The position numbers and the translations under genes were made by a program. Positions 1 through 64,000 of a stretch of DNA of 64,000 nucleotides are shown here, one piece after another. This stretch comes from Streptomyces sp. HUAS MG91 (GTDB lineage Bacteria > Actinomycetota > Actinomycetes > Streptomycetales > Streptomycetaceae). The stretch covers positions 4,092,001 through 4,156,000 of the forward strand of contig NZ_CP159534.1 in NCBI RefSeq assembly GCF_040529335.1, in the 5' to 3' direction. The first letter of the stretch is position 1. Each line of letters opens with the position of its first letter. The notes below the pieces were generated by a model. That model searched no databases. It was not told where the DNA came from and worked only from the letters and a program-made list of their open reading frames with translations.

Positions 1-696
1 GGTCACCGCGGCGGGCAGCGGCGCCCCGGCCCCGGTGGTCACGTGGTCCGCGTCGACGGCCGTCACGGCGGTGTGCTCGTGCACCGTGATGCCGAGCCGG
101 TCCACGACCCTGCGCAGGTGGGCGCGGCCCTTGGCGGAGAGCCAGTCGCCGAGGGCGCCGCGGGCGGCGAGCGCGACGGCCAGGTCGGGGCGGGCCTCGG
201 CGATCTCGGTCGCGGCCTCCACACCGGTGAGACCGCCGCCGACGACGACCACCGCCTGCCCCGGGGCGAGTCCGGCCAGCCGCTCGCGCAGCCGCAGGGC
301 GCCGGGGCGGCTCGCGATCTGGTGGGCGTGCGCGGCGGCGCCGGGCACACCGTGGTCGTCCCAGCCGCTGCCGAGCGCGTAGACGAGGGTGTCGTAGGGC
401 AGCGCCTCCTCACCCTCCCCGGCGGCGACCGTCACCTCCTTGCGCTCGGCGTCGACGGCGGTGACCTGCGCGATCCGCACCTCGACGCCCGTACCGGCGA
501 ACATGCCGGCGAGCGGGCGGCGGGCGAGGTCCTGGCCGGTGGCGAGCTGGTGCATGCGGACGCGCTCGACGAAGTCGGCCTCCGCGTTGACGAGGGTGAT
601 GCGGACGTCGTCCCGGTGCAGCCGACGGGCGAGGCGGCCGGCGACGGTGGCTCCGGTGTAGCCGGCGCCGAGGACGACGATGCGGTGCTGCTGCAT
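1..696 (-). CDS. FAD-dependent NAD(P)H oxidoreductase (NADH dehydrogenase-like), 3' end cut by window
   Basis: Translation from the ATG at 696 gives a Rossmann FAD motif directly after the start (VVLGAGYTGA, residues 6-15) and a second dinucleotide motif further on (VVVVGGGLTGVEAA), the two-fold layout of pyridine nucleotide-disulphide/NDH-2-like oxidoreductases that pass electrons from NAD(P)H to a quinone or other acceptor. The frame stays open to base 1, so the C-terminus is missing. AGGAG lies 8 bases before the start. It lies 119 bp downstream of an ECF41 sigma factor on the same strand; ECF41 genes are typically followed by redox or carboxymuconolactone-decarboxylase genes, so it is the likely target of that sigma factor. 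The exact acceptor cannot be read from the sequence. Confidence 0.88.
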   Translation of the reverse strand, partial: MQQHRIVVLGAGYTGATVAGRLARRLHRDDVRITLVNAEADFVERVRMHQLATGQDLARRPLAGMFAGTGVEVRIAQVTAVDAERKEVTVAAGEGEEALPYDTLVYALGSGWDDHGVPGAAAHAHQIASRPGALRLRERLAGLAPGQAVVVVGGGLTGVEAATEIAEARPDLAVALAARGALGDWLSAKGRAHLRRVVDRLGITVHEHTAVTAVDADHVTTGAGAPLPAAVT

Positions 697-786
697 GGCG
701 GGCTCCTACAGGCTCTGGCCGCCCCCGTTCCGGGCGGGCTCGCCTCTTGAACCGGACAGCACCCTGTTTCCTGACAACCCCCTGAC

Positions 787-800
787 GTGACCCGCGTCAC
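787..800. promoter_or_regulatory. Inverted repeat in the sigma-oxidoreductase gap
   Basis: GTGAC-CCGC-GTCAC is a perfect inverted repeat with 5-bp arms, about 90 bp upstream of the oxidoreductase start. On the minus strand TGTCAGG follows it, which resembles the -35 element of ECF41 promoters, but no matching CGTC -10 element was found at the expected spacing. It is a candidate operator only. Confidence 0.35.
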
Positions 801-815
801 TCCCGGCGAAGCCGG

Positions 816-1763
816 TCAGAAGGCCGCCTTCAGCAGCGGCTCCCCGTGGTCCGCGGCCGCCCACTGCCGGGTGGCGCGCTCCAGCTTGTCGGGGTTGACC
901 TGGCTGCGGAACGCGGCGAGGCCGCCGTCCCCGAACTCCGGGCACATGACGCCGACGACCCGCCCGCCGAGGACCGCGACGACGGCGACCGCGCCGTTGG
1001 CCGTCGACACGTACACCTCGGGCGAGCCGCCGATCAGGTCCTGCTTGGCCTTCGCGGGCCTGAACAGGCCGCGCATGAACGTGGCGACCGCCTTCGCGCC
1101 CACGAACGCGCTCGCCCGCGCGGGCACCTTCCCGCCGCCGTCGCCGATCGCGATGGCGTCCTGGGTGAGCAGCGCGACCAGCGGCTCGGTGCGGCCGCTG
1201 GTGGCGGCCACCAGGAACTCCGCCACGACCCGCCGGGCGGCGGCCTCGTCGATCTCGGCGCGGGCCCGGCCGTCCGCGACGTGCCGCCGGGCGCGGTGGA
1301 AGGTCTGCTGGCTGGCGGCCTCGCTGATGTCGAGGATCCCGGCGATCTCCCGGTGCGAGTAGGCGAACGCCTCCTTCAGCACGTACACCGCCCGCTCGTT
1401 CGGACTCAGCCGCTCCAGGAGGACGAGGACCGCGTACGAGACCGAGTCGCGCTGCTCGGCGGTGCCGGCCGGGCCGAGCATCGGGTCGCCGGCGAGCAGC
1501 GGCTCCGGCAGCCAGGCGCCCACGTACGTCTCGCGGCGGGCGCGGGCCGACGCCAGCTGATTGAGGCAGTAGTTGGTGAGCACCTTGGTCAGCCAGGCCT
1601 CGGGCACCTCGATCCGCCCGGTGTCGGCGGCCTGCCAGCGCAGGTACGTCTCCTGCGCGGCGTCCTCGGCCTCGCTCGCCGAGCCGAGCAGCCGGTAGGC
1701 GATGGCTTCCAGGCGCGGCCTCGCGGCCTCGAAGCGGTCCACGTCGCGCTCGGTCACGGCCAT
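816..1763 (-). CDS. ECF41-family RNA polymerase sigma factor with SnoaL-like C-terminal domain (SigJ-like)
   Basis: 315 residues. Sigma region 2 lies near residues 10-75 and region 4 near 105-160, with a helix-turn-helix. A C-terminal SnoaL-like extension follows. Three signatures described for the ECF41 group are present: WLPEPL at 84-89 between the sigma domains, DGGGK near 208 and NPDKL at 290-294. In this group the extension replaces a separate anti-sigma factor: the far C-terminus restrains the sigma core while the linker part is needed for activity. No anti-sigma gene is adjacent, which fits. The downstream FAD oxidoreductase is the probable target. The start is ATG. Confidence 0.92.
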   Translation of the reverse strand: MAVTERDVDRFEAARPRLEAIAYRLLGSASEAEDAAQETYLRWQAADTGRIEVPEAWLTKVLTNYCLNQLASARARRETYVGAWLPEPLLAGDPMLGPAGTAEQRDSVSYAVLVLLERLSPNERAVYVLKEAFAYSHREIAGILDISEAASQQTFHRARRHVADGRARAEIDEAAARRVVAEFLVAATSGRTEPLVALLTQDAIAIGDGGGKVPARASAFVGAKAVATFMRGLFRPAKAKQDLIGGSPEVYVSTANGAVAVVAVLGGRVVGVMCPEFGDGGLAAFRSQVNPDKLERATRQWAAADHGEPLLKAAF

Positions 1764-1796
1764 GGCCCGGATCCTAACCCGCCCCCGGGAGACGGC

Positions 1797-2021
1797 TCAG
1801 AACTCCGCGGTGTCCAGGTCGAAGCCGAGAGGCGCCGGGAGCGGGACCGCGAGGCCCGTCCTGTACGAGGACTTGGTCGTGTAGTCGTCGTCCTCGGGGG
1901 ACGCGCAGACGGTGACCTGCCCGGCTTCCCGGTCGATCAGGAGGTGGACGGGGACACAGGCGCGCGCGTACAGGTACTTCCAGGTGCTGTGGGGATGTTC
2001 GCCGTGCGACGGCTGTGCCAT
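1797..2021 (-). pseudogene. C-terminal remnant of a Uma2-family (PD-(D/E)XK) protein
   Basis: The 74 residues match only the last third of Uma2 proteins. The stretch with VPVHLLIDREAGQVTV and the tail PLGFDLDTAEF line up with VYLLIDRDTGEVKV and PVGIELDTE of the intact copy at 38925-39599 in this window. The catalytic Asp/Glu and most of the Lys-bearing helix are missing and no N-terminal part is found upstream, where cobN ends 30 bp away. I read it as a truncated gene, probably left by a deletion or rearrangement at the cobN end. It could still be translated as a short orphan from its ATG at 2021. Confidence 0.7.
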
Positions 2022-2051
2022 CTTTCCCGCGGACTCCGTAGCACCTTTCGG

Positions 2052-5723
<3,672 letters not shown>

Positions 5724-5762
5724 GCGTCGGCTGGCCTTCCTCGGGGTGTCCGCGCCCCGGGT

Positions 5763-5916
5763 GGTCGTTGGACGGCAGGAGTTCCTGGCTCGTCCCGCGC
5801 CGGGGCGCGGGACTCACAGTGGCGGGACCGCGCCGGATTCGCACCGGCTTCCTCCCCTGTCGCCGTCGCTGGCGATGTGTGGTCTGTGCCGCCATCGTAC
5901 GGGGCGGGTGCGCACC
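5763..5916 (-). promoter_or_regulatory. Cobalamin (B12) riboswitch upstream of cobN
   Basis: Read on the minus strand, the leader contains the conserved GCCGGTGCGAATCCGGC segment, the GCCACTG core (complement of 5817-5823) and the B12 box AGCCAGGAACTCCTGCC (complement of 5774-5790), in the order of AdoCbl riboswitches. It ends about 40-50 bases before the cobN ATG, so it probably controls translation or early termination of cobN. The divergent cobG promoter has no such element of its own. Confidence 0.92.
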
Positions 5917-5961
5917 CCGGTACGGGATGCCCGTCACAGGCCCATGGGTATGCTCCCCGGC

Positions 5962-7227
5962 ATGTCCCCCACTCACATATCCGCTGATCCCGCCCGGGGC
6001 GACGCCTGCCCGGGCGCGCTGCGGCTGCACGCGGCGGACGACGGTTTCCTGGCGCGGGTGCGGATTCCCGGCGGGGTGCTGACGGTGACGCAGGCGCGGG
6101 CGCTCGGCGCTCTCGCGGGGCGGCTCGGGGACGGGGTGCTCCATCTCACGTCGCGCGGAAACGTTCAGCTGCGCGGGCTGCGGGACGGTTGCGGGGGTGA
6201 GTTGGCGGACTCTCTGAGCGCGGCCGGGCTGCTGCCGTCGCCCGCGCACGAGCGGGTCCGCAATGTGGTCGCCTCGCCGATGTCGGGGCTCGACGGGGCC
6301 GGGCACGTCGACGTACGCGGGTGGCTGCGCGGGCTGGATGCGGCGCTGTGTGCGAGTTCTGTGACGCCGGGGTTGTCCGGGCGGTTTCTTTTCGCGCTGG
6401 ACGACGGGCGCGGGGATGTCGCTTCGCTGGGTCCGGATGTGCTGGTGCGGGGGCTGCCGGGGGGCGACGGGCTGCTCTCGGTCGGGGGTGCCGAGTTCTG
6501 GTTGCCGTACGGGGATGCTGCGCGGGCCGCCGTGCGCGCCGCCGAGGTGTTCGTGGAGGCGGCGCGTCGGGTTTCTGGTCGCCGGGTGTGGAGGGTGTCC
6601 GAACTCGGCCTCTCCGCAACGGAGTTGCAGACCCTCCTCGAGGGCCCCGTCACGGGGCTCCGCCCCGGCCCCCGCTCCTCAAACGCCGGAGGGGCTGAAT
6701 GGGCTGAGCGCCCCGTAGGGGCGCGGGGAACTGCGCGAGAAGCGGCCACCGGCGATCAGCCGACGCACGACGAACAGCGCCCCGAAGGGGCGCGGGGAAC
6801 TGCGCGGCCAGCACCCGCGAACCCGCACTCGACGACAACCGGCATCGCCCTCCCCTTCGGTACCGCGACCCCCGACCAGTGGGCGGCAATCACCGATCAG
6901 GCCGCCCAACTCCCCGCGCAAGAGATCCGGCTCACCCCCTGGCGCCGCGTCGTCATCCCCGGTGTCACCGAGAACGACCCCCCGGACACCACCCCCTGGA
7001 CCCGAGTGGGCGCCTGTATCGGCAGTCCGGGATGCGCCAAGTCCCACACGGACGTACGCGCGGACGCCCGCGCCCGCCTCGCCGAGGCCCACCCCACCCT
7101 GCCCACCTACTGGTCCGGCTGCGAGCGTCGCTGCGGTCACCCGGCAGGGACGACGTACGTCGACATCACGGCCCGCCCGGACGGCGGCTACGACACGACC
7201 ACCCGCACCACCACACGACCCCGTTGA
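5962..7227 (+). CDS. cobG: Precorrin-3B synthase CobG
   Basis: About 421 residues of the nitrite/sulphite reductase ferredoxin-like family. CobG uses siroheme and a 4Fe-4S cluster to hydroxylate precorrin-3A and form the ring lactone in oxygen-dependent cobalamin synthesis. The N-terminal half has the ferredoxin-like module with [10 protein letters not shown]; the C-terminal half carries the cluster cysteines in CIGSPGC and [10 protein letters not shown]. ATGs at 5944 and 5950 are in frame; 5962 is chosen because MSPTH fits the family best, though no clear ribosome site decides it. Between residues about 230 and 287 three genomic repeats are translated in frame, making an Ala/Gly/Arg-rich insert between the halves. 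cobH follows after 14 bp. Confidence 0.93.
6651..6698 (+). repeat. Family A palindromic repeat inside cobG
   Basis: A 48-bp copy with the ends CACGGGGCTCCGCCCCGG and CGCCGGAGGGGCTGA. In the cobG frame it reads [15 protein letters not shown]. The copy in the IclR-type gene at 26720 is read in this same frame and gives nearly the same peptide. The length is a multiple of three, so the cobG frame is kept. Confidence 0.85.
6718..6806 (+). repeat. Two family B repeats inside cobG
   Basis: Two direct copies of the 20-bp core GGGGCGCGGGGAACTGCGCG at 6718-6737 and 6787-6806. Each is preceded by a short CCCC arm that pairs with its GGGG. Both are read in the same frame and give the peptide GARGTAR twice. 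The same core occurs in intergenic hairpins at 31976-32045, 42911-42991 and 54860-55102. Confidence 0.85.
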
Positions 7228-7241
7228 GAGAGCCGAACCCC

Positions 7242-7898
7242 ATGTCCCTGTACGACTACGAGAAGGACGGCGCGGCGATCTACCGCGAGTCCTTCGCCAC
7301 CATCCGCGCGGAGGCCGCGGCCGGCCTGGCCGCGCTGCCCGCCGACGTCGCCCAGGTCGCGGTCCGCATGATCCACGCCTGCGGCCAGGTGGATCTCGTA
7401 CCGGACATCGCCCACTCGCCCGGCGTGGTGGCGAAGGCCCGTGCCGCGCTGCGCGCCGGGGCGCCGATCCTGTGCGACGCGCGGATGGTCGCCAGCGGCG
7501 TCACGCGCAAGCGGCTGCCCGCCGACAACGACGTGATCTGCACCCTCAACGAGCCCGACGTGCCGTCCCTCGCGGCCGAGTTGGGCACCACGCGGAGCGC
7601 CGCCGCGCTGGAGCTGTGGCGTGATCGCCTGGAGGGCTCGGTCGTCGCCATCGGCAACGCCCCGACCGCCCTCTTCCACCTCCTGGAGATGATCGCGAAG
7701 GGCGCCCCGCGCCCGGCGGCGGTCCTCGGCATACCGGTGGGCTTCGTCGGCGCGGCCGAGTCGAAGGACGCGCTCGCCGCGTCCGGCCTGGGCCTGGAGT
7801 ACCTGGTCGTCCGGGGGCGGCGCGGCGGCAGCGCGATGACGGCGGCGGCACTGAACGCGATCGCCACCGAGGCGGAGATCCTGGAGGACCGGGCATGA
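7242..7898 (+). CDS. cobH: Precorrin-8X methylmutase CobH
   Basis: 218 residues, normal length for CobH/CbiC. The enzyme moves the C11 methyl group to C12, turning precorrin-8X into hydrogenobyrinate. The catalytic histidine sits in the conserved RMIHACG motif (His45), and the later [13 protein letters not shown] segment is family-typical. The start ATG is 14 bp after the cobG stop and the last bases overlap the start of cobIJ by ATGA, so cobG-cobH-cobIJ are probably one operon with coupled translation. Confidence 0.96.
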
Positions 7899-9397
7899 GC
7901 GGCAAGCTGTACGGGGTCGGGCTCGGCCCCGGCGATCCGGAACTGCTGACCGTGGCGGCCGTGAAGGCGATCGGCGAGGCCGACGTCGTCGCGTACCACT
8001 GCGCCCGGCACGGCCGGTCCATCGCCCGCTCGATCGCCGCGCCGTACCTGCGCGAGGACCAGATCGAGGAGCGGCTGATGTATCCGCTCACCGTGGAGAC
8101 GACGGACCACCCCGGCGGCTACCGGGGCGCGCTCGACGACTTCTACGCCGAGGCCGCCGCGACGCTCGCCGCGCACCTGGACGCGGGCCGCACGGTCGCC
8201 GTGCTCGCCGAGGGCGACCCGTTCTTCTACGGCTCGTACCAGCACATGCACAAGCGGCTCGCGGACCGTTACGACACGACGGTCATCCCCGGTGTCACCT
8301 CCATCAGCGCGGCCGCCGCCCGGCTCGGCGAGCCGCTGTGCGAGGACAAGGAGACGCTGACCGTCATCCCGGGCACGCTGGACGAGGACGAGCTGGCGGC
8401 GCGGCTGGCGGCGGCGGACTCGGCGGTCGTGATGAAGCTGGGCCGCACCTTCACCAAGGTCCGTACGGCGCTGGAGGGTTCGGGGCGGCTGGACGACGCG
8501 CGGTATGTGGAGCGGGCGTTCATGGCGGGCGAGCGCACCGGCCGTCTCGCCGACATCGACCCGGACACGGTCCCGTACTTCTCGGTGGCGGTGCTGCCCT
8601 CGCGCGTGGAGACCGCGCCGGCCGAGGCGCCGGAGCGCGGTGAGGTCGTGGTCGTCGGCACCGGTCCGGCGGGCGCGCCCTGGCTGACCCCGGAGTCGCG
8701 CGGCGCCCTCGCCAACTGCGACGACCTGGTCGGCTACACGACGTACCTGGACCGGGTTCCGGAACGGCCGTGGCAGCGGCGGCACGGTTCGGACAACAAG
8801 GTGGAGTCGGAGCGCGCCGAGTTCGCCCTGGACCTCGCGCGGCGCGGGCGCCGGGTGGCGGTCGTGTCGGGCGGCGACCCGGGCGTCTTCGCGATGGCGA
8901 CAGCGGTCCTCGAAGTGGCCTGCGAGGACCGGTACGCGGACATTCCCGTACGGGTCCTGCCGGGGGTCACGGCCGCCAACGCGGCGGCGGCGAAGGCGGG
9001 CGCCCCGCTCGGCCACGACTACGCCACGATCTCCCTGTCCGACCGGCTCAAGCCGTGGGAGGTGATCGCGGAACGGCTGCACGCGGCGGCCGCCGCCGAT
9101 CTGGTCGTGGCGCTGTACAACCCCGGTTCGAAGAGCCGTACCTGGCAGGTGGCGAAGGCCCGCGAGCTGTTCCTCGAACACCGGGCGCCGGACACCCCGG
9201 TCGTGGTGGCCCGGGACGTGGGCGGGCCGGAGGAGTCGGTGCGCGTGGTACGGCTGACGGACCTGGACCCGTCGGTCGTCGACATGCGCACGCTGCTGAT
9301 CATCGGCTCGTCGCAGACGCAGGCTGTGCCGCGCGGAACCGGCACGACGATCGCCTGGACGCCCCGCCGCTACCCGGAGGCCCCGGCGACCCGCTGA
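7895..9397 (+). CDS. cobIJ: Fused precorrin-2 C20- / precorrin-3B C17-methyltransferase CobIJ
   Basis: 500 residues with two complete tetrapyrrole methylase domains. The N-terminal CobI-like domain (residues about 4-236) opens with [14 protein letters not shown]. The C-terminal CobJ-like domain (about 249-490) opens with [18 protein letters not shown] and includes SGGDPGVF. Both use S-adenosylmethionine; CobI methylates C20 and CobJ methylates C17 with ring contraction. The fusion is common in actinomycetes. The start overlaps the cobH stop by 4 bp and the 3' end overlaps the convergent cobK by 28 bp. Confidence 0.96.
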
Positions 9398-10113
9398 ACC
9401 CAGGCGGCGGCCTCCGCCACGGTGGCCGCCTCCTCCACGCCCTCCGGCACGGGAGGCCGCCGCACGACGACGACCGGGATCCCGGCCTCGCGGGCGGCGG
9501 TCAGCTTGGGCGCGGTGGCGGCGCCGCCGCTGTCCTTGGTGACGAGCACGTCGATGCCGTGCCGGGCGATGATCTCCCGTTCGCCCTGAAGCGTGAACGG
9601 CCCGCGCTCCAGCAACACGTCCATGCGCGGCGGGAACGGCGGCTCGGGCGCGTCCACCGCCCGTACGAGGAAGTGGGCGCCGTCGACGTGCGCGAACGCG
9701 GCGAGCCCCTGCCGCCCGGTGGTGAGGAAAACCCTCCCGAACCCCCGAACGACCTCCGCGGCCTCCCCCAACGAGCCGACCTCCCGCCAGTCGTCGCCGA
9801 CCCCGGCGACCCAGCCCGGTCGCCGCAGCGCGAGCAGCGGAACCCGGGCGACGGCGGCGGCCCGGGCCGCATTGAAACTGATCCGCTCGGCGAACGGATG
9901 GGTGGCGTCGACGACGGCGTCCACCCCGTGCCCCCGTATCCACTCCACGAGCCCGTCCACCCCGCCGAACCCCCCGACCCGCACCTCCCCCACGGGCAGC
10001 CGTGGCGCGGCGACCCGCCCCGCGAGCGAACTGGTGACCCGCACCCGCCCGTCCAGCGTCTCGGCCAGCTCCCGGGCCTCGGTCGTCCCACCGAGGATGA
10101 GTACGTGCGGCAC
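9370..10113 (-). CDS. cobK: Precorrin-6A reductase CobK
   Basis: About 247 residues of the CobK/CbiJ family, which reduces precorrin-6A to precorrin-6B with NADPH. The N-terminal LILGGTTEARELA is the family hallmark; VDATHPFA and LVTKDSGG mark the later active-site parts. I place the start at GTG 10113 because GGAG stands 6 bases upstream and the protein then begins directly at the conserved strand. An upstream GTG at 10152 would add 13 residues but has no ribosome site. The gene ends 28 bp inside the convergent cobIJ. Confidence 0.92.
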   Translation of the reverse strand: MPHVLILGGTTEARELAETLDGRVRVTSSLAGRVAAPRLPVGEVRVGGFGGVDGLVEWIRGHGVDAVVDATHPFAERISFNAARAAAVARVPLLALRRPGWVAGVGDDWREVGSLGEAAEVVRGFGRVFLTTGRQGLAAFAHVDGAHFLVRAVDAPEPPFPPRMDVLLERGPFTLQGEREIIARHGIDVLVTKDSGGAATAPKLTAAREAGIPVVVVRRPPVPEGVEEAATVAEAAAWVQRVAGASG

Positions 10114-10293
10114 GGGGATCTCCAGGGGCGACGGCTGAGGGGGCTCGCTCACTCAAGCACAGCAGGTCAGGGGTGTCCCTCCGTGGGTCACCGGCCTTCG
10201 GCACCGGACCGGACGCCCGTACAACCAAACGGCTCCGCCGTGGGTCTTCCCCTCGCCCGGACCAGGATCCGGCTCATTCTCGCTGGGAGAACC

Positions 10294-11064
10294 ATGCGCA
10301 TCAGAACCGCCGTCACCGCCGTTTGCGGCACCCTGGCCCTGCTCGGCGCCGTCGCGCCCGTCGCGCAGGCGGACAGTCACCACGGGGACACCCGGTTCAC
10401 GTCCGTGACGTTCAGCAGGTCGACCGTGAACGTCGGCGTCAGCAAGGCGCAGTCGGTGACCGTCACCGCCACGGCCAAGGACGACTCCGGGATCAGCGGT
10501 ATCTACGGCGGCAAGCTGGTCAGCCCCGACAAGCGCATCGCCTTCCCCGACGACGGGTCGTGCTCCCGGCCCTCGTCCACCACGATGAAGTGCACCTGGA
10601 AGTACGTGCTGGACGCGAACGACTCCGACGACTACGCCGACCTGAGGAACGCCGACGCCGGGACCTGGCACCTCGACGCCGAGGCCGCCGCCACGGACCA
10701 CGACTTCTACACGCTCGACAGCAGCAAGACTGTCAAGGTCAAGCGCTACGCCGAGCTGTCCGTCACCCAGGCCGGCCCCGAGCCCGTGGGCAAGGGGCGC
10801 ACCCTGACCGTGACCGGCGCGCTGACCCGCGCGAACTGGGACACGAACGTCTACGCCGGGTATACCGCGCAGCGCGTAGCCCTCCAGTTCAAGAAGTCCG
10901 GCAGCTCGTCGTACTCCACGGTGAAGACGGTGACCACCGACAGCAAGGGCAAGCTGAAGACGAGCGTGAAGGCCGCGTCGTCCGGTACCTGGCGGTGGAT
11001 GTTCGCCGGTACGGGGACGACGATGGCGGTCACCGCGGGCGGGGACAGCGTCGCTCTCAAGTAG
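10294..11064 (+). CDS. Secreted protein of unknown function
   Basis: 256 residues with a clear Sec signal peptide (MRIRT, hydrophobic core, AQA then D near residue 27). The mature part is rich in Thr, Ser and Val and looks like two beta-sandwich modules. The second, about residues 150-250, has the ALQFKKSGSSSYSTVKTV and SGTWRWMFAGT pattern common to secreted streptomycete proteins with Ig-like folds. GGGAGA precedes the ATG by 4 bases. Its place between cobK and cobM does not suggest a cobalamin role. No catalytic motif is visible. Confidence 0.82.
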   Translation: MRIRTAVTAVCGTLALLGAVAPVAQADSHHGDTRFTSVTFSRSTVNVGVSKAQSVTVTATAKDDSGISGIYGGKLVSPDKRIAFPDDGSCSRPSSTTMKCTWKYVLDANDSDDYADLRNADAGTWHLDAEAAATDHDFYTLDSSKTVKVKRYAELSVTQAGPEPVGKGRTLTVTGALTRANWDTNVYAGYTAQRVALQFKKSGSSSYSTVKTVTTDSKGKLKTSVKAASSGTWRWMFAGTGTTMAVTAGGDSVALK

Positions 11065-11082
11065 GGCTGTGAGGAGGGGACT

Positions 11083-11661
11083 TCAGGCTCCCCGGCGGGT
11101 CGTCTCCTCCAGCGCCCTCACCGCCCGCTCCAGGCGTGCCCGCCGGTTCTCCTGTGTCGCCTGGAGCAGGGGCAGCAGGACCAGGTAGCGGGCGGTCCGG
11201 TCGAGGGCGTCGAAAGCCGCGCGGGCCGCCGGGTTCGCGTCGAGCGCCGCGGTGAGGTCGTCGGGGACGGTGGCCGCCGACTGGGACGCGTAGGCGCGGT
11301 CCCAGCGGCCGTCCTCCTGGGCCCGGCGCACCTCGGCGAGTCCGGGCTCCCGCATCCGGCCGGCGGCAGCCAGGGCGGCGACCTTCTCCACGTTCACCCG
11401 GGACCACAGGCTCCGGGCCCGCCGCGGGACGTACTTCTGGAGGTAGTGCCGGTCGTCGAGGCCGCGCCGCTGCCCGGAGATCCAGCCCCAGCACAGGCCG
11501 ACGTCGACCAGCTCGTCGTCCGTGACCGAGGCGATCCCCGACGCCTTCTTGGCCACCTTCACCCACACGCCCTCGCGCCGCGTGTGATGCCCGGCCAGCC
11601 ACTCCTCGAAGGCCGCCGCGTCCGCGAACGCGCGAACCTCGACCCCGTCGAACTCGTCCAT
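11083..11661 (-). CDS. YdeI/OmpD-associated-family protein
   Basis: 192 residues matching the YdeI (OmdA) family: FEEWLAGHHTRREGVWVKVAKK near the N-terminus, LCWGWISGQR in the middle and a C-terminal segment rich in Arg and Glu. Family members are linked to resistance to antimicrobial peptides or are uncharacterised; no enzymatic residue can be assigned here. It is convergent with the secreted protein gene, 18 bp apart, and lies downstream of cobM on the same strand with a 110-bp gap, so it may be transcribed separately. Confidence 0.85.
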   Translation of the reverse strand: MDEFDGVEVRAFADAAAFEEWLAGHHTRREGVWVKVAKKASGIASVTDDELVDVGLCWGWISGQRRGLDDRHYLQKYVPRRARSLWSRVNVEKVAALAAAGRMREPGLAEVRRAQEDGRWDRAYASQSAATVPDDLTAALDANPAARAAFDALDRTARYLVLLPLLQATQENRRARLERAVRALEETTRRGA

Positions 11662-11771
11662 GCGGGCAACCTAACCCGCGGCGTCAGCGATTGCGCGGGT
11701 GGTTGCGGGCCGTGCGTTCGTTGCCGTGTTTGCAGGCGCCGGGCGGGCGGGGCCCCCACCCGTTTTCGGAG

Positions 11772-12521
11772 TCAGCAGGTGTGCCGGTCGCGCTCCGCCG
11801 AGTACAGGTGGCTGTCCCGGAACTGGGCGGCGCCGAGGGTGCGGCCCACCAGGATGACCGCGGTGCGCTGGACGCCCGAGGCCTTCAGCTGGCCGGCGAT
11901 GTCGCCGAGGGTGCCGCGCAGCACGAGTTCGTCGTCGCGACTGGCGTAGGCGACGACCGCGGCGGGGCAGTCGGCGCCGTAGTGCGGGAGCAGTTCGGCG
12001 ACGATGCGGTCGGCGTAGCGGGCGCCGAGGTGCAGGACCAGGAGGGCGCCGGACGCGCCCAGCGTCGCCAGGTCCTCGCCGGGCGGCATGGGCGTGGCCT
12101 GCTGGGCGATCCGGGTCAGGATGACGGTCTGGCCGACCGTGGGAACGGTCAGTTCGCGCTTCAGGGCCGCCGCGGCCGCCGCGAACGCGGGCACCCCGGG
12201 CACGACCTCGTACGGGATGCCGTGCGCGTCCAGGCGGCGCATCTGCTCCGCGACCGCCGAGAAGACCGACGGGTCGCCGGAGTGCAGCCGGGCCACGTCG
12301 AGCCCGGCCTCGTGGGCGGCGACGAACTCCCGCTCGATGGCGTCGAGGTCGAGGTCGGCGGTGTCGATCAGCCGGGCGTCCGGCGGGCACTCGGCGAGGA
12401 GTTCGGCCGGGACCAGCGAACCCGCGTACAGGCACACCCGGCACGCGGCGAGGGTGCGGGCGCCGCGCAGCGTGATCAGGTCGGCGGCGCCGGGGCCCGC
12501 TCCGATGAAGTAGACCGTCAT
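11772..12521 (-). CDS. cobM: Precorrin-4 C11-methyltransferase CobM
   Basis: 249 residues, one tetrapyrrole methylase domain. VYFIGAGPGAADLIT at the N-terminus is the S-adenosylmethionine site; LHSGDPSVF and EVVPGVPAF follow at the expected distances. CobM methylates C11 of precorrin-4. The ATG at 12521 overlaps the stop of cobL (ATGA), giving a translationally coupled cobL-cobM pair. It lacks its own leader element. Confidence 0.96.
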   Translation of the reverse strand: MTVYFIGAGPGAADLITLRGARTLAACRVCLYAGSLVPAELLAECPPDARLIDTADLDLDAIEREFVAAHEAGLDVARLHSGDPSVFSAVAEQMRRLDAHGIPYEVVPGVPAFAAAAAALKRELTVPTVGQTVILTRIAQQATPMPPGEDLATLGASGALLVLHLGARYADRIVAELLPHYGADCPAAVVAYASRDDELVLRGTLGDIAGQLKASGVQRTAVILVGRTLGAAQFRDSHLYSAERDRHTC

Positions 12522-13762
12522 GAGGGATCCGTCCCCGCTGTCTTCGTTGCTGACCATTGGGTGACCGGCATCGCCTGACGCCAGCCCGTGAAGCCGCCGA
12601 CCGGCACGGCGTGCGCGACCGAGAGGCGGGTGAGGTCGCCGCCGTGGCGCCGGTGGCGGTCGGCGAGCAGCGCCTCCGACTCCAGCGTCACCGTGTTCGC
12701 GACCAGCCGGCCGCCCTCGCGCAGCGCCTCCCAGCACGCGTCCAGGAGGCCCGGCGCGGTCAGGCCGCCGCCGATGAACACCGCGTCGGGGGTGGGCAGT
12801 CCGGCCAGCGCGGCCGGGGCGGCGCCCGTCACCACGCGCAGGGCGGGCACGCCGAGGCGGGCCGCGTTGCGGGTGATCCGTCCGGCCCGCTCGGGCGAGC
12901 GTTCCACGGTGTACGCGCGGCACGAGGCGTGCGTGCGCATCCACTCCACGGCGATCGAACCGGAGCCGCCGCCCACGTCCCAGAGGAGTTCGCCGGGCGC
13001 GGGCGCGAGCGCGGCCAGGGTCGCCGCCCGCACATGGCGCTTCGTGAGCTGCCCGTCGTGCTCGTACGCGGCGTCGGGCAGCCCCGGCACCGCGCCCAGG
13101 CGGAGGGCGTCCGGGGCGCGCACGCAGTCGACGGCGATGACGTTCAGGGCGTCGCCGGGCGGGTGCGTCCACTCCTCGGCCACGCCCTCGTGCGCCGCCT
13201 CGGCCGGGCCGCCGAGCTGTTCCAGGACCGTCATCCGGCTCGGGCCGAAGCCCCGGTCGGTCAGCAGCGCCGCGACCGTCGCCGGGGTGTCCGCGCCCGC
13301 CGACAGGACCAGGACGCGCCGCCCGTCGTGCAGGACGGCCGCGAGCCGGTCGGCCGGGCGGCCCACCAGCGACACCGTCTCCGTGCCCTCCAGCGGCCAG
13401 CCGATGCGGGCGCACGCGTAGGAGACGGAGGAGGGGTGCGGGAGGATCCGGAAGGCGTCGGCGCCCGCCGTCTCCGTGAGCGTGCGGCCGATGCCGTAGA
13501 ACATGGGGTCGCCGCTGGCCAGGACCGCGAGCCGGGAGCCCCGGTGGCGGTCGAGGAGGGCGGGCACGGCGGGGCGCAGCGGGGACGGCCACGCGACGCG
13601 CTCGCCCGTGCAGACGTCGTCCGGGAGCAGGGCCAGCTGGCGCGGGCCGCCGATGATCACCTCGGCGTCGGCGAGGGCGGCCCGGGAGACGGCCGGCAGG
13701 CCCGGCCAGCCGTCGGCGCCGATCCCTACGACCGTCACGGGTGTCGGATGCGCGGGAGTCAC
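12518..13762 (-). CDS. cobL: Precorrin-6Y C5,15-methyltransferase (decarboxylating) CobL
   Basis: 414 residues fusing a CbiE-like methylase (about 1-205; VVGIGADGWPGL, LASGDPMFYGIG) and a CbiT-like domain (about 215-400; LWDVGGGSGSIAVEW S-adenosylmethionine motif). Together they methylate C5 and C15 and decarboxylate the C12 acetate. GTG 13762 has GAGG 9 bases upstream and is preferred to an in-frame GTG at 13738. It is the first gene of the cobL-cobM unit. Its leader has neither a GCCACTG core nor a full B12 box, so no riboswitch control is apparent here. Confidence 0.95.
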   Translation of the reverse strand: MTPAHPTPVTVVGIGADGWPGLPAVSRAALADAEVIIGGPRQLALLPDDVCTGERVAWPSPLRPAVPALLDRHRGSRLAVLASGDPMFYGIGRTLTETAGADAFRILPHPSSVSYACARIGWPLEGTETVSLVGRPADRLAAVLHDGRRVLVLSAGADTPATVAALLTDRGFGPSRMTVLEQLGGPAEAAHEGVAEEWTHPPGDALNVIAVDCVRAPDALRLGAVPGLPDAAYEHDGQLTKRHVRAATLAALAPAPGELLWDVGGGSGSIAVEWMRTHASCRAYTVERSPERAGRITRNAARLGVPALRVVTGAAPAALAGLPTPDAVFIGGGLTAPGLLDACWEALREGGRLVANTVTLESEALLADRHRRHGGDLTRLSVAHAVPVGGFTGWRQAMPVTQWSATKTAGTDPS

Positions 13763-13822
13763 TGCCAGGTACCTCGTGCCGGGTGCGTCATGCTCGCAAA
13801 CAGAAACGGACAGAGAAACCGA

Positions 13823-13840
13823 AACGTCAAGAACGTCAAG
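13823..13840. repeat. Tandem 9-bp repeat in the cobL/VOC gap
   Basis: AACGTCAAG occurs twice head to tail. It lies in a patch that is clearly less GC-rich than its surroundings and that also holds three GAAAC units just before it. It stands between the divergent cobL and VOC genes and could bind a regulator. Confidence 0.4.
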
Positions 13841-13904
13841 GTCGAAAGCCGCACTCTATCGGGCGACATCGGCTCCCCCGCCGAGCGCCCCAGGGAGACC
13901 CCCC

Positions 13905-14324
13905 GTGCCCCGTACCGCCCGCACCGCCGTCACCGGCCGCGTCGCGCCCATCATGCCGAGCCGCGCGCTGCCGCTGACCGTCGACTTCTACGCCGCCCTG
14001 GGCTTCACCGCCACCACCCACCTGCCCGACGACGGCTATCTGATCCTCGTACGCGACGACGCCGAACTGCACTTCTTCCACGCGCCCCGCACCGATCCCC
14101 TGACCACGGCGCACGGGGCGTACCTGCGGCTCGACGGGGGCGCGCACCTCGCCGACGCGCTGTACGAGGAGTGGCGCGCGACCGGGCTGAGCGCCGACCC
14201 GTACGCGACGCCGCGGCTCGTCGAGCCGGACGACACGGTGTACGGGATGCGGGAGTTCGCGCTCGTCGACCCGGACGGGAATCTGCTGCGCGTGGGTTCC
14301 GTCCTGGAGGCCACCGAGGGCTGA
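13905..14324 (+). CDS. VOC-superfamily (glyoxalase/bleomycin resistance-like) protein
   Basis: 139 residues with two beta-alpha-beta-beta-beta units: MPSRALPLTVDFYAALGF opens the first, and EFALVDPDGNLLRVGS closes the second. Such proteins bind a metal or a drug, or act as dioxygenases or isomerases; the substrate is not evident. The similarity to bleomycin-resistance proteins (aromatic FFHAP strand, ALYEEWRATGL) suggests a binding protein. AGGGAG lies 7 bases before the GTG at 13905, which fixes the start. It is divergent from cobL. Confidence 0.85.
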   Translation: MPRTARTAVTGRVAPIMPSRALPLTVDFYAALGFTATTHLPDDGYLILVRDDAELHFFHAPRTDPLTTAHGAYLRLDGGAHLADALYEEWRATGLSADPYATPRLVEPDDTVYGMREFALVDPDGNLLRVGSVLEATEG

Positions 14325-14455
14325 CGCGGCGGGTGTTCCGGCGGCCCACCCGGTGGCGGACCGACGCGCCGCCCGGCGGCACGGTCCGCGGAACCGCCCC
14401 TTCCACGGTGTTACCTCGGACCACCGGGACACCGAGCGGGAGGAACGAGACGCAC

Positions 14456-16327
14456 ATGGCCAGGTACGGGGCGGCGCGGGCCTGGGTCGTGTCCGCCATG
14501 GTGCTGGGGGCATCGACGGCCGGGGTGCCGGCGCACGCGGCGGCCGACGACAGCGCGGACGCCGCGGACACCGGGCACGCCGCCGTGGTGTGGCCGGTGA
14601 CGGCGACCCCGCACATGACGGCGGCGGCGCTCGGTTCGGGCGACGACGCGCGGGCGGTCTTCGACTCCGACGAGCTGGCCGGGCTGTTCGCGGACGGCGG
14701 GCGGCTGCGCGAGGTCGTCGAAGCCGGCCGGGGCCGCGAGGTGAGCTGGGTGCTCGACCCCGATCTGGTGCTCGCCGCGCGGGCCATGGCGCGCGGCTAC
14801 CGCGTCGCGGACAGCGCCGAGTCCACCAACCCGCAGAACAGCACGCAGGGCACCGGGCAGAGCGCCGCCCGGGAGTGGCTGGCCGATCTGAAGAGCGCGG
14901 TGCGCGGCCGGGACGTGTGGCTGCTGCCGTACGCGGACACCGACCTCGCCTCCCTCGCCCACCATCCGTCCGGCGACACCGACGATCTGACCGAGGTCGT
15001 CGGGAACCTCGCGGAGGACGCCAAGAAGGACGTCGACTCGCTCCTCGGCACCGGGACCAGGACAGGCCTCGGCTGGCCCGCGGACGGCGCCCTCGACACC
15101 CGGATCACCGGGGTCGCGGGCAAGCTGGGCCTGACCTGGATGCTCGCCTCGGGCCAGGGCCTCACCCCGGCCGGCGCCGACCCGGTGACCCTCGGCGACG
15201 GCGCCGACGCGATCACGGCGCTGCCGTACGACGCGGACGTGACGACGGCGCTGGCCCGCATCAAGGACGAGGACAAGGACACGTCGCCGAGCCCCGGCGC
15301 GTCCCCGTCCGGTACGCCGTCGCCCACGTCGCCGGGCGCGACGCCCAGCCCGTCCCCCAGCGGCTCCGGCGCGTCGGGCTCCCCCTCGGCGTCCCCCTCC
15401 GCCTCCGCGTCGGAGAAGCCCGACACCCCGGATCCCAAGACCGTCGACCGGGTCACCGCGCTCCTGAAGGCGAACACCCGCCCCGTGGTCGTCCCGCCCC
15501 GCGAGCTGTCCGGCACCGCGGCGAACGCGCTGGCCGCCGCGATCGACTCCGGGACCGACGACGGCTGGCTGGAGCCGGAGGGCATCCGCACCGCCGACAA
15601 CGATCCGGTGACCGGGCAGGCGGGCGCGTCCTCCGGGTATCCGTCGCGGCTGCGCGCCAGCGAGCTGACGTCCGCTCAACTCCAGGCCGTGGCGGGCGAT
15701 CTGGACGGGCTGGCCACGCTCTCGAAGGTGCTCGCCGACCCGAAGGTCACCACGGCCTCCGTGCACGCGGCGATGGCCCGCGCCCTGTCGACGGCCTGGC
15801 GGGCGCTGGACGACGCCGACCAGGAGACGTTCCAGCGGCGCACGACGTCGTTCCTCGACACGTCGGTGGATTCGCTGCGGATGGTGCCGAAGTCGACGGT
15901 CACGGTGACCTCGGGCGACGCCACGATCCCGGTGACCGTCGACAACGGCCTCCAGCAGCCGGTCGCCGGGCTCGAACTGCGGGTCACCTCCAGCGACGCG
16001 GAGCGGCTGCGGATCAACGACGGGACGCTGGCGGTGGAGGCCGCCGGTTCGGCCAGCCACACCAACCAGCTCTCCGTCACCGCGAAGGCCAACGGCAAGG
16101 CGCAGCTCACGGCCCGGCTCTACACGACCAGCGACGGCAGGCCGTGGGGCGAGCCGATGACGTTCGAGGTGGACGTCGCCTCGGTGTCGACGGGCGCGAT
16201 CACCGTGGTCGGCGCCGGAGTCGCGCTGATCGTGCTGGCGGCGGCGGTCCGGATGCGGAACGTGCGCAGGCGCCGGGCGAGGGAGCAGCCCCCCGCCGGC
16301 CCGCACACCCCCGACGGTCAGGACTGA
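14456..16327 (+). CDS. DUF6049-like secreted, membrane-anchored protein
   Basis: 623 residues: signal peptide (cleavage near AHA-A, residue 26), a large extracytoplasmic region, and a C-terminal membrane helix (TVVGAGVALIVLAAAV) followed by basic residues. It resembles DUF6049 proteins usually found next to the lipid II flippase gene murJ, but no murJ is here. A Ser/Pro/Gly/Thr-rich linker of about 45 residues (near 280-325) separates two halves. The C-terminal half has an Ig-like beta segment (PVTVDNGLQQPVAGLEL). The role may be in the cell envelope; this is inferred. The 3' end overlaps the convergent gene by 10 bp. Confidence 0.75.
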   Translation: MARYGAARAWVVSAMVLGASTAGVPAHAAADDSADAADTGHAAVVWPVTATPHMTAAALGSGDDARAVFDSDELAGLFADGGRLREVVEAGRGREVSWVLDPDLVLAARAMARGYRVADSAESTNPQNSTQGTGQSAAREWLADLKSAVRGRDVWLLPYADTDLASLAHHPSGDTDDLTEVVGNLAEDAKKDVDSLLGTGTRTGLGWPADGALDTRITGVAGKLGLTWMLASGQGLTPAGADPVTLGDGADAITALPYDADVTTALARIKDEDKDTSPSPGASPSGTPSPTSPGATPSPSPSGSGASGSPSASPSASASEKPDTPDPKTVDRVTALLKANTRPVVVPPRELSGTAANALAAAIDSGTDDGWLEPEGIRTADNDPVTGQAGASSGYPSRLRASELTSAQLQAVAGDLDGLATLSKVLADPKVTTASVHAAMARALSTAWRALDDADQETFQRRTTSFLDTSVDSLRMVPKSTVTVTSGDATIPVTVDNGLQQPVAGLELRVTSSDAERLRINDGTLAVEAAGSASHTNQLSVTAKANGKAQLTARLYTTSDGRPWGEPMTFEVDVASVSTGAITVVGAGVALIVLAAAVRMRNVRRRRAREQPPAGPHTPDGQD

Positions 16328-16764
16328 GCGCGCAGGGTCCGCAGGATCAGCCACTGGTCGCCGTAGGCCATCGCGGTGCCGAGCGCGGCCGTCACGATGC
16401 CGACCGTCACCCCGCCGACGGCCGTGCCGACCGCGAGTCCGGCCGCGCCGAGCAGCGCGTGCACGGCGAAGCGGACGGCGACCAGGCCGAGGGCGAGGAG
16501 CCGGGTGCGCTTGTTCTTCCACAGGGCCTTCATCAGGCGCATCCGCGTCTTGAGGACGGTGAGGGAGAGCACGAGGTTGAGGACGATCAGGACCGGGATC
16601 ACGCCGTACGCGGTCGGGTAGGCGCGGGCGACGTCGAAGATCCCGGCGAAGCAGCCCGCGATCGGGAAGTACCAGGCGGGCAGCCCCCTGAAGTCCACCG
16701 CCGCCCGGGCCCGGTCCTGAGCGTGAGCCTGAGCCTGCGTGCGCGTCGCCGTGTCCGTGCTCAT
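16318..16764 (-). CDS. Small multi-pass membrane protein, unknown function
   Basis: About 148 residues from the ATG at 16764, which has AGGGGG about 8 bases upstream; longer upstream frames lack a ribosome site. After a short polar N-terminus come about four hydrophobic segments (WYFPIAGCFAGIFDVA, VIPVLIVLNLVLSLTVL, LLALGLVAVRFAVHALL, VGGVTVGIVTAALGTAM). No known motif was recognised. The stop lies 10 bp inside the convergent DUF6049-like gene. Confidence 0.75.
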   Translation of the reverse strand: MSTDTATRTQAQAHAQDRARAAVDFRGLPAWYFPIAGCFAGIFDVARAYPTAYGVIPVLIVLNLVLSLTVLKTRMRLMKALWKNKRTRLLALGLVAVRFAVHALLGAAGLAVGTAVGGVTVGIVTAALGTAMAYGDQWLILRTLRAQS

Positions 16765-16869
16765 GTCCGTGTCCCCCTGAGTGGCTGTCCGTTTCCGACA
16801 CCACTGAGCTTCGCGGAACAGGGGGGTCCCCCGGCAGAGCGAGCCGTCCTCACTCGCCCCGTACAAATG

Positions 16870-17829
16870 TCACTTGTGCTTCTTGACGGCCGCCTCGGCG
16901 TCGACGATGCCCAGGCCCAGCTTGCTCACGTTCTTCGGGTTCTTCGCGGTGGACCGGATCGTCGACATGATCTCGTCGGGTTTCAGGCCCTGTTGGTGCA
17001 GGAGGGCGGCGACGGCGGCCACGTACGGGGACGCCATGGACGTGCCGGACAGCTTTCCGTAGCCGGAGGTGTCCTTCAGCGTCTCCTTCGTCCGGTAGGT
17101 GGGGAGCGTGGAGAGGATGTCGACGCCGGGGGCCGAGACGGCGTCGTCCACACCGAAGTTGGAGAAGGAGGCCGGAGCGCCGTTCGTGTCGCTGGCGCCG
17201 ACGACGAGGACCGGGGTGCCCACCTTGTACGTCTGGACGTCGTCGCCGTCGTTGCCGGCCGCCGCGACGACCGTGACGCCCTTGCCGTAGGCGTACTTGA
17301 TGGCCGCGTTGAGGATGCCGCCCTTGAGCAGCTTGGCCATCAGGCCCGATTCGCCGAGGGAGAGGTTGATGACGTCGGCGCCGTGGTCGGACGCCCACTT
17401 GATGCCCTTGATGATGTTGTCGTTGGAGCCGGAGCCGTCGGCGCCGAGCACCCGCACCGGCATGATCTTGGCGCCGGGGGCGCCGCCCGCGATGCCGACG
17501 CCGTTGTCGGTGTGGGCGGCGGCGATGCCGGAGACATGGGTGCCGTGGCCGTTGAGGTCCTTGGGCTCGTCGTCGTTGTCGACGAAGTCGTGGCCGTCCA
17601 CGAGGCGGCCCTTGAGGTCGGGGTGGTCCAGGTCGGCGCCGGTGTCGACGACCGCGATGACGGTGTCGTCGCCCTTCGAGGTGGACCAGGCGTCCGGCAG
17701 GTGGAGCGCGTCGAGGGCCCACTGGTCGTCCCGCATGGGGTCGGGTTTGCTGTCGTCGTCCCCGCAGGCGGTGGCGGTCAGCAGGAGAACTGCTGCGAGG
17801 CAGAAGGCGAGAGGGGTTCGCGTACGCAT
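16870..17829 (-). CDS. Subtilisin-like (S8) serine protease lipoprotein
   Basis: 319 residues. A lipoprotein signal peptide ends in LTATAC, making Cys22 the lipid-anchored residue. The catalytic triad is intact: Asp62 in VVDTG, His95 in HGTHVSG and Ser264 in SGTSMASP. The domain runs from about residue 36 to 310 with little left over, so it is a compact extracellular protease tethered to the membrane. It resembles type VII mycosins in domain but has no C-terminal membrane helix and no ESX genes nearby. Its substrate is unknown. Confidence 0.93.
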   Translation of the reverse strand: MRTRTPLAFCLAAVLLLTATACGDDDSKPDPMRDDQWALDALHLPDAWSTSKGDDTVIAVVDTGADLDHPDLKGRLVDGHDFVDNDDEPKDLNGHGTHVSGIAAAHTDNGVGIAGGAPGAKIMPVRVLGADGSGSNDNIIKGIKWASDHGADVINLSLGESGLMAKLLKGGILNAAIKYAYGKGVTVVAAAGNDGDDVQTYKVGTPVLVVGASDTNGAPASFSNFGVDDAVSAPGVDILSTLPTYRTKETLKDTSGYGKLSGTSMASPYVAAVAALLHQQGLKPDEIMSTIRSTAKNPKNVSKLGLGIVDAEAAVKKHK

Positions 17830-17884
17830 GGTCCGAGCCTGCGGCCCGCACTCCGTTCACGCATGTGGTGGCGGGCCGCGCGGG

Positions 17885-18847
17885 CTACTCGGGTGACTCC
17901 GGTGGCCGGTTCGCCGGCCAGTCCGGCACCCACAGCTCGTCGTCGGGCACCGGCTCGCACGCGTAGCGGCCGGTCAGGTACGCGCGCAGGGAGCGCAGCG
18001 CCGGGTGCGGGTTGTCGTCGCGCCACAGCAGCCAGTGCGGGTAGACGGGCGTGGGGCGGGTGACGGTGAGGAAGCGCAGGCCGAAACCGGTGGGGCGGAC
18101 GAGCGGGGTGCGGGTGCCGATGAACGTGCCCAGGTCGTCGGAGGCGGTGATCGTCCGCGCCATGTGCTCCATGCCGAACGCGGGCCCCGACGCGTCGAGC
18201 CGGATGCCGAACGCGGCCGCGAACCGGGCGTAGTAGGCGCCCCACTCGGCCGCCGGATCCAGGCCCGGCATCCAGATCCGCAGCCCCGCGAGCTCGGCGG
18301 GGGAGACGGTCTCGCGGCCGGCCAGCGGGTGCGCGGGGCCGACCGCCAGGACCACCGGCTCGTCGAGGACCCGCGCCGTGCGCACCGGCGCGGGCAGCCG
18401 CCCGGCGGGCAGGCTGTGCGCCCAGAACGCGGCGTCCACGCCCCCGTCCCGGACCGCTTCGAGCGCGGCCCGGGCCGCCCCGCGCACCACGACCACGTCG
18501 AGCGCCGCGTCCGGATGGGCGTGGTGGAAGTCCTGGAGCAGCCCGGCGGTGCTCACGCGCGTACCGAGCACGTCCACGCGCAGCGGGCGCGCCCCGGGCC
18601 GTACCGCCGCCTCCGCCTGGGCGACGGCCGCGAGGACGGCCCGCGCGTGCGGCAGGAACGCGGTGCCGTCGAGGGTGAGCCGCGCCCCGCGCGGGGTGCG
18701 CAGCAGCAGCCGTACGCCGAGCTGCCGCTCCAGGGCGGCGATGCGCTTGGAGGCGGCCTGCTGGGTGATGCCGAGGTCGGCGGCGGCGAGCTGGATCTGC
18801 CCCTCGTCGGCGACGGCCAGGAAGGTGCGTACGGCTTCCGGATCCAC
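17885..18847 (-). CDS. LysR-family transcriptional regulator
   Basis: About 320 residues: N-terminal winged helix-turn-helix (residues 1-60, with LAAADLGITQQAASKRIAAL) and a C-terminal LysR substrate-binding domain. GTG 18847 is chosen because LysR proteins usually begin right at DPEAVRTFLAVAD; a TTG at 18859 is also in frame. The divergent MFS gene starts 83 bp away and the gap holds a perfect inverted repeat (18855-18871), so it probably controls the transporter and itself. The inducer is unknown. Confidence 0.92.
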   Translation of the reverse strand: MDPEAVRTFLAVADEGQIQLAAADLGITQQAASKRIAALERQLGVRLLLRTPRGARLTLDGTAFLPHARAVLAAVAQAEAAVRPGARPLRVDVLGTRVSTAGLLQDFHHAHPDAALDVVVVRGAARAALEAVRDGGVDAAFWAHSLPAGRLPAPVRTARVLDEPVVLAVGPAHPLAGRETVSPAELAGLRIWMPGLDPAAEWGAYYARFAAAFGIRLDASGPAFGMEHMARTITASDDLGTFIGTRTPLVRPTGFGLRFLTVTRPTPVYPHWLLWRDDNPHPALRSLRAYLTGRYACEPVPDDELWVPDWPANRPPESPE

Positions 18848-18854
18848 CCCGCCA

Positions 18855-18871
18855 TACAACCACGGGTTGTA
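18855..18871. promoter_or_regulatory. Candidate LysR operator
   Basis: TACAACC-ACG-GGTTGTA, perfect 7-bp arms around 3 bp, directly upstream of the preferred LysR start and within the LysR/MFS divergent gap. A further GGTTGT half-site follows near 18888, closer to the transporter. This arrangement fits LysR autoregulation and control of the divergent gene. Confidence 0.6.
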
Positions 18872-18930
18872 CGGGGGTGCCGTGTCGGTTGTTTGATCGC
18901 GGGCCCGGGCAGCGGCTTGGATCCCAGGTC

Positions 18931-20187
18931 ATGGACAAGGGGAGGGCCGAGCGGCTCGGGCGGGACTTCGGGTGGCTGTGGGCGGCGTTCGCGGTGAGTT
19001 CGGCGGGCTCCATGCTGGCCTTCGACGCGTTCGCGCTGATCGCGGTGACGGTGCTGCACAGCAGCCCGGTGCGGGTGTCGTTCCTGTCGGCGGCCGGGAT
19101 CGCGGCGGGCGCGCTCTTCGCGGTGCCGCTGGGGCCGTGGGTGGAGTTCCGGCGCAAGCGGCCCGTGATGGTCGGCGCCGACCTGGCGCGCTGCGCGGCC
19201 CTGCTCACCCTCCCGCTCGCGTACGCCCTGCACGCCCTGAGCTATACGCAGTTGGTGCTCGTGTCGGTGGTCGTGGCCACGGCCGACATCGTCTTCCGGG
19301 CCGCGAGCGGCGCCCACCTCAAGGCGCTGGTCCCGCGGGAGGGGCTGCTGACGGCCAGTGCCCGCTTCGAGTCGACGACCTGGACGACGACCGCGCTCGG
19401 CCCGCCGCTCGGCGGCGCCGCGATCGGCCTCTTCGGCCCGCTGACGACCGTCGTCGGGGACGCGGTGAGCTATCTGCTGTCGGCGGCCGGCGTCCGCCGC
19501 ATCCGCCGCCCCGAACCACCGCCGCCCGCCGCCGCCTCGAACCGGATCAGCGGCTCCGACATCGCCGAGGGCTGGCGCCACCTCTGGCGCACCCCGTACC
19601 TGCGCGCCCTGTTCCTGAACTCGACCCTCGTCAACGGCCTGATCATGGTCGGCGCCCCGCTGATGGCCGTCCTGATGCTGCGCGAACTCGGCTTCCCCGC
19701 CTGGGAGTACGGCCTCGCCTACGGCGTCCCGTGCGTCGGCGGCCTGATCGGCTCACGCCTGTCGTCACGCCTCGTACGCCGGTACGGGGAGCAGCGCGTC
19801 CTGCGCTGGAGCGGTACCGCGCGAGTGTGCTGGCCGGTGGGGCTCGCCCTCACCGGCACCGGCACCGGTGGTCTGGTGACGGTGATGGTGGTCGAGCTGG
19901 GCCTGATCACGTGCATCGGCGTCTACAACCCGGTCCTCGCCAAGGAGCGCCTCCAGCACACCGACTCCGACCGTCTGGCCCGGGTCCTGTCGGCGTGGAC
20001 GGTCACCGGCAGAGCGGTGACGGCCACCCTGACACTGGCCTGGGGCGCCCTGGCTTCCCTGATCGGCACCCGCCCGGCGCTGGCGGTGGCCGGAGTGCTG
20101 CTCCTGGCGACCCCGGCGCTGCTCCCCACGACTCCCCGCGCCCCGCTGCCCGCACCCACCACGCGAAAGTCCCCGACCGGACCCTGA
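18931..20187 (+). CDS. MFS transporter
   Basis: 418 residues with about 12 hydrophobic helices and the layout of the drug/siderophore exporter branch (EntS-like), including the basic loop after helix 2 (EFRRKRPVMVGADL). It likely exports a small molecule. The ATG at 18931 is chosen over an upstream in-frame start because AGG precedes it closely and the N-terminus then reaches directly into helix 1. It is divergent from the LysR gene, its likely regulator. Substrate unknown. Confidence 0.9.
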   Translation: MDKGRAERLGRDFGWLWAAFAVSSAGSMLAFDAFALIAVTVLHSSPVRVSFLSAAGIAAGALFAVPLGPWVEFRRKRPVMVGADLARCAALLTLPLAYALHALSYTQLVLVSVVVATADIVFRAASGAHLKALVPREGLLTASARFESTTWTTTALGPPLGGAAIGLFGPLTTVVGDAVSYLLSAAGVRRIRRPEPPPPAAASNRISGSDIAEGWRHLWRTPYLRALFLNSTLVNGLIMVGAPLMAVLMLRELGFPAWEYGLAYGVPCVGGLIGSRLSSRLVRRYGEQRVLRWSGTARVCWPVGLALTGTGTGGLVTVMVVELGLITCIGVYNPVLAKERLQHTDSDRLARVLSAWTVTGRAVTATLTLAWGALASLIGTRPALAVAGVLLLATPALLPTTPRAPLPAPTTRKSPTGP

Positions 20188-20267
20188 GGGTGCCGAGGGG
20201 GTCCGCCCGCCACCTGATCGGCCGCCACCGGGTGCCCCGCCGGGGGAACCTGGGCAGAGTGGCGGCC

Positions 20268-21071
20268 ATGGCCGCCTCCTCCTCCCCGTACGGCGCCGTC
20301 CCCCTGGTTCCCGGTGCCGAGCCCCTGCCCGAACTCGACGTGCCGTCGCCCGGCCGGCAGCACCGGCTGACGGTGCTGCTGCGGCTGCTGCTCCTGCTGC
20401 CGCACGCCGTGCTGCTCGCCGTCCTCGGCGTGGTCACGTTCTGCGTGGCGGTCGTGGCATGGGTGGCCACGCTGATCCTCGGCCGGGTCCCGGACTCGCT
20501 GGAACAGTGGCTCGCGGGGTTCGTCGGGTACGCGACCCGGTTCGACGCGGCGGCGATGCTGCTCACCGACCGCTACCCGCCGTTCCAGGTGCTCGGGGAG
20601 CCCGGCGGCTACCCGGTCCAGGTGCGGCTGCGCTCCACCGCCCTGAACCGGGCCGCGGTGTTCTTCCGGCTGCTCCTGGTGATCCCGGCGGCCGTGGTGG
20701 CCTCCCTCGCCGTCGCCGGATGGTGGGCCGTGGCGCTGGTGTCGTGGATCGTGGTGCTGGTCCTCGGGCGGATGCCGCAGCCGCTGTTCGAGGCGACAGC
20801 GGCCGTGGTGCGCTACCGGATGCGGGTGTCGGCGTACGTACTGCTGCTGACCTCCGCGTACCCGAAGCGGCTCTTCGGCGACCAGCGGTCGGCGGACGCC
20901 GTCATCGGGATCGTCCGCGGCCCTTCGGCGACCCGCCCCCTGATGGTGGGCACGGCCGGACAGGTCCTCGTCGGCGCCTTCCTCCTGCTGGGCGTGGCGG
21001 GCTGGGCCGGCAACGCGACGACCTACGAACCGTCCCCGGCCCAGGCGGGCACGGAACGCGTCTCACCCTGA
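20268..21071 (+). CDS. DUF4389 membrane protein
   Basis: 267 residues with two copies of the DUF4389 module: about residues 25-110 (HRLTVLLRLLLLLPHAVLL to LLTDRYPPF) and about 125-205 (NRAAVFFRLLLVIPAAVV to LLTSAYPKRLF). Each has two membrane helices and ends in a conserved Arg- and Tyr-rich segment; a last helix follows (VLVGAFLLLGVAGWAG). Function unknown. It starts 80 bp after the MFS stop and may be cotranscribed with it. Confidence 0.85.
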   Translation: MAASSSPYGAVPLVPGAEPLPELDVPSPGRQHRLTVLLRLLLLLPHAVLLAVLGVVTFCVAVVAWVATLILGRVPDSLEQWLAGFVGYATRFDAAAMLLTDRYPPFQVLGEPGGYPVQVRLRSTALNRAAVFFRLLLVIPAAVVASLAVAGWWAVALVSWIVVLVLGRMPQPLFEATAAVVRYRMRVSAYVLLLTSAYPKRLFGDQRSADAVIGIVRGPSATRPLMVGTAGQVLVGAFLLLGVAGWAGNATTYEPSPAQAGTERVSP

Positions 21072-21094
21072 GCGGGCCGCCGGGCCGGAACCGG

Positions 21095-23113
21095 TCAACC
21101 GGTCCACGAGGAAGAGCCGTTGCCCACCCCGGCCCACGGTTCGGGACGCCACGAGATCTCCGGATTCGCGTCCGGCCCGGCCGGGTTCTCCCGCGCCAGC
21201 AGTCCGGCGAGCCCGGTGCGCGCGCCGTGCGCGTACGCCTCCGCCCTGCGCGCGGGCGGCAGCAGTCCGTCGAGGAGTGACTCGGCGCGGCGGCGGACGG
21301 GGGCGAGGTAGGGGGAGTGCGGCACCTGGGATTCGTGGAAGGCGTCGACGGCGCCCAGGAGTCGGGCCGCCAGCGGGCCGTCGCCGCGCAGTGCCGTCGC
21401 GTCGGCGAGGAGTTCCCCGGCGCAGCGCGCGCCGATCCGCGAGCCGTACGCGAGGAACGTGCGCAGCGCCGAGCGGGCCAGGGCCTGCGCGGACGCGGGG
21501 TCGTCCGCCCAGCGCAGCACCTCCGCCCGCGCGTACCGCGTCCACGCCTCCGCCCAGTCGTCCCGTGCCGCGCCGGGGTGGGCGGGTCCCGGCTGTGCGG
21601 CCTCCAGGGCGGCCTCGGGGTCGGTGCGGACCAGCGCGAGGGCCAGGGCGGCCCGGATCTGCGCGGGTCCGGGTCCAAAGTCCGGTGCGTCGCCCTCACC
21701 GATGAGTTCGAGCGCCGTACGGAGCTCGACGGCCGCCGCCTCGGCGCGGCCCTGCCACAGCGCCACCGCGCCGCGCAGCCCGGCGAGCAGGCCCAGGCAG
21801 TGGTCGTCGCCCGCGCGCACCGCCGCCGCCCAGGCCGTCGTGAGCAGCGGGTCGGCCCGCTCGGGCGCGCCCAGGTCCAGTTCGAGGCGGGCGGCGAGCC
21901 ACAGCGCCCGCGCGGGCGGGGGAGCCTGGTGCTCGGCCAGGGCGCGGCGCAGCAGGGTGCGGCCCTCGGCGGTGTGTCCGCACGCCGTCCACAGGAACCA
22001 CAGGTGCACCACCACGTCCAGGGCGGTGGCCGCTTCGGCGCGCGGGGAGAGCGGCGAGGTCGCCGGGTCCATGGCCGCCCGCAGGCCGGGCAGTTCGCGC
22101 CGGGCCAGGGCAGCGGCCTCGTCCTGGCGGCCGGCGGTCCACCACTCGGCGGCCTGCCGGGCGACGCCGAGCGCCCAGCGGCGGTGCGCGAGGACGGCCG
22201 CCCAGCGCTCACCGGACAGCTCCAACTCCTCTTGGGCTACGGCGAGTTGGGCGGGCGGGAGATGGTAGCGGCCGGAGTGCGGGTCCTGGATCAGGGCGTG
22301 CGGGGCGATGCGGTCGAGGACGGCCGGCACCTCGGCGGCGGGCAGCGGGCCACCCCCGCACACCTCGGGCGCCGCCTCCCGCTGGAAACCGTCCTCGAAG
22401 ACGGCGAGCCTGCGCCACAGCAGCCGTTCGACGCGGGAGCAGCGGGCGTAGGAGCGGGCGGCGGCGGCCCGTTGCCGCTCCCCCGGGCCGACGCCGTCCG
22501 CGTCGCCGCCGGCCGCCGCCCAGGCGCGGGCCGCCTCCAGGAGCGGCCCCGGCACCCCGCCGAACCTCCGGCACAACCGGGCCGCGCCCCGCGGATCCCG
22601 GGCCACGGCCGCGTCACCGAGGACCGCCCGCAGCAGCTCGATCGCCTCCGACGGCCGGTCCGCGTCCTCCTCGCCGGGCACGGGCCCCGCGAGCGGGCGC
22701 AGCACCATGACGGTCTCGCCGCGCAGATGGCAGGGGCGCTCCGCGACGACCAGCACCGTCAGCTCGGGCAGGTCCAGGAGCAGCGAGGCGACCAGGGCGG
22801 TGCCCGCGCCGCCGAGGTGGTCCCAGTCGTCGAGCACCAGCAGCGGGCCGCGCGCCCCGGCGAACCGGTGCCGCAGCCGCGCCCCGACCCCGGGAAGCAT
22901 CTCCGGCTCGTACCCGGCGCCCGACTCCCACACCACCTCGCGGCGCGACTGTCCCACGGCCTCCCGGGCGAGCCGGGTGCGGCCCACGCCGGGCAGCCCC
23001 GTCAGACAGACCAGGCGGGCGGTGGCGAGCCGGGACAGCAGGGCCGCCAGATCCCGGGCCCGGCCCACGAGTTGGCCGGTGTCCGGCGCGTCCTCGGCGT
23101 GGTGCGGCGTCAT
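21095..23113 (-). CDS. NB-ARC/AAA-type ATPase with TPR-like repeats (regulator-like, no DNA-binding domain)
   Basis: About 672 residues. A nucleotide-binding domain (about 15-290) has a P-loop reading GLPGVGRT, with Arg in place of the usual Lys, and a Walker B-like LLVLDDWDHL. An all-helical TPR-like region fills the rest. It resembles the core of LuxR/SARP-type regulators but has neither an N-terminal SARP nor a C-terminal LuxR helix-turn-helix. ATG 23113 is preferred, with GGGGGA about 9 bases upstream, over a GTG at 23140. It is divergent from the Lrp-type gene. The P-loop change may weaken ATP hydrolysis. Confidence 0.8.
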   Translation of the reverse strand: MTPHHAEDAPDTGQLVGRARDLAALLSRLATARLVCLTGLPGVGRTRLAREAVGQSRREVVWESGAGYEPEMLPGVGARLRHRFAGARGPLLVLDDWDHLGGAGTALVASLLLDLPELTVLVVAERPCHLRGETVMVLRPLAGPVPGEEDADRPSEAIELLRAVLGDAAVARDPRGAARLCRRFGGVPGPLLEAARAWAAAGGDADGVGPGERQRAAAARSYARCSRVERLLWRRLAVFEDGFQREAAPEVCGGGPLPAAEVPAVLDRIAPHALIQDPHSGRYHLPPAQLAVAQEELELSGERWAAVLAHRRWALGVARQAAEWWTAGRQDEAAALARRELPGLRAAMDPATSPLSPRAEAATALDVVVHLWFLWTACGHTAEGRTLLRRALAEHQAPPPARALWLAARLELDLGAPERADPLLTTAWAAAVRAGDDHCLGLLAGLRGAVALWQGRAEAAAVELRTALELIGEGDAPDFGPGPAQIRAALALALVRTDPEAALEAAQPGPAHPGAARDDWAEAWTRYARAEVLRWADDPASAQALARSALRTFLAYGSRIGARCAGELLADATALRGDGPLAARLLGAVDAFHESQVPHSPYLAPVRRRAESLLDGLLPPARRAEAYAHGARTGLAGLLARENPAGPDANPEISWRPEPWAGVGNGSSSWTG

Positions 23114-23184
23114 CGTTACCGATCCCCCGGTTCCGGCCACAAAGGCCCGTTCAGTCGGTGGGAGGCCCGCATGCCCTATTTAAT

Positions 23185-23192
23185 GCATATGC
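23185..23192. promoter_or_regulatory. AT-rich palindromic patch between NB-ARC and Lrp-type genes
   Basis: An unusually AT-rich run near 23177-23192 contains the palindrome GCATATGC. It stands about 70 bp upstream of the Lrp-type GTG and is a plausible promoter or Lrp-type binding site; no further copies were seen in the gap. Confidence 0.35.
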
Positions 23193-23261
23193 CTGGGGTC
23201 CATGTTCGTACGGCGTGGGGCGCGGCGACGCGCTGACCAGGACAACCACCGAGGAGGGGCA

Positions 23262-24314
23262 GTGCGCACAAGGGAATCCGCCATCTCGGAGGCCGATCTC
23301 ACCCTGATCCACGCACTGCAGCTCGCCCCGCGCGCCACCTGGGCGCAACTGGCCGAGGTGCTCGGCCCCGCCGCCGACACCCTGGCCCGGCGCTGGGCCC
23401 GGCTCACCGAGCGCGGCCACGCCTGGTCGGGAGTGCTGCCGGGCGCGCTGACGGCGGGCAGCCCTGCGGTGACCAGCGCCTGGATCAGGATCGAGTGCGC
23501 GGCGGGCACCGTGCCGGCCACCGCGGCCGCCCTCACCACCGACCCCGGCACCCTGACCGTGCAGCACGTCACCGGCGTCGCCGACCTCGTCGCGTACGTC
23601 GCCGCACCCGACCCGGCCGCCCTCGACGCCTACGTCGTGAACCGGCTGCACCAGCTGCCCGGCGTCCGCGCCACCCGCACCCATGTCGTCACCGCCCTGT
23701 ACATCCCGGCGACGCCCACCCGCCTGGACCAGCTCACGCCCCGGCAGGCACGCGCGGTGCGGGAGCTCGGCCCCCGCCCGGCCCGCACCGCGCGCGCCGC
23801 GCCCCTCACCACGCCCGACCCGGTCGACCAGCGCCTGCTGCTCGCGCTCGCCGAGGACGCCAGGACCGGCGTCGCCACCCTCGCCCAGCGGATCGGCGCC
23901 AGCGAATCGACCGCACGCCGCCGCCTCGCCCGGCTGACGGCCACCGACGGCGTGCTGTTCAGAACCGAGCCGGCCCCGCGCCACTCCGGCCGCCCCGTCT
24001 GGGCCCTGATCTGCGCCGACGTCCCCCCGGACCAGCTCGTCCCGGTGGCCGCGGCGGTGTCCAGGCTGCGCGGCACCCGCACCGTCACCGCCGTGACCGG
24101 ACCGCACAACCTCTTCGTCTGCGCCTGGCTGAATCGCGTCGAGGAACTGCCCGGCTACACCGAGAAACTGGTGCGCGCCGGGACCGGACTGCGCATCGCC
24201 GACACCAAGGTCTCGCTGCGCGCGCACAAGCTGGGCGCCCATGTGATCGGCCCCGACGGCCGGCGCGAAGGCGTCGTCCCGCCCGACATCTGGGGCATCT
24301 CCTCGCGCGCCTGA
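23262..24314 (+). CDS. Tandem Lrp/AsnC-type transcriptional regulator
   Basis: 350 residues with two Lrp units in one chain. The first helix-turn-helix is near residues 8-55 (DLTLIHALQLAPRATWAQLA), followed by an effector-like domain; the second is near 185-235 (DQRLLLALAEDARTGVATLA) with its own effector domain to the end. Lrp proteins bind DNA as multimers and sense amino acids; a duplicated chain may act as a built-in dimer. GAGGAGGGG just upstream fixes the GTG at 23262 over an ATG at 23202. The gene precedes the parA-like gene by 101 bp. Confidence 0.88.
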   Translation: MRTRESAISEADLTLIHALQLAPRATWAQLAEVLGPAADTLARRWARLTERGHAWSGVLPGALTAGSPAVTSAWIRIECAAGTVPATAAALTTDPGTLTVQHVTGVADLVAYVAAPDPAALDAYVVNRLHQLPGVRATRTHVVTALYIPATPTRLDQLTPRQARAVRELGPRPARTARAAPLTTPDPVDQRLLLALAEDARTGVATLAQRIGASESTARRRLARLTATDGVLFRTEPAPRHSGRPVWALICADVPPDQLVPVAAAVSRLRGTRTVTAVTGPHNLFVCAWLNRVEELPGYTEKLVRAGTGLRIADTKVSLRAHKLGAHVIGPDGRREGVVPPDIWGISSRA

Positions 24315-24386
24315 CGGCGTGTACACCCCGGCTCGCGGCGGCCGCGCTGCCACAGTGACCACGAATGACCCCCTATACCCCACTTC

Positions 24387-24403
24387 ATCGGTGACCTACC
24401 GAT
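24387..24403. promoter_or_regulatory. Inverted repeat directly upstream of the parA-like gene
   Basis: ATCGGT-GACCT-ACCGAT, perfect 6-bp arms, ending 12 bp before the parA-like GTG. It differs from the chromosomal parS. It could be the operator by which ParA or ParB represses the operon, or a partition site for this pair. Confidence 0.5.
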
Positions 24404-24415
24404 CCGGGAGCTTTC

Positions 24416-25189
24416 GTGGCACACGTACACGCGATCCTCAACCAGAAGGGCGGCGTCGGAAAGTCCACGCTCGCCGTGAACCTCGCCGCCGTGACGGCCG
24501 ACGTCCTCGGAGGCCCCCTCTCCGGCGGGGACGGCCAGCCGCCCGTCGTCGCCGTCTCCATCGACCCGCAGGGCTCCGCCGTGTGGTGGTCCGAGCGCGT
24601 CGGCGACGGCCTCCCCTTCGACTTCGTGCAGGCCCACGACGACCTCGCGGGCCTGGCCGCCCTGTCCCGCATCCCGTCCGCGCAGCACGTCTTCGTCGAC
24701 ACCCCGGGCTGGCTCGACCTCGCCGAGGGCGACGGCGCCGACCCGCTCGGCAAGGGCGCGGCCGCCGACGCGCTGCGCGCGGTGCTCTCCAACGCCACCG
24801 ACGTCATCGTCCCCATCGAGCCCGAGCCGCTCGGCTTCCAGCCCACCCAGCGCACGGTCGAGAAGGTCGTGAAGCCGCGCGGGCTGCCGTTCCGCGTCGT
24901 CATCAACAACTGGGACCCGCGCGACGGCAAGGCCGACCTGGAGCAGACCCGCGCCTTCGTCGAGGGCCAGGGCTGGCCGCTCGCCCGCACCGTCGTCCGC
25001 CACTACAAGCTGCACACCCGGGCCAGCGCGGACGGCCTCGTCGTCACCCAGTACGGCGCCAACAAGGTCGCCCTCCAGGCCCGCGAGGACTTCTTCCGGC
25101 TCGCCCTGGAAGTGGGCCTCGCCGCCATCCCGAAGCCCGCCCGCAAGCCGCGCGCGAAGTCCCGTACGAAGAAGAAGGTGACCGCCTGA
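24416..25189 (+). CDS. ParA-family ATPase (second, plasmid-like)
   Basis: 257 residues. The deviant Walker A motif KGGVGKST stands at residues 11-18 and VSIDPQGS marks Walker A'. Walker B-like VFVDTPGW follows. ParA ATPases use a Lys-dependent dimer switch to move ParB-DNA complexes. The Lys-rich tail (PRAKSRTKKK) could add DNA binding. The GTG at 24416 has GGGAG 5 bases upstream. The stop overlaps the ParB start (TGATG), so the two form an operon. The pair has no oriC neighbours such as gidB, rnpA or jag, so it is probably not the chromosomal parAB. Confidence 0.92.
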   Translation: MAHVHAILNQKGGVGKSTLAVNLAAVTADVLGGPLSGGDGQPPVVAVSIDPQGSAVWWSERVGDGLPFDFVQAHDDLAGLAALSRIPSAQHVFVDTPGWLDLAEGDGADPLGKGAAADALRAVLSNATDVIVPIEPEPLGFQPTQRTVEKVVKPRGLPFRVVINNWDPRDGKADLEQTRAFVEGQGWPLARTVVRHYKLHTRASADGLVVTQYGANKVALQAREDFFRLALEVGLAAIPKPARKPRAKSRTKKKVTA

Positions 25190-26013
25190 TGGGCCGCAGG
25201 ACCGATCTGTCCTCCCTGCTGGCGGCGGCCGCGGACGGCGAACCGGCCATGGCGACGGCGGTGCGCGGGCGCCCCGGCACCAAGCCGCTGACCGTCTCCG
25301 TGGGCGACCTCGCCGAGAACCCCGACAACCCGCGCCACGAGCTGCGCGACCTGGAAGGACTCGCCGAGACGGTCCGCGAGCGCGGGGTCCTCCAGGCCCT
25401 CGGCGTCGTCCCGGCCACCGTCTTCCTCGCCGCCCACCCGCACCACAAGGAGGCGGTCGGCTCCTCCCCGTACGTGGTCCTGCACGGCCACCGCAGGCTC
25501 GCCGCCGCCCGGCTGGCGGGCCTGGACGAGGTGCCCGTCCTGGTCCGCGACGACGCCACCCGCTCCGACGAGGACGCGCTCATCGAGAACGTCCAGCGCG
25601 ACGACCTCACCGAGCTGGAGCAGGCCCAGGCGATCCAGGGCCTGATCACCGCGTACGGCTACTCCCAGCGGCAGGTCGCCGCCCGCATCGGCAAGACCCA
25701 GGGGTTCATCTCGCAGCGGCTGTCCCTGATGAAGCTGCGCGAGGACCTTCAGGAGGCCCTCGCCGACGGCCGGGTCTCCGTCGAGGACGCCCGGCGCATC
25801 GCCCGGCTCCCCCGCGACGAGCAGGAGCTGCCCGGACCGGTCACCGGGGCGACCGTCCCCGCGGCCCGCCAGGAGAAGCGCGAGCGCCGGAAGAACGATT
25901 ACGGCGTAATCGAGCTCGACAGCCGCTCGACGCCCCAGGAGATCGCGGACGCCCTGCGCCGCCATCTCGCCCCGGCGGCGCTGGACCGCGTGGTGGAGCT
26001 GCTCGGCCGGTAG
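25189..26013 (+). CDS. ParB-family DNA-binding protein (partner of the ParA-like gene)
   Basis: 274 residues. The N-terminal ParB/Srx domain (about 35-145) has NPDNPR and the nucleotide-binding patch as GHRRLAAA rather than the usual GERR form. ENVQRDDLTELEQA follows, then a helix-turn-helix (YSQRQVAARIGKTQGFISQRL) and a C-terminal dimer region. ParB loads at its site and acts as a CTP-dependent clamp. The lower likeness to chromosomal ParB around the patch suggests a plasmid-type or specialised origin. Start codon overlaps the parA-like stop by one base. Confidence 0.92.
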   Translation: MGRRTDLSSLLAAAADGEPAMATAVRGRPGTKPLTVSVGDLAENPDNPRHELRDLEGLAETVRERGVLQALGVVPATVFLAAHPHHKEAVGSSPYVVLHGHRRLAAARLAGLDEVPVLVRDDATRSDEDALIENVQRDDLTELEQAQAIQGLITAYGYSQRQVAARIGKTQGFISQRLSLMKLREDLQEALADGRVSVEDARRIARLPRDEQELPGPVTGATVPAARQEKRERRKNDYGVIELDSRSTPQEIADALRRHLAPAALDRVVELLGR

Positions 26014-26030
26014 TCCCTTACCGTTGCCCC

Positions 26031-27425
26031 GTGCTCGAAGTGCCGTCCCCGTCCGCGACCCACGCGCCCCCGCCCGCCGAGGCCGTCGCCCCGCTGCTGC
26101 GCGGCCTCGACGTCCTGCGGCGCCTCACGGACGCGGACGGCACCCTCGCCCTCGCCGAGCTGGCCCGGGCCACCGGACTCGCCCGTTCCACGGTCGACCG
26201 GATCTGCGCCACCCTCGCCCACCTCGGCCACCTCCGCCTCGACGGGCGGGACGCCTCCCTCGCCCCGCCGCTCATGGCCGTCGCCAACGCCTGCCTGGAC
26301 GCGCTGCGGGTGCCCGAGCTGCTCGGCCCGCTCGCCGACCGGCTCGCCGACGAGCTCGACGAGTCCGTCTCCCTCGCCGTGCCGGACGGCGACGAGATCC
26401 GCTTCGTCCACCAGGTGCTGCGCCGCCGCGCGCTGTCGATCAGTTTCCGGGTGGGCGATCCGCTGCCCGGGGAGGGCTCGGCGCCGGGGCTCGTCTTCCG
26501 GCGGGGCACCGGCCCCGCCGTGGACGACCAGCTCGTCGAACCCGGGCTGATCGCGGTGGCGATGCCGGTCCGGGGGGCCTCCGGGGAGGCCGTGTGCGCG
26601 GTGAGCGTGGTCAGCCACACCAGTCGGCACACGGCTGAGGGCCTGGCGGAGGCCGTGCGGGGGCCTCTGGCGTCCTGTGTACGGGCCATGGAGGACGTGC
26701 TCCGTGCCGATGCCGATGCCACGGGGCTCCGCCCCGGACCCCGCTCCGCAAACGCCGGAGGGGCTGACAGTGCCCCTGTGCGGGCCCTGGCTCGCGGGCT
26801 CTCCGTGCTCACCGTGTTCAGCGGCGGGCGCCCCGCGCTGACGCTCACCGAGATCGCCGAGGCCACCGGGCTCTCCCGAGCCACCGCCCGCCGCGCCCTC
26901 ATCACGTACGAGCACCTGGGTTACGTGCGCCGGGACGGCCGCCTCCACCGGCTCACCCCGCGCGTGCTCGCCCTGGGCTGCGCTCCGCTGTCCCGGACGA
27001 CGCTGCCGCAGATCGCCGGACCGCACCTCGCCGCGCTGTCGGAGACGCTCGGTGAGTCGGTGGGCCTCTCGGTGCCCGACGGGTCCGACGGGGAGTGGAC
27101 GTGGTGCACCGCGCGGGTCGCGCCGCGCCGGGTGATGAGCGTCGACATCGCCGTCGGCACCCGCCTGCCGGCCGGGGCGACCGCCGCCGGTCAGGTGCTG
27201 GCCGGTGCCGGGGAAGCCGTCGCCGACGGGCCCGAGGACGGGCTGTGGTCGGTGGCCGTGCCGCTGCGCGGGCGCGACGGACGCGTCGTCTCCGCGCTCG
27301 ACGTCACCGCCCACCGGGGCCGCGGCGAGCGCACCGCGTGGGCGGCGGCGCTGCGCGCGACGGCCGCCCGGATCGAGGCGGACCTGCGGGTCACCTCACG
27401 GTTCGTGGCCGTCCCGCTCCACTGA
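26031..27425 (+). CDS. Tandem IclR-family transcriptional regulator
   Basis: 464 residues holding two IclR units. The first helix-turn-helix is near 20-70 (LALAELARATGLARSTVDRI) with an effector domain to about 225; the second is near 258-305 (LTLTEIAEATGLSRATARRA) with its effector domain to the end. IclR proteins bind DNA as dimers or tetramers and respond to small aromatic or organic acids, so the fusion may supply a preformed dimer. A translated genomic repeat (residues about 230-246) forms part of the linker between units. GTG start, 17 bp after parB. Confidence 0.88.
   Translation: MLEVPSPSATHAPPPAEAVAPLLRGLDVLRRLTDADGTLALAELARATGLARSTVDRICATLAHLGHLRLDGRDASLAPPLMAVANACLDALRVPELLGPLADRLADELDESVSLAVPDGDEIRFVHQVLRRRALSISFRVGDPLPGEGSAPGLVFRRGTGPAVDDQLVEPGLIAVAMPVRGASGEAVCAVSVVSHTSRHTAEGLAEAVRGPLASCVRAMEDVLRADADATGLRPGPRSANAGGADSAPVRALARGLSVLTVFSGGRPALTLTEIAEATGLSRATARRALITYEHLGYVRRDGRLHRLTPRVLALGCAPLSRTTLPQIAGPHLAALSETLGESVGLSVPDGSDGEWTWCTARVAPRRVMSVDIAVGTRLPAGATAAGQVLAGAGEAVADGPEDGLWSVAVPLRGRDGRVVSALDVTAHRGRGERTAWAAALRATAARIEADLRVTSRFVAVPLH
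26720..26767 (+). repeat. Family A palindromic repeat inside the tandem IclR gene
   Basis: The third copy of the element found in cobN and cobG, 48 bp, read in the cobG frame as [15 protein letters not shown]. It falls exactly between the two IclR units, the place where an insert would be least harmful. Confidence 0.85.
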
Positions 27426-27431
27426 AACGGG

Positions 27432-27447
27432 TGAGACGCGGGTCTCA
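27432..27447. promoter_or_regulatory. Inverted repeat between IclR and SpoIIE genes
   Basis: TGAGAC-GCGG-GTCTCA, perfect 6-bp arms, just after the IclR stop and about 60 bp before the phosphatase ATG. It could be a weak terminator or an operator for the downstream gene. Confidence 0.35.
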
Positions 27448-27506
27448 GGAGCGTACGGACCTTCGGCCCTACCCGCGCCGATTAAGTCCCCGGACTCTTT
27501 ACACGT

Positions 27507-28820
27507 ATGCCTTTCTCCGGCTCCAGCAGCTTCACCTCGCCCACCCGTGTGGCACGGACGACCGTGCGCCCCACGGCCCGCTGGCGTGCCGCGCTGCTGG
27601 TCTCGCTGGTGTCGGTCGTCAGCATCATCTCGCTGGGCCTGGCCACCCCGGCCGACTTCCGGACCCGGGCGCTGCTCGGTCTGGTACCGATCGCCGTGGC
27701 GGTCCTCACCTCGGTCATGACGACCGCCGTCGTCACCGGAGTGATGCTCGCCCTCTACATCGCGCTCCAGCTCATCGACCCCACCCCGTCCGGCGGCTGG
27801 GCCGTGGTCGGCCCGCTGCTCATCGGCACCGGCGGACTGCTCGGCGTGCTGATCGCCCGCCGCCGCGAGGAGCAGCAGGCCCGCATCCAGGCCGTCGTCG
27901 ACATCGCCGAGGCGACCCAGCGGGCCGTGATGCGCGCCCTGCCCGACCACGTCGGCGATCTGCACATCGCCGACTTCTACCAGCCGGCCGCCCGCGCGGC
28001 CCGGGTCGGCGGCGACTGGTACGACTTCCAGCCCTCCCCGCACGGCGTGCGCGCGGTCCTCGGCGACGTCAGCGGCAAGGGACTTCCGGCGGTGTCCGCG
28101 TCGGCGTCGCTGCTCGGCGCGTTCCGCGAGGCCGGGTACCACGAGGCCGACGAGCGCGAGGTGGCCCGCCGCCTGGAGATCGCCATGCAGCGCTACAGCG
28201 CGTGGGCCCGCGTCATGGGCGAGGAGGAGCTGCCGGACGCGTTCTCCACGGCGCTGCTGTTGCACTTCCCGCCCGGCGTCGACGCCGTGGACATCGTGAA
28301 CTTCGGCCACGAGCCGCCGCTGGTCGTCGGCGCGGACGGCCGCGTGCACACCCCGGACGTGCCGCCCGGCGTGCCGCTGGGCATGGGGGCGCTCGGCGCG
28401 GAGCTGCCCGAGCCGGTGCGGCTGCCGTTCCGGCCCGGCGACACGCTCGTGCTGTTCACCGACGGCGTCACCGAGTGCCGGGACGACGACGGCGTCTTCT
28501 ACCCCGTACGGGAGCGGCTGCCCGGCCTCGTCGAGCGGCTGCCCGCGGACGCGCCGCCCGGCGAACTGCTGCGCCGGATCGCCCTGGACCTGCACGGGCA
28601 CCGGCACGGGCCGCCCAGCGACGACACCGCCATCACCGTCATCCGGCGGACGGCGGGGCGCGTGGCGCCGTACGTGACGCCCTCGGACGCGGTGCTGTAC
28701 GAGCCCGCCGACAGCGCGGCCCTGTATGCGGAGGACGCCGAGGAGTCTCAGTACGCGACCGACATGCGCGAGCGCGCGTGTCCGTCCCGCTCGACCTCGT
28801 CGACGAAGGCGATCGCGTAG
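27507..28820 (+). CDS. Membrane-bound SpoIIE-type PP2C serine phosphatase
   Basis: 437 residues. About four membrane helices lie in residues 28-118, followed by a helical stalk (ARRREEQQARIQAVVD) and a SpoIIE/RsbU PP2C domain from about 150 to 385, with metal-binding RVGGDWYDF, GDVSGKG, FTDGVTE and DDTAI motifs all present. Such enzymes dephosphorylate anti-sigma-factor antagonists in partner-switching networks. The ATG at 27507 lacks a clear ribosome site. The last 73 bp overlap the convergent reductase gene, so the C-terminal Ser/Thr/Arg-rich tail is shared sequence. Confidence 0.92.
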   Translation: MPFSGSSSFTSPTRVARTTVRPTARWRAALLVSLVSVVSIISLGLATPADFRTRALLGLVPIAVAVLTSVMTTAVVTGVMLALYIALQLIDPTPSGGWAVVGPLLIGTGGLLGVLIARRREEQQARIQAVVDIAEATQRAVMRALPDHVGDLHIADFYQPAARAARVGGDWYDFQPSPHGVRAVLGDVSGKGLPAVSASASLLGAFREAGYHEADEREVARRLEIAMQRYSAWARVMGEEELPDAFSTALLLHFPPGVDAVDIVNFGHEPPLVVGADGRVHTPDVPPGVPLGMGALGAELPEPVRLPFRPGDTLVLFTDGVTECRDDDGVFYPVRERLPGLVERLPADAPPGELLRRIALDLHGHRHGPPSDDTAITVIRRTAGRVAPYVTPSDAVLYEPADSAALYAEDAEESQYATDMRERACPSRSTSSTKAIA

Positions 28821-29389
28821 TCCTCGGCGCTGATCCGGCTGTTGCCGTCGGCGTCCGCCATCAGCCGGTCGCCGCCGATCCGGAACTCGCCGGTGCGCTC
28901 CCCGGGGGCGATCTCCGCCGCCGGTGAGATGTACGTCCAGTCCAGGTCCTCGACCGTGCGCAGGAACGCCAGGACGTCGCGGTGGGCCAGCGCCTCGCCG
29001 ATGAAGGCGTCCGGGAAGCCCGGCTGGTCGGCCAGGGCCTGGCCCGGGGCCACCTCCAGGCTGCCCGCGCCGCCGACCACGACGAGGCGTCCCACGCCCG
29101 CCCTGCGGGCCCCGGCGACCAGCGTCTCGTTGAGGTGGAGGAACGGCGCCCTCGGGTCGCTGCCGTCGCGCGGCGGCGCCACCGCGGAGGCCACCACGTC
29201 GTGCCCGGCCACCTCCTCCGCCACCCGCTCCAGGTCGGACAGGTCCGCCGCGGTCGCCGTCACGCCCGACACGGGGGAGGCACCGGAGCGGCTGACGGCC
29301 GTGACCCGGTGGCCGCGCTCCACGGCCTCGGCGGCGATGCGGCTGCCGACCATGCCGGTGGCTCCGAACAGCACGATGTTGAGGGACAT
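28748..29389 (-). CDS. NAD(P)H-binding SDR-like oxidoreductase
   Basis: 213 residues of the atypical short-chain dehydrogenase / NmrA-like group. The Rossmann motif LFGATGMVGSRIA opens the protein, RLVVVGGAGSLEVAPG lies mid-way and the C-terminal SAEDYAIAFVDEVE segment is typical. Members act on small carbonyl compounds, flavins or act as redox sensors; the substrate is not clear. ATG 29389 is the family-like start (MSLNIVLFGATG); a longer form from 29443 is possible. The 3' end overlaps the SpoIIE gene by 73 bp. Confidence 0.87.
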   Translation of the reverse strand: MSLNIVLFGATGMVGSRIAAEAVERGHRVTAVSRSGASPVSGVTATAADLSDLERVAEEVAGHDVVASAVAPPRDGSDPRAPFLHLNETLVAGARRAGVGRLVVVGGAGSLEVAPGQALADQPGFPDAFIGEALAHRDVLAFLRTVEDLDWTYISPAAEIAPGERTGEFRIGGDRLMADADGNSRISAEDYAIAFVDEVERDGHARSRMSVAY

Positions 29390-29529
29390 GATCACAGCGA
29401 AGCACGACGCCTCGTGGTGCGCATGTTGCGGAACGTACGCCATCAGAGGTCAATGGAGAACGGGGGAACCCTCGCAGGAACGCGCGGACCTCCCCGGGCT
29501 CCCCGGGCATCCGCGGAAAGGAGCCCGTC

Positions 29530-29940
29530 ATGGCTCAGCATGCGGCCCCGGCGCCCAGGCGCGCCGCTTCCGGCTTCTCCCTCAGCAGTTCGGCCGTGTG
29601 GGTCCCGGCGGTGGCCGGCATCCTCTACGGCTTCTGGGCGGCGAACATCGAACGCTTCGGGCGGGGCGTGACCGGCGGCAACGTCGCGCTCGGCTTCGTC
29701 ACCGGCATCATCGTCGCCGCGCTCTGCTTCGGCATCCACCAGTGGTCCCGGCAGCAGGCCGGACGCCATCTCGGGCTGCGCGCGGTGACCTGGGGAGCCT
29801 TCGCGGGCATCGCCGTCGGCTTCCTGCGCTCCCTCGGCTCGGACCTGGTGCTCTGGCCGATCATCCTCGGCCTCATCGTCCTGGCGGCGACCAGCGCGAT
29901 GGTCTACTACCGCTACTACACGGCGGCCGACCCGGTGTGA
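29530..29940 (+). CDS. Four-helix membrane protein, unknown function
   Basis: 136 residues with a basic, Ala-rich N-terminus and four hydrophobic helices (WVPAVAGILYGFWA, LGFVTGIIVAALCF, AVTWGAFAGIAVGFL, LILGLIVLAATSAMVYY). No named motif was recognised. A strong hairpin terminator follows directly, so the gene ends its own transcript. It is divergent from the SDR-like reductase. Confidence 0.8.
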   Translation: MAQHAAPAPRRAASGFSLSSSAVWVPAVAGILYGFWAANIERFGRGVTGGNVALGFVTGIIVAALCFGIHQWSRQQAGRHLGLRAVTWGAFAGIAVGFLRSLGSDLVLWPIILGLIVLAATSAMVYYRYYTAADPV

Positions 29941-29954
29941 CGCCGGGACGGCAC

Positions 29955-29992
29955 GAGGGAGCGGGGAGGCCGTCCGGCCTCCCCGCTCCCTT
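29955..29992 (+). terminator. Strong hairpin terminator
   Basis: A perfect 16-bp stem (AGGGAGCGGGGAGGCC at 29956-29971 with its complement at 29976-29991) around the loop GTCC, 15 bp after the membrane-protein stop. It also serves the convergent secreted-protein gene at 30013. Confidence 0.85.
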
Positions 29993-30012
29993 CGTCGCGG
30001 CTGTGGTGCCTC

Positions 30013-30453
30013 CTAGTTGGTGACGCCGAACTCGACGCGGTAGTCCGAGCGGAAGTAGAAGGTGCTCGGGCTGTTGTCGTGCCGCTGCTGGTGCTCGGGC
30101 GGGCACGGCACCGAGGTTCCCGAGCAGTCCGGCGGGTTGGCGCTGATGGACACATAGGCGGCACTCGCCCAGCCGTGGGCTCCGGTGAACCAGTACCAGT
30201 CCGAGGTGCCGTGCACGGTCGAGCCGTGCGTCACGCACTCGATGCGGTCCTGGCTGCCCGGCGCCATCCGGTAGACGACGGACGCCGAAGTACTGGGCCC
30301 GGACCGGAGATTGAGGTCCGTGGACGAGGCCACCGTGCCCCAGACGACGTCTCCGCCACCGCTGTTCGCACTGGCGGGAGCCGCCGCCGACACGGCGAGC
30401 ACGCCACCCGTGAGCAGGGCGGACGCGGCAAGGGCCATGGGCGTACGACGCAT
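30013..30453 (-). CDS. Secreted protein with a bacterial SH3-like domain
   Basis: 146 residues. The signal peptide ends near ASA-N (residue 29). The mature part contains an SH3b-like fold: DLNLRSGPSTSASVVYRMAPG followed by DWYWFTGAHGWASAAYVSI. SH3b domains bind cell-wall peptides or surface glycans. Four cysteines in the mature part could form two disulphides. GGAGG 6 bases upstream fixes the ATG at 30453; a longer frame is not supported. The target is unknown. Confidence 0.85.
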   Translation of the reverse strand: MRRTPMALAASALLTGGVLAVSAAAPASANSGGGDVVWGTVASSTDLNLRSGPSTSASVVYRMAPGSQDRIECVTHGSTVHGTSDWYWFTGAHGWASAAYVSISANPPDCSGTSVPCPPEHQQRHDNSPSTFYFRSDYRVEFGVTN

Positions 30454-30562
30454 GATCGGCCTCCAAGCTCCCCCATCCAGGAAACACCCGTTCGGCCCAA
30501 CGGACCACCGGAGCGGCCCCGGTCCGCTCGCGCCCCGCCGGAGCGGGCCCTTGCCTGGAACG

Positions 30563-31483
30563 GTGACCCGAACCCTCCTGTCTCCCGTGCTGCTCGTCCT
30601 CGCCTGCCTGCTCGTGCCCCTGGGCACCCTGTCGACCTGGGCGAAGTACGAGATCGGGGACAGCGACCGTTATGTGTCGGCGATGGCGCCGCTCGCCACC
30701 CAGCCGGACGTGCGGAACGCCGTCGCGGACGCGGTCACCGACGGGGTCATGAAGAACCTCGACGTGGGCCCGCTCCAGTCCACCGTCGAGAAGTATCTGC
30801 ACGACGCCGTCGTCTCGTTCACCGGCACCGCCGCCTTCCAGAAGGCGTGGAACACCGCCAACCGGGCCGCCCACGACGCCGTGCAGCAGGCCATCGACGA
30901 CGACAGCTCGGGCCCCGTCACCCTCGACCTCGCCCCGGTCACCGAGCAGGTAAAGCAGCAACTCCAGGACGAGAACGTGCCGTTCGCGACCCAGCTGCCC
31001 GTCCCCCACACCGAGATCACCCTGCTGCCCGCCGACGACCTCGACTCACTGCGCAAGGGGCTCCACATGCTGCAAGTGGCCGGTCTGTGGCTGCCGTTGG
31101 CGGCCGTCGTGTTCGCGGTCGCGGGCCTGGCCCTCGCCGTACGCCGCCGGCGCGCGGTCACCGCCACCGGGATCGGCGTGGCGCTCGGCGCGGGCGCCCT
31201 GCTGCTCGCCCTCGCCATCGCCCGCTCGCTCACCCTCGGCGACCTCGCCGACGGCTCCGACGAGGCGGCGGCCGGCGCGGTGTACGACGCGCTCACCGCG
31301 ACCCTGCGCACCGCGTCCTGGGTGCTCGTCGGCGTGGGGCTCGCCGTGGCGCTGGTGGCCTGGTTCACGGGGCGGTCCGGATTCGGCCGGCGGCGCGGGG
31401 TCACCCGTTCGGCGGCGTCCGGCATGCCGCCGGGCCGTCCCGGAGGGAGCCTTCCGATGACGCAGAAGGAGGGTGCCCCATGA
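30563..31483 (+). CDS. Membrane protein with large extracytoplasmic domain (paralogue of 63168-64000)
   Basis: 306 residues: an N-terminal helix (LLSPVLLVLACLLVPLGTLST), an extracytoplasmic domain of about 150 residues, then three helices. The segment VTLDLAPVTEQVKQQL, the HTEITL turn and the GAVYDALTATLRTASWV helix recur, in order and with close spacing, in the partial protein at 63168-64000. The family has no assigned function that I recognise; the layout suggests an envelope or sensing role. GTG 30563 is the likely start, with weak GGAA before it. The stop overlaps the next start (ATGA). Confidence 0.8.
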   Translation: MTRTLLSPVLLVLACLLVPLGTLSTWAKYEIGDSDRYVSAMAPLATQPDVRNAVADAVTDGVMKNLDVGPLQSTVEKYLHDAVVSFTGTAAFQKAWNTANRAAHDAVQQAIDDDSSGPVTLDLAPVTEQVKQQLQDENVPFATQLPVPHTEITLLPADDLDSLRKGLHMLQVAGLWLPLAAVVFAVAGLALAVRRRRAVTATGIGVALGAGALLLALAIARSLTLGDLADGSDEAAAGAVYDALTATLRTASWVLVGVGLAVALVAWFTGRSGFGRRRGVTRSAASGMPPGRPGGSLPMTQKEGAP

Positions 31484-31953
31484 GCCAGACCACCCCCGGG
31501 CAGGAGCCCGGACCCGCATGGTCGGCGGACCACCGCACGCCGCCCCGCCCCGAACCGGCCCAGGCGTCCGGCGGCGGCTGGGCGACCGGCGGCATGATGT
31601 TCGCCGGCGTCCTGATGCTCGTCAGCGGCGTGCTCGGGATCCTCAACGGCATCGCGGGCATCGCCAAGGACGACGTCTACGGCCGGATCGGCGACTACAC
31701 GTACTCCTTCAACCTCACCGCGTGGGGCTGGATCCACCTGGTCATCGGCGTTCTCGTGGCGCTCGTCGGCTGGGGCCTGCTCAAGGGTGCCGACTGGGCC
31801 CGGGGCGCGGGCATCGGACTCGCCGCGCTGTACATCGTCGAGTACTTCATGTTCCTGCCGTACGCCCCGGTCTGGTCGGTGATCTCGATCGGCATCGGCG
31901 TCTTCGTCATCTGGTCCCTGACCACGGCCCCGCTCCGCTCGGGGACCCGGTGA
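31480..31953 (+). CDS. DUF7144-like four-helix membrane protein
   Basis: 157 residues with a polar Pro-rich N-terminus and four helices (GGMMFAGVLMLVSGVLGILNG, GWIHLVIGVLVALVGWGLL, GIGLAALYIVEYFMFLPYAP, VISIGIGVFVIWSLTT). The pattern with GWIHL and FLPYAPVW fits small membrane proteins frequent in actinomycetes. Function unknown. The start overlaps the stop of the upstream membrane gene by 4 bp, so the two are co-translated. An intergenic family B hairpin follows. Confidence 0.8.
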   Translation: MSQTTPGQEPGPAWSADHRTPPRPEPAQASGGGWATGGMMFAGVLMLVSGVLGILNGIAGIAKDDVYGRIGDYTYSFNLTAWGWIHLVIGVLVALVGWGLLKGADWARGAGIGLAALYIVEYFMFLPYAPVWSVISIGIGVFVIWSLTTAPLRSGTR

Positions 31954-31975
31954 CGTCCTGAGGCCCGACGGGGGG

Positions 31976-32045
31976 TGGTCGCGCAGTTCCCCGCGCAGCC
32001 TCCCCTGAAGGCCGCAGGCCTTTCAGGGGCGCGGGGAACTGCGCG
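31976..32045. repeat. Family B repeat pair forming an intergenic hairpin
   Basis: An inverted copy (CGCGCAGTTCCCCGCGC at 31980-31996) and a direct copy of the 20-bp core (32026-32045) flank a second stem, CCCCTGAAGGCC against GGCCTTTCAGGGG with one bulged base. The whole unit folds into one long hairpin between the DUF7144-like and FUSC genes and probably ends the upstream transcript. Confidence 0.8.
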
Positions 32046-32109
32046 AGAAGAGGCCACCGGGCCGCAGCCGAACGACAACCCGATCAGAGCGCCGGGCCAC
32101 CCGCACATA

Positions 32110-34086
32110 ATGAAGCCCATGCCACCCCGCATCACCCCGCCCGACTGGCTGGTCAGAACGCTGCGACCCCAGCGGGCCCCCACCCCCTGGCCCGCCGTGG
32201 CACGAGCCTCCGTGGCACTGGCCCTGCCCCTCGCGGCGGGCCTCGCCACGAACCACGTCACCTACGGCGCCCTCGCCGCGATGGGCGGCCTCTCCGGAGT
32301 CATCGGAGACACCGCGGACGCCTACCGCATGCGGATCCTCAACATCGCCGTCCCCCAACTGTTCGGCGCCGTGGGCATCACGCTCGGCTCGGCCGTGTTC
32401 GGCCAGGGCTGGCCGGCGGTGGCCGTCGTCACCGCCGTCGCGCTGATCTCCGGCATGATCTCCACGATCGGCGCCGTCGCCTCGGTCTCCGGCCTGCTCC
32501 TGCTCCTGAACTGCGTGGTCGGCGCCGGCCTCCCGATGCCCGGCGCCTGGTGGCTGGCGCCGCTGCTGATGACCGGCGGCGGCCTGCTGGTCCTGCTGCT
32601 CGCCCTGCTGGCCTGGCCCCTGCGGGCAGGCGCCCCGGAGAGAGCCGCCGTCGCGGCGACGTACCGCAGCGTCGCCAATCTCCTGGAGGCCGCCGCCACC
32701 GACGACCTCGCCTACGCCGAGACCCGCATCGCCGTCACCCAGTCCCTGAACCAGTCCTACGACCTGATCCTCGCCCGCCGCGCCCTCGCCCACGGCCGCA
32801 ACCCCGAACTCGTACGCCTGATGAGCGAGTTGAACGCGGTCACGCCGATCGTCGAGGCCGCGCCCGCCGCCCACCAGTGCGGCATCCCGCTGCCGCCGTC
32901 CGTACCCGCCGCCGTACGGCACCTCGCCGACACCATCGCCGCGGCCCGCCCGGACGACGTCGGCACCCTCGGCCTGCCCGAGCCGGACGGCCCGGCCTCG
33001 CGCGCCGTCGACCACGCGCTGCGGCACGCCGCCGAGGTCGCCTCCCGGCGCGGCGACCCCGACTTCACGTACGTCACCGACGCCGACAGCGACGACCGCC
33101 TCGGCCGCCCGGCCGCGCTCCGGGTCCGGGCCCGCCGCGCGGCCCGCAACGTCCTGCTCTCCGCGACCTCCTGGCGCTACGGGCTGCGCCTCGCGCTCTG
33201 CATCGGCCTCGCGCAGGCGCTGGTGTCGATCGTGCCGGTGCCGCGTTCGTACTGGGTGGCGCTGACCATCACGTTCGTCATGAAGCCGGACTTCGGGTCG
33301 GTGTTCTCGCGGGCCGTGCTGCGCGCCCTCGGCACCGCGGCGGGCCTGGTCCTCGCCGCCGCCGTGCTCTCCCAGGTGCCGATCGGCTGGTGGGACGTGC
33401 CGGTGATGATGCTGCTCGCCCCGCTGATCCCCGCGCTCACCCCGCGCGGTTACGGCTTCCAGACCGCCGCCATCACCCCGGTGATCCTGCTGCTGTCCGA
33501 CATCCTCAACCACCAGGGCACGGCGCTGCTCTGGCCCCGGCTGCTCGACAGCCTGATGGGCTGCGCCATCGCGCTCGTCGCGGGCTATCTGCTGTGGCCG
33601 GAGAGCTGGCACACCCGGATCGGCGACCGGCTCGCCGACGCCGTCGCGGACGCGGCCGACTATGTGGAGTGCGCGTTCGGTCCGGCGGGCGCCGCCGATC
33701 CGGCCGTACGGGCGCGGATGCGGCGCCGCCTCTACCGGGACCTGTCCGTCGTCCGCGCCGAGTTCCAGCGGGCGCTGACCGAGCCGCCGCCGACGGGGAA
33801 GCGGGCGGCGGCGTGGTGGCCGCTGGTCGTCGCGGTGGAGCGGATCGTGGACGCGACGACCGCGGCGCGGGTCCGGGTCCGGCACGGCTTCCCGCCGCCG
33901 TCCCCGACCGAGGTGACCCATGTGGTCGGCCAGTTGCGGGAGTTGGCGGACGGGCTGCGCAGTTCGGTGGTGCTGTGGGAGGTGCGGGCCGACTTCGGCG
34001 CGGCCGGAGCGCAGGACGGCGTCCTGGAACACGTACGGCAGGAGGTGGCGGCCGCGCGGGCGATCGGCGTCGCCGAAGGGCCCTGA
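32110..34086 (+). CDS. FUSC-family membrane transporter (aromatic acid exporter-like)
   Basis: About 658 residues with two membrane blocks (about residues 25-185 and 355-500) joined by a soluble helical region and followed by a soluble C-terminal helical domain. This is the double six-helix layout of FUSC/YccS/AaeB proteins, which export aromatic acids or other organic compounds. GLSGVIGDTADAYRMRI and PRSYWVALTITFVMKPDFGS are family-like. The ATG at 32110 is preferred; 32119 is also in frame. The substrate is unknown. Confidence 0.88.
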   Translation: MKPMPPRITPPDWLVRTLRPQRAPTPWPAVARASVALALPLAAGLATNHVTYGALAAMGGLSGVIGDTADAYRMRILNIAVPQLFGAVGITLGSAVFGQGWPAVAVVTAVALISGMISTIGAVASVSGLLLLLNCVVGAGLPMPGAWWLAPLLMTGGGLLVLLLALLAWPLRAGAPERAAVAATYRSVANLLEAAATDDLAYAETRIAVTQSLNQSYDLILARRALAHGRNPELVRLMSELNAVTPIVEAAPAAHQCGIPLPPSVPAAVRHLADTIAAARPDDVGTLGLPEPDGPASRAVDHALRHAAEVASRRGDPDFTYVTDADSDDRLGRPAALRVRARRAARNVLLSATSWRYGLRLALCIGLAQALVSIVPVPRSYWVALTITFVMKPDFGSVFSRAVLRALGTAAGLVLAAAVLSQVPIGWWDVPVMMLLAPLIPALTPRGYGFQTAAITPVILLLSDILNHQGTALLWPRLLDSLMGCAIALVAGYLLWPESWHTRIGDRLADAVADAADYVECAFGPAGAADPAVRARMRRRLYRDLSVVRAEFQRALTEPPPTGKRAAAWWPLVVAVERIVDATTAARVRVRHGFPPPSPTEVTHVVGQLRELADGLRSSVVLWEVRADFGAAGAQDGVLEHVRQEVAAARAIGVAEGP

Positions 34087-34092
34087 CAGGGG

Positions 34093-34461
34093 TCAGCGCT
34101 CGGCCGCACTGCGCAGCACGCAGAACTCGTTGCCCTCGGGATCGGCGAGCACGACCCAGCCCGAGCCGTCCGGCTGCCGGTGGTCGGCGCGGAGGACCGC
34201 CCCGAGCCCGGTCAGCCGCGCCACCTCCTGGTCCCGCGAGGTCTCGGGGCGCAGGCACAGGTGGATCCGGTTCTTGCCCGCCTTCTTCTCGGGCACCTGG
34301 TTGAAATAGAGCGCCGGGCCGTCGGGCATGAGCACCTGCGTCTCGTGGGCGCCCGGCCCGTCCTCCGGATCCACCGGGTTGCCGGTCACGGCGCTCCAGA
34401 ACCGGGCCAGTTCATAGGCGTCCGCACAGTCGATCGCGACGTTCTGCACCACTGAGACCAT
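34093..34461 (-). CDS. VOC-family protein (glyoxalase-like)
   Basis: 122 residues in two beta-alpha-beta repeats: QNVAIDCADAYELARFWSAVTG opens the first unit and DPEGNEFCVLRS closes the second. NRIHLCLRPE carries a His at the usual metal position. Substrate unknown. The gene ends 6 bp before the convergent FUSC stop and is divergent from the small secreted protein at 34710, with a DosR-like palindrome between them. Confidence 0.88.
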   Translation of the reverse strand: MVSVVQNVAIDCADAYELARFWSAVTGNPVDPEDGPGAHETQVLMPDGPALYFNQVPEKKAGKNRIHLCLRPETSRDQEVARLTGLGAVLRADHRQPDGSGWVVLADPEGNEFCVLRSAAER

Positions 34462-34510
34462 GTGCGCGAGCTTCCCCGATCACGGCACCGGGCGCCACCG
34501 GCGCGGGGGA

Positions 34511-34528
34511 CCGGGACCTAGGTCCCGG
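34511..34528. promoter_or_regulatory. DosR/DevR-like palindrome
   Basis: CCGGGACCTAGGTCCCGG is a perfect 18-bp palindrome. Its centre, GGGACC-TA-GGTCCC, matches the mycobacterial DosR box (GGGACT-WW-AGTCCC) except for one symmetric change per arm. It lies about 50 bp from the VOC start and 180 bp from the small secreted protein start. Control by a DevR/OsdR-type response regulator is inferred. Confidence 0.5.
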
Positions 34529-34709
34529 CAGGCCCGTGACCATGGGCCGGGACCACCGGCCTGGTCTTTCGTACGGTTCGGGGGCGCCGGGCGCCGCTGT
34601 TACACAACGTACGGGTGACGCACACAAGGCCGCGTGCCCCGCGCCCTACGTTCGAGAACGCACCCCGCACACCGCCCGAACACCGCCCGACCGACGGAGA
34701 CCGATCTCC

Positions 34710-35039
34710 ATGCGCGCCACCCCCCACACCCGCCGCGTCCTTCGCACCGCGACCATCGCCGCCGGCGCCCTCGCCGCCCTGACCCTCGCCGCCACGACGG
34801 CCTCCGCGGACACCGGCCCGGCGGGATCGCGCGAGTTGGCGGCGCAGGAGGGCAACGCCCCCTCCCACGCGCACGGTTACGTCGTCGCGCCCGGCGCCGA
34901 CGGCACGGTCACCGCGCGGCCGTCGGCGGCCCCGGCCGACACCAGCGGGTCGGCGCTGATCGCCGCGGGCGCCGGGATCGCCGCGACCGGGGCGGCGAGT
35001 CTGGGCTTCGCGCTGTACCGCCGCGACAGCGAGCGCTGA
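34710..35039 (+). CDS. Small secreted protein with C-terminal membrane helix
   Basis: 109 residues. A twin-Arg-poor, Sec-like signal peptide ends near ASA-D (residue 34). A short polar mature part follows, then a C-terminal hydrophobic helix (SALIAAGAGIAATGAASLGFALY) and a basic tail, so the product is likely surface-anchored. CGGAGA lies 10 bases before the ATG. No family was recognised; similar short envelope proteins are frequent in streptomycetes. Confidence 0.72.
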   Translation: MRATPHTRRVLRTATIAAGALAALTLAATTASADTGPAGSRELAAQEGNAPSHAHGYVVAPGADGTVTARPSAAPADTSGSALIAAGAGIAATGAASLGFALYRRDSER

Positions 35040-35217
35040 CTCCAACCGGGCCTCCCCGGAATCGAGTTCCGCAGATCGCCGGTGATCCGGCGAGGTCGAT
35101 CGGCTCGCCCCTGCCCAAGATCCCCGTCGGCGGCGGCTAACCTTACGTGTCCGCCCTGGCCAGGGGTTCCAGGGGCACCGGGACCAACTCGACCAATTCA
35201 TGCGGAAGGTTGCGCAC

Positions 35218-36981
35218 ATGGGCATTCTGGATCTGCTGCGGAACGCGTTCGGGCGGTCCCGCAAGAAGGACGAGGCCGCGGCAGCGCCGGAACCGGAGGC
35301 CACACCGGCCCCCGCCGCCGACGCCCCCACATCGACCGAGGAAGCACCGGCCAGGGTCCCCGCCCCGAAGAAGGCCGGCGCGGCCGACGACCTCGTCGCC
35401 GCCGCGTTCGACAACGTAACCGTGCCGAAGCCGGCGAGCCCGGTCGGCGACGAACACATCACCTCCGCCCCGCCCCGGCCGACGACCACCAAGCCGGAGC
35501 CCGAGGCGGAGACCCCGGCAGAGGCCAAGCCGGAGCCCGTCGCCGAGGCCGCGGCCGAGCCCGCCGCCGAGGCCCCGGTCGAGGAAGAGGCCCAGGCCGA
35601 GCCCGCTGCCGAGGCCCCGGCCGAGACGGACACCAAGGCCGAGGCCGAACCGGAGCCCGCTGCCGAGGCTCCGGTCGAGGCAGAGGCCAAGGCTGAGCCG
35701 GAGGCCCCCGCCGAGACGCCGGTCGAGCTGGACACCAAGGCCGAGACCGAGCCGGAGCCCGTTGCCGAGGCCTCGGTCGAGGAAGAGCCCAAGGCCGAGC
35801 CCGCCGTCGAGGCCCCGGCCGCGGAAAAGGCCAAGGCCGAGCCCCCCGCCGAAGCCCCGGCCGAGACGGACACCAAGGCCAAGGCCGAGCCGGAGGCCCC
35901 CGTCGAGACGCCGGTCGAGGCGGAGACCGAGCCCGAGCCCGTCGCCGTAACTCCGGCCGCCCCGGAAACCGAGGCGAAGCCCGAGCCCGAGCCGGCCGCC
36001 GAGGTCGAGGTCGAGCCGAAGGCGGCCCCCGAGGCCCCCGTCGAGGCTGAGCCCAAGGCCGAGCCCAAGCCGGAAGCCGCGGTCGAGCCCGCCGCCGAAA
36101 CCCCGGCCGCCAAGCCCGCTGCCAAGACGAAGGCCACCACCAAGGCCACCACCAAGACCACGAAGACCACCAGGCCCAAGGCCAAGCCCGCCACCGACGC
36201 GAAGCCCGAGCCCGAGCCGGCCGCGAAGGCCACCGCCACCGAGGCCCGGCCCACCCCGGCAGCCGCCCCCGCCACGGCCGACGACACCGAGGCCGGCGGC
36301 ACCACGGCCGCCCCGGCCCACCCGGCCACCCGCGTCAAGACCCGCGCTCCGGGCCTCGCCGCCGCCTACAAGGCCGCCGGAGCCGCCCTGAAGAAGAACG
36401 GGCTGACCGGGGCCCGGGCCACGGTCTACCTGGTGCTCGACCGGTCCGGGTCCATGCGCCCGTACTACAAGGACGGATCGGCGGCGGCGCTCGCCGAGCA
36501 GACCCTCGCCCTCGCCGCCCACCTGGACGAGCGGGAGACCCCGACCGTGCACACGGTGTTCTTCTCCACGGACATCGACGCCACGGGCGACCTCACGCTG
36601 GACACGGACGGCCACACCGGCAAGATCGACGAGTGGCACGCGGCGGCCGGCCGCCTGGGCCGCACCAGCTACCACCGCGCGATCGAGGAGATCGTCGCCC
36701 ACCACGAGAAGAGCGCGGACCCGACCACGCCCGCCCTGGTGGTCTTCCAGACGGACGGCCCGCCGGACGTGCAGCGCCCGGCGAACGAGGCCCTGGCGAA
36801 GGCGGCGAGCCACCCGATCCACTTCCAGTTCGTGGCGTTCGGCGACCCGGAGTCCAAGGGCTTCGACTACCTGCGCAAGCTGAAGGCCGACAACGCCGGA
36901 TACTTCCACGCGGGCCAGTCCCCGCTGGAGCTGACCGACGCCGAGCTGTACGCGGGCCTGCTGGCCACCTGGCGCCCGTAA
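35218..36981 (+). CDS. VWA-domain protein (TerF/TerY-like) with long acidic repeat linker
   Basis: 587 residues. A short basic N-terminus ([19 protein letters not shown]) is followed by about 270 residues (near 88-357) of imperfect repeats built from Glu, Pro, Ala, Lys and Thr (units such as [16 protein letters not shown]). A Lys/Thr stretch comes next and then a von Willebrand A domain (about 395-585) with an intact MIDAS start, DRSGS (about 408-412), and later QTDGPPD. The VWA part resembles tellurium-resistance TerF/TerY proteins. ATG 35218 has GGAAGG about 9 bases upstream; ATG 35200 has none. A terminator follows. Confidence 0.88.
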
Positions 36982-37000
36982 GCGCCGCGCGCCACCGCCC

Positions 37001-37037
37001 GGGCCGTCCGCGCAGTAAAACACCGCGCGGGCGGCCC
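37001..37037 (+). terminator. Hairpin terminator after the VWA gene
   Basis: GGGCCGTCCGCGC (37001-37013) pairs with GCGCGGGCGGCCC (37025-37037) with one G-T wobble; the loop is AGTAAAACACC. It lies 20 bp after the VWA stop and upstream of metG. Confidence 0.8.
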
Positions 37038-37126
37038 ACCCATGTCGGCTACGATTTTTAGATTCCGACGGCGGCGGACCTCGACGAAGGTCCCCGCCCC
37101 CCGTCACAACCCGGGAGCAGCCCCCG

Positions 37127-38857
37127 ATGGCTCGACACCTCATCACCAGCGCCCTTCCGTACATCAACGGGATCAAGCACCTGGGCAACATGGTGGGGTC
37201 CATGCTCCCGGCCGATGTGTACGCCCGTTACCTGCGCCAGCGCGGTCACGACGTGCTCTACATCTGCGCGACGGACGAGCACGGCACCCCGGCCGAGCTG
37301 GCCGCCAAGGAGCGGGGCATCCCGGTCGCGGACTTCTGCGCGCAGGCGCACGACGCGCAGAAGGCCGTCTACGACGGGTTCGCGCTCGCCTTCGACCACT
37401 TCGGGCGGTCCTCCTCCCCGCAGAACGCGGAGATCACCCAGCACTTCGCCCGCAAGCTGAACGAGAACGGGTTCATCGAGGAGCGCGCGATCCGGCAGGT
37501 GTACTCGCCCGCCGACGGCCGTTTCCTCCCGGACCGCTACGTCGAGGGCACCTGCCCGCACTGCGGGTACGACAAGGCCCGCGGCGACCAGTGCGAGAAC
37601 TGCACGCGCGTCCTGGACCCCACCGACCTCATCGACCCGCGTTCCGCCATCTCCGGCTCCACCGAGCTGGAGATCCGCGAGACCAAGCACCTCTTCCTGC
37701 TCCAGTCGAAGCTGCAGGGCGAGGTCGAGGCGTGGATCGACGAGGTGGCCGGCGAGTGGCCTCATCTGGCGTCCTCCATCGCCCGCAAATGGCTGACCGA
37801 GGGCCTGAACGACCGCGCCATCACGCGCGACCTGGACTGGGGCGTGCCCGTCCCGGCGGACACCTGGCCGGAGCTGGCGGCCGAGGGCAAGGTCTTCTAC
37901 GTGTGGTTCGACGCCCCGATCGAGTACATCGGATCGACGAAGGAGTGGGCGGACCAGGCCCCGGCCGGTGAGACGCGCGACTGGAAGTCGTGGTGGTACG
38001 AGCCGGAGGGCGCCGCCGACGTCCGCTACACGGAGTTCATGGCGAAGGACAACGTCCCGTTCCACTCCGTCATGTTCCCGGCGACGGAGATGGGTGTCCG
38101 TGAGCCGTGGAAGAAGGTCGACTACCTCAAGGCCTTCAACTGGCTGACGTACTACGGCGGCAAGTTCTCCACGAGCCAGAAGCGCGGAGTCTTCACGGAC
38201 CAGGCGCTGGACATCCTGCCCGCCGACTACTGGCGCTACTTCCTCATCGCCAACGCCCCGGAGTCGGACGACTCGTCCTTCACCTGGGAGCACTTCACGG
38301 CGACGGTGAACAAGGACCTTGCCGACACCCTCGGCAACTTCGTCAACCGCGTCCTGTCCTTCTCCCGCAAGCGCTTCGGCGACGACGTCCCGGCGGGCGG
38401 CGAGCCGGGCGAGGCGGAGGCGAACCTGGGCGCGGAGATCTCCCGCCTGCTCGCCGAGTACGAGGAGCAGATGGAGGCCCTCCAGTTCCGCAAGGCCGCG
38501 GCGGCCCTGCGCGCGCTGTGGTCGGCGGGCAACTCCTACCTGGAGGAGAAGGCGCCCTGGCTCGAGATCAAGACGAACCCGGAGGGCGCCGCCCTGACCC
38601 TCCGTACCGCGATGAACCTCATCCACCTCTACTCGGTGGTCTCCGAGCCGTTCATCCCCGCGTCGGCGGCCGCGATGCGCGCCGCGTTCGCGCTGCCCGG
38701 TGACGACGCCACGTGGGTCAGTGGCGAGCAGGCCACGGCCCTGACGACGGTCCCGGCGGGCACCGCCTTCACCGTCCCGCCGGTCCTCTTCGCGAAGATC
38801 ACGGACGAGGACCTGGCGTCGTACAAGGAGCGCTTCGGCGGCGAGCCCGCCGCGTAG
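37127..38857 (+). CDS. metG: Methionyl-tRNA synthetase
   Basis: 576 residues of a class I synthetase that charges tRNA-Met. The HIGH-type motif appears as HLGN in [12 protein letters not shown] near residue 26. A zinc knuckle is formed by CPHC and CENC (residues about 144-161). The KMSKS loop reads KFSTSQKRG near 346. Length is normal for the short form without the C-terminal dimer domain. The ATG at 37127 is preceded by a small GGACCT/AGGTCC hairpin (37076-37093), but no T-box features were found. A bidirectional terminator follows. Confidence 0.97.
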
Positions 38858-38868
38858 GGCAGTCGTCA

Positions 38869-38910
38869 CGAGAGGCGGCCCGGAACCGTGGGGTTCCGGG
38901 CCGCCTCTCG
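38869..38910. terminator. Bidirectional terminator between metG and Uma2 gene
   Basis: A perfect 19-bp stem at 38869-38887 and 38892-38910 around GTGG, located 12 bp after the metG stop and 15 bp before the convergent Uma2 stop. It should end both transcripts. Confidence 0.9.
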
Positions 38911-38924
38911 TTCTGCCGAGTCGC

Positions 38925-39599
38925 TCAGCGCACCCACTCCTTGAGCGGCTCGGTGTCCAGCTCGATGCCGACCGGGTCCGGCAGCGCGACCGTCTTGCCG
39001 AACGGCACCGTCACGACCTGCTCGTAGCGGACGCCGTCGGGCTGCGAGTGGACCTTGACCTCGCCGGTGTCACGGTCGATCAGCAGGTACACGGGGATCT
39101 CGGACTCGGCGTAGGCGATGGGCTTCTCGACGCGGTCACGGCGGTTGGTGTCGCTGTCGGCGGAGGTCACCTCGACGACCATGAGCACTCCGTCGGTGGA
39201 GGCCCATTCGCCCTGGCCGGCGAACGTACCGCTCATCGCGAGCGAGCCGTCCGGGCGGGCATTGCCGTTGCGGTACGTCTCCACGTGCAGGCCCTGTTCC
39301 GTGTAGAGCCACCAGCCACCGTCGGCCTGCATGCACAGCCGCGACAACCACTCGATGATCGTGCTGTGATCGCCGTCCGGCACGCCCTTGACCCCCAGTT
39401 TCCCGCCGATGAACTCCAGCCTCAGTGCCTCGTTCGTCCGTATGGCGTGCCGGGCCAGTTCCTCGAAGTCCTCCTGGCCCAGACCCACAGGGGACTGCTC
39501 CTCGACGACACCCACGACGGCCTCCTCCGGGATCGGTGGTGCCTTCCACGGTACGTGCCCGCAGGCCGCCGCGGCCGGTTGAACGGTTGTCTTCACCAT
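38925..39599 (-). CDS. Uma2-family PD-(D/E)XK protein
   Basis: 224 residues with the full nuclease-like core: Asp in RPDGSL, Glu in VVEVTSADS and Lys in DRVEKPIAYAES form the D-E-K set. The fold belongs to the restriction-endonuclease superfamily, but the biological role of Uma2 proteins in streptomycetes is unknown, and they occur in many copies per genome. ATG 39599 gives a family-like start after a short Ala-rich lead. The C-terminal remnant at 1797-2021 is a broken relative. Confidence 0.9.
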   Translation of the reverse strand: MVKTTVQPAAAACGHVPWKAPPIPEEAVVGVVEEQSPVGLGQEDFEELARHAIRTNEALRLEFIGGKLGVKGVPDGDHSTIIEWLSRLCMQADGGWWLYTEQGLHVETYRNGNARPDGSLAMSGTFAGQGEWASTDGVLMVVEVTSADSDTNRRDRVEKPIAYAESEIPVYLLIDRDTGEVKVHSQPDGVRYEQVVTVPFGKTVALPDPVGIELDTEPLKEWVR

Positions 39600-39673
39600 G
39601 GCCGGAGCATCGCGCGGGCCCCGCACGGATGTCCCCGGATCACGGCGGGCGTCACCCGATCCGGGCACGTGCC

Positions 39674-40435
39674 TCAGGCATCCCGCAGCCGCAGCACCCC
39701 CCACCCCGCCGCCAGGGCCGCCGCCGCGTACCCCGCGAGGACGGCCAGCCCCTCGCCCGGGGAGAGCGGGGCCGTGCCGGTGCCCAGGACCGTCTGGACC
39801 GCGAGACCGGCCGTCATGGGGGACGCCTTCTGGACGGTGTGCAGGACGTGGTCCGGCATCTTGACGATGAGGATCGCCAGGTACGGGCCGTACAGCAGGG
39901 TCAGCGCCACGCCCACCGCGGCCGCCGCGTGCCGCACGATCAGGGCGATCCCCGCGGCCAGCAGCGCGGTCAGCAGCAGATAGGCCGCCGTACCGAACGC
40001 CGCCCGCCACAGCTCGCCCGATGTCGGCGGGAGTTGGGGAACTCCGTCGAGCGTCCACCGGCCGGCCGCCAGCGACAGCGTCACCGCCGGGACCGCAACG
40101 CCGGCGACCGCCGCCGCGACCAGCAGGGTCTTCGCGGTGAAGACCTGGCCGCGGCGCGGATTGGCCAGCAGCGTCGTACGGATCGTGCGCGGATACTCCG
40201 CCGACACCACCGCCACCGCGACGAGCACCGCGAGGGTCTGCGCGAGGTAGACGCCGGAGAGGGACAGCGCCGTCGGGTCGAGCGTGCCGGACTCCTCCGG
40301 GTGGGCGGCCGCGGCGACGAGGACCGTGCAGCCGGTCATCGTCCAGGGCAGCGCGAGCAGCGTCCACAACTGCCCCGGCACGGTGCGGAGTTTGGTCCAC
40401 TCGCCGTGCAGGGCGCGGGCCGTCGGCCGCTTCAT
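39674..40435 (-). CDS. ABC transporter permease (ABC-2 type)
   Basis: 253 residues with about six membrane helices. The N-terminal EWTKLRTVPGQLWTLLALP and the YPRTIRTTLLANPRRGQVFTAKTLL segment are typical of ABC-2-type permeases paired with a NatA/DrrA-like ATPase. It is the last gene of a three-gene operon; its ATG at 40435 overlaps the stop of the preceding permease. With the other permease and the ATPase it probably forms an exporter; the cargo is unknown. Confidence 0.9.
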   Translation of the reverse strand: MKRPTARALHGEWTKLRTVPGQLWTLLALPWTMTGCTVLVAAAAHPEESGTLDPTALSLSGVYLAQTLAVLVAVAVVSAEYPRTIRTTLLANPRRGQVFTAKTLLVAAAVAGVAVPAVTLSLAAGRWTLDGVPQLPPTSGELWRAAFGTAAYLLLTALLAAGIALIVRHAAAAVGVALTLLYGPYLAILIVKMPDHVLHTVQKASPMTAGLAVQTVLGTGTAPLSPGEGLAVLAGYAAAALAAGWGVLRLRDA

Positions 40436-41871
40436 GCGTCCCGCCGTACGAGCCTGAGGCGCGCGGCGGCCAGGACCACGGCCACGTACAGGCACAGGAC
40501 CCCGAAGCCCGCCCAGGGGGTGGTGGCGTCTTCGACGAGGTGCCTGGTCTGCTGGATCGCCAGACCGGCCACGGGAGTCGCGCTGCCGATCGCCTCGTCG
40601 AGGGCGATGGACGTGGTCGAGGCCACGATGGGCAGCACCACCACGGCCACGAACATCAGGACGATCGCCGGGACGGTGCGGCGCAGCAGCGCGCCCACGC
40701 CCAGGCTGAGGACGGCGGTCAGGGCGAGGAAGGCGGCGCTGCCGACGACCGCGCGGATGCTGGCGGGATCGGTCAGGGAGGGGTTGTCGAAGAGGGGCGG
40801 GCGGAAGCCGTTGTCCCGCTGGTAGGGGCGGGCCAGCAGGAACGCCGCCACCGTGGCGGGCAGCGCCACCGCGAAGACGGCCGCGCCGAGCACCGCCGCC
40901 TTCGCGGCCAGGACACGGCCGCGGCGCGGGCTCGCGGTGAACGTCGTCCGCACGGTGCCCGTCCGGTACTCGGACGTGACGAACAGGACGCCGAGCGCGA
41001 TCACGGCGAGCGCGGCGAGCTGGGTGCCGTCGTCCAGGGACTGCTTGACGAGGTCGACGCCGGGCCCCGCGCCGACCCCGCCCATGCCGAGCCCGCCGAG
41101 GTCACCGCTGCCGGTGAGGGCGAGGCCGCCGGAGGCGGTGCGGCGCAGGGTGCCGGGGGCGGGCGCGTCGGTCGGCGGTTCGCCCCGCAGCGGCGGCTGC
41201 ACGATGTCGGTGCGCCGCCAGCCGCCCTGCCCGACCGGCATGGCGAGGTGGTCGAACGTCGCCCGGCCGGTCGTCGGCACGGGGTGGGCGACGGTCTCGG
41301 TGGGGCCGGTCCGCTTCTCGACCGTGCGCCGCGGCGAGGTGACGAAGACGCCCGCCTCGACGCCCGTCGCGGGCAGGTCCGCCACGGTCAGGGTGCCGAC
41401 GGTGTGCCAGGTGCGCCCGTCGGACGAGTAGGCGCCGGTGACCCGCGGGCCCGCGCGGGTCAGTCGCAGACTGACGGGCGCCTCGACGTCCTCGGCGGCG
41501 GCCAGCTCGTGCCTGCCGTCGGCCATCAGGCGCAGCCCGTGCCCGGGTGTCACCATCAGGGCCGCGTACGAGGATCCGCTCGTGGTGCCGTCCTTGAGCA
41601 GCAGCCCGGCCTTGGCCCAGGAGTGGCTGTCCTTCTGGCTCGCGACGCGCGCGGTGAAGGTGCCGTCGCCGGCCGCGGACATGACCGGCCGGTGGGCGAA
41701 GGCCAGGCTGTCGAACGCCGTGGGCCCGTCGTAGCTGGTGGCGCTGCCACTGACCGAGGCGACGGTCATCAGGAGCAGCAGGGCGACCATGGCGACGAGC
41801 GCGAAGGCGGTGCTGCGCACGGACCGCAGCTTGGTCCACTCGGCGCGCAGCGCCCGCACCGGCCCGCTCAT
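40432..41871 (-). CDS. ABC transporter permease with inserted extracytoplasmic beta-sandwich domain
   Basis: 479 residues. An N-terminal EWTKLRSVRSTAFALVAMVALL helix is followed by an outside domain of roughly residues 50-195 with the pattern SWAKAGLLLKDG, VSLRLTRAG and TWHTVGTL, which resembles concanavalin-like/DUF1349 carbohydrate-binding sandwiches. The remaining part carries five or more helices with SEYRTGTVRTTFTASPRRGRVLAAK as in the next permease. The start overlaps the ATPase stop and the end overlaps the next permease. The inserted domain suggests a surface ligand, perhaps a glycan. Confidence 0.87.
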   Translation of the reverse strand: MSGPVRALRAEWTKLRSVRSTAFALVAMVALLLLMTVASVSGSATSYDGPTAFDSLAFAHRPVMSAAGDGTFTARVASQKDSHSWAKAGLLLKDGTTSGSSYAALMVTPGHGLRLMADGRHELAAAEDVEAPVSLRLTRAGPRVTGAYSSDGRTWHTVGTLTVADLPATGVEAGVFVTSPRRTVEKRTGPTETVAHPVPTTGRATFDHLAMPVGQGGWRRTDIVQPPLRGEPPTDAPAPGTLRRTASGGLALTGSGDLGGLGMGGVGAGPGVDLVKQSLDDGTQLAALAVIALGVLFVTSEYRTGTVRTTFTASPRRGRVLAAKAAVLGAAVFAVALPATVAAFLLARPYQRDNGFRPPLFDNPSLTDPASIRAVVGSAAFLALTAVLSLGVGALLRRTVPAIVLMFVAVVVLPIVASTTSIALDEAIGSATPVAGLAIQQTRHLVEDATTPWAGFGVLCLYVAVVLAAARLRLVRRDA

Positions 41872-42803
41872 GACGCCTCCCGCGCGGTGAACTCGGCGGT
41901 CTCGGAGGTCAGTTCCATGTACGCCTCCTCCAGCGTGGCGCGGTGCCGGGTGAGTTCGGAGAACGGTACGGAGTCCGCGCCGAGCAGTTCCGCGACCCGC
42001 TGCGCGGGCAGCCCGGTGACCGTGAGGGAGTCGGGGCCGTTCATGACGACCGTGGCCCCGGCGCCGCTGAGCACCATCAGCGCGTCGGCGCGCCGGGTCG
42101 TGCGCAGGGCGACGCGTTCGCCGGACACCTCGTCGAGCAGGTCGGCCACGTCGGTGTCGGCGAGCAGCCGGCCGCGGCCGATCACGAGGAGGTGGTCGGC
42201 GGTGTCCTCCAGTTCGCTCATCAGGTGGGAGGAGATGAGCACCGTACGGCCCTCGGCGGCGAGGGACTTGAGGAAGCGGCGGATCCACTGGACGCCCTCG
42301 GGGTCGAGTCCGTTGACCGGCTCGTCGAGGATCAGCACGGGCGGGTCGCCGAGCAGCGCGGCCGCGATGCCGAGCCGTTGCCGCATGCCGAGGGAGAAGC
42401 CTCCGGTACGTTTGCGCGCGGCGGGGGTCAGGCCGACCTGGTCCAGGACGAGGTCGACGCGGCGGGTGCTGAATCCGCTGTAGTGGGCCAGCCAGAGCAG
42501 GTGGTCGCGGGCCCGGCGGCCCGGATGCAGCGCCTCGCTGTCGAGCAGCGCGCCGACCGTGGCGAGGGGTTCGTCCAGCGCCGTGTACGGTTTTCCGCCG
42601 ATCAGCGCGGTGCCGCTGTCCGGGGCGTCGAGGCCGAGCAGCATCCGCAGCGTCGTCGACTTCCCCGCCCCGTTGGGCCCCACGAACCCGGTCACCCGCC
42701 CCGGCCGTACCGTGAAACTCAGCCCGTCCACGGCCACGGCCCCGCCGTACCGCTTGCACAGTCCCCGCGCCTCGATGGCCGGTCCGTCCCTGAATCCCGT
42801 CAT
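41868..42803 (-). CDS. ABC transporter ATP-binding protein
   Basis: 311 residues: Walker A GPNGAGKST (42-50), a Q-loop region, signature FSLGMRQRL in place of LSGGQ, Walker B LILDEPVNGLDP and switch His in LISSHLMSEL. A C-terminal domain of about 90 residues follows, as in DrrA/NatA-like proteins. First gene of the operon that includes both permeases (4-bp overlaps). It is divergent from the histidine kinase gene at 43060, whose system may control it. The ATG is at 42803. Confidence 0.95.
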   Translation of the reverse strand: MTGFRDGPAIEARGLCKRYGGAVAVDGLSFTVRPGRVTGFVGPNGAGKSTTLRMLLGLDAPDSGTALIGGKPYTALDEPLATVGALLDSEALHPGRRARDHLLWLAHYSGFSTRRVDLVLDQVGLTPAARKRTGGFSLGMRQRLGIAAALLGDPPVLILDEPVNGLDPEGVQWIRRFLKSLAAEGRTVLISSHLMSELEDTADHLLVIGRGRLLADTDVADLLDEVSGERVALRTTRRADALMVLSGAGATVVMNGPDSLTVTGLPAQRVAELLGADSVPFSELTRHRATLEEAYMELTSETAEFTAREAS

Positions 42804-42910
42804 ACCAGCAAGGTAGAAACCCGCCCCCGCCCGAACATCCCACCACAGCGCCCACTTCCCCTCCCTCGTCTCCCCCGCCCGGGGGAAGCCGCGCGCGGCG
42901 CGAGGCTTCA

Positions 42911-42991
42911 GGGGCGCGGGGAACTGCGCGAGAAGCGGCCACCGGCCCGCGGACGAACAACAACCCGCCCAGGGGCGCGGGGAACTGCGCG
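42911..42991. repeat. Two family B repeats in the ABC/kinase divergent gap
   Basis: Direct copies of the 20-bp core at 42911-42930 and 42972-42991. A short GAAGCC/GGCTTC stem stands just before the first. Unlike other copies they lie between two divergently transcribed genes, where a terminator is not needed; they could affect promoter activity or only be a mobile insertion. Confidence 0.8.
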
Positions 42992-43059
42992 GCCCGCACC
43001 CAACAGCAAGCCCTGCTCCCCCCGCAGGGGGACGCCCACCCTGGACCCCGCCCCCGATA

Positions 43060-44211
43060 ATGACCCGCATGAAGGGGACCGCAACCGCCCGGAGAGCCCT
43101 GACCCACCCCGACCTCCCCCTGACCGCGGCAGCGACCCTCACGACCCTGGCCCTGGCGGAAAGCCTCACCCCGGCCACCCCCACCCGCCCCGACACCCTC
43201 CTCGGCCTCCTCGCCCTGGCCCTCGCCACCACGGTCCCCCTCGCCTTCCTCCGCTCCCAGCCCCTCCTCACCGCGGTGACGGTCACCACGGCGGCACTGC
43301 TCACCCCGGCCACGTACGATCGCCTCCTGCTCTCCGGCCTCCCGGCCCTGGCGGCGGTCCTGTACACGGTGGGCCGGCACTCGACGGGCCGCACCACGGC
43401 GGCCTTCGCCGTCCCGTTCGCCGGCTGGGCGCTGGCCGGCGGCGCCCACGGCACGGCCCTCCTCGTCGGCGCCGTCACCGTCCTCACCGCGGGCCACGCG
43501 CGCCGCACCCGCGCCGAGCACGACCACCGCACGGCGGCCGACTGGGCCCACGCCGACACCGCCCTCGCGCATGCCGCCCTCGGTGAACGGGCCCGTATCG
43601 CAAGGGAGTTGCACGACATCGTCGCCCACCACATCTCGACGATCTCGGTGCAGGCGGAGACGGCCCGCTACACGACCCCGGGGCTGCCGCCCGCCGGCGC
43701 GGAGAAGTTCCTGGCGATCGGCGACACGGCCCGGCTCGCGCTCACCGAGATGCGCCGCCTGCTGGGGGTCCTGCGCGAGGACGTGCCCGAGGAGGCGGCC
43801 CGCGCCAGGGCCCCGCAGCCCGGCCTCCACCAGCTGCTCGCCCTCGTCGACGAGGCCCGCGAGACGTCCGGCGGCGCGGTCCGGCTCATCGTGCGCGGCC
43901 CGGCCGGCCCCCTCGAACCGGGCCTGGAACTGACCGCGTACCGCATCGTCCAGGAAGCCCTGACCAACGCCCGACGGCACGCTCCCGACGCCGCGACGGA
44001 CGTGGAACTCATCTACGGGGAGGAAGAGTTGAGACTCCGGATACGTGACTGCGGTCCCGGCGCGGAACCGCCGCGCGGCGGGGGCCACGGCCTGCTCGGC
44101 ATGCGGGAACGCACCGCCATGGCGGGCGGCACCCTGCACGCGGGCCCGGCCCCGGCCGGCGGATTCCTGGTCGAGGCGACGCTGCCGGTCCGCGCCCCGG
44201 ACACCCCGTGA
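43060..44211 (+). CDS. Sensor histidine kinase (NarL-associated HisKA_3 type)
   Basis: 383 residues. About four to five membrane helices fill residues 20-145. The dimerisation/phosphoacceptor box ELHDIVAHH holds His185. The HATPase_c domain (about 275-375) has NARRHAP and HGLLGMRER. The kinase would phosphorylate the response regulator encoded next. ATG 43060 and ATG 43069 are both in frame without a clear ribosome site. The stop overlaps the next start (GTGA). It is divergent from an ABC exporter operon. Confidence 0.94.
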
Positions 44212-44879
44212 ACGCCCCCGTCCGCATCGTGGTGGCCGACGACCAGGACGTCGTGCGCGCCGGATTCGGCGCCCTGCTCGACAGCCGGCCGGACTTCACG
44301 GTCGTCGGCAGCGCGAACGGCGGCGCCCAGGCGGTGCGGGTGTGCCGGGAGGTGTGCCCCGACCTGGTTCTCATGGACGTCCGGATGCCGGGCATGGACG
44401 GCATCGAGGCGACCCGCCGCATCACCCGTGAACAGCCCGCCACCCGCGTCGTGATGCTGACGACCTTCGACCTCGACGAGTACGTGTACGACGCTCTCGC
44501 GGCCGGCGCCAGCGGCTTCCTGCTCAAGGACATGCAGGCCGAGCGGCTGTTCGAGGCGGTCCGGGTGGTCGCGGCGGGCGAGGCGCTGCTCGCGCCGACC
44601 GTCACCCGGCGCCTGATCGCCGAGTTCACCAGGCTGCGCCCGCGCGCGCTGCCGGAACAGGCCCGTGCCGTCGACGCGCTGACCCCGCGCGAGCGCGAGG
44701 TGCTGCGGCTGATCGCCGAGGGGCTGTCCAATCAGGAGATCGCGGTACGGCTCGTGGTCGGCGGGGAGACCGTGAAGACCCACGTCAGCCGGGTGCTCGC
44801 CAAGCTGGGCGTGCGCGACCGGGCGCAGGCGGTGGTGGCGGCGTACGAGTCGGGGCTCGTGGTGCCGCGCTCGGGGTGA
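44208..44879 (+). CDS. LuxR/NarL-type response regulator
   Basis: 223 residues. The receiver domain (1-120) has Asp57 in [10 protein letters not shown] as phosphoacceptor, Asp11-Asp12 as acidic pocket and Lys in LLKDM. A C-terminal LuxR helix-turn-helix (about 160-220; [22 protein letters not shown]) binds DNA. GTG start overlaps the kinase stop, so the pair is co-translated. The divergent ABC exporter operon 42803-39674 is the most likely regulated target. A strong terminator follows. Confidence 0.95.
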
Positions 44880-44892
44880 GGCGGCCGACGCG

Positions 44893-44932
44893 CGAGGGGC
44901 CCGGAACCGTTCGTACGGTTCCGGGCCCCTCG
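44893..44932. terminator. Bidirectional terminator between response regulator and aspS
   Basis: A perfect 18-bp stem (44893-44910 with 44915-44932) around TCGT, lying 14 bp after both the response regulator stop and, in the other direction, the aspS stop. Confidence 0.9.
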
Positions 44933-44946
44933 AATGCGGCGCGGTG

Positions 44947-46713
44947 CTACTTCTTCTCGACCGGCTTGCGCAGCTGGATGTTGAGCTCGCGCAGGCGCGA
45001 CTCGTCCAGCTCGGTGGGCGCGCCCATCATCAGGTCCTGCGCGTTGCCGTTCAGCGGGAAGGAGATCGTCTCCCGGATGTTCGGCTCGTCGGCGAGGAGC
45101 ATGACGATGCGGTCGACGCCCGGGGCGATCCCGCCGTGCGGCGGGGCGCCGAAGCGGAACGCGCGGAGCATGCCCGCGAACTCGTGCTCGACGGTGTCCC
45201 GGTCGTAGCCGGCGATCTCGAAGGCCTTGAGCATGATGTCCGGCTCGTGGTTCCGGATCGCGCCCGAGGACAGCTCGACGCCGTTGCAGACGATGTCGTA
45301 CTGCCAGGCAAGGATGTCCAGCGGGTCCTTCTCCTCCAGGTCCTGCATGCCGCCCTGCGGCATGGAGAACGGGTTGTGGGAGAAGTCGATCTTGCCGGTC
45401 TCCTCGTCTTTCTCGTACATCGGGAAGTCGACGATCCAGCAGAACCGGAAGACGCCCTCCTCGAAGTGGCCGGCGCGCTTGGCGGCCTCGACGCGGACGG
45501 CACCCATGATCTTGGAGACCTCGTCGAACTCGCCCGCGCCGAAGAACACGGCGTGACCGGCCTTCAGGCCGAGGCGGTCGGTGAGGACCTTGACGTTCTC
45601 CTCGGTGAGGAACTTGGCGATCGGGCCCGCGAACGTGCCGTCCTCGCCGACGCGGATCCAGGCCAGGCCCTTGGCGCCCTGCTCGACCGCGTAGTCACCG
45701 AGGCCGTCGAAGAACTTGCGGGACTGCGACGCCGTGTCCGGCACCGGCAGCGCGCGCACGTGCTTGCCGGCGAACGCCTTGAACTCCGAGCCCTCGAACA
45801 CGTCGGTGATGTCGACGAGCTCCAGCTTGGCGCGCAGGTCCGGCTTGTCGTTGCCGTACTTCAGCATCGACTCGCGGAACGGGATGCGCGGGAACGGGGA
45901 GGTGACCTCGCGGCCGCCGCCGAACTCCGTGAAGATCTCCGTCATGAGCTTCTCGATGGGGCGGAAGACGTCTTCCTGCTCCACGAAGCTCATCTCGATG
46001 TCGAGCTGGTAGAACTCGCCCGGCGAGCGGTCCGCGCGCGCGTCCTCGTCGCGGAAGCACGGCGCGATCTGGAAGTAGCGGTCGAAGCCCGAGATCATCA
46101 GCAGCTGCTTGAACTGCTGCGGGGCCTGCGGCAGCGCGTAGAACTTGCCGGGGTTCAGACGGGACGGGACGACGAAGTCACGGGCGCCCTCGGGGGAGGT
46201 CGCGGTGAGGATCGGCGTCGCCATCTCGTTGAAGCCGAGGGCGACCATCTTCGAGCGGATCGAGGCGATGACCGCGCTGCGCAGCATGATGTTCTTGTGC
46301 ATGCGCTCGCGGCGCAGGTCGAGGAAGCGGTACTCCAGGCGCCGCTCCTCGTTCACGCCGTCGTCCGCGTTGATCGTGAAGGGGATCTGCTGGGCCGCGC
46401 CCAGGACCTCGACCTCGGCGGCCTCGATCTCGATCTCGCCGGTGGGCAGCTCGCCGTTCACGTTGTCCGCGCCGCGGGAGACGACCTTGCCGTCCACGCG
46501 GACGACGGTCTCCTTGGTGAGCTTGTCCAGGACCTCGGCGGCCTTCGTGCCTGGGCGGGCGACGAGCTGCGTGATGCCGTAGTGGTCGCGCAGATCGATG
46601 AAGAGGATGCCGCCCAGGTCTCGGCGATTGTGCAGCCAGCCGCTCAGCCGGACGTCGGAGCCGACGTCAGAGGCGCGGAGCTCGCCGCAGGTGTGGGACC
46701 TGTACCGATGCAT
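44947..46713 (-). CDS. aspS: Aspartyl-tRNA synthetase
   Basis: 588 residues, bacterial class IIb type. N-terminal OB-fold anticodon-binding domain (about 1-110), catalytic core with motif 2 ([24 protein letters not shown] split around residues 220-245), a GAD insertion domain and motif 3 ([13 protein letters not shown]). It charges tRNA-Asp. The inverted repeat GGGGAGA/TCTCCCC lies in its upstream region. The gene is divergent from the SpoIIE-type gene at 46850. Confidence 0.97.
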
Positions 46714-46747
46714 CGTCGTTCATCCAGCCTTTGCGCTTGGGGTTCCC

Positions 46748-46770
46748 GGGGAGACAACCCGGATCTCCCC
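46748..46770. promoter_or_regulatory. Inverted repeat in the aspS leader region
   Basis: GGGGAGA and TCTCCCC (7-bp arms) are separated by 9 bp. It lies 35 bp upstream of the aspS ATG and may be an RNA hairpin in its leader or an operator in the divergent gap. No T-box features accompany it. Confidence 0.35.
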
Positions 46771-46849
46771 AAGGGTACCGGCCGCCCGAAGATCGCTCGG
46801 CGAATACTCTCGGTGGCAGTGACCGATCACCTCTTCCTAGAGTGGAGCA

Positions 46850-49045
46850 ATGCGCACTGGTGACCCCCTCCCTCCGGTGGAGGACGTCCTCGCCGCTCTC
46901 GCGACCGGCCTGTGGCGCTGGGACAACAGGGCGGGCACGGTCACCTTCGACACGGAGGCCGCCCGCCTCGTCGGGCTGCCCGCGCGGACGACGACCCTCA
47001 CGGAGTCCGGCGCCCGCGCCCGTTTCCACCCGGTGGACTGGAACGAGATCGACGGCATCATCCGGCTCGCCGTCGCCGAGGGCACCCTCGCCGAGGCCCG
47101 GCTGCGCGTCATGGACGACCAGGGCCGGGTCATCCGGACCGTGCGCACCCGCTCCAAGCCCGTGACGCACGGCGACGCACCGAACCTGTTCGAGCTGATC
47201 GGCACCCTCCAGGAGGTCGCCGAGCCGCCGCCCGGCGCCTCCTCCCGCGCCCCCGTCACGGGCGACTGGCGCCGCTCCCGCGAGGCGTTCCTGCTGGACG
47301 CGGGGCGGGCCCTCGCCGAGGCCGACTCCACGGCCGAGGTGCTTCGGGTCGCGGCCGGGCTCTCCATGCCGGGGTTCTCGCCGGACGGCCTCGCCGTGTT
47401 CGGCGTCGCGGGCGACCGGCTCACCGTCATCGGCCACCACGGGCACCAGCCCGGCGCCGAGGGTCCCTTCACCGACATGGACCTGGCCACGGACTACCCG
47501 GCGGCGGAGGTCTGCCGCACCGGTCGCGCCGTCTACCTCTCCTCGCCCGAGGAGTACCGGCGCCGCTATCCGGCGGCCTGGCCGCTCGCGGCCCGCTTCA
47601 ACCGGCAGTCCTGGGCGTTCCTGCCCCTGATCGTCGCCGGGCGCACCATCGGCGCGTGGATGGCGGGCTTCGCCTACCGGGTCACGTTCACCCCCGACGA
47701 GCGCTCGGTGCTGACCACGGTGGCCCGGATGCTCGCGCAGGCCCTCTCCCGGGCCGGGGTCGCCGAGTCGGAGCGCGCGCTGACCGACGGCCTGCAGAAG
47801 TCGATGCTGCCCACGATCGGCCCCGAGATCCCGGGCATGACCATCGCGGCCCGCTACGTCCCGACCGGCGGCGGCCTCCAGGTCGGCGGCGACTGGTACG
47901 ACATGATCCCGCTGCCCAGCGGCCGGATCGCCCTGGTCATCGGTGACGTCCAGGGCCATGACGTGCAGGCGGCGGGCCTCATGGGCCAGCTGCGGATCGC
48001 GCTGCGCGCCTACGCCTCCGAGGGCCACCGCCCCGACGCGGTCCTCTCCCGCGCCTCCCGCTTCCTGTACGGGATCACGGCCGACGCGGCGGACCCGACG
48101 GACCCGCGCTTCGCGACCTGCCTGTACGTCGAGGCCGACCCGGTCACCGGCACCTTGGAGATCGCCCGCGCGGGCCATCCGGACCCCGCCATACGCACCG
48201 CCGACGGCACGGTGATGATGCGCCCCACGGCGGGCGGCCTGCCGCTCGGCATCGACCCCGACGCCGACTACCCGACGACCCGGCTCGCCCTGGAACCCTC
48301 CGAGACGCTGCTGATCTGCACGGACGGCCTGATCGAGACGGGCGGGCACGATCTCGACTCCGGCTGGGCCCGGATCCGTACGACGCTGGAGGCGGTCCCC
48401 GCCGACGACCTGGAGCTGCTGGCGGACGCCCTCGTCCAGGCGGTCCACGGCCCGTCCTCGCACCACACCACGGGCCCGCTCGCCGACCGCCGTGAGGACG
48501 ACATAGCGCTGCTCCTGCTGCGCCGCGCGACCGCGTCGCGGGTGCCCGTCACGGCCCGGCGCACCGCCATGACCATCGCGCAGGCCGAGCCGGAGCGGAT
48601 CGCCGTCGCCCGCCAGCAGTTGCGCGAGCTGCTGCACGACTGGGCCGACGAGGACCAGGTCGACTCGGCGGTGCTGATGGTCTCCGAGATGGTCACCAAC
48701 GTGCTGGTGCACACCGACGGCGACGCCCTGCTGGTCGCCGAGGTCGGCCGCGGCTGCGAGGGCCCGCGCCGCCTGCGGGTGGAGGTGGCCGACGCCTCGG
48801 ACGACCTCCCGCACAAGCGCAGACCGGGCGAACTGGCGTCGTCCGGGCGCGGGTTGGTGCTGATGGAGCTGCTCGCCCAGAAGTGGGGCGTCGACCCGCG
48901 CGGCGAGGGCAAGAGCATCTGGTTCGAGCTGTACGAGCCCGAGGAGAGCGGCGCGGAGGAGTCCGGCGTGGAGGAGATCGGCCCGGTGGGCGTCACTCAA
49001 TCGGCGGTTTCACGTGAAACAGCCGGCTCCGACGGGCTCCCGTAA
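46850..49045 (+). CDS. Multidomain SpoIIE-type phosphatase with PAS, GAF and HATPase (RsbW-like) domains
   Basis: 731 residues: PAS-like (about 10-115, with LWRWDNRAGTVTFD), GAF (about 140-300), SpoIIE/PP2C (about 320-560; QVGGDWYDM, GDVQGHD, CTDGLIE, EDDIALLL) and a C-terminal anti-sigma-factor kinase-like HATPase (about 585-705; SEMVTNVLVHT, GRGLVLMELL). It may sense signals and both dephosphorylate and phosphorylate partner-switch proteins. ATG 46850 follows GGAG. The last residues, VSRET, are encoded by a parS palindrome shared with the convergent transporter gene (49-bp overlap). Confidence 0.95.
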   Translation: MRTGDPLPPVEDVLAALATGLWRWDNRAGTVTFDTEAARLVGLPARTTTLTESGARARFHPVDWNEIDGIIRLAVAEGTLAEARLRVMDDQGRVIRTVRTRSKPVTHGDAPNLFELIGTLQEVAEPPPGASSRAPVTGDWRRSREAFLLDAGRALAEADSTAEVLRVAAGLSMPGFSPDGLAVFGVAGDRLTVIGHHGHQPGAEGPFTDMDLATDYPAAEVCRTGRAVYLSSPEEYRRRYPAAWPLAARFNRQSWAFLPLIVAGRTIGAWMAGFAYRVTFTPDERSVLTTVARMLAQALSRAGVAESERALTDGLQKSMLPTIGPEIPGMTIAARYVPTGGGLQVGGDWYDMIPLPSGRIALVIGDVQGHDVQAAGLMGQLRIALRAYASEGHRPDAVLSRASRFLYGITADAADPTDPRFATCLYVEADPVTGTLEIARAGHPDPAIRTADGTVMMRPTAGGLPLGIDPDADYPTTRLALEPSETLLICTDGLIETGGHDLDSGWARIRTTLEAVPADDLELLADALVQAVHGPSSHHTTGPLADRREDDIALLLLRRATASRVPVTARRTAMTIAQAEPERIAVARQQLRELLHDWADEDQVDSAVLMVSEMVTNVLVHTDGDALLVAEVGRGCEGPRRLRVEVADASDDLPHKRRPGELASSGRGLVLMELLAQKWGVDPRGEGKSIWFELYEPEESGAEESGVEEIGPVGVTQSAVSRETAGSDGLP

Positions 49046-50115
49046 CGGCCCTTGAGCTCTCCGATGATGCCGAACGCGGCCGCCGTCAGCGGCACCGCGA
49101 GCAGCATCCCCAGGATCCCGGCGACGGAGGCCCCCGCGGCGATCGCCAGCATCACCAGCGCCGGGTGCATCTGCACCGTGCGCGACTGGATCATGGGCTG
49201 GAGGATGTGCCCCTCCAGCTGCTGCACCGCGAGGATCACGCCGAGCGTCCACAGGGCGATGACGAAGCCCCGGTCGGCGAGGGCGACGAGGACGGCGACG
49301 GCGCCGGAGATGGTGGCGCCGAGATACGGGATGTAGGCGCCGACGAAGACGAGCGCGCCCAGGCCCACCGCGCCCGGCACCCGCAGGATCAGCAGGCCGA
49401 TGGTGATGCACAGGGCGTCGATGAGCGCGATGAAGGTCGTCCCGCGCATGAAGCCCGAGATCGCCTCGAAGGCGCGGCGCCCCATCGCCTCGATGACCTC
49501 GCCGGCGGCGCGCGGGGCGACGGCGTGGGCGAGGCCCGCGGCACGGTTCGAGTCCTTGAGGAAGAAGAACGTGAGCAGCAGCGCGAGCACGGAGGTCGCA
49601 AGCAGCGAGCCGATCACGGAGAGGCCGGTGAGGACGCCGCCGGCCAGGCTGGAGCCCCACTTGGAGAGCAGGTCCTTGGCGTTGTCGGCGACATTGCCGA
49701 GGTCGTCGGCGCCGGAGAGCCCGAAGTGCGCGCGGATCCAGTCGCCCGCGTCCTGCACGGAGTCGACGATCTGGTCGCCGGTGTCGATGAGCGCCTTGAC
49801 CACGATGTACCCGGCGCCGCCGACGACGGCGATCAGGGCGACGCAGGTCAGCGCGGCGGCGAGCGCGCGCGGCACCTTGCGCCGGTTCAGCCACTCGAAT
49901 ACGGGGGCGAGCAGCGCGGTGCCGAGCAGTGCGAGCAGGACCGGGGTGACCGCCGACTTGAACACGACGCAGAGCCAGATGCCGACGGCGGCGACGCCGG
50001 TGACGAGCAGGGCCACCGTGCACCAGGCGGCGGTGCGGCGGGCCCCCTCGGGGAGCAGGGGCGCGCCTCTCGGGGGTCCTGCGGCCGGTTCCTGGGGCTC
50101 TCGGGTCGTCTGCAC
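48997..50115 (-). CDS. AI-2E-family transporter (PerM/YdiK-like)
   Basis: 372 residues with about eight membrane helices; the central part with SLLATSVLALLLTFFFLKDS and the C-terminal GHILQPMIQSRTVQMHPALVMLAI are family signatures. Members export small molecules or ions; a direct autoinducer role is not established for actinomycetes. GTG 50115 has only a very close GGGAG. The C-terminal SEPAVSRETAD includes the residues encoded by the parS palindrome that also ends the opposing gene. A pirin gene lies upstream on the same strand, with a terminator between. Confidence 0.88.
   Translation of the reverse strand: MQTTREPQEPAAGPPRGAPLLPEGARRTAAWCTVALLVTGVAAVGIWLCVVFKSAVTPVLLALLGTALLAPVFEWLNRRKVPRALAAALTCVALIAVVGGAGYIVVKALIDTGDQIVDSVQDAGDWIRAHFGLSGADDLGNVADNAKDLLSKWGSSLAGGVLTGLSVIGSLLATSVLALLLTFFFLKDSNRAAGLAHAVAPRAAGEVIEAMGRRAFEAISGFMRGTTFIALIDALCITIGLLILRVPGAVGLGALVFVGAYIPYLGATISGAVAVLVALADRGFVIALWTLGVILAVQQLEGHILQPMIQSRTVQMHPALVMLAIAAGASVAGILGMLLAVPLTAAAFGIIGELKGRYGSPSEPAVSRETAD
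49007..49020. promoter_or_regulatory. parS: Chromosomal parS site (ParB centromere)
   Basis: GTTTCACGTGAAAC is a perfect 14-bp palindrome equal to the core of the streptomycete and B. subtilis-type parS. It sits inside the 49-bp overlap of two convergent coding regions. Both strands read it in the same phase as GTT TCA CGT GAA AC(N), giving VSRET in both proteins. ParB of the chromosome (not the pair at 24416-26013, as far as can be judged) would load here. Confidence 0.93.
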
Positions 50116-50134
50116 TCTCCCAGGCGATCACGCG

Positions 50135-50168
50135 CGCGTGGCCCCGACCTTCCGGGCGGGGCCACGCG
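50135..50168 (-). terminator. Hairpin terminator after the pirin gene
   Basis: Perfect 12-bp stem CGCGTGGCCCCG (50135-50146) with CGGGGCCACGCG (50157-50168), 10-nt loop. In the minus direction it starts 12 bp after the pirin stop. Confidence 0.8.
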
Positions 50169-50180
50169 GGTGACGTGCTG

Positions 50181-51149
50181 TCAGCTGGTGTGCGGCAGAC
50201 GCTCCGTGCTGGGGACGACGCCCAGGCGGCCGGCCTGGAAGTCGTCGAAGGCCTGCTGGAGTTCGGCCTTGGTGTTCATCACGAACGGGCCGTAGTGGGC
50301 CATGGGCTCACGGATCGGCTGTCCGCCGAGGATCACGACCTCCAGGTCGGGGGTGTTCGAGTCCTGGGACTCGTCGGCCCGCACGGTCAGGGACGAGCCC
50401 GCGCCGAACACGGCCGTCTGCCCCATGTGGACGGGCCGGCGGTCGGTGCCCACGGTGCCGCGCCCGGCGAGGACGTAGACGAGTCCGTTGTAGTCCTCGC
50501 GCCAGGGCAGGGTCGCCTCGGCGCCGGGGCGGACGGTGGCGTGCACCATCGTGATCGGCGTGTGCGTGATGCCCGGGCCCTCGTGGCCGTCGAACTCACC
50601 GGCGATGACGCGGAGCAGCGCGCCGCCGTCGGCGGTGGTGAGCAGCTTGACCTGGCCGCCGCGGATGTCCTGGTAGCGCGGGTTCTGCATCTTGTCCTTG
50701 GCGGGCAGGTTCACCCACAGCTGGAGGCCGTGGAAGAGACCGCCGGACATGACGAGCGACTCCGGCGGCGCCTCGATGTGCAGCAGGCCCGAGCCGGCCG
50801 TCATCCACTGGGTGTCGCCGTTGGTGATGGTGCCGCCACCGCCGTGGCTGTCCTGGTGGATGAAGGTGCCGTCGATGATGTACGTGACGGTCTCGAAGCC
50901 GCGGTGCGGGTGCCAGGGCGTGCCCTTGGGCTCTCCGGGCGCGTACTCCACCTCGCCCATCTGGTCCATCATGATGAACGGGTCGAGGTGGCGGTAGTTG
51001 ATCCCGGCGAACGCGCGGCGCACCGGGAAGCCCTCGCCCTCGAAGCCGGTGGGCGCGGTCGTCACGGCCAGCACGGGGCGCGCCACGGCGTCGGCCGGCG
51101 CCGTCACACGGGGCAGGGTCAGCGGGTTCTCGACGGTCACAGCGGGCAT
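50181..51149 (-). CDS. Pirin-family protein
   Basis: 322 residues, bicupin. The metal ligands of the N-terminal cupin are visible: His80 and His82 in WHPHRG, His124 and Glu126 in LLHIEAP, the same set and near-equal spacing as in human pirin. Some bacterial pirins have quercetin dioxygenase activity; others act as redox sensors. The leader, with GAGGAGG before the ATG, contains AGTTGAACGTAGAACT, a possible operator. It is flanked by terminators on both sides and is likely monocistronic. Confidence 0.93.
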   Translation of the reverse strand: MPAVTVENPLTLPRVTAPADAVARPVLAVTTAPTGFEGEGFPVRRAFAGINYRHLDPFIMMDQMGEVEYAPGEPKGTPWHPHRGFETVTYIIDGTFIHQDSHGGGGTITNGDTQWMTAGSGLLHIEAPPESLVMSGGLFHGLQLWVNLPAKDKMQNPRYQDIRGGQVKLLTTADGGALLRVIAGEFDGHEGPGITHTPITMVHATVRPGAEATLPWREDYNGLVYVLAGRGTVGTDRRPVHMGQTAVFGAGSSLTVRADESQDSNTPDLEVVILGGQPIREPMAHYGPFVMNTKAELQQAFDDFQAGRLGVVPSTERLPHTS

Positions 51150-51215
51150 TTTGGGGACCTCCTCGGTTCCTCGTGCCTCGATATTAGTTGAACGTAGAAC
51201 TTTCTGCCACCTGGA

Positions 51216-51257
51216 ACGCCGAACGCCCGGAGGGCATTCCCTCCGGGCGTTCGGCGT
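51216..51257 (-). terminator. Hairpin terminator after the SseB-like gene
   Basis: A perfect 19-bp stem (ACGCCGAACGCCCGGAGGG at 51216-51234 against 51239-51257) around CATT, 45 bp after the SseB-like stop on the minus strand and before the pirin promoter. Confidence 0.85.
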
Positions 51258-51302
51258 GCGGGAGTGACGGGCGCGGGTTCCGGGCGCTCGACCGCGGGCG
51301 GC

Positions 51303-51794
51303 TCAGCCGTACATGCGGCGCATGGCGAAGTCGACCATCTGCTCGACCGCCTTCGCGTCGAAGACCATCCGGTGCTCGCCCTCCATGTCGAGGACGAAGC
51401 CGTATCCGGTGGGCAGCAGGTCGATGACCTCGGCGCCGGTGATGACGAAGTACTTGGACTCCTTGCCGGCGTACCGGCGCAGCTCCTTGAGCGTGGTGAA
51501 CATCGGGATCACCGGCTGCTGGGTGTTGTGCAGCGCCAGGAAGCCCGGGTTGTCACCGCGGGGGCAGTAGACCTTCGACGACGCGAAGATCTGCTGGAAG
51601 TCCTCGGCGGACATCGAGCCCGTGGTGAACGCGCGGACCGCGTCGGCGAGCGACGGCGGCGACGGCTCCGGGTACAGCGGCGGCGCCTGCTGCCCGTATC
51701 CGCCCATGCCGGCCTGCGGGGGCATGCCCTGCTGCGGCGGTGCGTACTGCTGCTGACCGCCCGCCCCGCCCGGGGTCCGCTCGTATCCGTACAT
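51303..51794 (-). CDS. SseB-family protein
   Basis: 163 residues. A flexible N-terminal part rich in Gly, Pro and Gln (about 1-48) precedes an SseB-like domain (about 50-160) with VYCPRGDNPGFLAL, PVIPMFTTLKELRRY and LPTGYGFVLDMEGEHRM. SseB proteins are named for enhanced serine sensitivity in E. coli and are often near type VII secretion genes in actinomycetes; none is close here. Function unknown. It is divergent from the hydrolase at 51977. Confidence 0.85.
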   Translation of the reverse strand: MYGYERTPGGAGGQQQYAPPQQGMPPQAGMGGYGQQAPPLYPEPSPPSLADAVRAFTTGSMSAEDFQQIFASSKVYCPRGDNPGFLALHNTQQPVIPMFTTLKELRRYAGKESKYFVITGAEVIDLLPTGYGFVLDMEGEHRMVFDAKAVEQMVDFAMRRMYG

Positions 51795-51976
51795 GGGGGC
51801 AAGAGTACCGAGGACGGACGGCGCGATGGGGCCGGGCGGTAATTCTGTAGCGAGGGATAGATAAAGGAGGGGCGACGCTGCTACGGTATTTGTGTAGTGG
51901 CCGATACAGAAAACGCGTCGGCCTCGTCACAGCCGTGGGCGCCGGGCAGCCGCGCGCCCCGAGGGGAGGAACAGCC

Positions 51977-52792
51977 ATGACGGACACGGATCGGACGACG
52001 ACGCACGAGGCCCGGAAGGCCGAGCCGTACGCGCGGACGGTGCGCGGATCGGGACCCGGGCTGCTGCTCGCGCACGGCGGGGGCGGGTCGATCGAGACCA
52101 ACTACGGCCCGGTGCTCCCGGCCCTGGCGGCGGACCGCACGGTCGTCGGCGTCGACTACCCGGGCACGGGCGCCACCCCGCGCGCCGCTTCCCCGCTCCG
52201 GCTGGACACGCTGGCCGACGAGCTGGTGGCCGCGGCGGACGCCGAGGGCCTGGACCGGTTCGCCGTGGCGGGGTACTCGCTGGGCGGCCCGGTGGCCGTG
52301 CGGGTCGCGGCCCGGCACCCCGAGCGGGTGACGGCCCTGCTGCTCACGGCCACCTTCGGCCATCCGTCACCACAGCTGCGGCTGGCCGCCGAGACCTGGC
52401 GCACCCTCGCCGCGGCCGGCGACCCGGACACCTTCGCCCGCTTCCTGTTCCCGTACGCCCTGTCCTCCCGGGCACTGCACGCGCTGAGCGACGCGGAGGT
52501 GGAGGCGGCCGTCGCGGAGCTGGCCGCGACGGCCCCGCCCGGCGCGGGCGACCACGCGGACCTGGTCACACGGGCGGACGTCCGCGCGGAGCTGGCCCGG
52601 ATCACCGTGCCGACGCTGGTGGTGGTGACCACGGAGGACCGCCTGGTGCCGCCGCGGGCCCAGCGGGAGCTGGCCGCCGCGATACCGGGCGCGGAGGTCG
52701 CGGAGATACCGACCGGGCACCTCCCGTTCGCCGAACTGCCGGACGCCTGGGGCGCGTTGATGGTGGAATTCCTGCGCGCGACCGGCGCGTGA
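51977..52792 (+). CDS. Alpha/beta hydrolase
   Basis: 271 residues. Nucleophile elbow GYSLGG (Ser about 101), catalytic Asp in TEDRLVPP and His in GHLPF; the oxyanion region is HGGGGS near the N-terminus. This is the typical core of esterases, haloperoxidase-like enzymes and C-C hydrolases; the substrate cannot be told. GAGGGGAGGA 7 bases upstream fixes the ATG at 51977. The acyl-CoA dehydrogenase gene follows 138 bp later behind its own apparent promoter. Confidence 0.93.
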   Translation: MTDTDRTTTHEARKAEPYARTVRGSGPGLLLAHGGGGSIETNYGPVLPALAADRTVVGVDYPGTGATPRAASPLRLDTLADELVAAADAEGLDRFAVAGYSLGGPVAVRVAARHPERVTALLLTATFGHPSPQLRLAAETWRTLAAAGDPDTFARFLFPYALSSRALHALSDAEVEAAVAELAATAPPGAGDHADLVTRADVRAELARITVPTLVVVTTEDRLVPPRAQRELAAAIPGAEVAEIPTGHLPFAELPDAWGALMVEFLRATGA

Positions 52793-52838
52793 GGCCGAGC
52801 GTTCCGTCACAGTTGGCCCCAGAGGGGTTGATTCTTAT

Positions 52839-52850
52839 TACCGGCGGGTA
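52839..52850. promoter_or_regulatory. Candidate operator upstream of the acyl-CoA dehydrogenase gene
   Basis: TACC-GGCG-GGTA, an inverted repeat in an AT-rich stretch (TTCTTATTACC before it), about 80 bp upstream of the ATG. It resembles short operators of TetR-type fatty-acid regulators in actinomycetes. Confidence 0.4.
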
Positions 52851-52930
52851 GCATCCTGTGGGTTACTAGTTGGTATGCATACGAGATCGGCCGCGGTCGA
52901 TCCCTCCCGAGCCTTTACGGAGCCGTCGCC

Positions 52931-54769
52931 ATGGGGCACTACAAGTCGAATCTCCGCGACATCGAGTTCAACCTCTTCGAGGTGCTCGGCCGCGACAAGC
53001 TGTACGGCACCGGCCCGTTCGGGGAGATGGACGTCGACACGGCCAAGAGCATCCTCGAGGAGACGACCCGTCTCGCCGAGAACGACCTGGCCGAGTCCTT
53101 CGCGGACGCGGACCGCACCCCGCCGGTCTTCGACCCGGAGACGAACACCGCGCCGATCCCGGAGACCTTCAAGAAGTCCTACAAGGCCTTCATGGACGCC
53201 GAGTACTGGCGCCTGGGCCTGCCCGAGGAGATCGGCGGCACCACCGCCCCGCGCTCGCTGATCTGGGCCTTCGCCGAGCTGATCCTGGGTGCGAACCCGG
53301 CGATCTGGATGTACTCCTCCGGCCCCGCGTTCGCCGGCATCCTCTTCGAGGAGGGCAACGAGGCGCAGAAGAAGGTCGCCGAGATCGCCGTCGAGAAGCA
53401 GTGGGGCTCGACGATGGTGCTGACCGAGCCGGACGCCGGTTCGGACGTCGGCGCCGGCCGCACCAAGGCCGTGCAGCAGGAGGACGGCTCGTGGCACATC
53501 GAGGGCGTGAAGCGGTTCATCACGTCCGGTGAGCACGACATGTCGGAGAACATCCTCCACTACGTCCTCGCCCGCCCCGAGGGCCACGGCCCCGGCACCA
53601 AGGGCCTCTCGCTCTTCCTCGTCCCGAAGTTCGAGTTCGACTGGGAGACCGGCGAGCTGGGCGAGCGCAACGGCGTGTACGCGACCAACGTCGAGCACAA
53701 GATGGGCCTCAAGGCGTCCAACACCTGCGAGATGACGTTCGGCGACCAGCACCCCGCCAAGGGCTGGCTGATCGGTGACAAGCACGACGGCATCCGCCAG
53801 ATGTTCCGCATCATCGAGTTCGCCCGCATGATGGTCGGCACGAAGGCGATCTCGACGCTGTCGACGGGTTACCTGAACGCGCTGGAGTACGCCAAGGAGC
53901 GCGTCCAGGGCTCCGACCTGGCCGCCTTCGGCGACAAGGCCGCGCCCAAGGTCACCGTCACACACCACCCGGACGTGCGCCGCTCGCTGCTCACGCAGAA
54001 GGCGTACGCGGAGGGCATGCGCTCGCTCGTCCTCTACACCGCCTCGGTGCAGGACGCGATCCAGGTCAAGGAGGCCTCCGGCGAGGACGCCTCGACCGAG
54101 CACGCGCTGAACGACCTGCTCCTGCCCATCGTGAAGGGCTACGGCTCGGAGAAGGGCTACGAGCAGCTGGCCCAGTCGCTGCAGACCTTCGGCGGCTCCG
54201 GCTTCCTCCAGGAGTACCCGATCGAGCAGTACATCCGGGACTCCAAGATCGACACGCTCTACGAGGGCACCACGGCCATCCAGGGCCAGGACTTCTTCTT
54301 CCGGAAGATCGTCCGCAACCAGGGCGCCGCGCTGAACGGTCTGGCCGAGGAGATCAAGAAGTTCCTCGCCGTGGAGACCGGCGGCGCGGAGCTGGCCGGG
54401 GCCCGCGAGTCGCTGGCCAAGGCCGCCGTCGAGCTGGAGGCCATCGTGGGCGTCATGCTCACCGACCTGGCCGCCACCGAGCAGGACGCCAAGAACATCT
54501 ACAAGGTGGGCCTGAACACGACCCGCCTGCTGATGGCCTCCGGTGACGTCGTCGTCGGCTACCTCCTGCTGAAGGGCGCCGCGGTCGCCGCCGAGCGGCT
54601 CTCCGAGGGTGTGGCGGGCAAGGACGCCGCGTTCTACCAGGGCAAGGTCGCCGCCGCCAAGTTCTTCGCGGCGAACGTCCTGCCGGGCGTCACCGGGGCC
54701 CGCAAGCTGGCCCAGGGCACCAGCGAGACGGGGCTGGACATCATGGAGCTGGACGAGGCGGCCTTCTAG
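52931..54769 (+). CDS. Acyl-CoA dehydrogenase (large, FadE-type)
   Basis: 612 residues, longer than the classical 380-residue enzymes because of an N-terminal extension and a C-terminal domain (after about residue 470) as in large FadE-type enzymes. FAD-binding motifs [10 protein letters not shown] and FITSGEHD are present, and the YEGTTAIQ segment carries the usual catalytic Glu. The enzyme introduces the alpha-beta double bond in beta-oxidation. GGAG 10 bases upstream supports the ATG at 52931. A hairpin terminator follows. Confidence 0.95.
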
Positions 54770-54793
54770 GCTCCGCCGACCCGGACCCACCCC

Positions 54794-54828
54794 GAGGCCC
54801 GTCGTCCCCCCGAGGGACGACGGGCCTC
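54794..54828 (+). terminator. Hairpin terminator after the acyl-CoA dehydrogenase gene
   Basis: Perfect 15-bp stem GAGGCCCGTCGTCCC (54794-54808) with its complement (54814-54828), 5-nt loop, 24 bp after the stop. Confidence 0.88.
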
Positions 54829-54859
54829 TCCCGTCGTGTCCCAGGTGCACGCCGGTGGG

Positions 54860-55102
54860 GGCTGGTCGCGCAGTTCCCCGCGCCCCTGAGATGCGCACTT
54901 CGTGCGCCATCTCATCAGAGGCGCGCCACCCGCCCTTCCTCGGAGGCGCGCGAAGCGCAGCCTCAGGGGGAGGCTGCGCGCAGCGCATGCCTCAGGGGCG
55001 CGGGGAACTGCGCGACCAGCCACGACGAAAGCCGCACCCGACAACCCGACGAGCCGCGCGCAGCGCAAGGCTCCGGGGGCGCGGGGAACTGCGCGGCCAG
55101 CC
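54860..55102. repeat. Composite family B repeat cluster in the 461-bp gap 54770-55230
   Basis: This gap has no gene. It holds an inverted copy of family B (54860-54890) that is perfectly complementary over 31 bp to a direct copy at 54991-55021, and a third direct copy at 55076-55095. Between the first two lie smaller stems (GATGCGCAC against GTGCGCCATC; GAGGCGCGCGAAGCGC units). The remainder up to the M18 start at 55231 looks like an ordinary leader with no clear motif. Confidence 0.85.
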
Positions 55103-55230
55103 ACACTCGACCCGCACCCGACAGCGAGACGCCCCACCGGCCGGCAGGCGCAAGAGGACATGGTCGGGCAGACGGGACGGCGCAGGGCCGCCGCAGGCAG
55201 GCCCGCTACAGCCCGCACTACCCTGGCGGC

Positions 55231-56529
55231 ATGAGCACATCCACCGGCCCCTTCGACCGCGGCCACACCGACGACCTGTTGACCTTCCTCGCGGCAAGCC
55301 CCACCCCGTACCACGCGGTGGCGACGGCAGCGGCCCGCCTGGAGAAGGCCGGATTCAAGCAGGTCGCCGAGACCGACGCCTGGGACGGCGAGACCGGTGG
55401 AAAGTACGTCACGCGCGGCGGCGCGATCATCGCCTGGTACGTGCCGCGGGGAGCCCAGCCGCACACCCCGTACCGCATCGTCGGCGCCCACACCGACTCC
55501 CCGAACCTGCGGGTCAAGCCGCAGCCCGACATGGGCAGCAACGGCTGGCGCCAGGTCGCCGTCGAGATCTACGGCGGTCCCCTCCTCAACTCCTGGCTCG
55601 ACCGCGACCTCGGCCTCGCCGGCCGCATCACCCTGCGCGACGGCAGCGAGCGCCTGATCGACATCGACCGGCCCCTGCTGCGCGTGCCCCAGCTCGCCGT
55701 GCACCTGGACCGCGGGGTGAACGTCGACGGCCTGAAGCTGGACAAGCAGCGCCACATGCAGCCCATCTGGGGCCTGGGCAGCGACGTCGACGAGGGCGAC
55801 CTGCTGGGCTTCGTCGAGGACGAGTACGGCCTGGAGCGCGGCTCGATCACCGGCTGGGACCTGATGCCGTACGCGATCGAGGCCCCCGCCTACCTGGGCC
55901 GCGACAAGGAGCTCGTGGCCGGCCCGCGGATGGACAACCTGCTGTCCGTGCACGCCTGCACCGCCGCCCTCACCGAGGTCGGCAAGCGGGACGAGCTGCC
56001 GTACATCCCGGTGTTCGCGGCCTTCGACCACGAGGAGAACGGGTCGCAGTCCGACACCGGCGCCGACGGCCCGCTGCTCGGGAACGTCCTGGAGCGGTCG
56101 GTCTTCGCGCGCGGCGGCTCCCTGGAGGACCGGGCCCGCGCCTTCGCCGGCACCGTCTGCCTCTCCTCCGACACCGGCCACGCCGTGCACCCCAACTACG
56201 CCGAGCGCCACGACCCCACGCACCACCCGCGGGCCAACGGCGGCCCGATCCTCAAGGTGAACGTCAACAACCGCTACGCCACCGACGGTGTGGGCCGCTC
56301 GGTGTTCGTCGCCGCGTGCGAGAAGGCGGGCGTGCCCTACCAGGCGTTCGTCTCCAACAACGCGATGCCGTGCGGGACGACGATCGGCCCGATCACCGCC
56401 GCCCGGCACGGGATCAAGACCGTCGACATCGGCGCGGCGATCCTGTCGATGCACAGCGTGCGCGAACTGTGCGGCGCGGACGACCCGTTCCACTTGGCGA
56501 ACGCGCTGTGGGCCTTCCTGGAAGGCTGA
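55231..56529 (+). CDS. M18-family aspartyl aminopeptidase
   Basis: 432 residues, usual length. The co-catalytic zinc ligands are in GAHTDSPNLR (His87, Asp89) and DHEENGS holds the catalytic Glu region; GPRMDNL and the C-terminal SMHSVREL segment supply further ligands. The enzyme removes N-terminal Asp/Glu residues from peptides in the cytoplasm. The ATG at 55231 has only a weak GGCGG site. A 24-bp palindromic terminator follows the stop. Confidence 0.95.
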   Translation: MSTSTGPFDRGHTDDLLTFLAASPTPYHAVATAAARLEKAGFKQVAETDAWDGETGGKYVTRGGAIIAWYVPRGAQPHTPYRIVGAHTDSPNLRVKPQPDMGSNGWRQVAVEIYGGPLLNSWLDRDLGLAGRITLRDGSERLIDIDRPLLRVPQLAVHLDRGVNVDGLKLDKQRHMQPIWGLGSDVDEGDLLGFVEDEYGLERGSITGWDLMPYAIEAPAYLGRDKELVAGPRMDNLLSVHACTAALTEVGKRDELPYIPVFAAFDHEENGSQSDTGADGPLLGNVLERSVFARGGSLEDRARAFAGTVCLSSDTGHAVHPNYAERHDPTHHPRANGGPILKVNVNNRYATDGVGRSVFVAACEKAGVPYQAFVSNNAMPCGTTIGPITAARHGIKTVDIGAAILSMHSVRELCGADDPFHLANALWAFLEG

Positions 56530-56553
56530 GTTCCGAACTTCTGTGTGATGGCT

Positions 56554-56577
56554 GAAGCCCCGGGTACCCGGGGCTTC
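56554..56577. terminator. Palindromic terminator after the M18 gene
   Basis: A perfect 24-bp palindrome (arms GAAGCCCCGGGT and its complement, no unpaired centre) 24 bp after the stop; the TTTTTGG run that follows at 56600 lies just before the next gene. Confidence 0.75.
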
Positions 56578-56618
56578 CACCACCCGTGCGTCACACAGAT
56601 TTTTGGGGAGGGAACCTC

Positions 56619-56846
56619 ATGAGTATGGGAGGTTGCATCATCCTGGTCGCCGTCGGCGCGATCCTCGCCTTCGCGACCGACTGGCACATGAAGGGGGTCA
56701 ACGTCGACCTCGTCGGCTGGATCCTGATGATCGTCGGCCTGATCGGACTCTTCGTGTTCCGCAGCGTCGGCCGTCGCCGCAGCGTGGTCGGCCCCCACAG
56801 CCGCACCACCGTCATCGAGGACGACGAGCGGGACCGGCGCATCTGA
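56619..56846 (+). CDS. Small two-helix membrane protein (DUF6458-like)
   Basis: 75 residues: two hydrophobic helices (GGCIILVAVGAILAFATDW and VDLVGWILMIVGLIGLFVF) with HMKGVN between, then a basic and acidic tail. The pattern is that of DUF6458 proteins, common in actinomycetes, with no known role. GGGGAGGGAA a few bases upstream fixes the ATG at 56619 over a GTG at 56586. The SARP-type regulator starts 76 bp downstream. Confidence 0.85.
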   Translation: MSMGGCIILVAVGAILAFATDWHMKGVNVDLVGWILMIVGLIGLFVFRSVGRRRSVVGPHSRTTVIEDDERDRRI

Positions 56847-56922
56847 CAGATCAGTGGCTCCCCCACGTACCCTGTGGACATCGCAGTCGCGGGGATTTCG
56901 GGGTTCGAGGGGGAGCACTGTC

Positions 56923-59646
56923 GTGGAGTTCCGGCTGCTCGGCGCGGTCGCCGTGGCCACAGGGAGCGGGGAACTCCCGCTCGGGCCCGCCAAGCGGCGC
57001 AGCCTGCTCGCGGCGCTGCTGCTGCGCCCCAACACCGCCGTCCCCCTCGACCAGCTGATCGACGCGCTCTGGCCCGAGGGCCCGCCCGCGCGGGCCAGAA
57101 CCGTCGCCCAGGGACACGTGTCGCGGCTGCGGGCGCTGCTCGCGCAGGGCGGCGCCGACGAATGGGGCGTCCGGCTCGTCACCCGCGGCGACGCCTACGT
57201 CCTGGAGATGCCCGAGTCCCTGCTCGACGCGCACCGCTTCGAGGAACTGGTCCGGCTCGCCCGCGACCAGCGCACCCCCGACGACGCCGCCGCCCTGCTG
57301 CGGGAGGCGCTGGCGCTGTGGCGCGGGCCCGCGCTCGTCGGCGTCGCCACCGGCGGCCCGCTGCGGGTCGCGGCGGACGGCCTGGAGGAGGCGCGGCTCT
57401 CTGCGGTCGAGCAACTGGCCCGCACCTACGGCGAGTTCGGCGACCACGCCCGGGCCGCGTCGCTGCTGCACGCCGAGGCCGTCGCCCATCCGATGCGGGA
57501 GTCGCTGGCCGGGGCCCTGATGCGGGCGCTGTACCGCTCGGGCCGCCAGTCCGACGCCATCGACCAGTACCACCGCACCCGCACCCTCCTCGCCGACGAA
57601 CTCGGCGTCGACCCCGGCGCCGCGCTGCGCGAGGCGTACGCGGAGATCCTGGCGGGCGGCGCCGCGCCCCCGCCCGCACCGACGCCCACGCCCGCGCCCC
57701 CACCCGCCTCCGGGCGGTCCCCCGGCCCCGACCTGCTGCCCCGCCCACCGCGCGGCTTCGTCGGGCGCGACCGGGAACTGGCCGCGATCGGCGCCGCCGC
57801 GCGCCGCGAGCACGCCGTCGTCGTCATCACCGGCCCCGCCGGGGTCGGCAAGACCGCGGCCGCCCTGCACTGGGCGCATTCCGCACGCGAGGGTTACGAG
57901 GGCGTGCTCTTCGCCGATCTGCGCGGCTTCAGCGACGAGGAGACCGGCGACAGCGGCCCGGAGACCGCCGACGTGCTCCGCGAGTTCCTGATCGCGCTCG
58001 GTGTTCCGGCCCGTGAACTGCCCGAGACGCAGGGCGCGTTGGCAGCCGCGTACCGGACGCACACGGAGGCGCGCCGCCCGCTCGTCGTCCTCGACAACGC
58101 CCGCACCGCCGCCCAGGTCCGTCCGCTGCTACCGGCCGGTCCCGGCAGCGCCGCCCTGGTCACCTCGCGGCTGCGCCTCGACGGTCTGGCGGTCAGCGAA
58201 CTCGCCAGGACCGTCGGCATCGACGTCCTCGACGGTCCCGCGTCCGCCGCGCTGCTCGCCGCCGCCACCGGCGCCGAGGACCGGTTCGCCGCCGAACCGG
58301 CCGCCGCGGCCCGGCTCGCCGCGCTCTGCGCGGGCCTGCCGCTGGCACTGCGCGTCGTGGCGGCCCGGATCAACGCCCGGCCGCAGTGGCCACTGGCCGC
58401 CCTCGCCGACGAACTGGCCGACGAACAGCGCCGCCTGTCGCTCCTCGACGTCGACGACACCGGGGTCGCCGCCGCCCTCCGCCTCACCCTGCGCACCCTG
58501 CCCCCGGACGCCCGGCTGCTCTTCCGCAGGCTCGGCACGCTCCCGGGCCCCGACCTCGACCGCCACGCGGCCGCCGCGCTCACGGCGACCCCGCCCGCCG
58601 ACGCCGCCACCGCCCTGGACCGGCTCGCCGCCGCCCACCTGGTGACGGAGCGGACCCCGGGCCGGTACGGGATGCACGACCTGGTCCGCCTGTTCGCGCG
58701 CGGTCCCGCCCAGCAGGAGGCGGCCGACGACCCGTCCGAACCGGCCGGTGAACCCCTCGTCCGCCTCCTCGACCACTACGTCCGCACCGCCCTGCGCGCC
58801 GCCGCCGTCGCCGAACCCGACGACCGGCCCTGCTGCGCGCCGCCGCCGGACGCGCGGGCCGACACGGGCGGGCCCGCGCTGCCCGACCGGGCGGCCGCGC
58901 TCGGCTGGTTCGCCGCACAGCGCGAGAACCTCGCGGCGGCCGCCGGTGCCGCCTTCGCCGCGGGACTCGACGACCGGGCCTGGCGGCTCGTCGTCCTCCA
59001 GTGGCCGTCGATCGTCGGATACGTGCGCGACGACTGGATACCGCTGCTCGAACAGGGCCTGGCCGCCGCCGTGCGGCTCGGCGACCCGGACGCCGAGGCG
59101 CGGGTGCGCGCCCTGTACGGCTGGGTCCTCACCGAGGAGGGGCGGCTCGCCCAGGCCCTGGAACACCTGGAGCGGGCCCCGGCACTCGCCGCCCGCGCGG
59201 GCGACCCGTCCAGCGAGGCCACCGCGCTGGTCAATCTCGCCCTCGCCCTGGACCGCACCGGCGCACCGGGCCCCGCGGCCCTCGCCCATCTGACGCGCGC
59301 CGCGGAACTCGCCCGCGCCGCCGACGACGTGCTCACCGAACTGCTGGCCCTGGAGCACCTGGCCCGCCGGCTGCTCGCCCTCGACGACCATCAGGCCGTA
59401 CTCGTCTGCACGGAGCGGGGCCTCGCGCTGCCCGGCGCCGCCGCGGAAGGGCTCGCGCCGCTGCGCCAGATCCTGCTGCGGGTCTCGCGCGGCGCCGCGC
59501 TGCTCTCGCTGGGCCGCGCCGAGGAGGCCCGCGCCGATCTGTGCCGGGCCCGCGAGGACGCGCTGCGGCGGGGCTTCGAGGAGGGTGCGCGCCGGGCGGA
59601 CGCCCAGTTGGCGCGGGCCGACAGCCAAACGGCGACGGGGCGCTAG
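56923..59646 (+). CDS. SARP/AfsR-type transcriptional regulator (BTAD, NB-ARC, TPR)
   Basis: 907 residues. OmpR-like DNA-binding domain (about 1-90, FRLLGAVAVATGSGELPLG), bacterial transcriptional activation domain (about 95-245), Ala/Pro-rich linker, NB-ARC ATPase (about 285-600; GPAGVGKT with intact Lys, RPLVVLDNA as Walker B) and a TPR-like C-terminal part. AfsR-type proteins activate secondary-metabolite genes, often after phosphorylation or nucleotide binding. No biosynthetic cluster is next to it, so its targets lie elsewhere or are the neighbouring lipoprotein gene. GTG 56923 follows GGGGGAG. Confidence 0.93.
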   Translation: MEFRLLGAVAVATGSGELPLGPAKRRSLLAALLLRPNTAVPLDQLIDALWPEGPPARARTVAQGHVSRLRALLAQGGADEWGVRLVTRGDAYVLEMPESLLDAHRFEELVRLARDQRTPDDAAALLREALALWRGPALVGVATGGPLRVAADGLEEARLSAVEQLARTYGEFGDHARAASLLHAEAVAHPMRESLAGALMRALYRSGRQSDAIDQYHRTRTLLADELGVDPGAALREAYAEILAGGAAPPPAPTPTPAPPPASGRSPGPDLLPRPPRGFVGRDRELAAIGAAARREHAVVVITGPAGVGKTAAALHWAHSAREGYEGVLFADLRGFSDEETGDSGPETADVLREFLIALGVPARELPETQGALAAAYRTHTEARRPLVVLDNARTAAQVRPLLPAGPGSAALVTSRLRLDGLAVSELARTVGIDVLDGPASAALLAAATGAEDRFAAEPAAAARLAALCAGLPLALRVVAARINARPQWPLAALADELADEQRRLSLLDVDDTGVAAALRLTLRTLPPDARLLFRRLGTLPGPDLDRHAAAALTATPPADAATALDRLAAAHLVTERTPGRYGMHDLVRLFARGPAQQEAADDPSEPAGEPLVRLLDHYVRTALRAAAVAEPDDRPCCAPPPDARADTGGPALPDRAAALGWFAAQRENLAAAAGAAFAAGLDDRAWRLVVLQWPSIVGYVRDDWIPLLEQGLAAAVRLGDPDAEARVRALYGWVLTEEGRLAQALEHLERAPALAARAGDPSSEATALVNLALALDRTGAPGPAALAHLTRAAELARAADDVLTELLALEHLARRLLALDDHQAVLVCTERGLALPGAAAEGLAPLRQILLRVSRGAALLSLGRAEEARADLCRAREDALRRGFEEGARRADAQLARADSQTATGR

Positions 59647-59744
59647 CGCGAGGGCGACCGGACGGCGATCGCGGCGGGCACCTTGGGAGACACGAGCCGC
59701 CCGCCGCTCCAGAAGGCGGGCGCACGAATCGGGGGAGCTCCATC

Positions 59745-60467
59745 ATGGCCCGCACCATCACCCGCACGACCGTCCTCGCCACCGCCGCCGTGGTCCTCGG
59801 CCTGACGATGACCGCCTGCTCCGGCGGCGACGCGACGGGGACCAAGGACGAAGGCGCCGCGACCACGCACACGAGCGCGGCAGCGAGCACGGACACCGGC
59901 TCGGGCACCGGCTCGGGCACCGGCTCGGGCACCGCGAAGGCCACGGGTAAGCGACAGGCGGGCGGCACGTCCGAGGCGGACGCCGCCAGGAGCGGCTCCA
60001 GCGGCAAGGGCGCCACGGGCGGGACCGCCGCGAGGAAGACGCCCGAGTGCAAGGTCACCTCGCTCGGCTACACCCTCAAGCGCAAGAACCCCGAGCAGCA
60101 GGGCGACCACCTGCTGATCACCGCGGTCAACAAGTCCGGCAGCGCCTGCACCGTGCAGAAGTTCCCGATCGTCACGCCGGGCGAGGCCAACGGCAACGCG
60201 CCCGTCGCCAAGGACGACGTACGGCCCCCGCAGCCGCTGCTCGTCCCGGCCGGCGGCACGATCTACTCCGCGCTCCCCGTCTACCAGGAGGTCAAGGCCG
60301 ACGACGACTACTTCACGTCGATCCGGCTCTCCCTGGTGATGAACGACGCCGACGCCTCCGGCGCCTTCGTCACCCTGAAGACGCCCGGCGAGGTCGAGTA
60401 CGCGGGCAAGCGCGCCGACGGCATCGAGGTGCTGTCCTGGAACCCCCGGATGCCGTACGCGAACTGA
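59745..60467 (+). CDS. DUF4232 lipoprotein
   Basis: 240 residues. Signal peptide with lipobox LTMTAC (Cys25). A Ser/Thr/Gly-rich linker (about 30-95) includes three TGSG units. The C-terminal DUF4232 domain (about 100-235) has CKVTSLGYTL and SACTVQKFP with two cysteines. Such lipoproteins sit on the outer face of the membrane; function unknown. GGGGGAG precedes the ATG by 8 bases. It follows the SARP-type gene by 98 bp and is convergent with the NHL-thioredoxin gene. Confidence 0.9.
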   Translation: MARTITRTTVLATAAVVLGLTMTACSGGDATGTKDEGAATTHTSAAASTDTGSGTGSGTGSGTAKATGKRQAGGTSEADAARSGSSGKGATGGTAARKTPECKVTSLGYTLKRKNPEQQGDHLLITAVNKSGSACTVQKFPIVTPGEANGNAPVAKDDVRPPQPLLVPAGGTIYSALPVYQEVKADDDYFTSIRLSLVMNDADASGAFVTLKTPGEVEYAGKRADGIEVLSWNPRMPYAN

Positions 60468-60492
60468 CGGTCACCCAGGCGGCCCGGGCGGC

Positions 60493-62289
60493 TCAGGCGT
60501 CGAGGCCCGCCAGCACCAGCGGCAGCCGGTCCGTCCCGCCCTCGGCGACCCGGACCGGCACGCCCCAGTCCTGCTGGTGGACGTGGCAGGCCGGGTACTC
60601 GTTGGCGGGGTCGTCGTCGCAGGACGCGGCCATCGCGGAGACGTGCAGCACGCCCTCCGGCACCGCCGGGTTCAGCACCAGCTCACGGGCCAGGTCGGTG
60701 CCCGGCCCGTCACCGGCCACGAGCAGTTCGGGCGGCGTCGCCGAGACGAGGAGCCGGGTCGAGGGCCCGTACCGGGTGTCGAGCTTCTGCCCGGCCGGCG
60801 CCCGGAAGATGACGTCCAGCCGCAGCTTGCCGCCCGCCACCTCGGTGGCGGCGCGCTGGGTGCGGTGGGCGACGGACTCGACGCGCACGGCCTCCTCGGG
60901 CAGCCGCAGCCGGGTCAGCCGGTGCCGCGCCGACTCCACGACGACGATCTCGCCGGAGTCGCCGGCCAGCACGGCGTCGCTCGGCTCCCGCAGATCGGTG
61001 GCGAGCGTGGTCACCTGCCCGGTCGCCGGGTCGTAGCGGCGCAGCGCGTGGTTGTACGTGTCCGAGACCGCGACCGAGCCGTCGGGCAGCGCGGTGACGC
61101 CCAGCGGGTGCTGGAGCAGGGCCTGTCCGGCGTCGCCGTCCCGGTGCCCGAAGTCGAACAGGCCGGTGCCGACCGCGGTGCGCACGACGCCGTCGAGGTC
61201 CACCCAGCGCAGCGCGGACGTCTCCGAGTCGGCGACCCAGAGCCGGTCCTCGGTGGCCGCGAGCCCGGACGGCTGGGCGAACCAGGCCTCGGGGCCGGGA
61301 CCGTCGACCAGCCCCTCGTTGGTGGTACCGGCCGCGACCTGGACGGTCCCGGCCCGCGGGTCGTACGTCCACAGCTGGTGCACGCCCGCCATGGCGATCC
61401 ACACCCTGCCGTCGAAGACGGCCACGTCCCACGGCGAGGACAGGTCGACCTCGCGCGCCGGACCGCTGGTCGGCGACCCCTGCCACCACTGCTTGCCGGT
61501 GCCCGCGAGGGTGCTGATCGCGCCGGTCGGGAGGTCGACGGCGCGCAGCGCGTGGTTCACGGTGTCGGCGACGACGACGGTGTCCGCGTCGAGCAGGGCG
61601 AGCCCCTGCGGCTCGTTGAACGACTCGGGCCCGAAGCCCCGCTCACCGCTGCCGATCCGCCGCACGACGGACTCCCCGTCGGCCGCCAGCTCCACGAGCT
61701 GGTGCCGGGTCGTATCGCTGACCAGGAAGTTCCCCGACGGCAGCAGCAGCGCCTTGCCGGGAAAACGCAGGTCGGTCGCGACCGGCTCGGGCGCCACGTA
61801 CGGGCCGTCGCCGCGCCGCAGCGTGCCCTTCGCCGTGTGCTCGGCCTCCAGCTCGCCGACCAGCTTCTCGATGGCGTGCGCGTGTCCCTCGCCGGCGTGC
61901 TGCGCGACGACGTACCCCTCGGGGTCGATCACGACGAGCGTGGGCCAGGCCCGTACCGCGTACTGCTTCCAGGTCGCCAGCTCCGGGTCGTCGAGCACCG
62001 GGTGCTCCACCCCGTACCGCTCGACGGCGTCGACGACCGCCGCGTGCTCGGCCTCGTGCACGAACTTCGGCGAGTGCACCCCGATGATCACGACGGTGTC
62101 CCGGTGCTTCTCCTCCAGTTCCCGCAACTCGTCGAGGACGTGCAGACAGTTCACGCAGCAGAAGGTCCAGAAATCGAGGATGACGATGCGGCCGCGCAGG
62201 TCGGCCAGGCCCCGGAGCTCGCCGTCGGTGTTGATCCATCCGCCCTTGCCCACCAGTTCAGGGGCCCGGACACGTGCACGCTTCGACAT
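60493..62289 (-). CDS. NHL-repeat thioredoxin-like protein (NHLRC2-like)
   Basis: 598 residues. N-terminal thioredoxin-like domain (about 10-150) with CVNC at 45-48 in FWTFCCVNCLH and cis-Pro in AWPTLVVI. A six-bladed NHL beta-propeller follows (about 165-490), with repeats such as FNEPQGLALLDADTVVVADTVNHALR, then a C-terminal beta domain. Architecture matches NHLRC2-type proteins; the redox partner is unknown. No signal peptide is seen, so it is likely cytoplasmic. It is divergent from the BrkB-like gene. Confidence 0.93.
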   Translation of the reverse strand: MSKRARVRAPELVGKGGWINTDGELRGLADLRGRIVILDFWTFCCVNCLHVLDELRELEEKHRDTVVIIGVHSPKFVHEAEHAAVVDAVERYGVEHPVLDDPELATWKQYAVRAWPTLVVIDPEGYVVAQHAGEGHAHAIEKLVGELEAEHTAKGTLRRGDGPYVAPEPVATDLRFPGKALLLPSGNFLVSDTTRHQLVELAADGESVVRRIGSGERGFGPESFNEPQGLALLDADTVVVADTVNHALRAVDLPTGAISTLAGTGKQWWQGSPTSGPAREVDLSSPWDVAVFDGRVWIAMAGVHQLWTYDPRAGTVQVAAGTTNEGLVDGPGPEAWFAQPSGLAATEDRLWVADSETSALRWVDLDGVVRTAVGTGLFDFGHRDGDAGQALLQHPLGVTALPDGSVAVSDTYNHALRRYDPATGQVTTLATDLREPSDAVLAGDSGEIVVVESARHRLTRLRLPEEAVRVESVAHRTQRAATEVAGGKLRLDVIFRAPAGQKLDTRYGPSTRLLVSATPPELLVAGDGPGTDLARELVLNPAVPEGVLHVSAMAASCDDDPANEYPACHVHQQDWGVPVRVAEGGTDRLPLVLAGLDA

Positions 62290-62362
62290 GATTCAAGACA
62301 ACCACACCCTTCTGTGCGCCGTTCCCCTCAGGTCCCTCCGCCCCGGCGCATGCTGATCAGCT

Positions 62363-63238
62363 ATGAGCGACACGAGCACCGTCGGCCGGGCGACCGCGTG
62401 GGCCGCCGCGCGCGCGAAGGAGATCCGGGAGGAGTTCCCGTTCGTCACGCGGCTGACCCGGCAACTGGTCGCCGTGAACCTGCTGGACTCGGCGACCCGG
62501 CTGGCCGCGCAGACGTTCCTGACGGCGATCCCGATCCTGTTCGTCGTCGCCGCGTTCGCGCCCGACGCCGTACGGGAGCAGATGCTGGAGTCGGCGCGCG
62601 GCGCCCTCGGGCTGAGCGGCGACTCGCTCGACCAGGTGCGGCAGGTGTACGGCGACGGGGGCACGGATTCGGCGGTGCGGGACACGTCGGGGGTGGTCGG
62701 CGCGCTGGTCATGCTGGCGTCGGCGACCGCGTGCAGTCGCGCGCTGCAGCGGGTGTGCGAGCGGGCGTGGGGGCTGCCGTCGGCCGGCCTGAAGCTGATC
62801 GCGTGGCGGTGGGTGGCGTGGCTGTGCGTGTGGCTCGCCGTCGTGATCCTGCAGAACCTGCTGCGCGGCGGTTTCGGCGCGGGCCCGTGGCTGGGCCTGC
62901 CGCTGTCGTACGCCGCCAGCGTGCTGCTGTGGTGGTGGACGCAGCACCTGCTGCTGGGCGGGCGGGTGCCGTGGCTGCCGCTGCTGCCGGGCGCGCTGCT
63001 CACGGGGGTGGGTGTGGTGTCGCTGTCGTGGGCCTCGCGTCTCTACATGCCGCGCACGCTGGACCGTTCGCTCGCCGAGTTCGGGCCGTTCGGCCTGGTC
63101 TTCTCGCTGCTGTCGTGGCTGATCGTGCTGTTCACGGTGGTGTGCGTGGGGATCTCCGCCGGGTGCGTCATCGCGCGGGAGCGGCCGGTGGCGCGCCGTC
63201 TGCGGACTCCTCCGGCAGGGCGGGCGGCGGCAGCGTAG
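62363..63238 (+). CDS. YihY/BrkB-like membrane protein
   Basis: 291 residues with about six membrane helices; the first, with QTFLTAIPILFVVAAFAP, and the later SRLYMPRTLDRSLAEFGPFGLVFSLLSWLIVLF segment (read in parts) follow the YihY/virulence factor BrkB layout. It has been called a transporter or ribonuclease BN in old annotations, but its function is not settled. The 3' end overlaps the convergent membrane protein gene by 71 bp, which encodes the basic C-terminal tail. Confidence 0.88.
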   Translation: MSDTSTVGRATAWAAARAKEIREEFPFVTRLTRQLVAVNLLDSATRLAAQTFLTAIPILFVVAAFAPDAVREQMLESARGALGLSGDSLDQVRQVYGDGGTDSAVRDTSGVVGALVMLASATACSRALQRVCERAWGLPSAGLKLIAWRWVAWLCVWLAVVILQNLLRGGFGAGPWLGLPLSYAASVLLWWWTQHLLLGGRVPWLPLLPGALLTGVGVVSLSWASRLYMPRTLDRSLAEFGPFGLVFSLLSWLIVLFTVVCVGISAGCVIARERPVARRLRTPPAGRAAAA

Positions 63239-64000
63239 GGGCGTCGAGGAACTCGATCACGGCGAGGGCGCAGACGGCGGCGACCGCGATCCAGAGGACC
63301 ACCAGTCCGGTGGGGTAGGACCAGGCGATCAGTACGGCCGCGGCGACGGCGGCGACCGTGAGGTTCAGCCAGGTGCGCATCCGGTGGACCCAGGGGCCGA
63401 CCGGGCCGAAGGTGCCGGTGGTCAGCGTCTCCCGTACGGAGCCGATCGCGCCGGTCCACGCGCCGCGCACCGCACCCGCCCAGCGGCCGGGGCCGCTCAG
63501 CCAGGAGGCGAGGGCGACGACCGCGCCGAGGACGGCGACGACACGGACGGCCGTGCGCAGGAAGCGGACCAGGGTGTCGTAGACGGCGCCGGCGGCGGGC
63601 TGGGAGACGTCGGCGGGCAGGGCGTCCAGGTAGACGGCGCGGCCGATCCACAGGGCGAGGCCGAGGACGAGCGCGCCCGCGGCGACCGCGAGGGCGGCGG
63701 TGATCAGGGCGCGGCGCCTGCGGCGGGCGAGCAGGACGGCGCCGGCGGCCAGCAGGACGACGAGCAGCGGCAGCACCCAGGACAGCAGCTGGAGCAGGCG
63801 GAAGCCGGTACGGGCCTTCGCGAGGGCGCCGGTGGACTGCATCAGGGTGATGCTGGTGTGCACCTCGGGAATGTTCCCGGCGACCGTGAGCCCCTGGTCG
63901 ACGAGGGACTGTTTGACCTGGTCGACGACCGGGGCGAGGTCGAGGGTGACCTCGCCGTCCTTGATCTGGACGGCGCCGTCGTCGTGGCCGGTGAGGGCCT
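63168..64000 (-). CDS. Membrane protein, 5' end cut by window (paralogue of 30563-31483)
   Basis: The frame is open to base 64000, so the start is missing; 277 residues are visible. VTLDLAPVVDQVKQSL, then HTSITL, then four or so helices (LLSWVLPLLVVLLAAGAVL; ALAVAAGALVLGLAL; VYDTLVRFLRTAVRVVAV; VAAVAAAVLIAWSY) repeat the order of the protein encoded at 30563. The C-terminal part is longer by one or two helices. The stop lies 71 bp inside the convergent BrkB-like gene. Family unrecognised. Confidence 0.8.
   Translation of the reverse strand, partial: ALTGHDDGAVQIKDGEVTLDLAPVVDQVKQSLVDQGLTVAGNIPEVHTSITLMQSTGALAKARTGFRLLQLLSWVLPLLVVLLAAGAVLLARRRRRALITAALAVAAGALVLGLALWIGRAVYLDALPADVSQPAAGAVYDTLVRFLRTAVRVVAVLGAVVALASWLSGPGRWAGAVRGAWTGAIGSVRETLTTGTFGPVGPWVHRMRTWLNLTVAAVAAAVLIAWSYPTGLVVLWIAVAAVCALAVIEFLDAPTLPPPALPEESADGAPPAAPAR

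Follow-up and report, generated by a model that had tools for sequence, protein, structure and literature searches.

Results

The window analysed here is a 64,000-nucleotide stretch of DNA from Streptomyces sp. HUAS MG91, with a G+C content of 68-79% in 2-kb steps. Two convergent genes within it overlap at their coding ends, and the overlap contains a parS palindrome (Table 1). Pfam assigned GAF, SpoIIE and HATPase_c_2 domains to the product of the + strand gene and an AI-2E_transport domain to that of the - strand gene. The overlap is bounded by the stop codons of the two genes (TAA at 49043-49045 for the + gene, TGA at 48999-48997 for the - gene), and its length is 1 modulo 3, so that third codon positions face each other. 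The original prediction of a parS inside the overlap of these two genes is borne out by the sequence in both coordinates and letters. The translations of the open reading frames likewise confirm that the palindrome is read in the same phase on both strands, placing AVSRETA near both C-termini: the SpoIIE-type protein ends in ...QSAVSRETAGSDGLP and the AI-2E protein in ...EPAVSRETAD. The last Pfam domain ends ahead of these tails, at residue 692 of 731 in the SpoIIE-type protein and 351 of 372 in the AI-2E protein.

Table 1. Features of the overlapping gene pair (positions within the window).
Feature	Position	Strand	Basis
parS, 14-bp perfect palindrome GTTTCACGTGAAAC	49007..49020	.	Exact match to the origin-proximal motif, 16 copies in the genome
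Tail-to-tail overlap of two convergent genes, 49 bp	48997..49045	.	Sequence and ORFs
Gene for GAF - SpoIIE phosphatase - HATPase_c_2 protein, 731 aa	46850..49045	+	ORF list, Pfam
Gene for AI-2E family transporter, 372 aa, start codon uncertain	48997..50115	-	ORF list, Pfam
VSRET codons GTT TCA CGT GAA ACA in the + gene	49007..49021	+	Sequence
VSRET codons GTT TCA CGT GAA ACC in the - gene	49006..49020	-	Sequence

All 16 exact copies of the 14-mer in this 8.6-Mb genome lie at C1:4,141,007-4,350,440, that is, within 209 kb, a span that also holds dnaA (4,234,020) and parB (4,241,197). A base-composition model with 73% G+C assumed gives an expectation of 0.002 exact copies per genome, and the reversed 14-mer, used as a control, has no copy in the whole of this genome. 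Within the window the site is the sole parS-like sequence at up to three mismatches; dinucleotide shuffles average 0.02. Compared with the 16-mer form of parS, TGTTTCACGTGAAACA, it has one mismatch, at the first base, and the 14-mer core is perfect. It is the outermost of the 16 on its side, some 93 kb left of dnaA, and that side has only one other exact site (4,174,423). The parB side holds 14 of the 16, in keeping with a survey of 20 Streptomyces genomes that, in its available text, places 79.86% of parS to the right of oriC (PMC8743542). The palindrome and its origin span of about 200 kb are those of the chromosomal parS cluster known from S. coelicolor and S. venezuelae. The number of sites is also close: 16 parS were identified in S. 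venezuelae, nearly all ParB ChIP-seq peaks there matching parS (PMC4852455, available text), and the available part of a later study has ParB at 16 parS and one more, with spreading as far as 2.5-3 kb in each direction (PMC12511625). Judged by its sequence, clustering and origin position, the window site is very probably a genuine parS, as had been predicted, and the analogy with S. venezuelae makes it very likely that ParB binds there.

Four further sequences in the genome differ from the 14-mer by one base (C1:4210304, 4241128, 4278653 and 4323555). All of them fall inside the 209-kb span, which suggests that degenerate copies, too, function as parS or else are parS in decay. The chromosomal ParB gives a ParB_N match of 124.5 bits at C1:4241197-4241475, near oriC. 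A second gene with a ParB_N domain (46.6 bits) is present in the window at 25291-25596 (+), within the ORF 24319-26013 and about 124 kb away from the chromosomal parB.

We followed the distribution of the site through 141 loci with the AI-2E gene. A contig search supplied 51, of which 50 were named Streptomyces, and a further 30 and 60 were chosen from a list of genus genomes, with some genomes entering twice. In the genus list the gene was present at E <= 1e-100 in 303 of 392 genomes, and the 90 taken were mostly the best-ranked. A parS with at most one mismatch lies near the AI-2E gene end in 13 of the 141 loci, or 10 of 126 distinct rows of the tree; it is absent from the other 128 loci and 116 rows. 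Nine of the ten rows with parS belong to a single Streptomyces clade of 11 members (support 100). Seven of these nine sites are perfect and two (L002 and L006) have the one-mismatch form GGTTCACGTGAAAC; the remaining two clade members, L005 and L067, have no site. Given these two members without it and two with a mismatch, the site is dispensable. Streptomyces sp. PsTaAH-137 (L029) is among the clade members that carry it. In all nine distinct site-bearing members, our own genome included, parS lies within a convergent overlap of 46-151 nt; the overlapping frames are thus maintained wherever the clade has the site. The tenth row, the distant L140, differs: its parS is in the AI-2E tail only, and the SpoIIE-type gene ends 124 bp away.

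On the tree, the presence of parS requires three changes, compared with a mean of 9.8 after shuffling, and well-supported branches alone force two of the three. Such changes might be independent gains in different lineages, for instance, or gains combined with losses. The tree was made by a quick method in which the placement of L140, on a long branch, is unsure; its ingroup excludes L048 (wrong frame) and L050, a distant locus that served as outgroup only. The variant GGTTCACGTGAAAC shared by L002 and L006 has one half-site altered, and their near sister L066 has a perfect site, so that the variant may be a site decaying or one being regained.

Anchoring an alignment of all nine site-bearing clade members on parS, we found 13 of the 14 columns invariant and the remaining one identical in 7 of 9, while each of the 48 flanking columns (24 per side) is shared by 3 to 8 of the 9. 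The distance from parS to the domains is also variable, 21-45 nt to the end motif of the AI-2E domain and 18-99 nt to the SpoIIE-type motif, as measured in six of the nine members (L004, L066 and L006 were left out because their motifs differ). Moreover, the codons that spell the site are rare among their synonyms (GTT 2.4%, TCA 2.8%, CGT 5.8% and GAA 12.3%); the VSRE codons have a joint probability of 4.8e-6 when the residues and the window's codon usage are taken as given. Because the 14 bp are nearly invariant while their flanks change, and because rare codons are used, selection appears to act on the DNA. The DNA site would then dictate both protein tails, and not the reverse, the DNA being what is selected and the proteins tolerating it. 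Conservation within the clade, taken alone, leaves shared history inseparable from DNA selection, though the flanks have diverged widely.

These data also bear on whether the palindrome arose by chance or is a degenerate leftover with no function. Its outermost position, the two clade members that lack it and the two with a mismatch would all suit such an origin. A chance palindrome is, however, rejected by the 16 clustered copies where 0.002 are expected, and 14 bp that hold while their flanks diverge do not behave as a leftover, so that we consider either origin very improbable.

The original prediction also held that the two protein ends fix the site in place. Both genes could be placed in 111 distinct loci, and in 61 of these they overlap; overlaps of at least 14 nt occur in 48 distinct loci, and 39 of the 48 have no parS (the overlap count excludes L048, L050, L074 and L077, which have misplaced ends). 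Among the 128 loci without parS, neither SRET nor VSRE was found in the tails inspected, which were the C-terminal 80 residues in the AI-2E frame and the C-terminal 30 residues in the SpoIIE-type frame; the SpoIIE-type end was located in 112 of these loci and not in 16. Furthermore, the one-base change in L002 and L006 turns the tails into GSRET and VSREP, and L140 has its parS in one tail alone. The protein ends therefore do not fix parS, and VSRET ends are not kept in the inspected tails of homologues lacking the site.

The same observations weigh on the possibility that VSRET is a functional C-terminal motif of one or both proteins, with the palindrome as its by-product. AVSRETA does lie in frame near the C-terminus of both proteins, and VSRET is present in both tails of seven of the nine distinct clade members. 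Yet such a motif would have to be absent from the tails inspected at every parS-less locus, be written in rare codons, stand at a variable distance from the domains and occur in only one of the two proteins of L140; nor would a protein motif need an exact 14-bp palindrome confined to the origin region. The rare codons and the parS-less loci lead us to reject the motif, the chance of which we put as slight.

That both tails nevertheless read VSRET follows from the geometry of the overlap. In 53 of the 61 overlapping pairs the length is 1 modulo 3, with third codon positions opposed. A palindrome in that phase has three readings: one is open and gives VSRET opposite VSRET, and the other two set FHVK opposite a TGA stop. 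Read in the usual overlap phase, the palindrome escapes a stop codon only as the double VSRET; the shared reading phase is forced by the palindrome together with that usual arrangement of third base opposite third base, and the VSRET common to both proteins needs no special explanation.

We then consider where parS sites lie relative to genes in general, from a survey of 162 exact parS in eight Streptomyces genomes, with genes assigned by a home-made codon-usage caller whose single assignments may err, above all for starts and small genes. A first survey covered 90 of 96 sites in five genomes, the stretches beyond our own genome being picked for holding sites, and a replication covered 72 of 72 sites in three more genomes, some of the site positions being common to the first survey. 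Convergent gaps hold 52 of the 162 sites, compared with 3.4% of A/T-matched positions (at least 8 A/T in 14) and 1.9% of all positions; in the replication only, the figures are 17 of 72 and 2.9% of matched positions. Codirectional gaps are enriched too (53 of 162 sites and 18.8% of matched positions). The other classes are gene tails (13 sites; 6.3% of matched positions), gene heads (13; 9.0%), divergent gaps (10; 18.5%) and gene bodies (16; 42.0%), with one site in a convergent overlap and four at unclassified stretch ends. Considering intergenic sites only, 52 of 115 are in convergent gaps, where 8.4% would be expected. Sites in different genomes are partly one ancestral position, and collapsing those with the same flanking families, which corrects this roughly, leaves 15 convergent among 35 intergenic families (49 families in total; p about 5e-8). 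By these gene calls the window site is the only parS in a convergent overlap, and seven parS in gene tails face a convergent neighbour, the L140 locus among them. Placement at convergent ends is thus a general tendency of Streptomyces parS, and the window site is its extreme case.

In some places parS itself provides the stop codon of a gene (ACG TGA): L180:14476 and 14497 (in G013), L159:18565 (in our own genome), L167:10587 and L188:10237. At L180 the two parS are 21 bp apart, and each ends one of two convergent genes. Elsewhere the central GTG of parS is the best-scoring start of the downstream gene (L155:18423, L161:19481, L172:6166, L175:14019, L183:14881 and L193:6258); these starts could be genuine, or could stem from the way in which our gene calls choose starts.

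Discussion

It is highly probable, in our judgement, that the window holds a genuine origin-proximal parS that arose in one clade within the tails of two convergent genes and is held there by selection on the DNA and not on the proteins. It would have been born in tails that change fast, in a gene pair whose ends commonly overlap in any case, and would have appeared in one Streptomyces clade, either by a single gain with losses or by several gains. ParB-CTP dimers are expected to load on the site and to slide up to a few kb either way, over both genes; ParB there would help to build the segrosome and recruit SMC. Binding of this DNA by ParB would be the selected feature that maintains the site.

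ParB loading might in addition regulate both genes, by roadblock, silencing or termination, and so couple segregation or sporulation to the phosphatase and the transporter. Spreading as far as 2.5-3 kb each way, as the available text reports for S. venezuelae (PMC12511625), would cover both genes, and parS is enriched between convergent genes generally. We looked for a terminator-like hairpin in 48700-49300 and found none; a hairpin terminator at the gene ends is rejected, and its lack would favour a role for ParB. In the accessible part of one paper, a mild excess of ParB silences most genes near parS in P. aeruginosa, where repression is also described at a parS upstream of two genes, but genes beside parS in B. 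subtilis are unaffected by the loss of ParB (PMC7022226). Moreover, 128 of the 141 loci have no parS where the AI-2E gene ends, so the gene pair does not need it. Such regulation is therefore unlikely, though it could coexist with a parS that is maintained by selection on the DNA.

The window parS is unlike the known sites of the Streptomyces cluster in that it sits in two overlapping coding ends. The nearest likeness is parS1 of C. glutamicum, which according to the available text also lies in coding sequence (trpCF) and is the furthest from oriC in its cluster, nine of the ten parS of that species being intergenic and one coding (PMC7083940); parS1, however, occupies one gene, and the window parS the tails of two convergent ones. 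With convergent overlapping ends in general, the locus has in common the third-opposite-third phase and variable, low-complexity tails; it differs in that its overlap also houses a predicted protein-binding DNA site. Neither a parS in two overlapping coding ends nor a convergent-end bias of parS was reported in the literature searched, which covered few subscription papers. The locus offers a clean case in which a DNA-binding site, and not protein function, appears to write the C-termini of two proteins together; it also assigns the emergence of one centromere site to just one of the clades sampled.

We regard the window site as a real parS that is unusually placed. Of more interest is the convergent-end bias, a lead that offers a testable link between the places where ParB and SMC load and the transcription of neighbouring genes. 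We tentatively suggest, as a possibility that we do not favour strongly, that Streptomyces parS is kept selectively where convergent genes meet, whether in the gap, on the stop codons or within the overlap. Loading of ParB and SMC would then either have to avoid promoters or exploit transcription that converges on the loading point. In yeast, cohesin collects at convergent gene ends, and converging transcription could in the same way hold ParB clamps and SMC in place. Against a gain for SMC, its departure from parS is hampered by head-on transcription in Caulobacter (PMC5583512, available text); since a loader in a convergent gap meets head-on transcription on both sides, the bias brings SMC no obvious gain. 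The bias would be most simply explained by what convergent ends lack, namely promoters that could be blocked and conserved coding sequence that could be broken.

The tight origin-proximal cluster of our own genome is not seen in G012:C1, where parS is dispersed over 0.1, 0.7-0.8, 2.0-2.4 and 8.1-8.4 Mb, reflecting either rearrangement or an assembly error.
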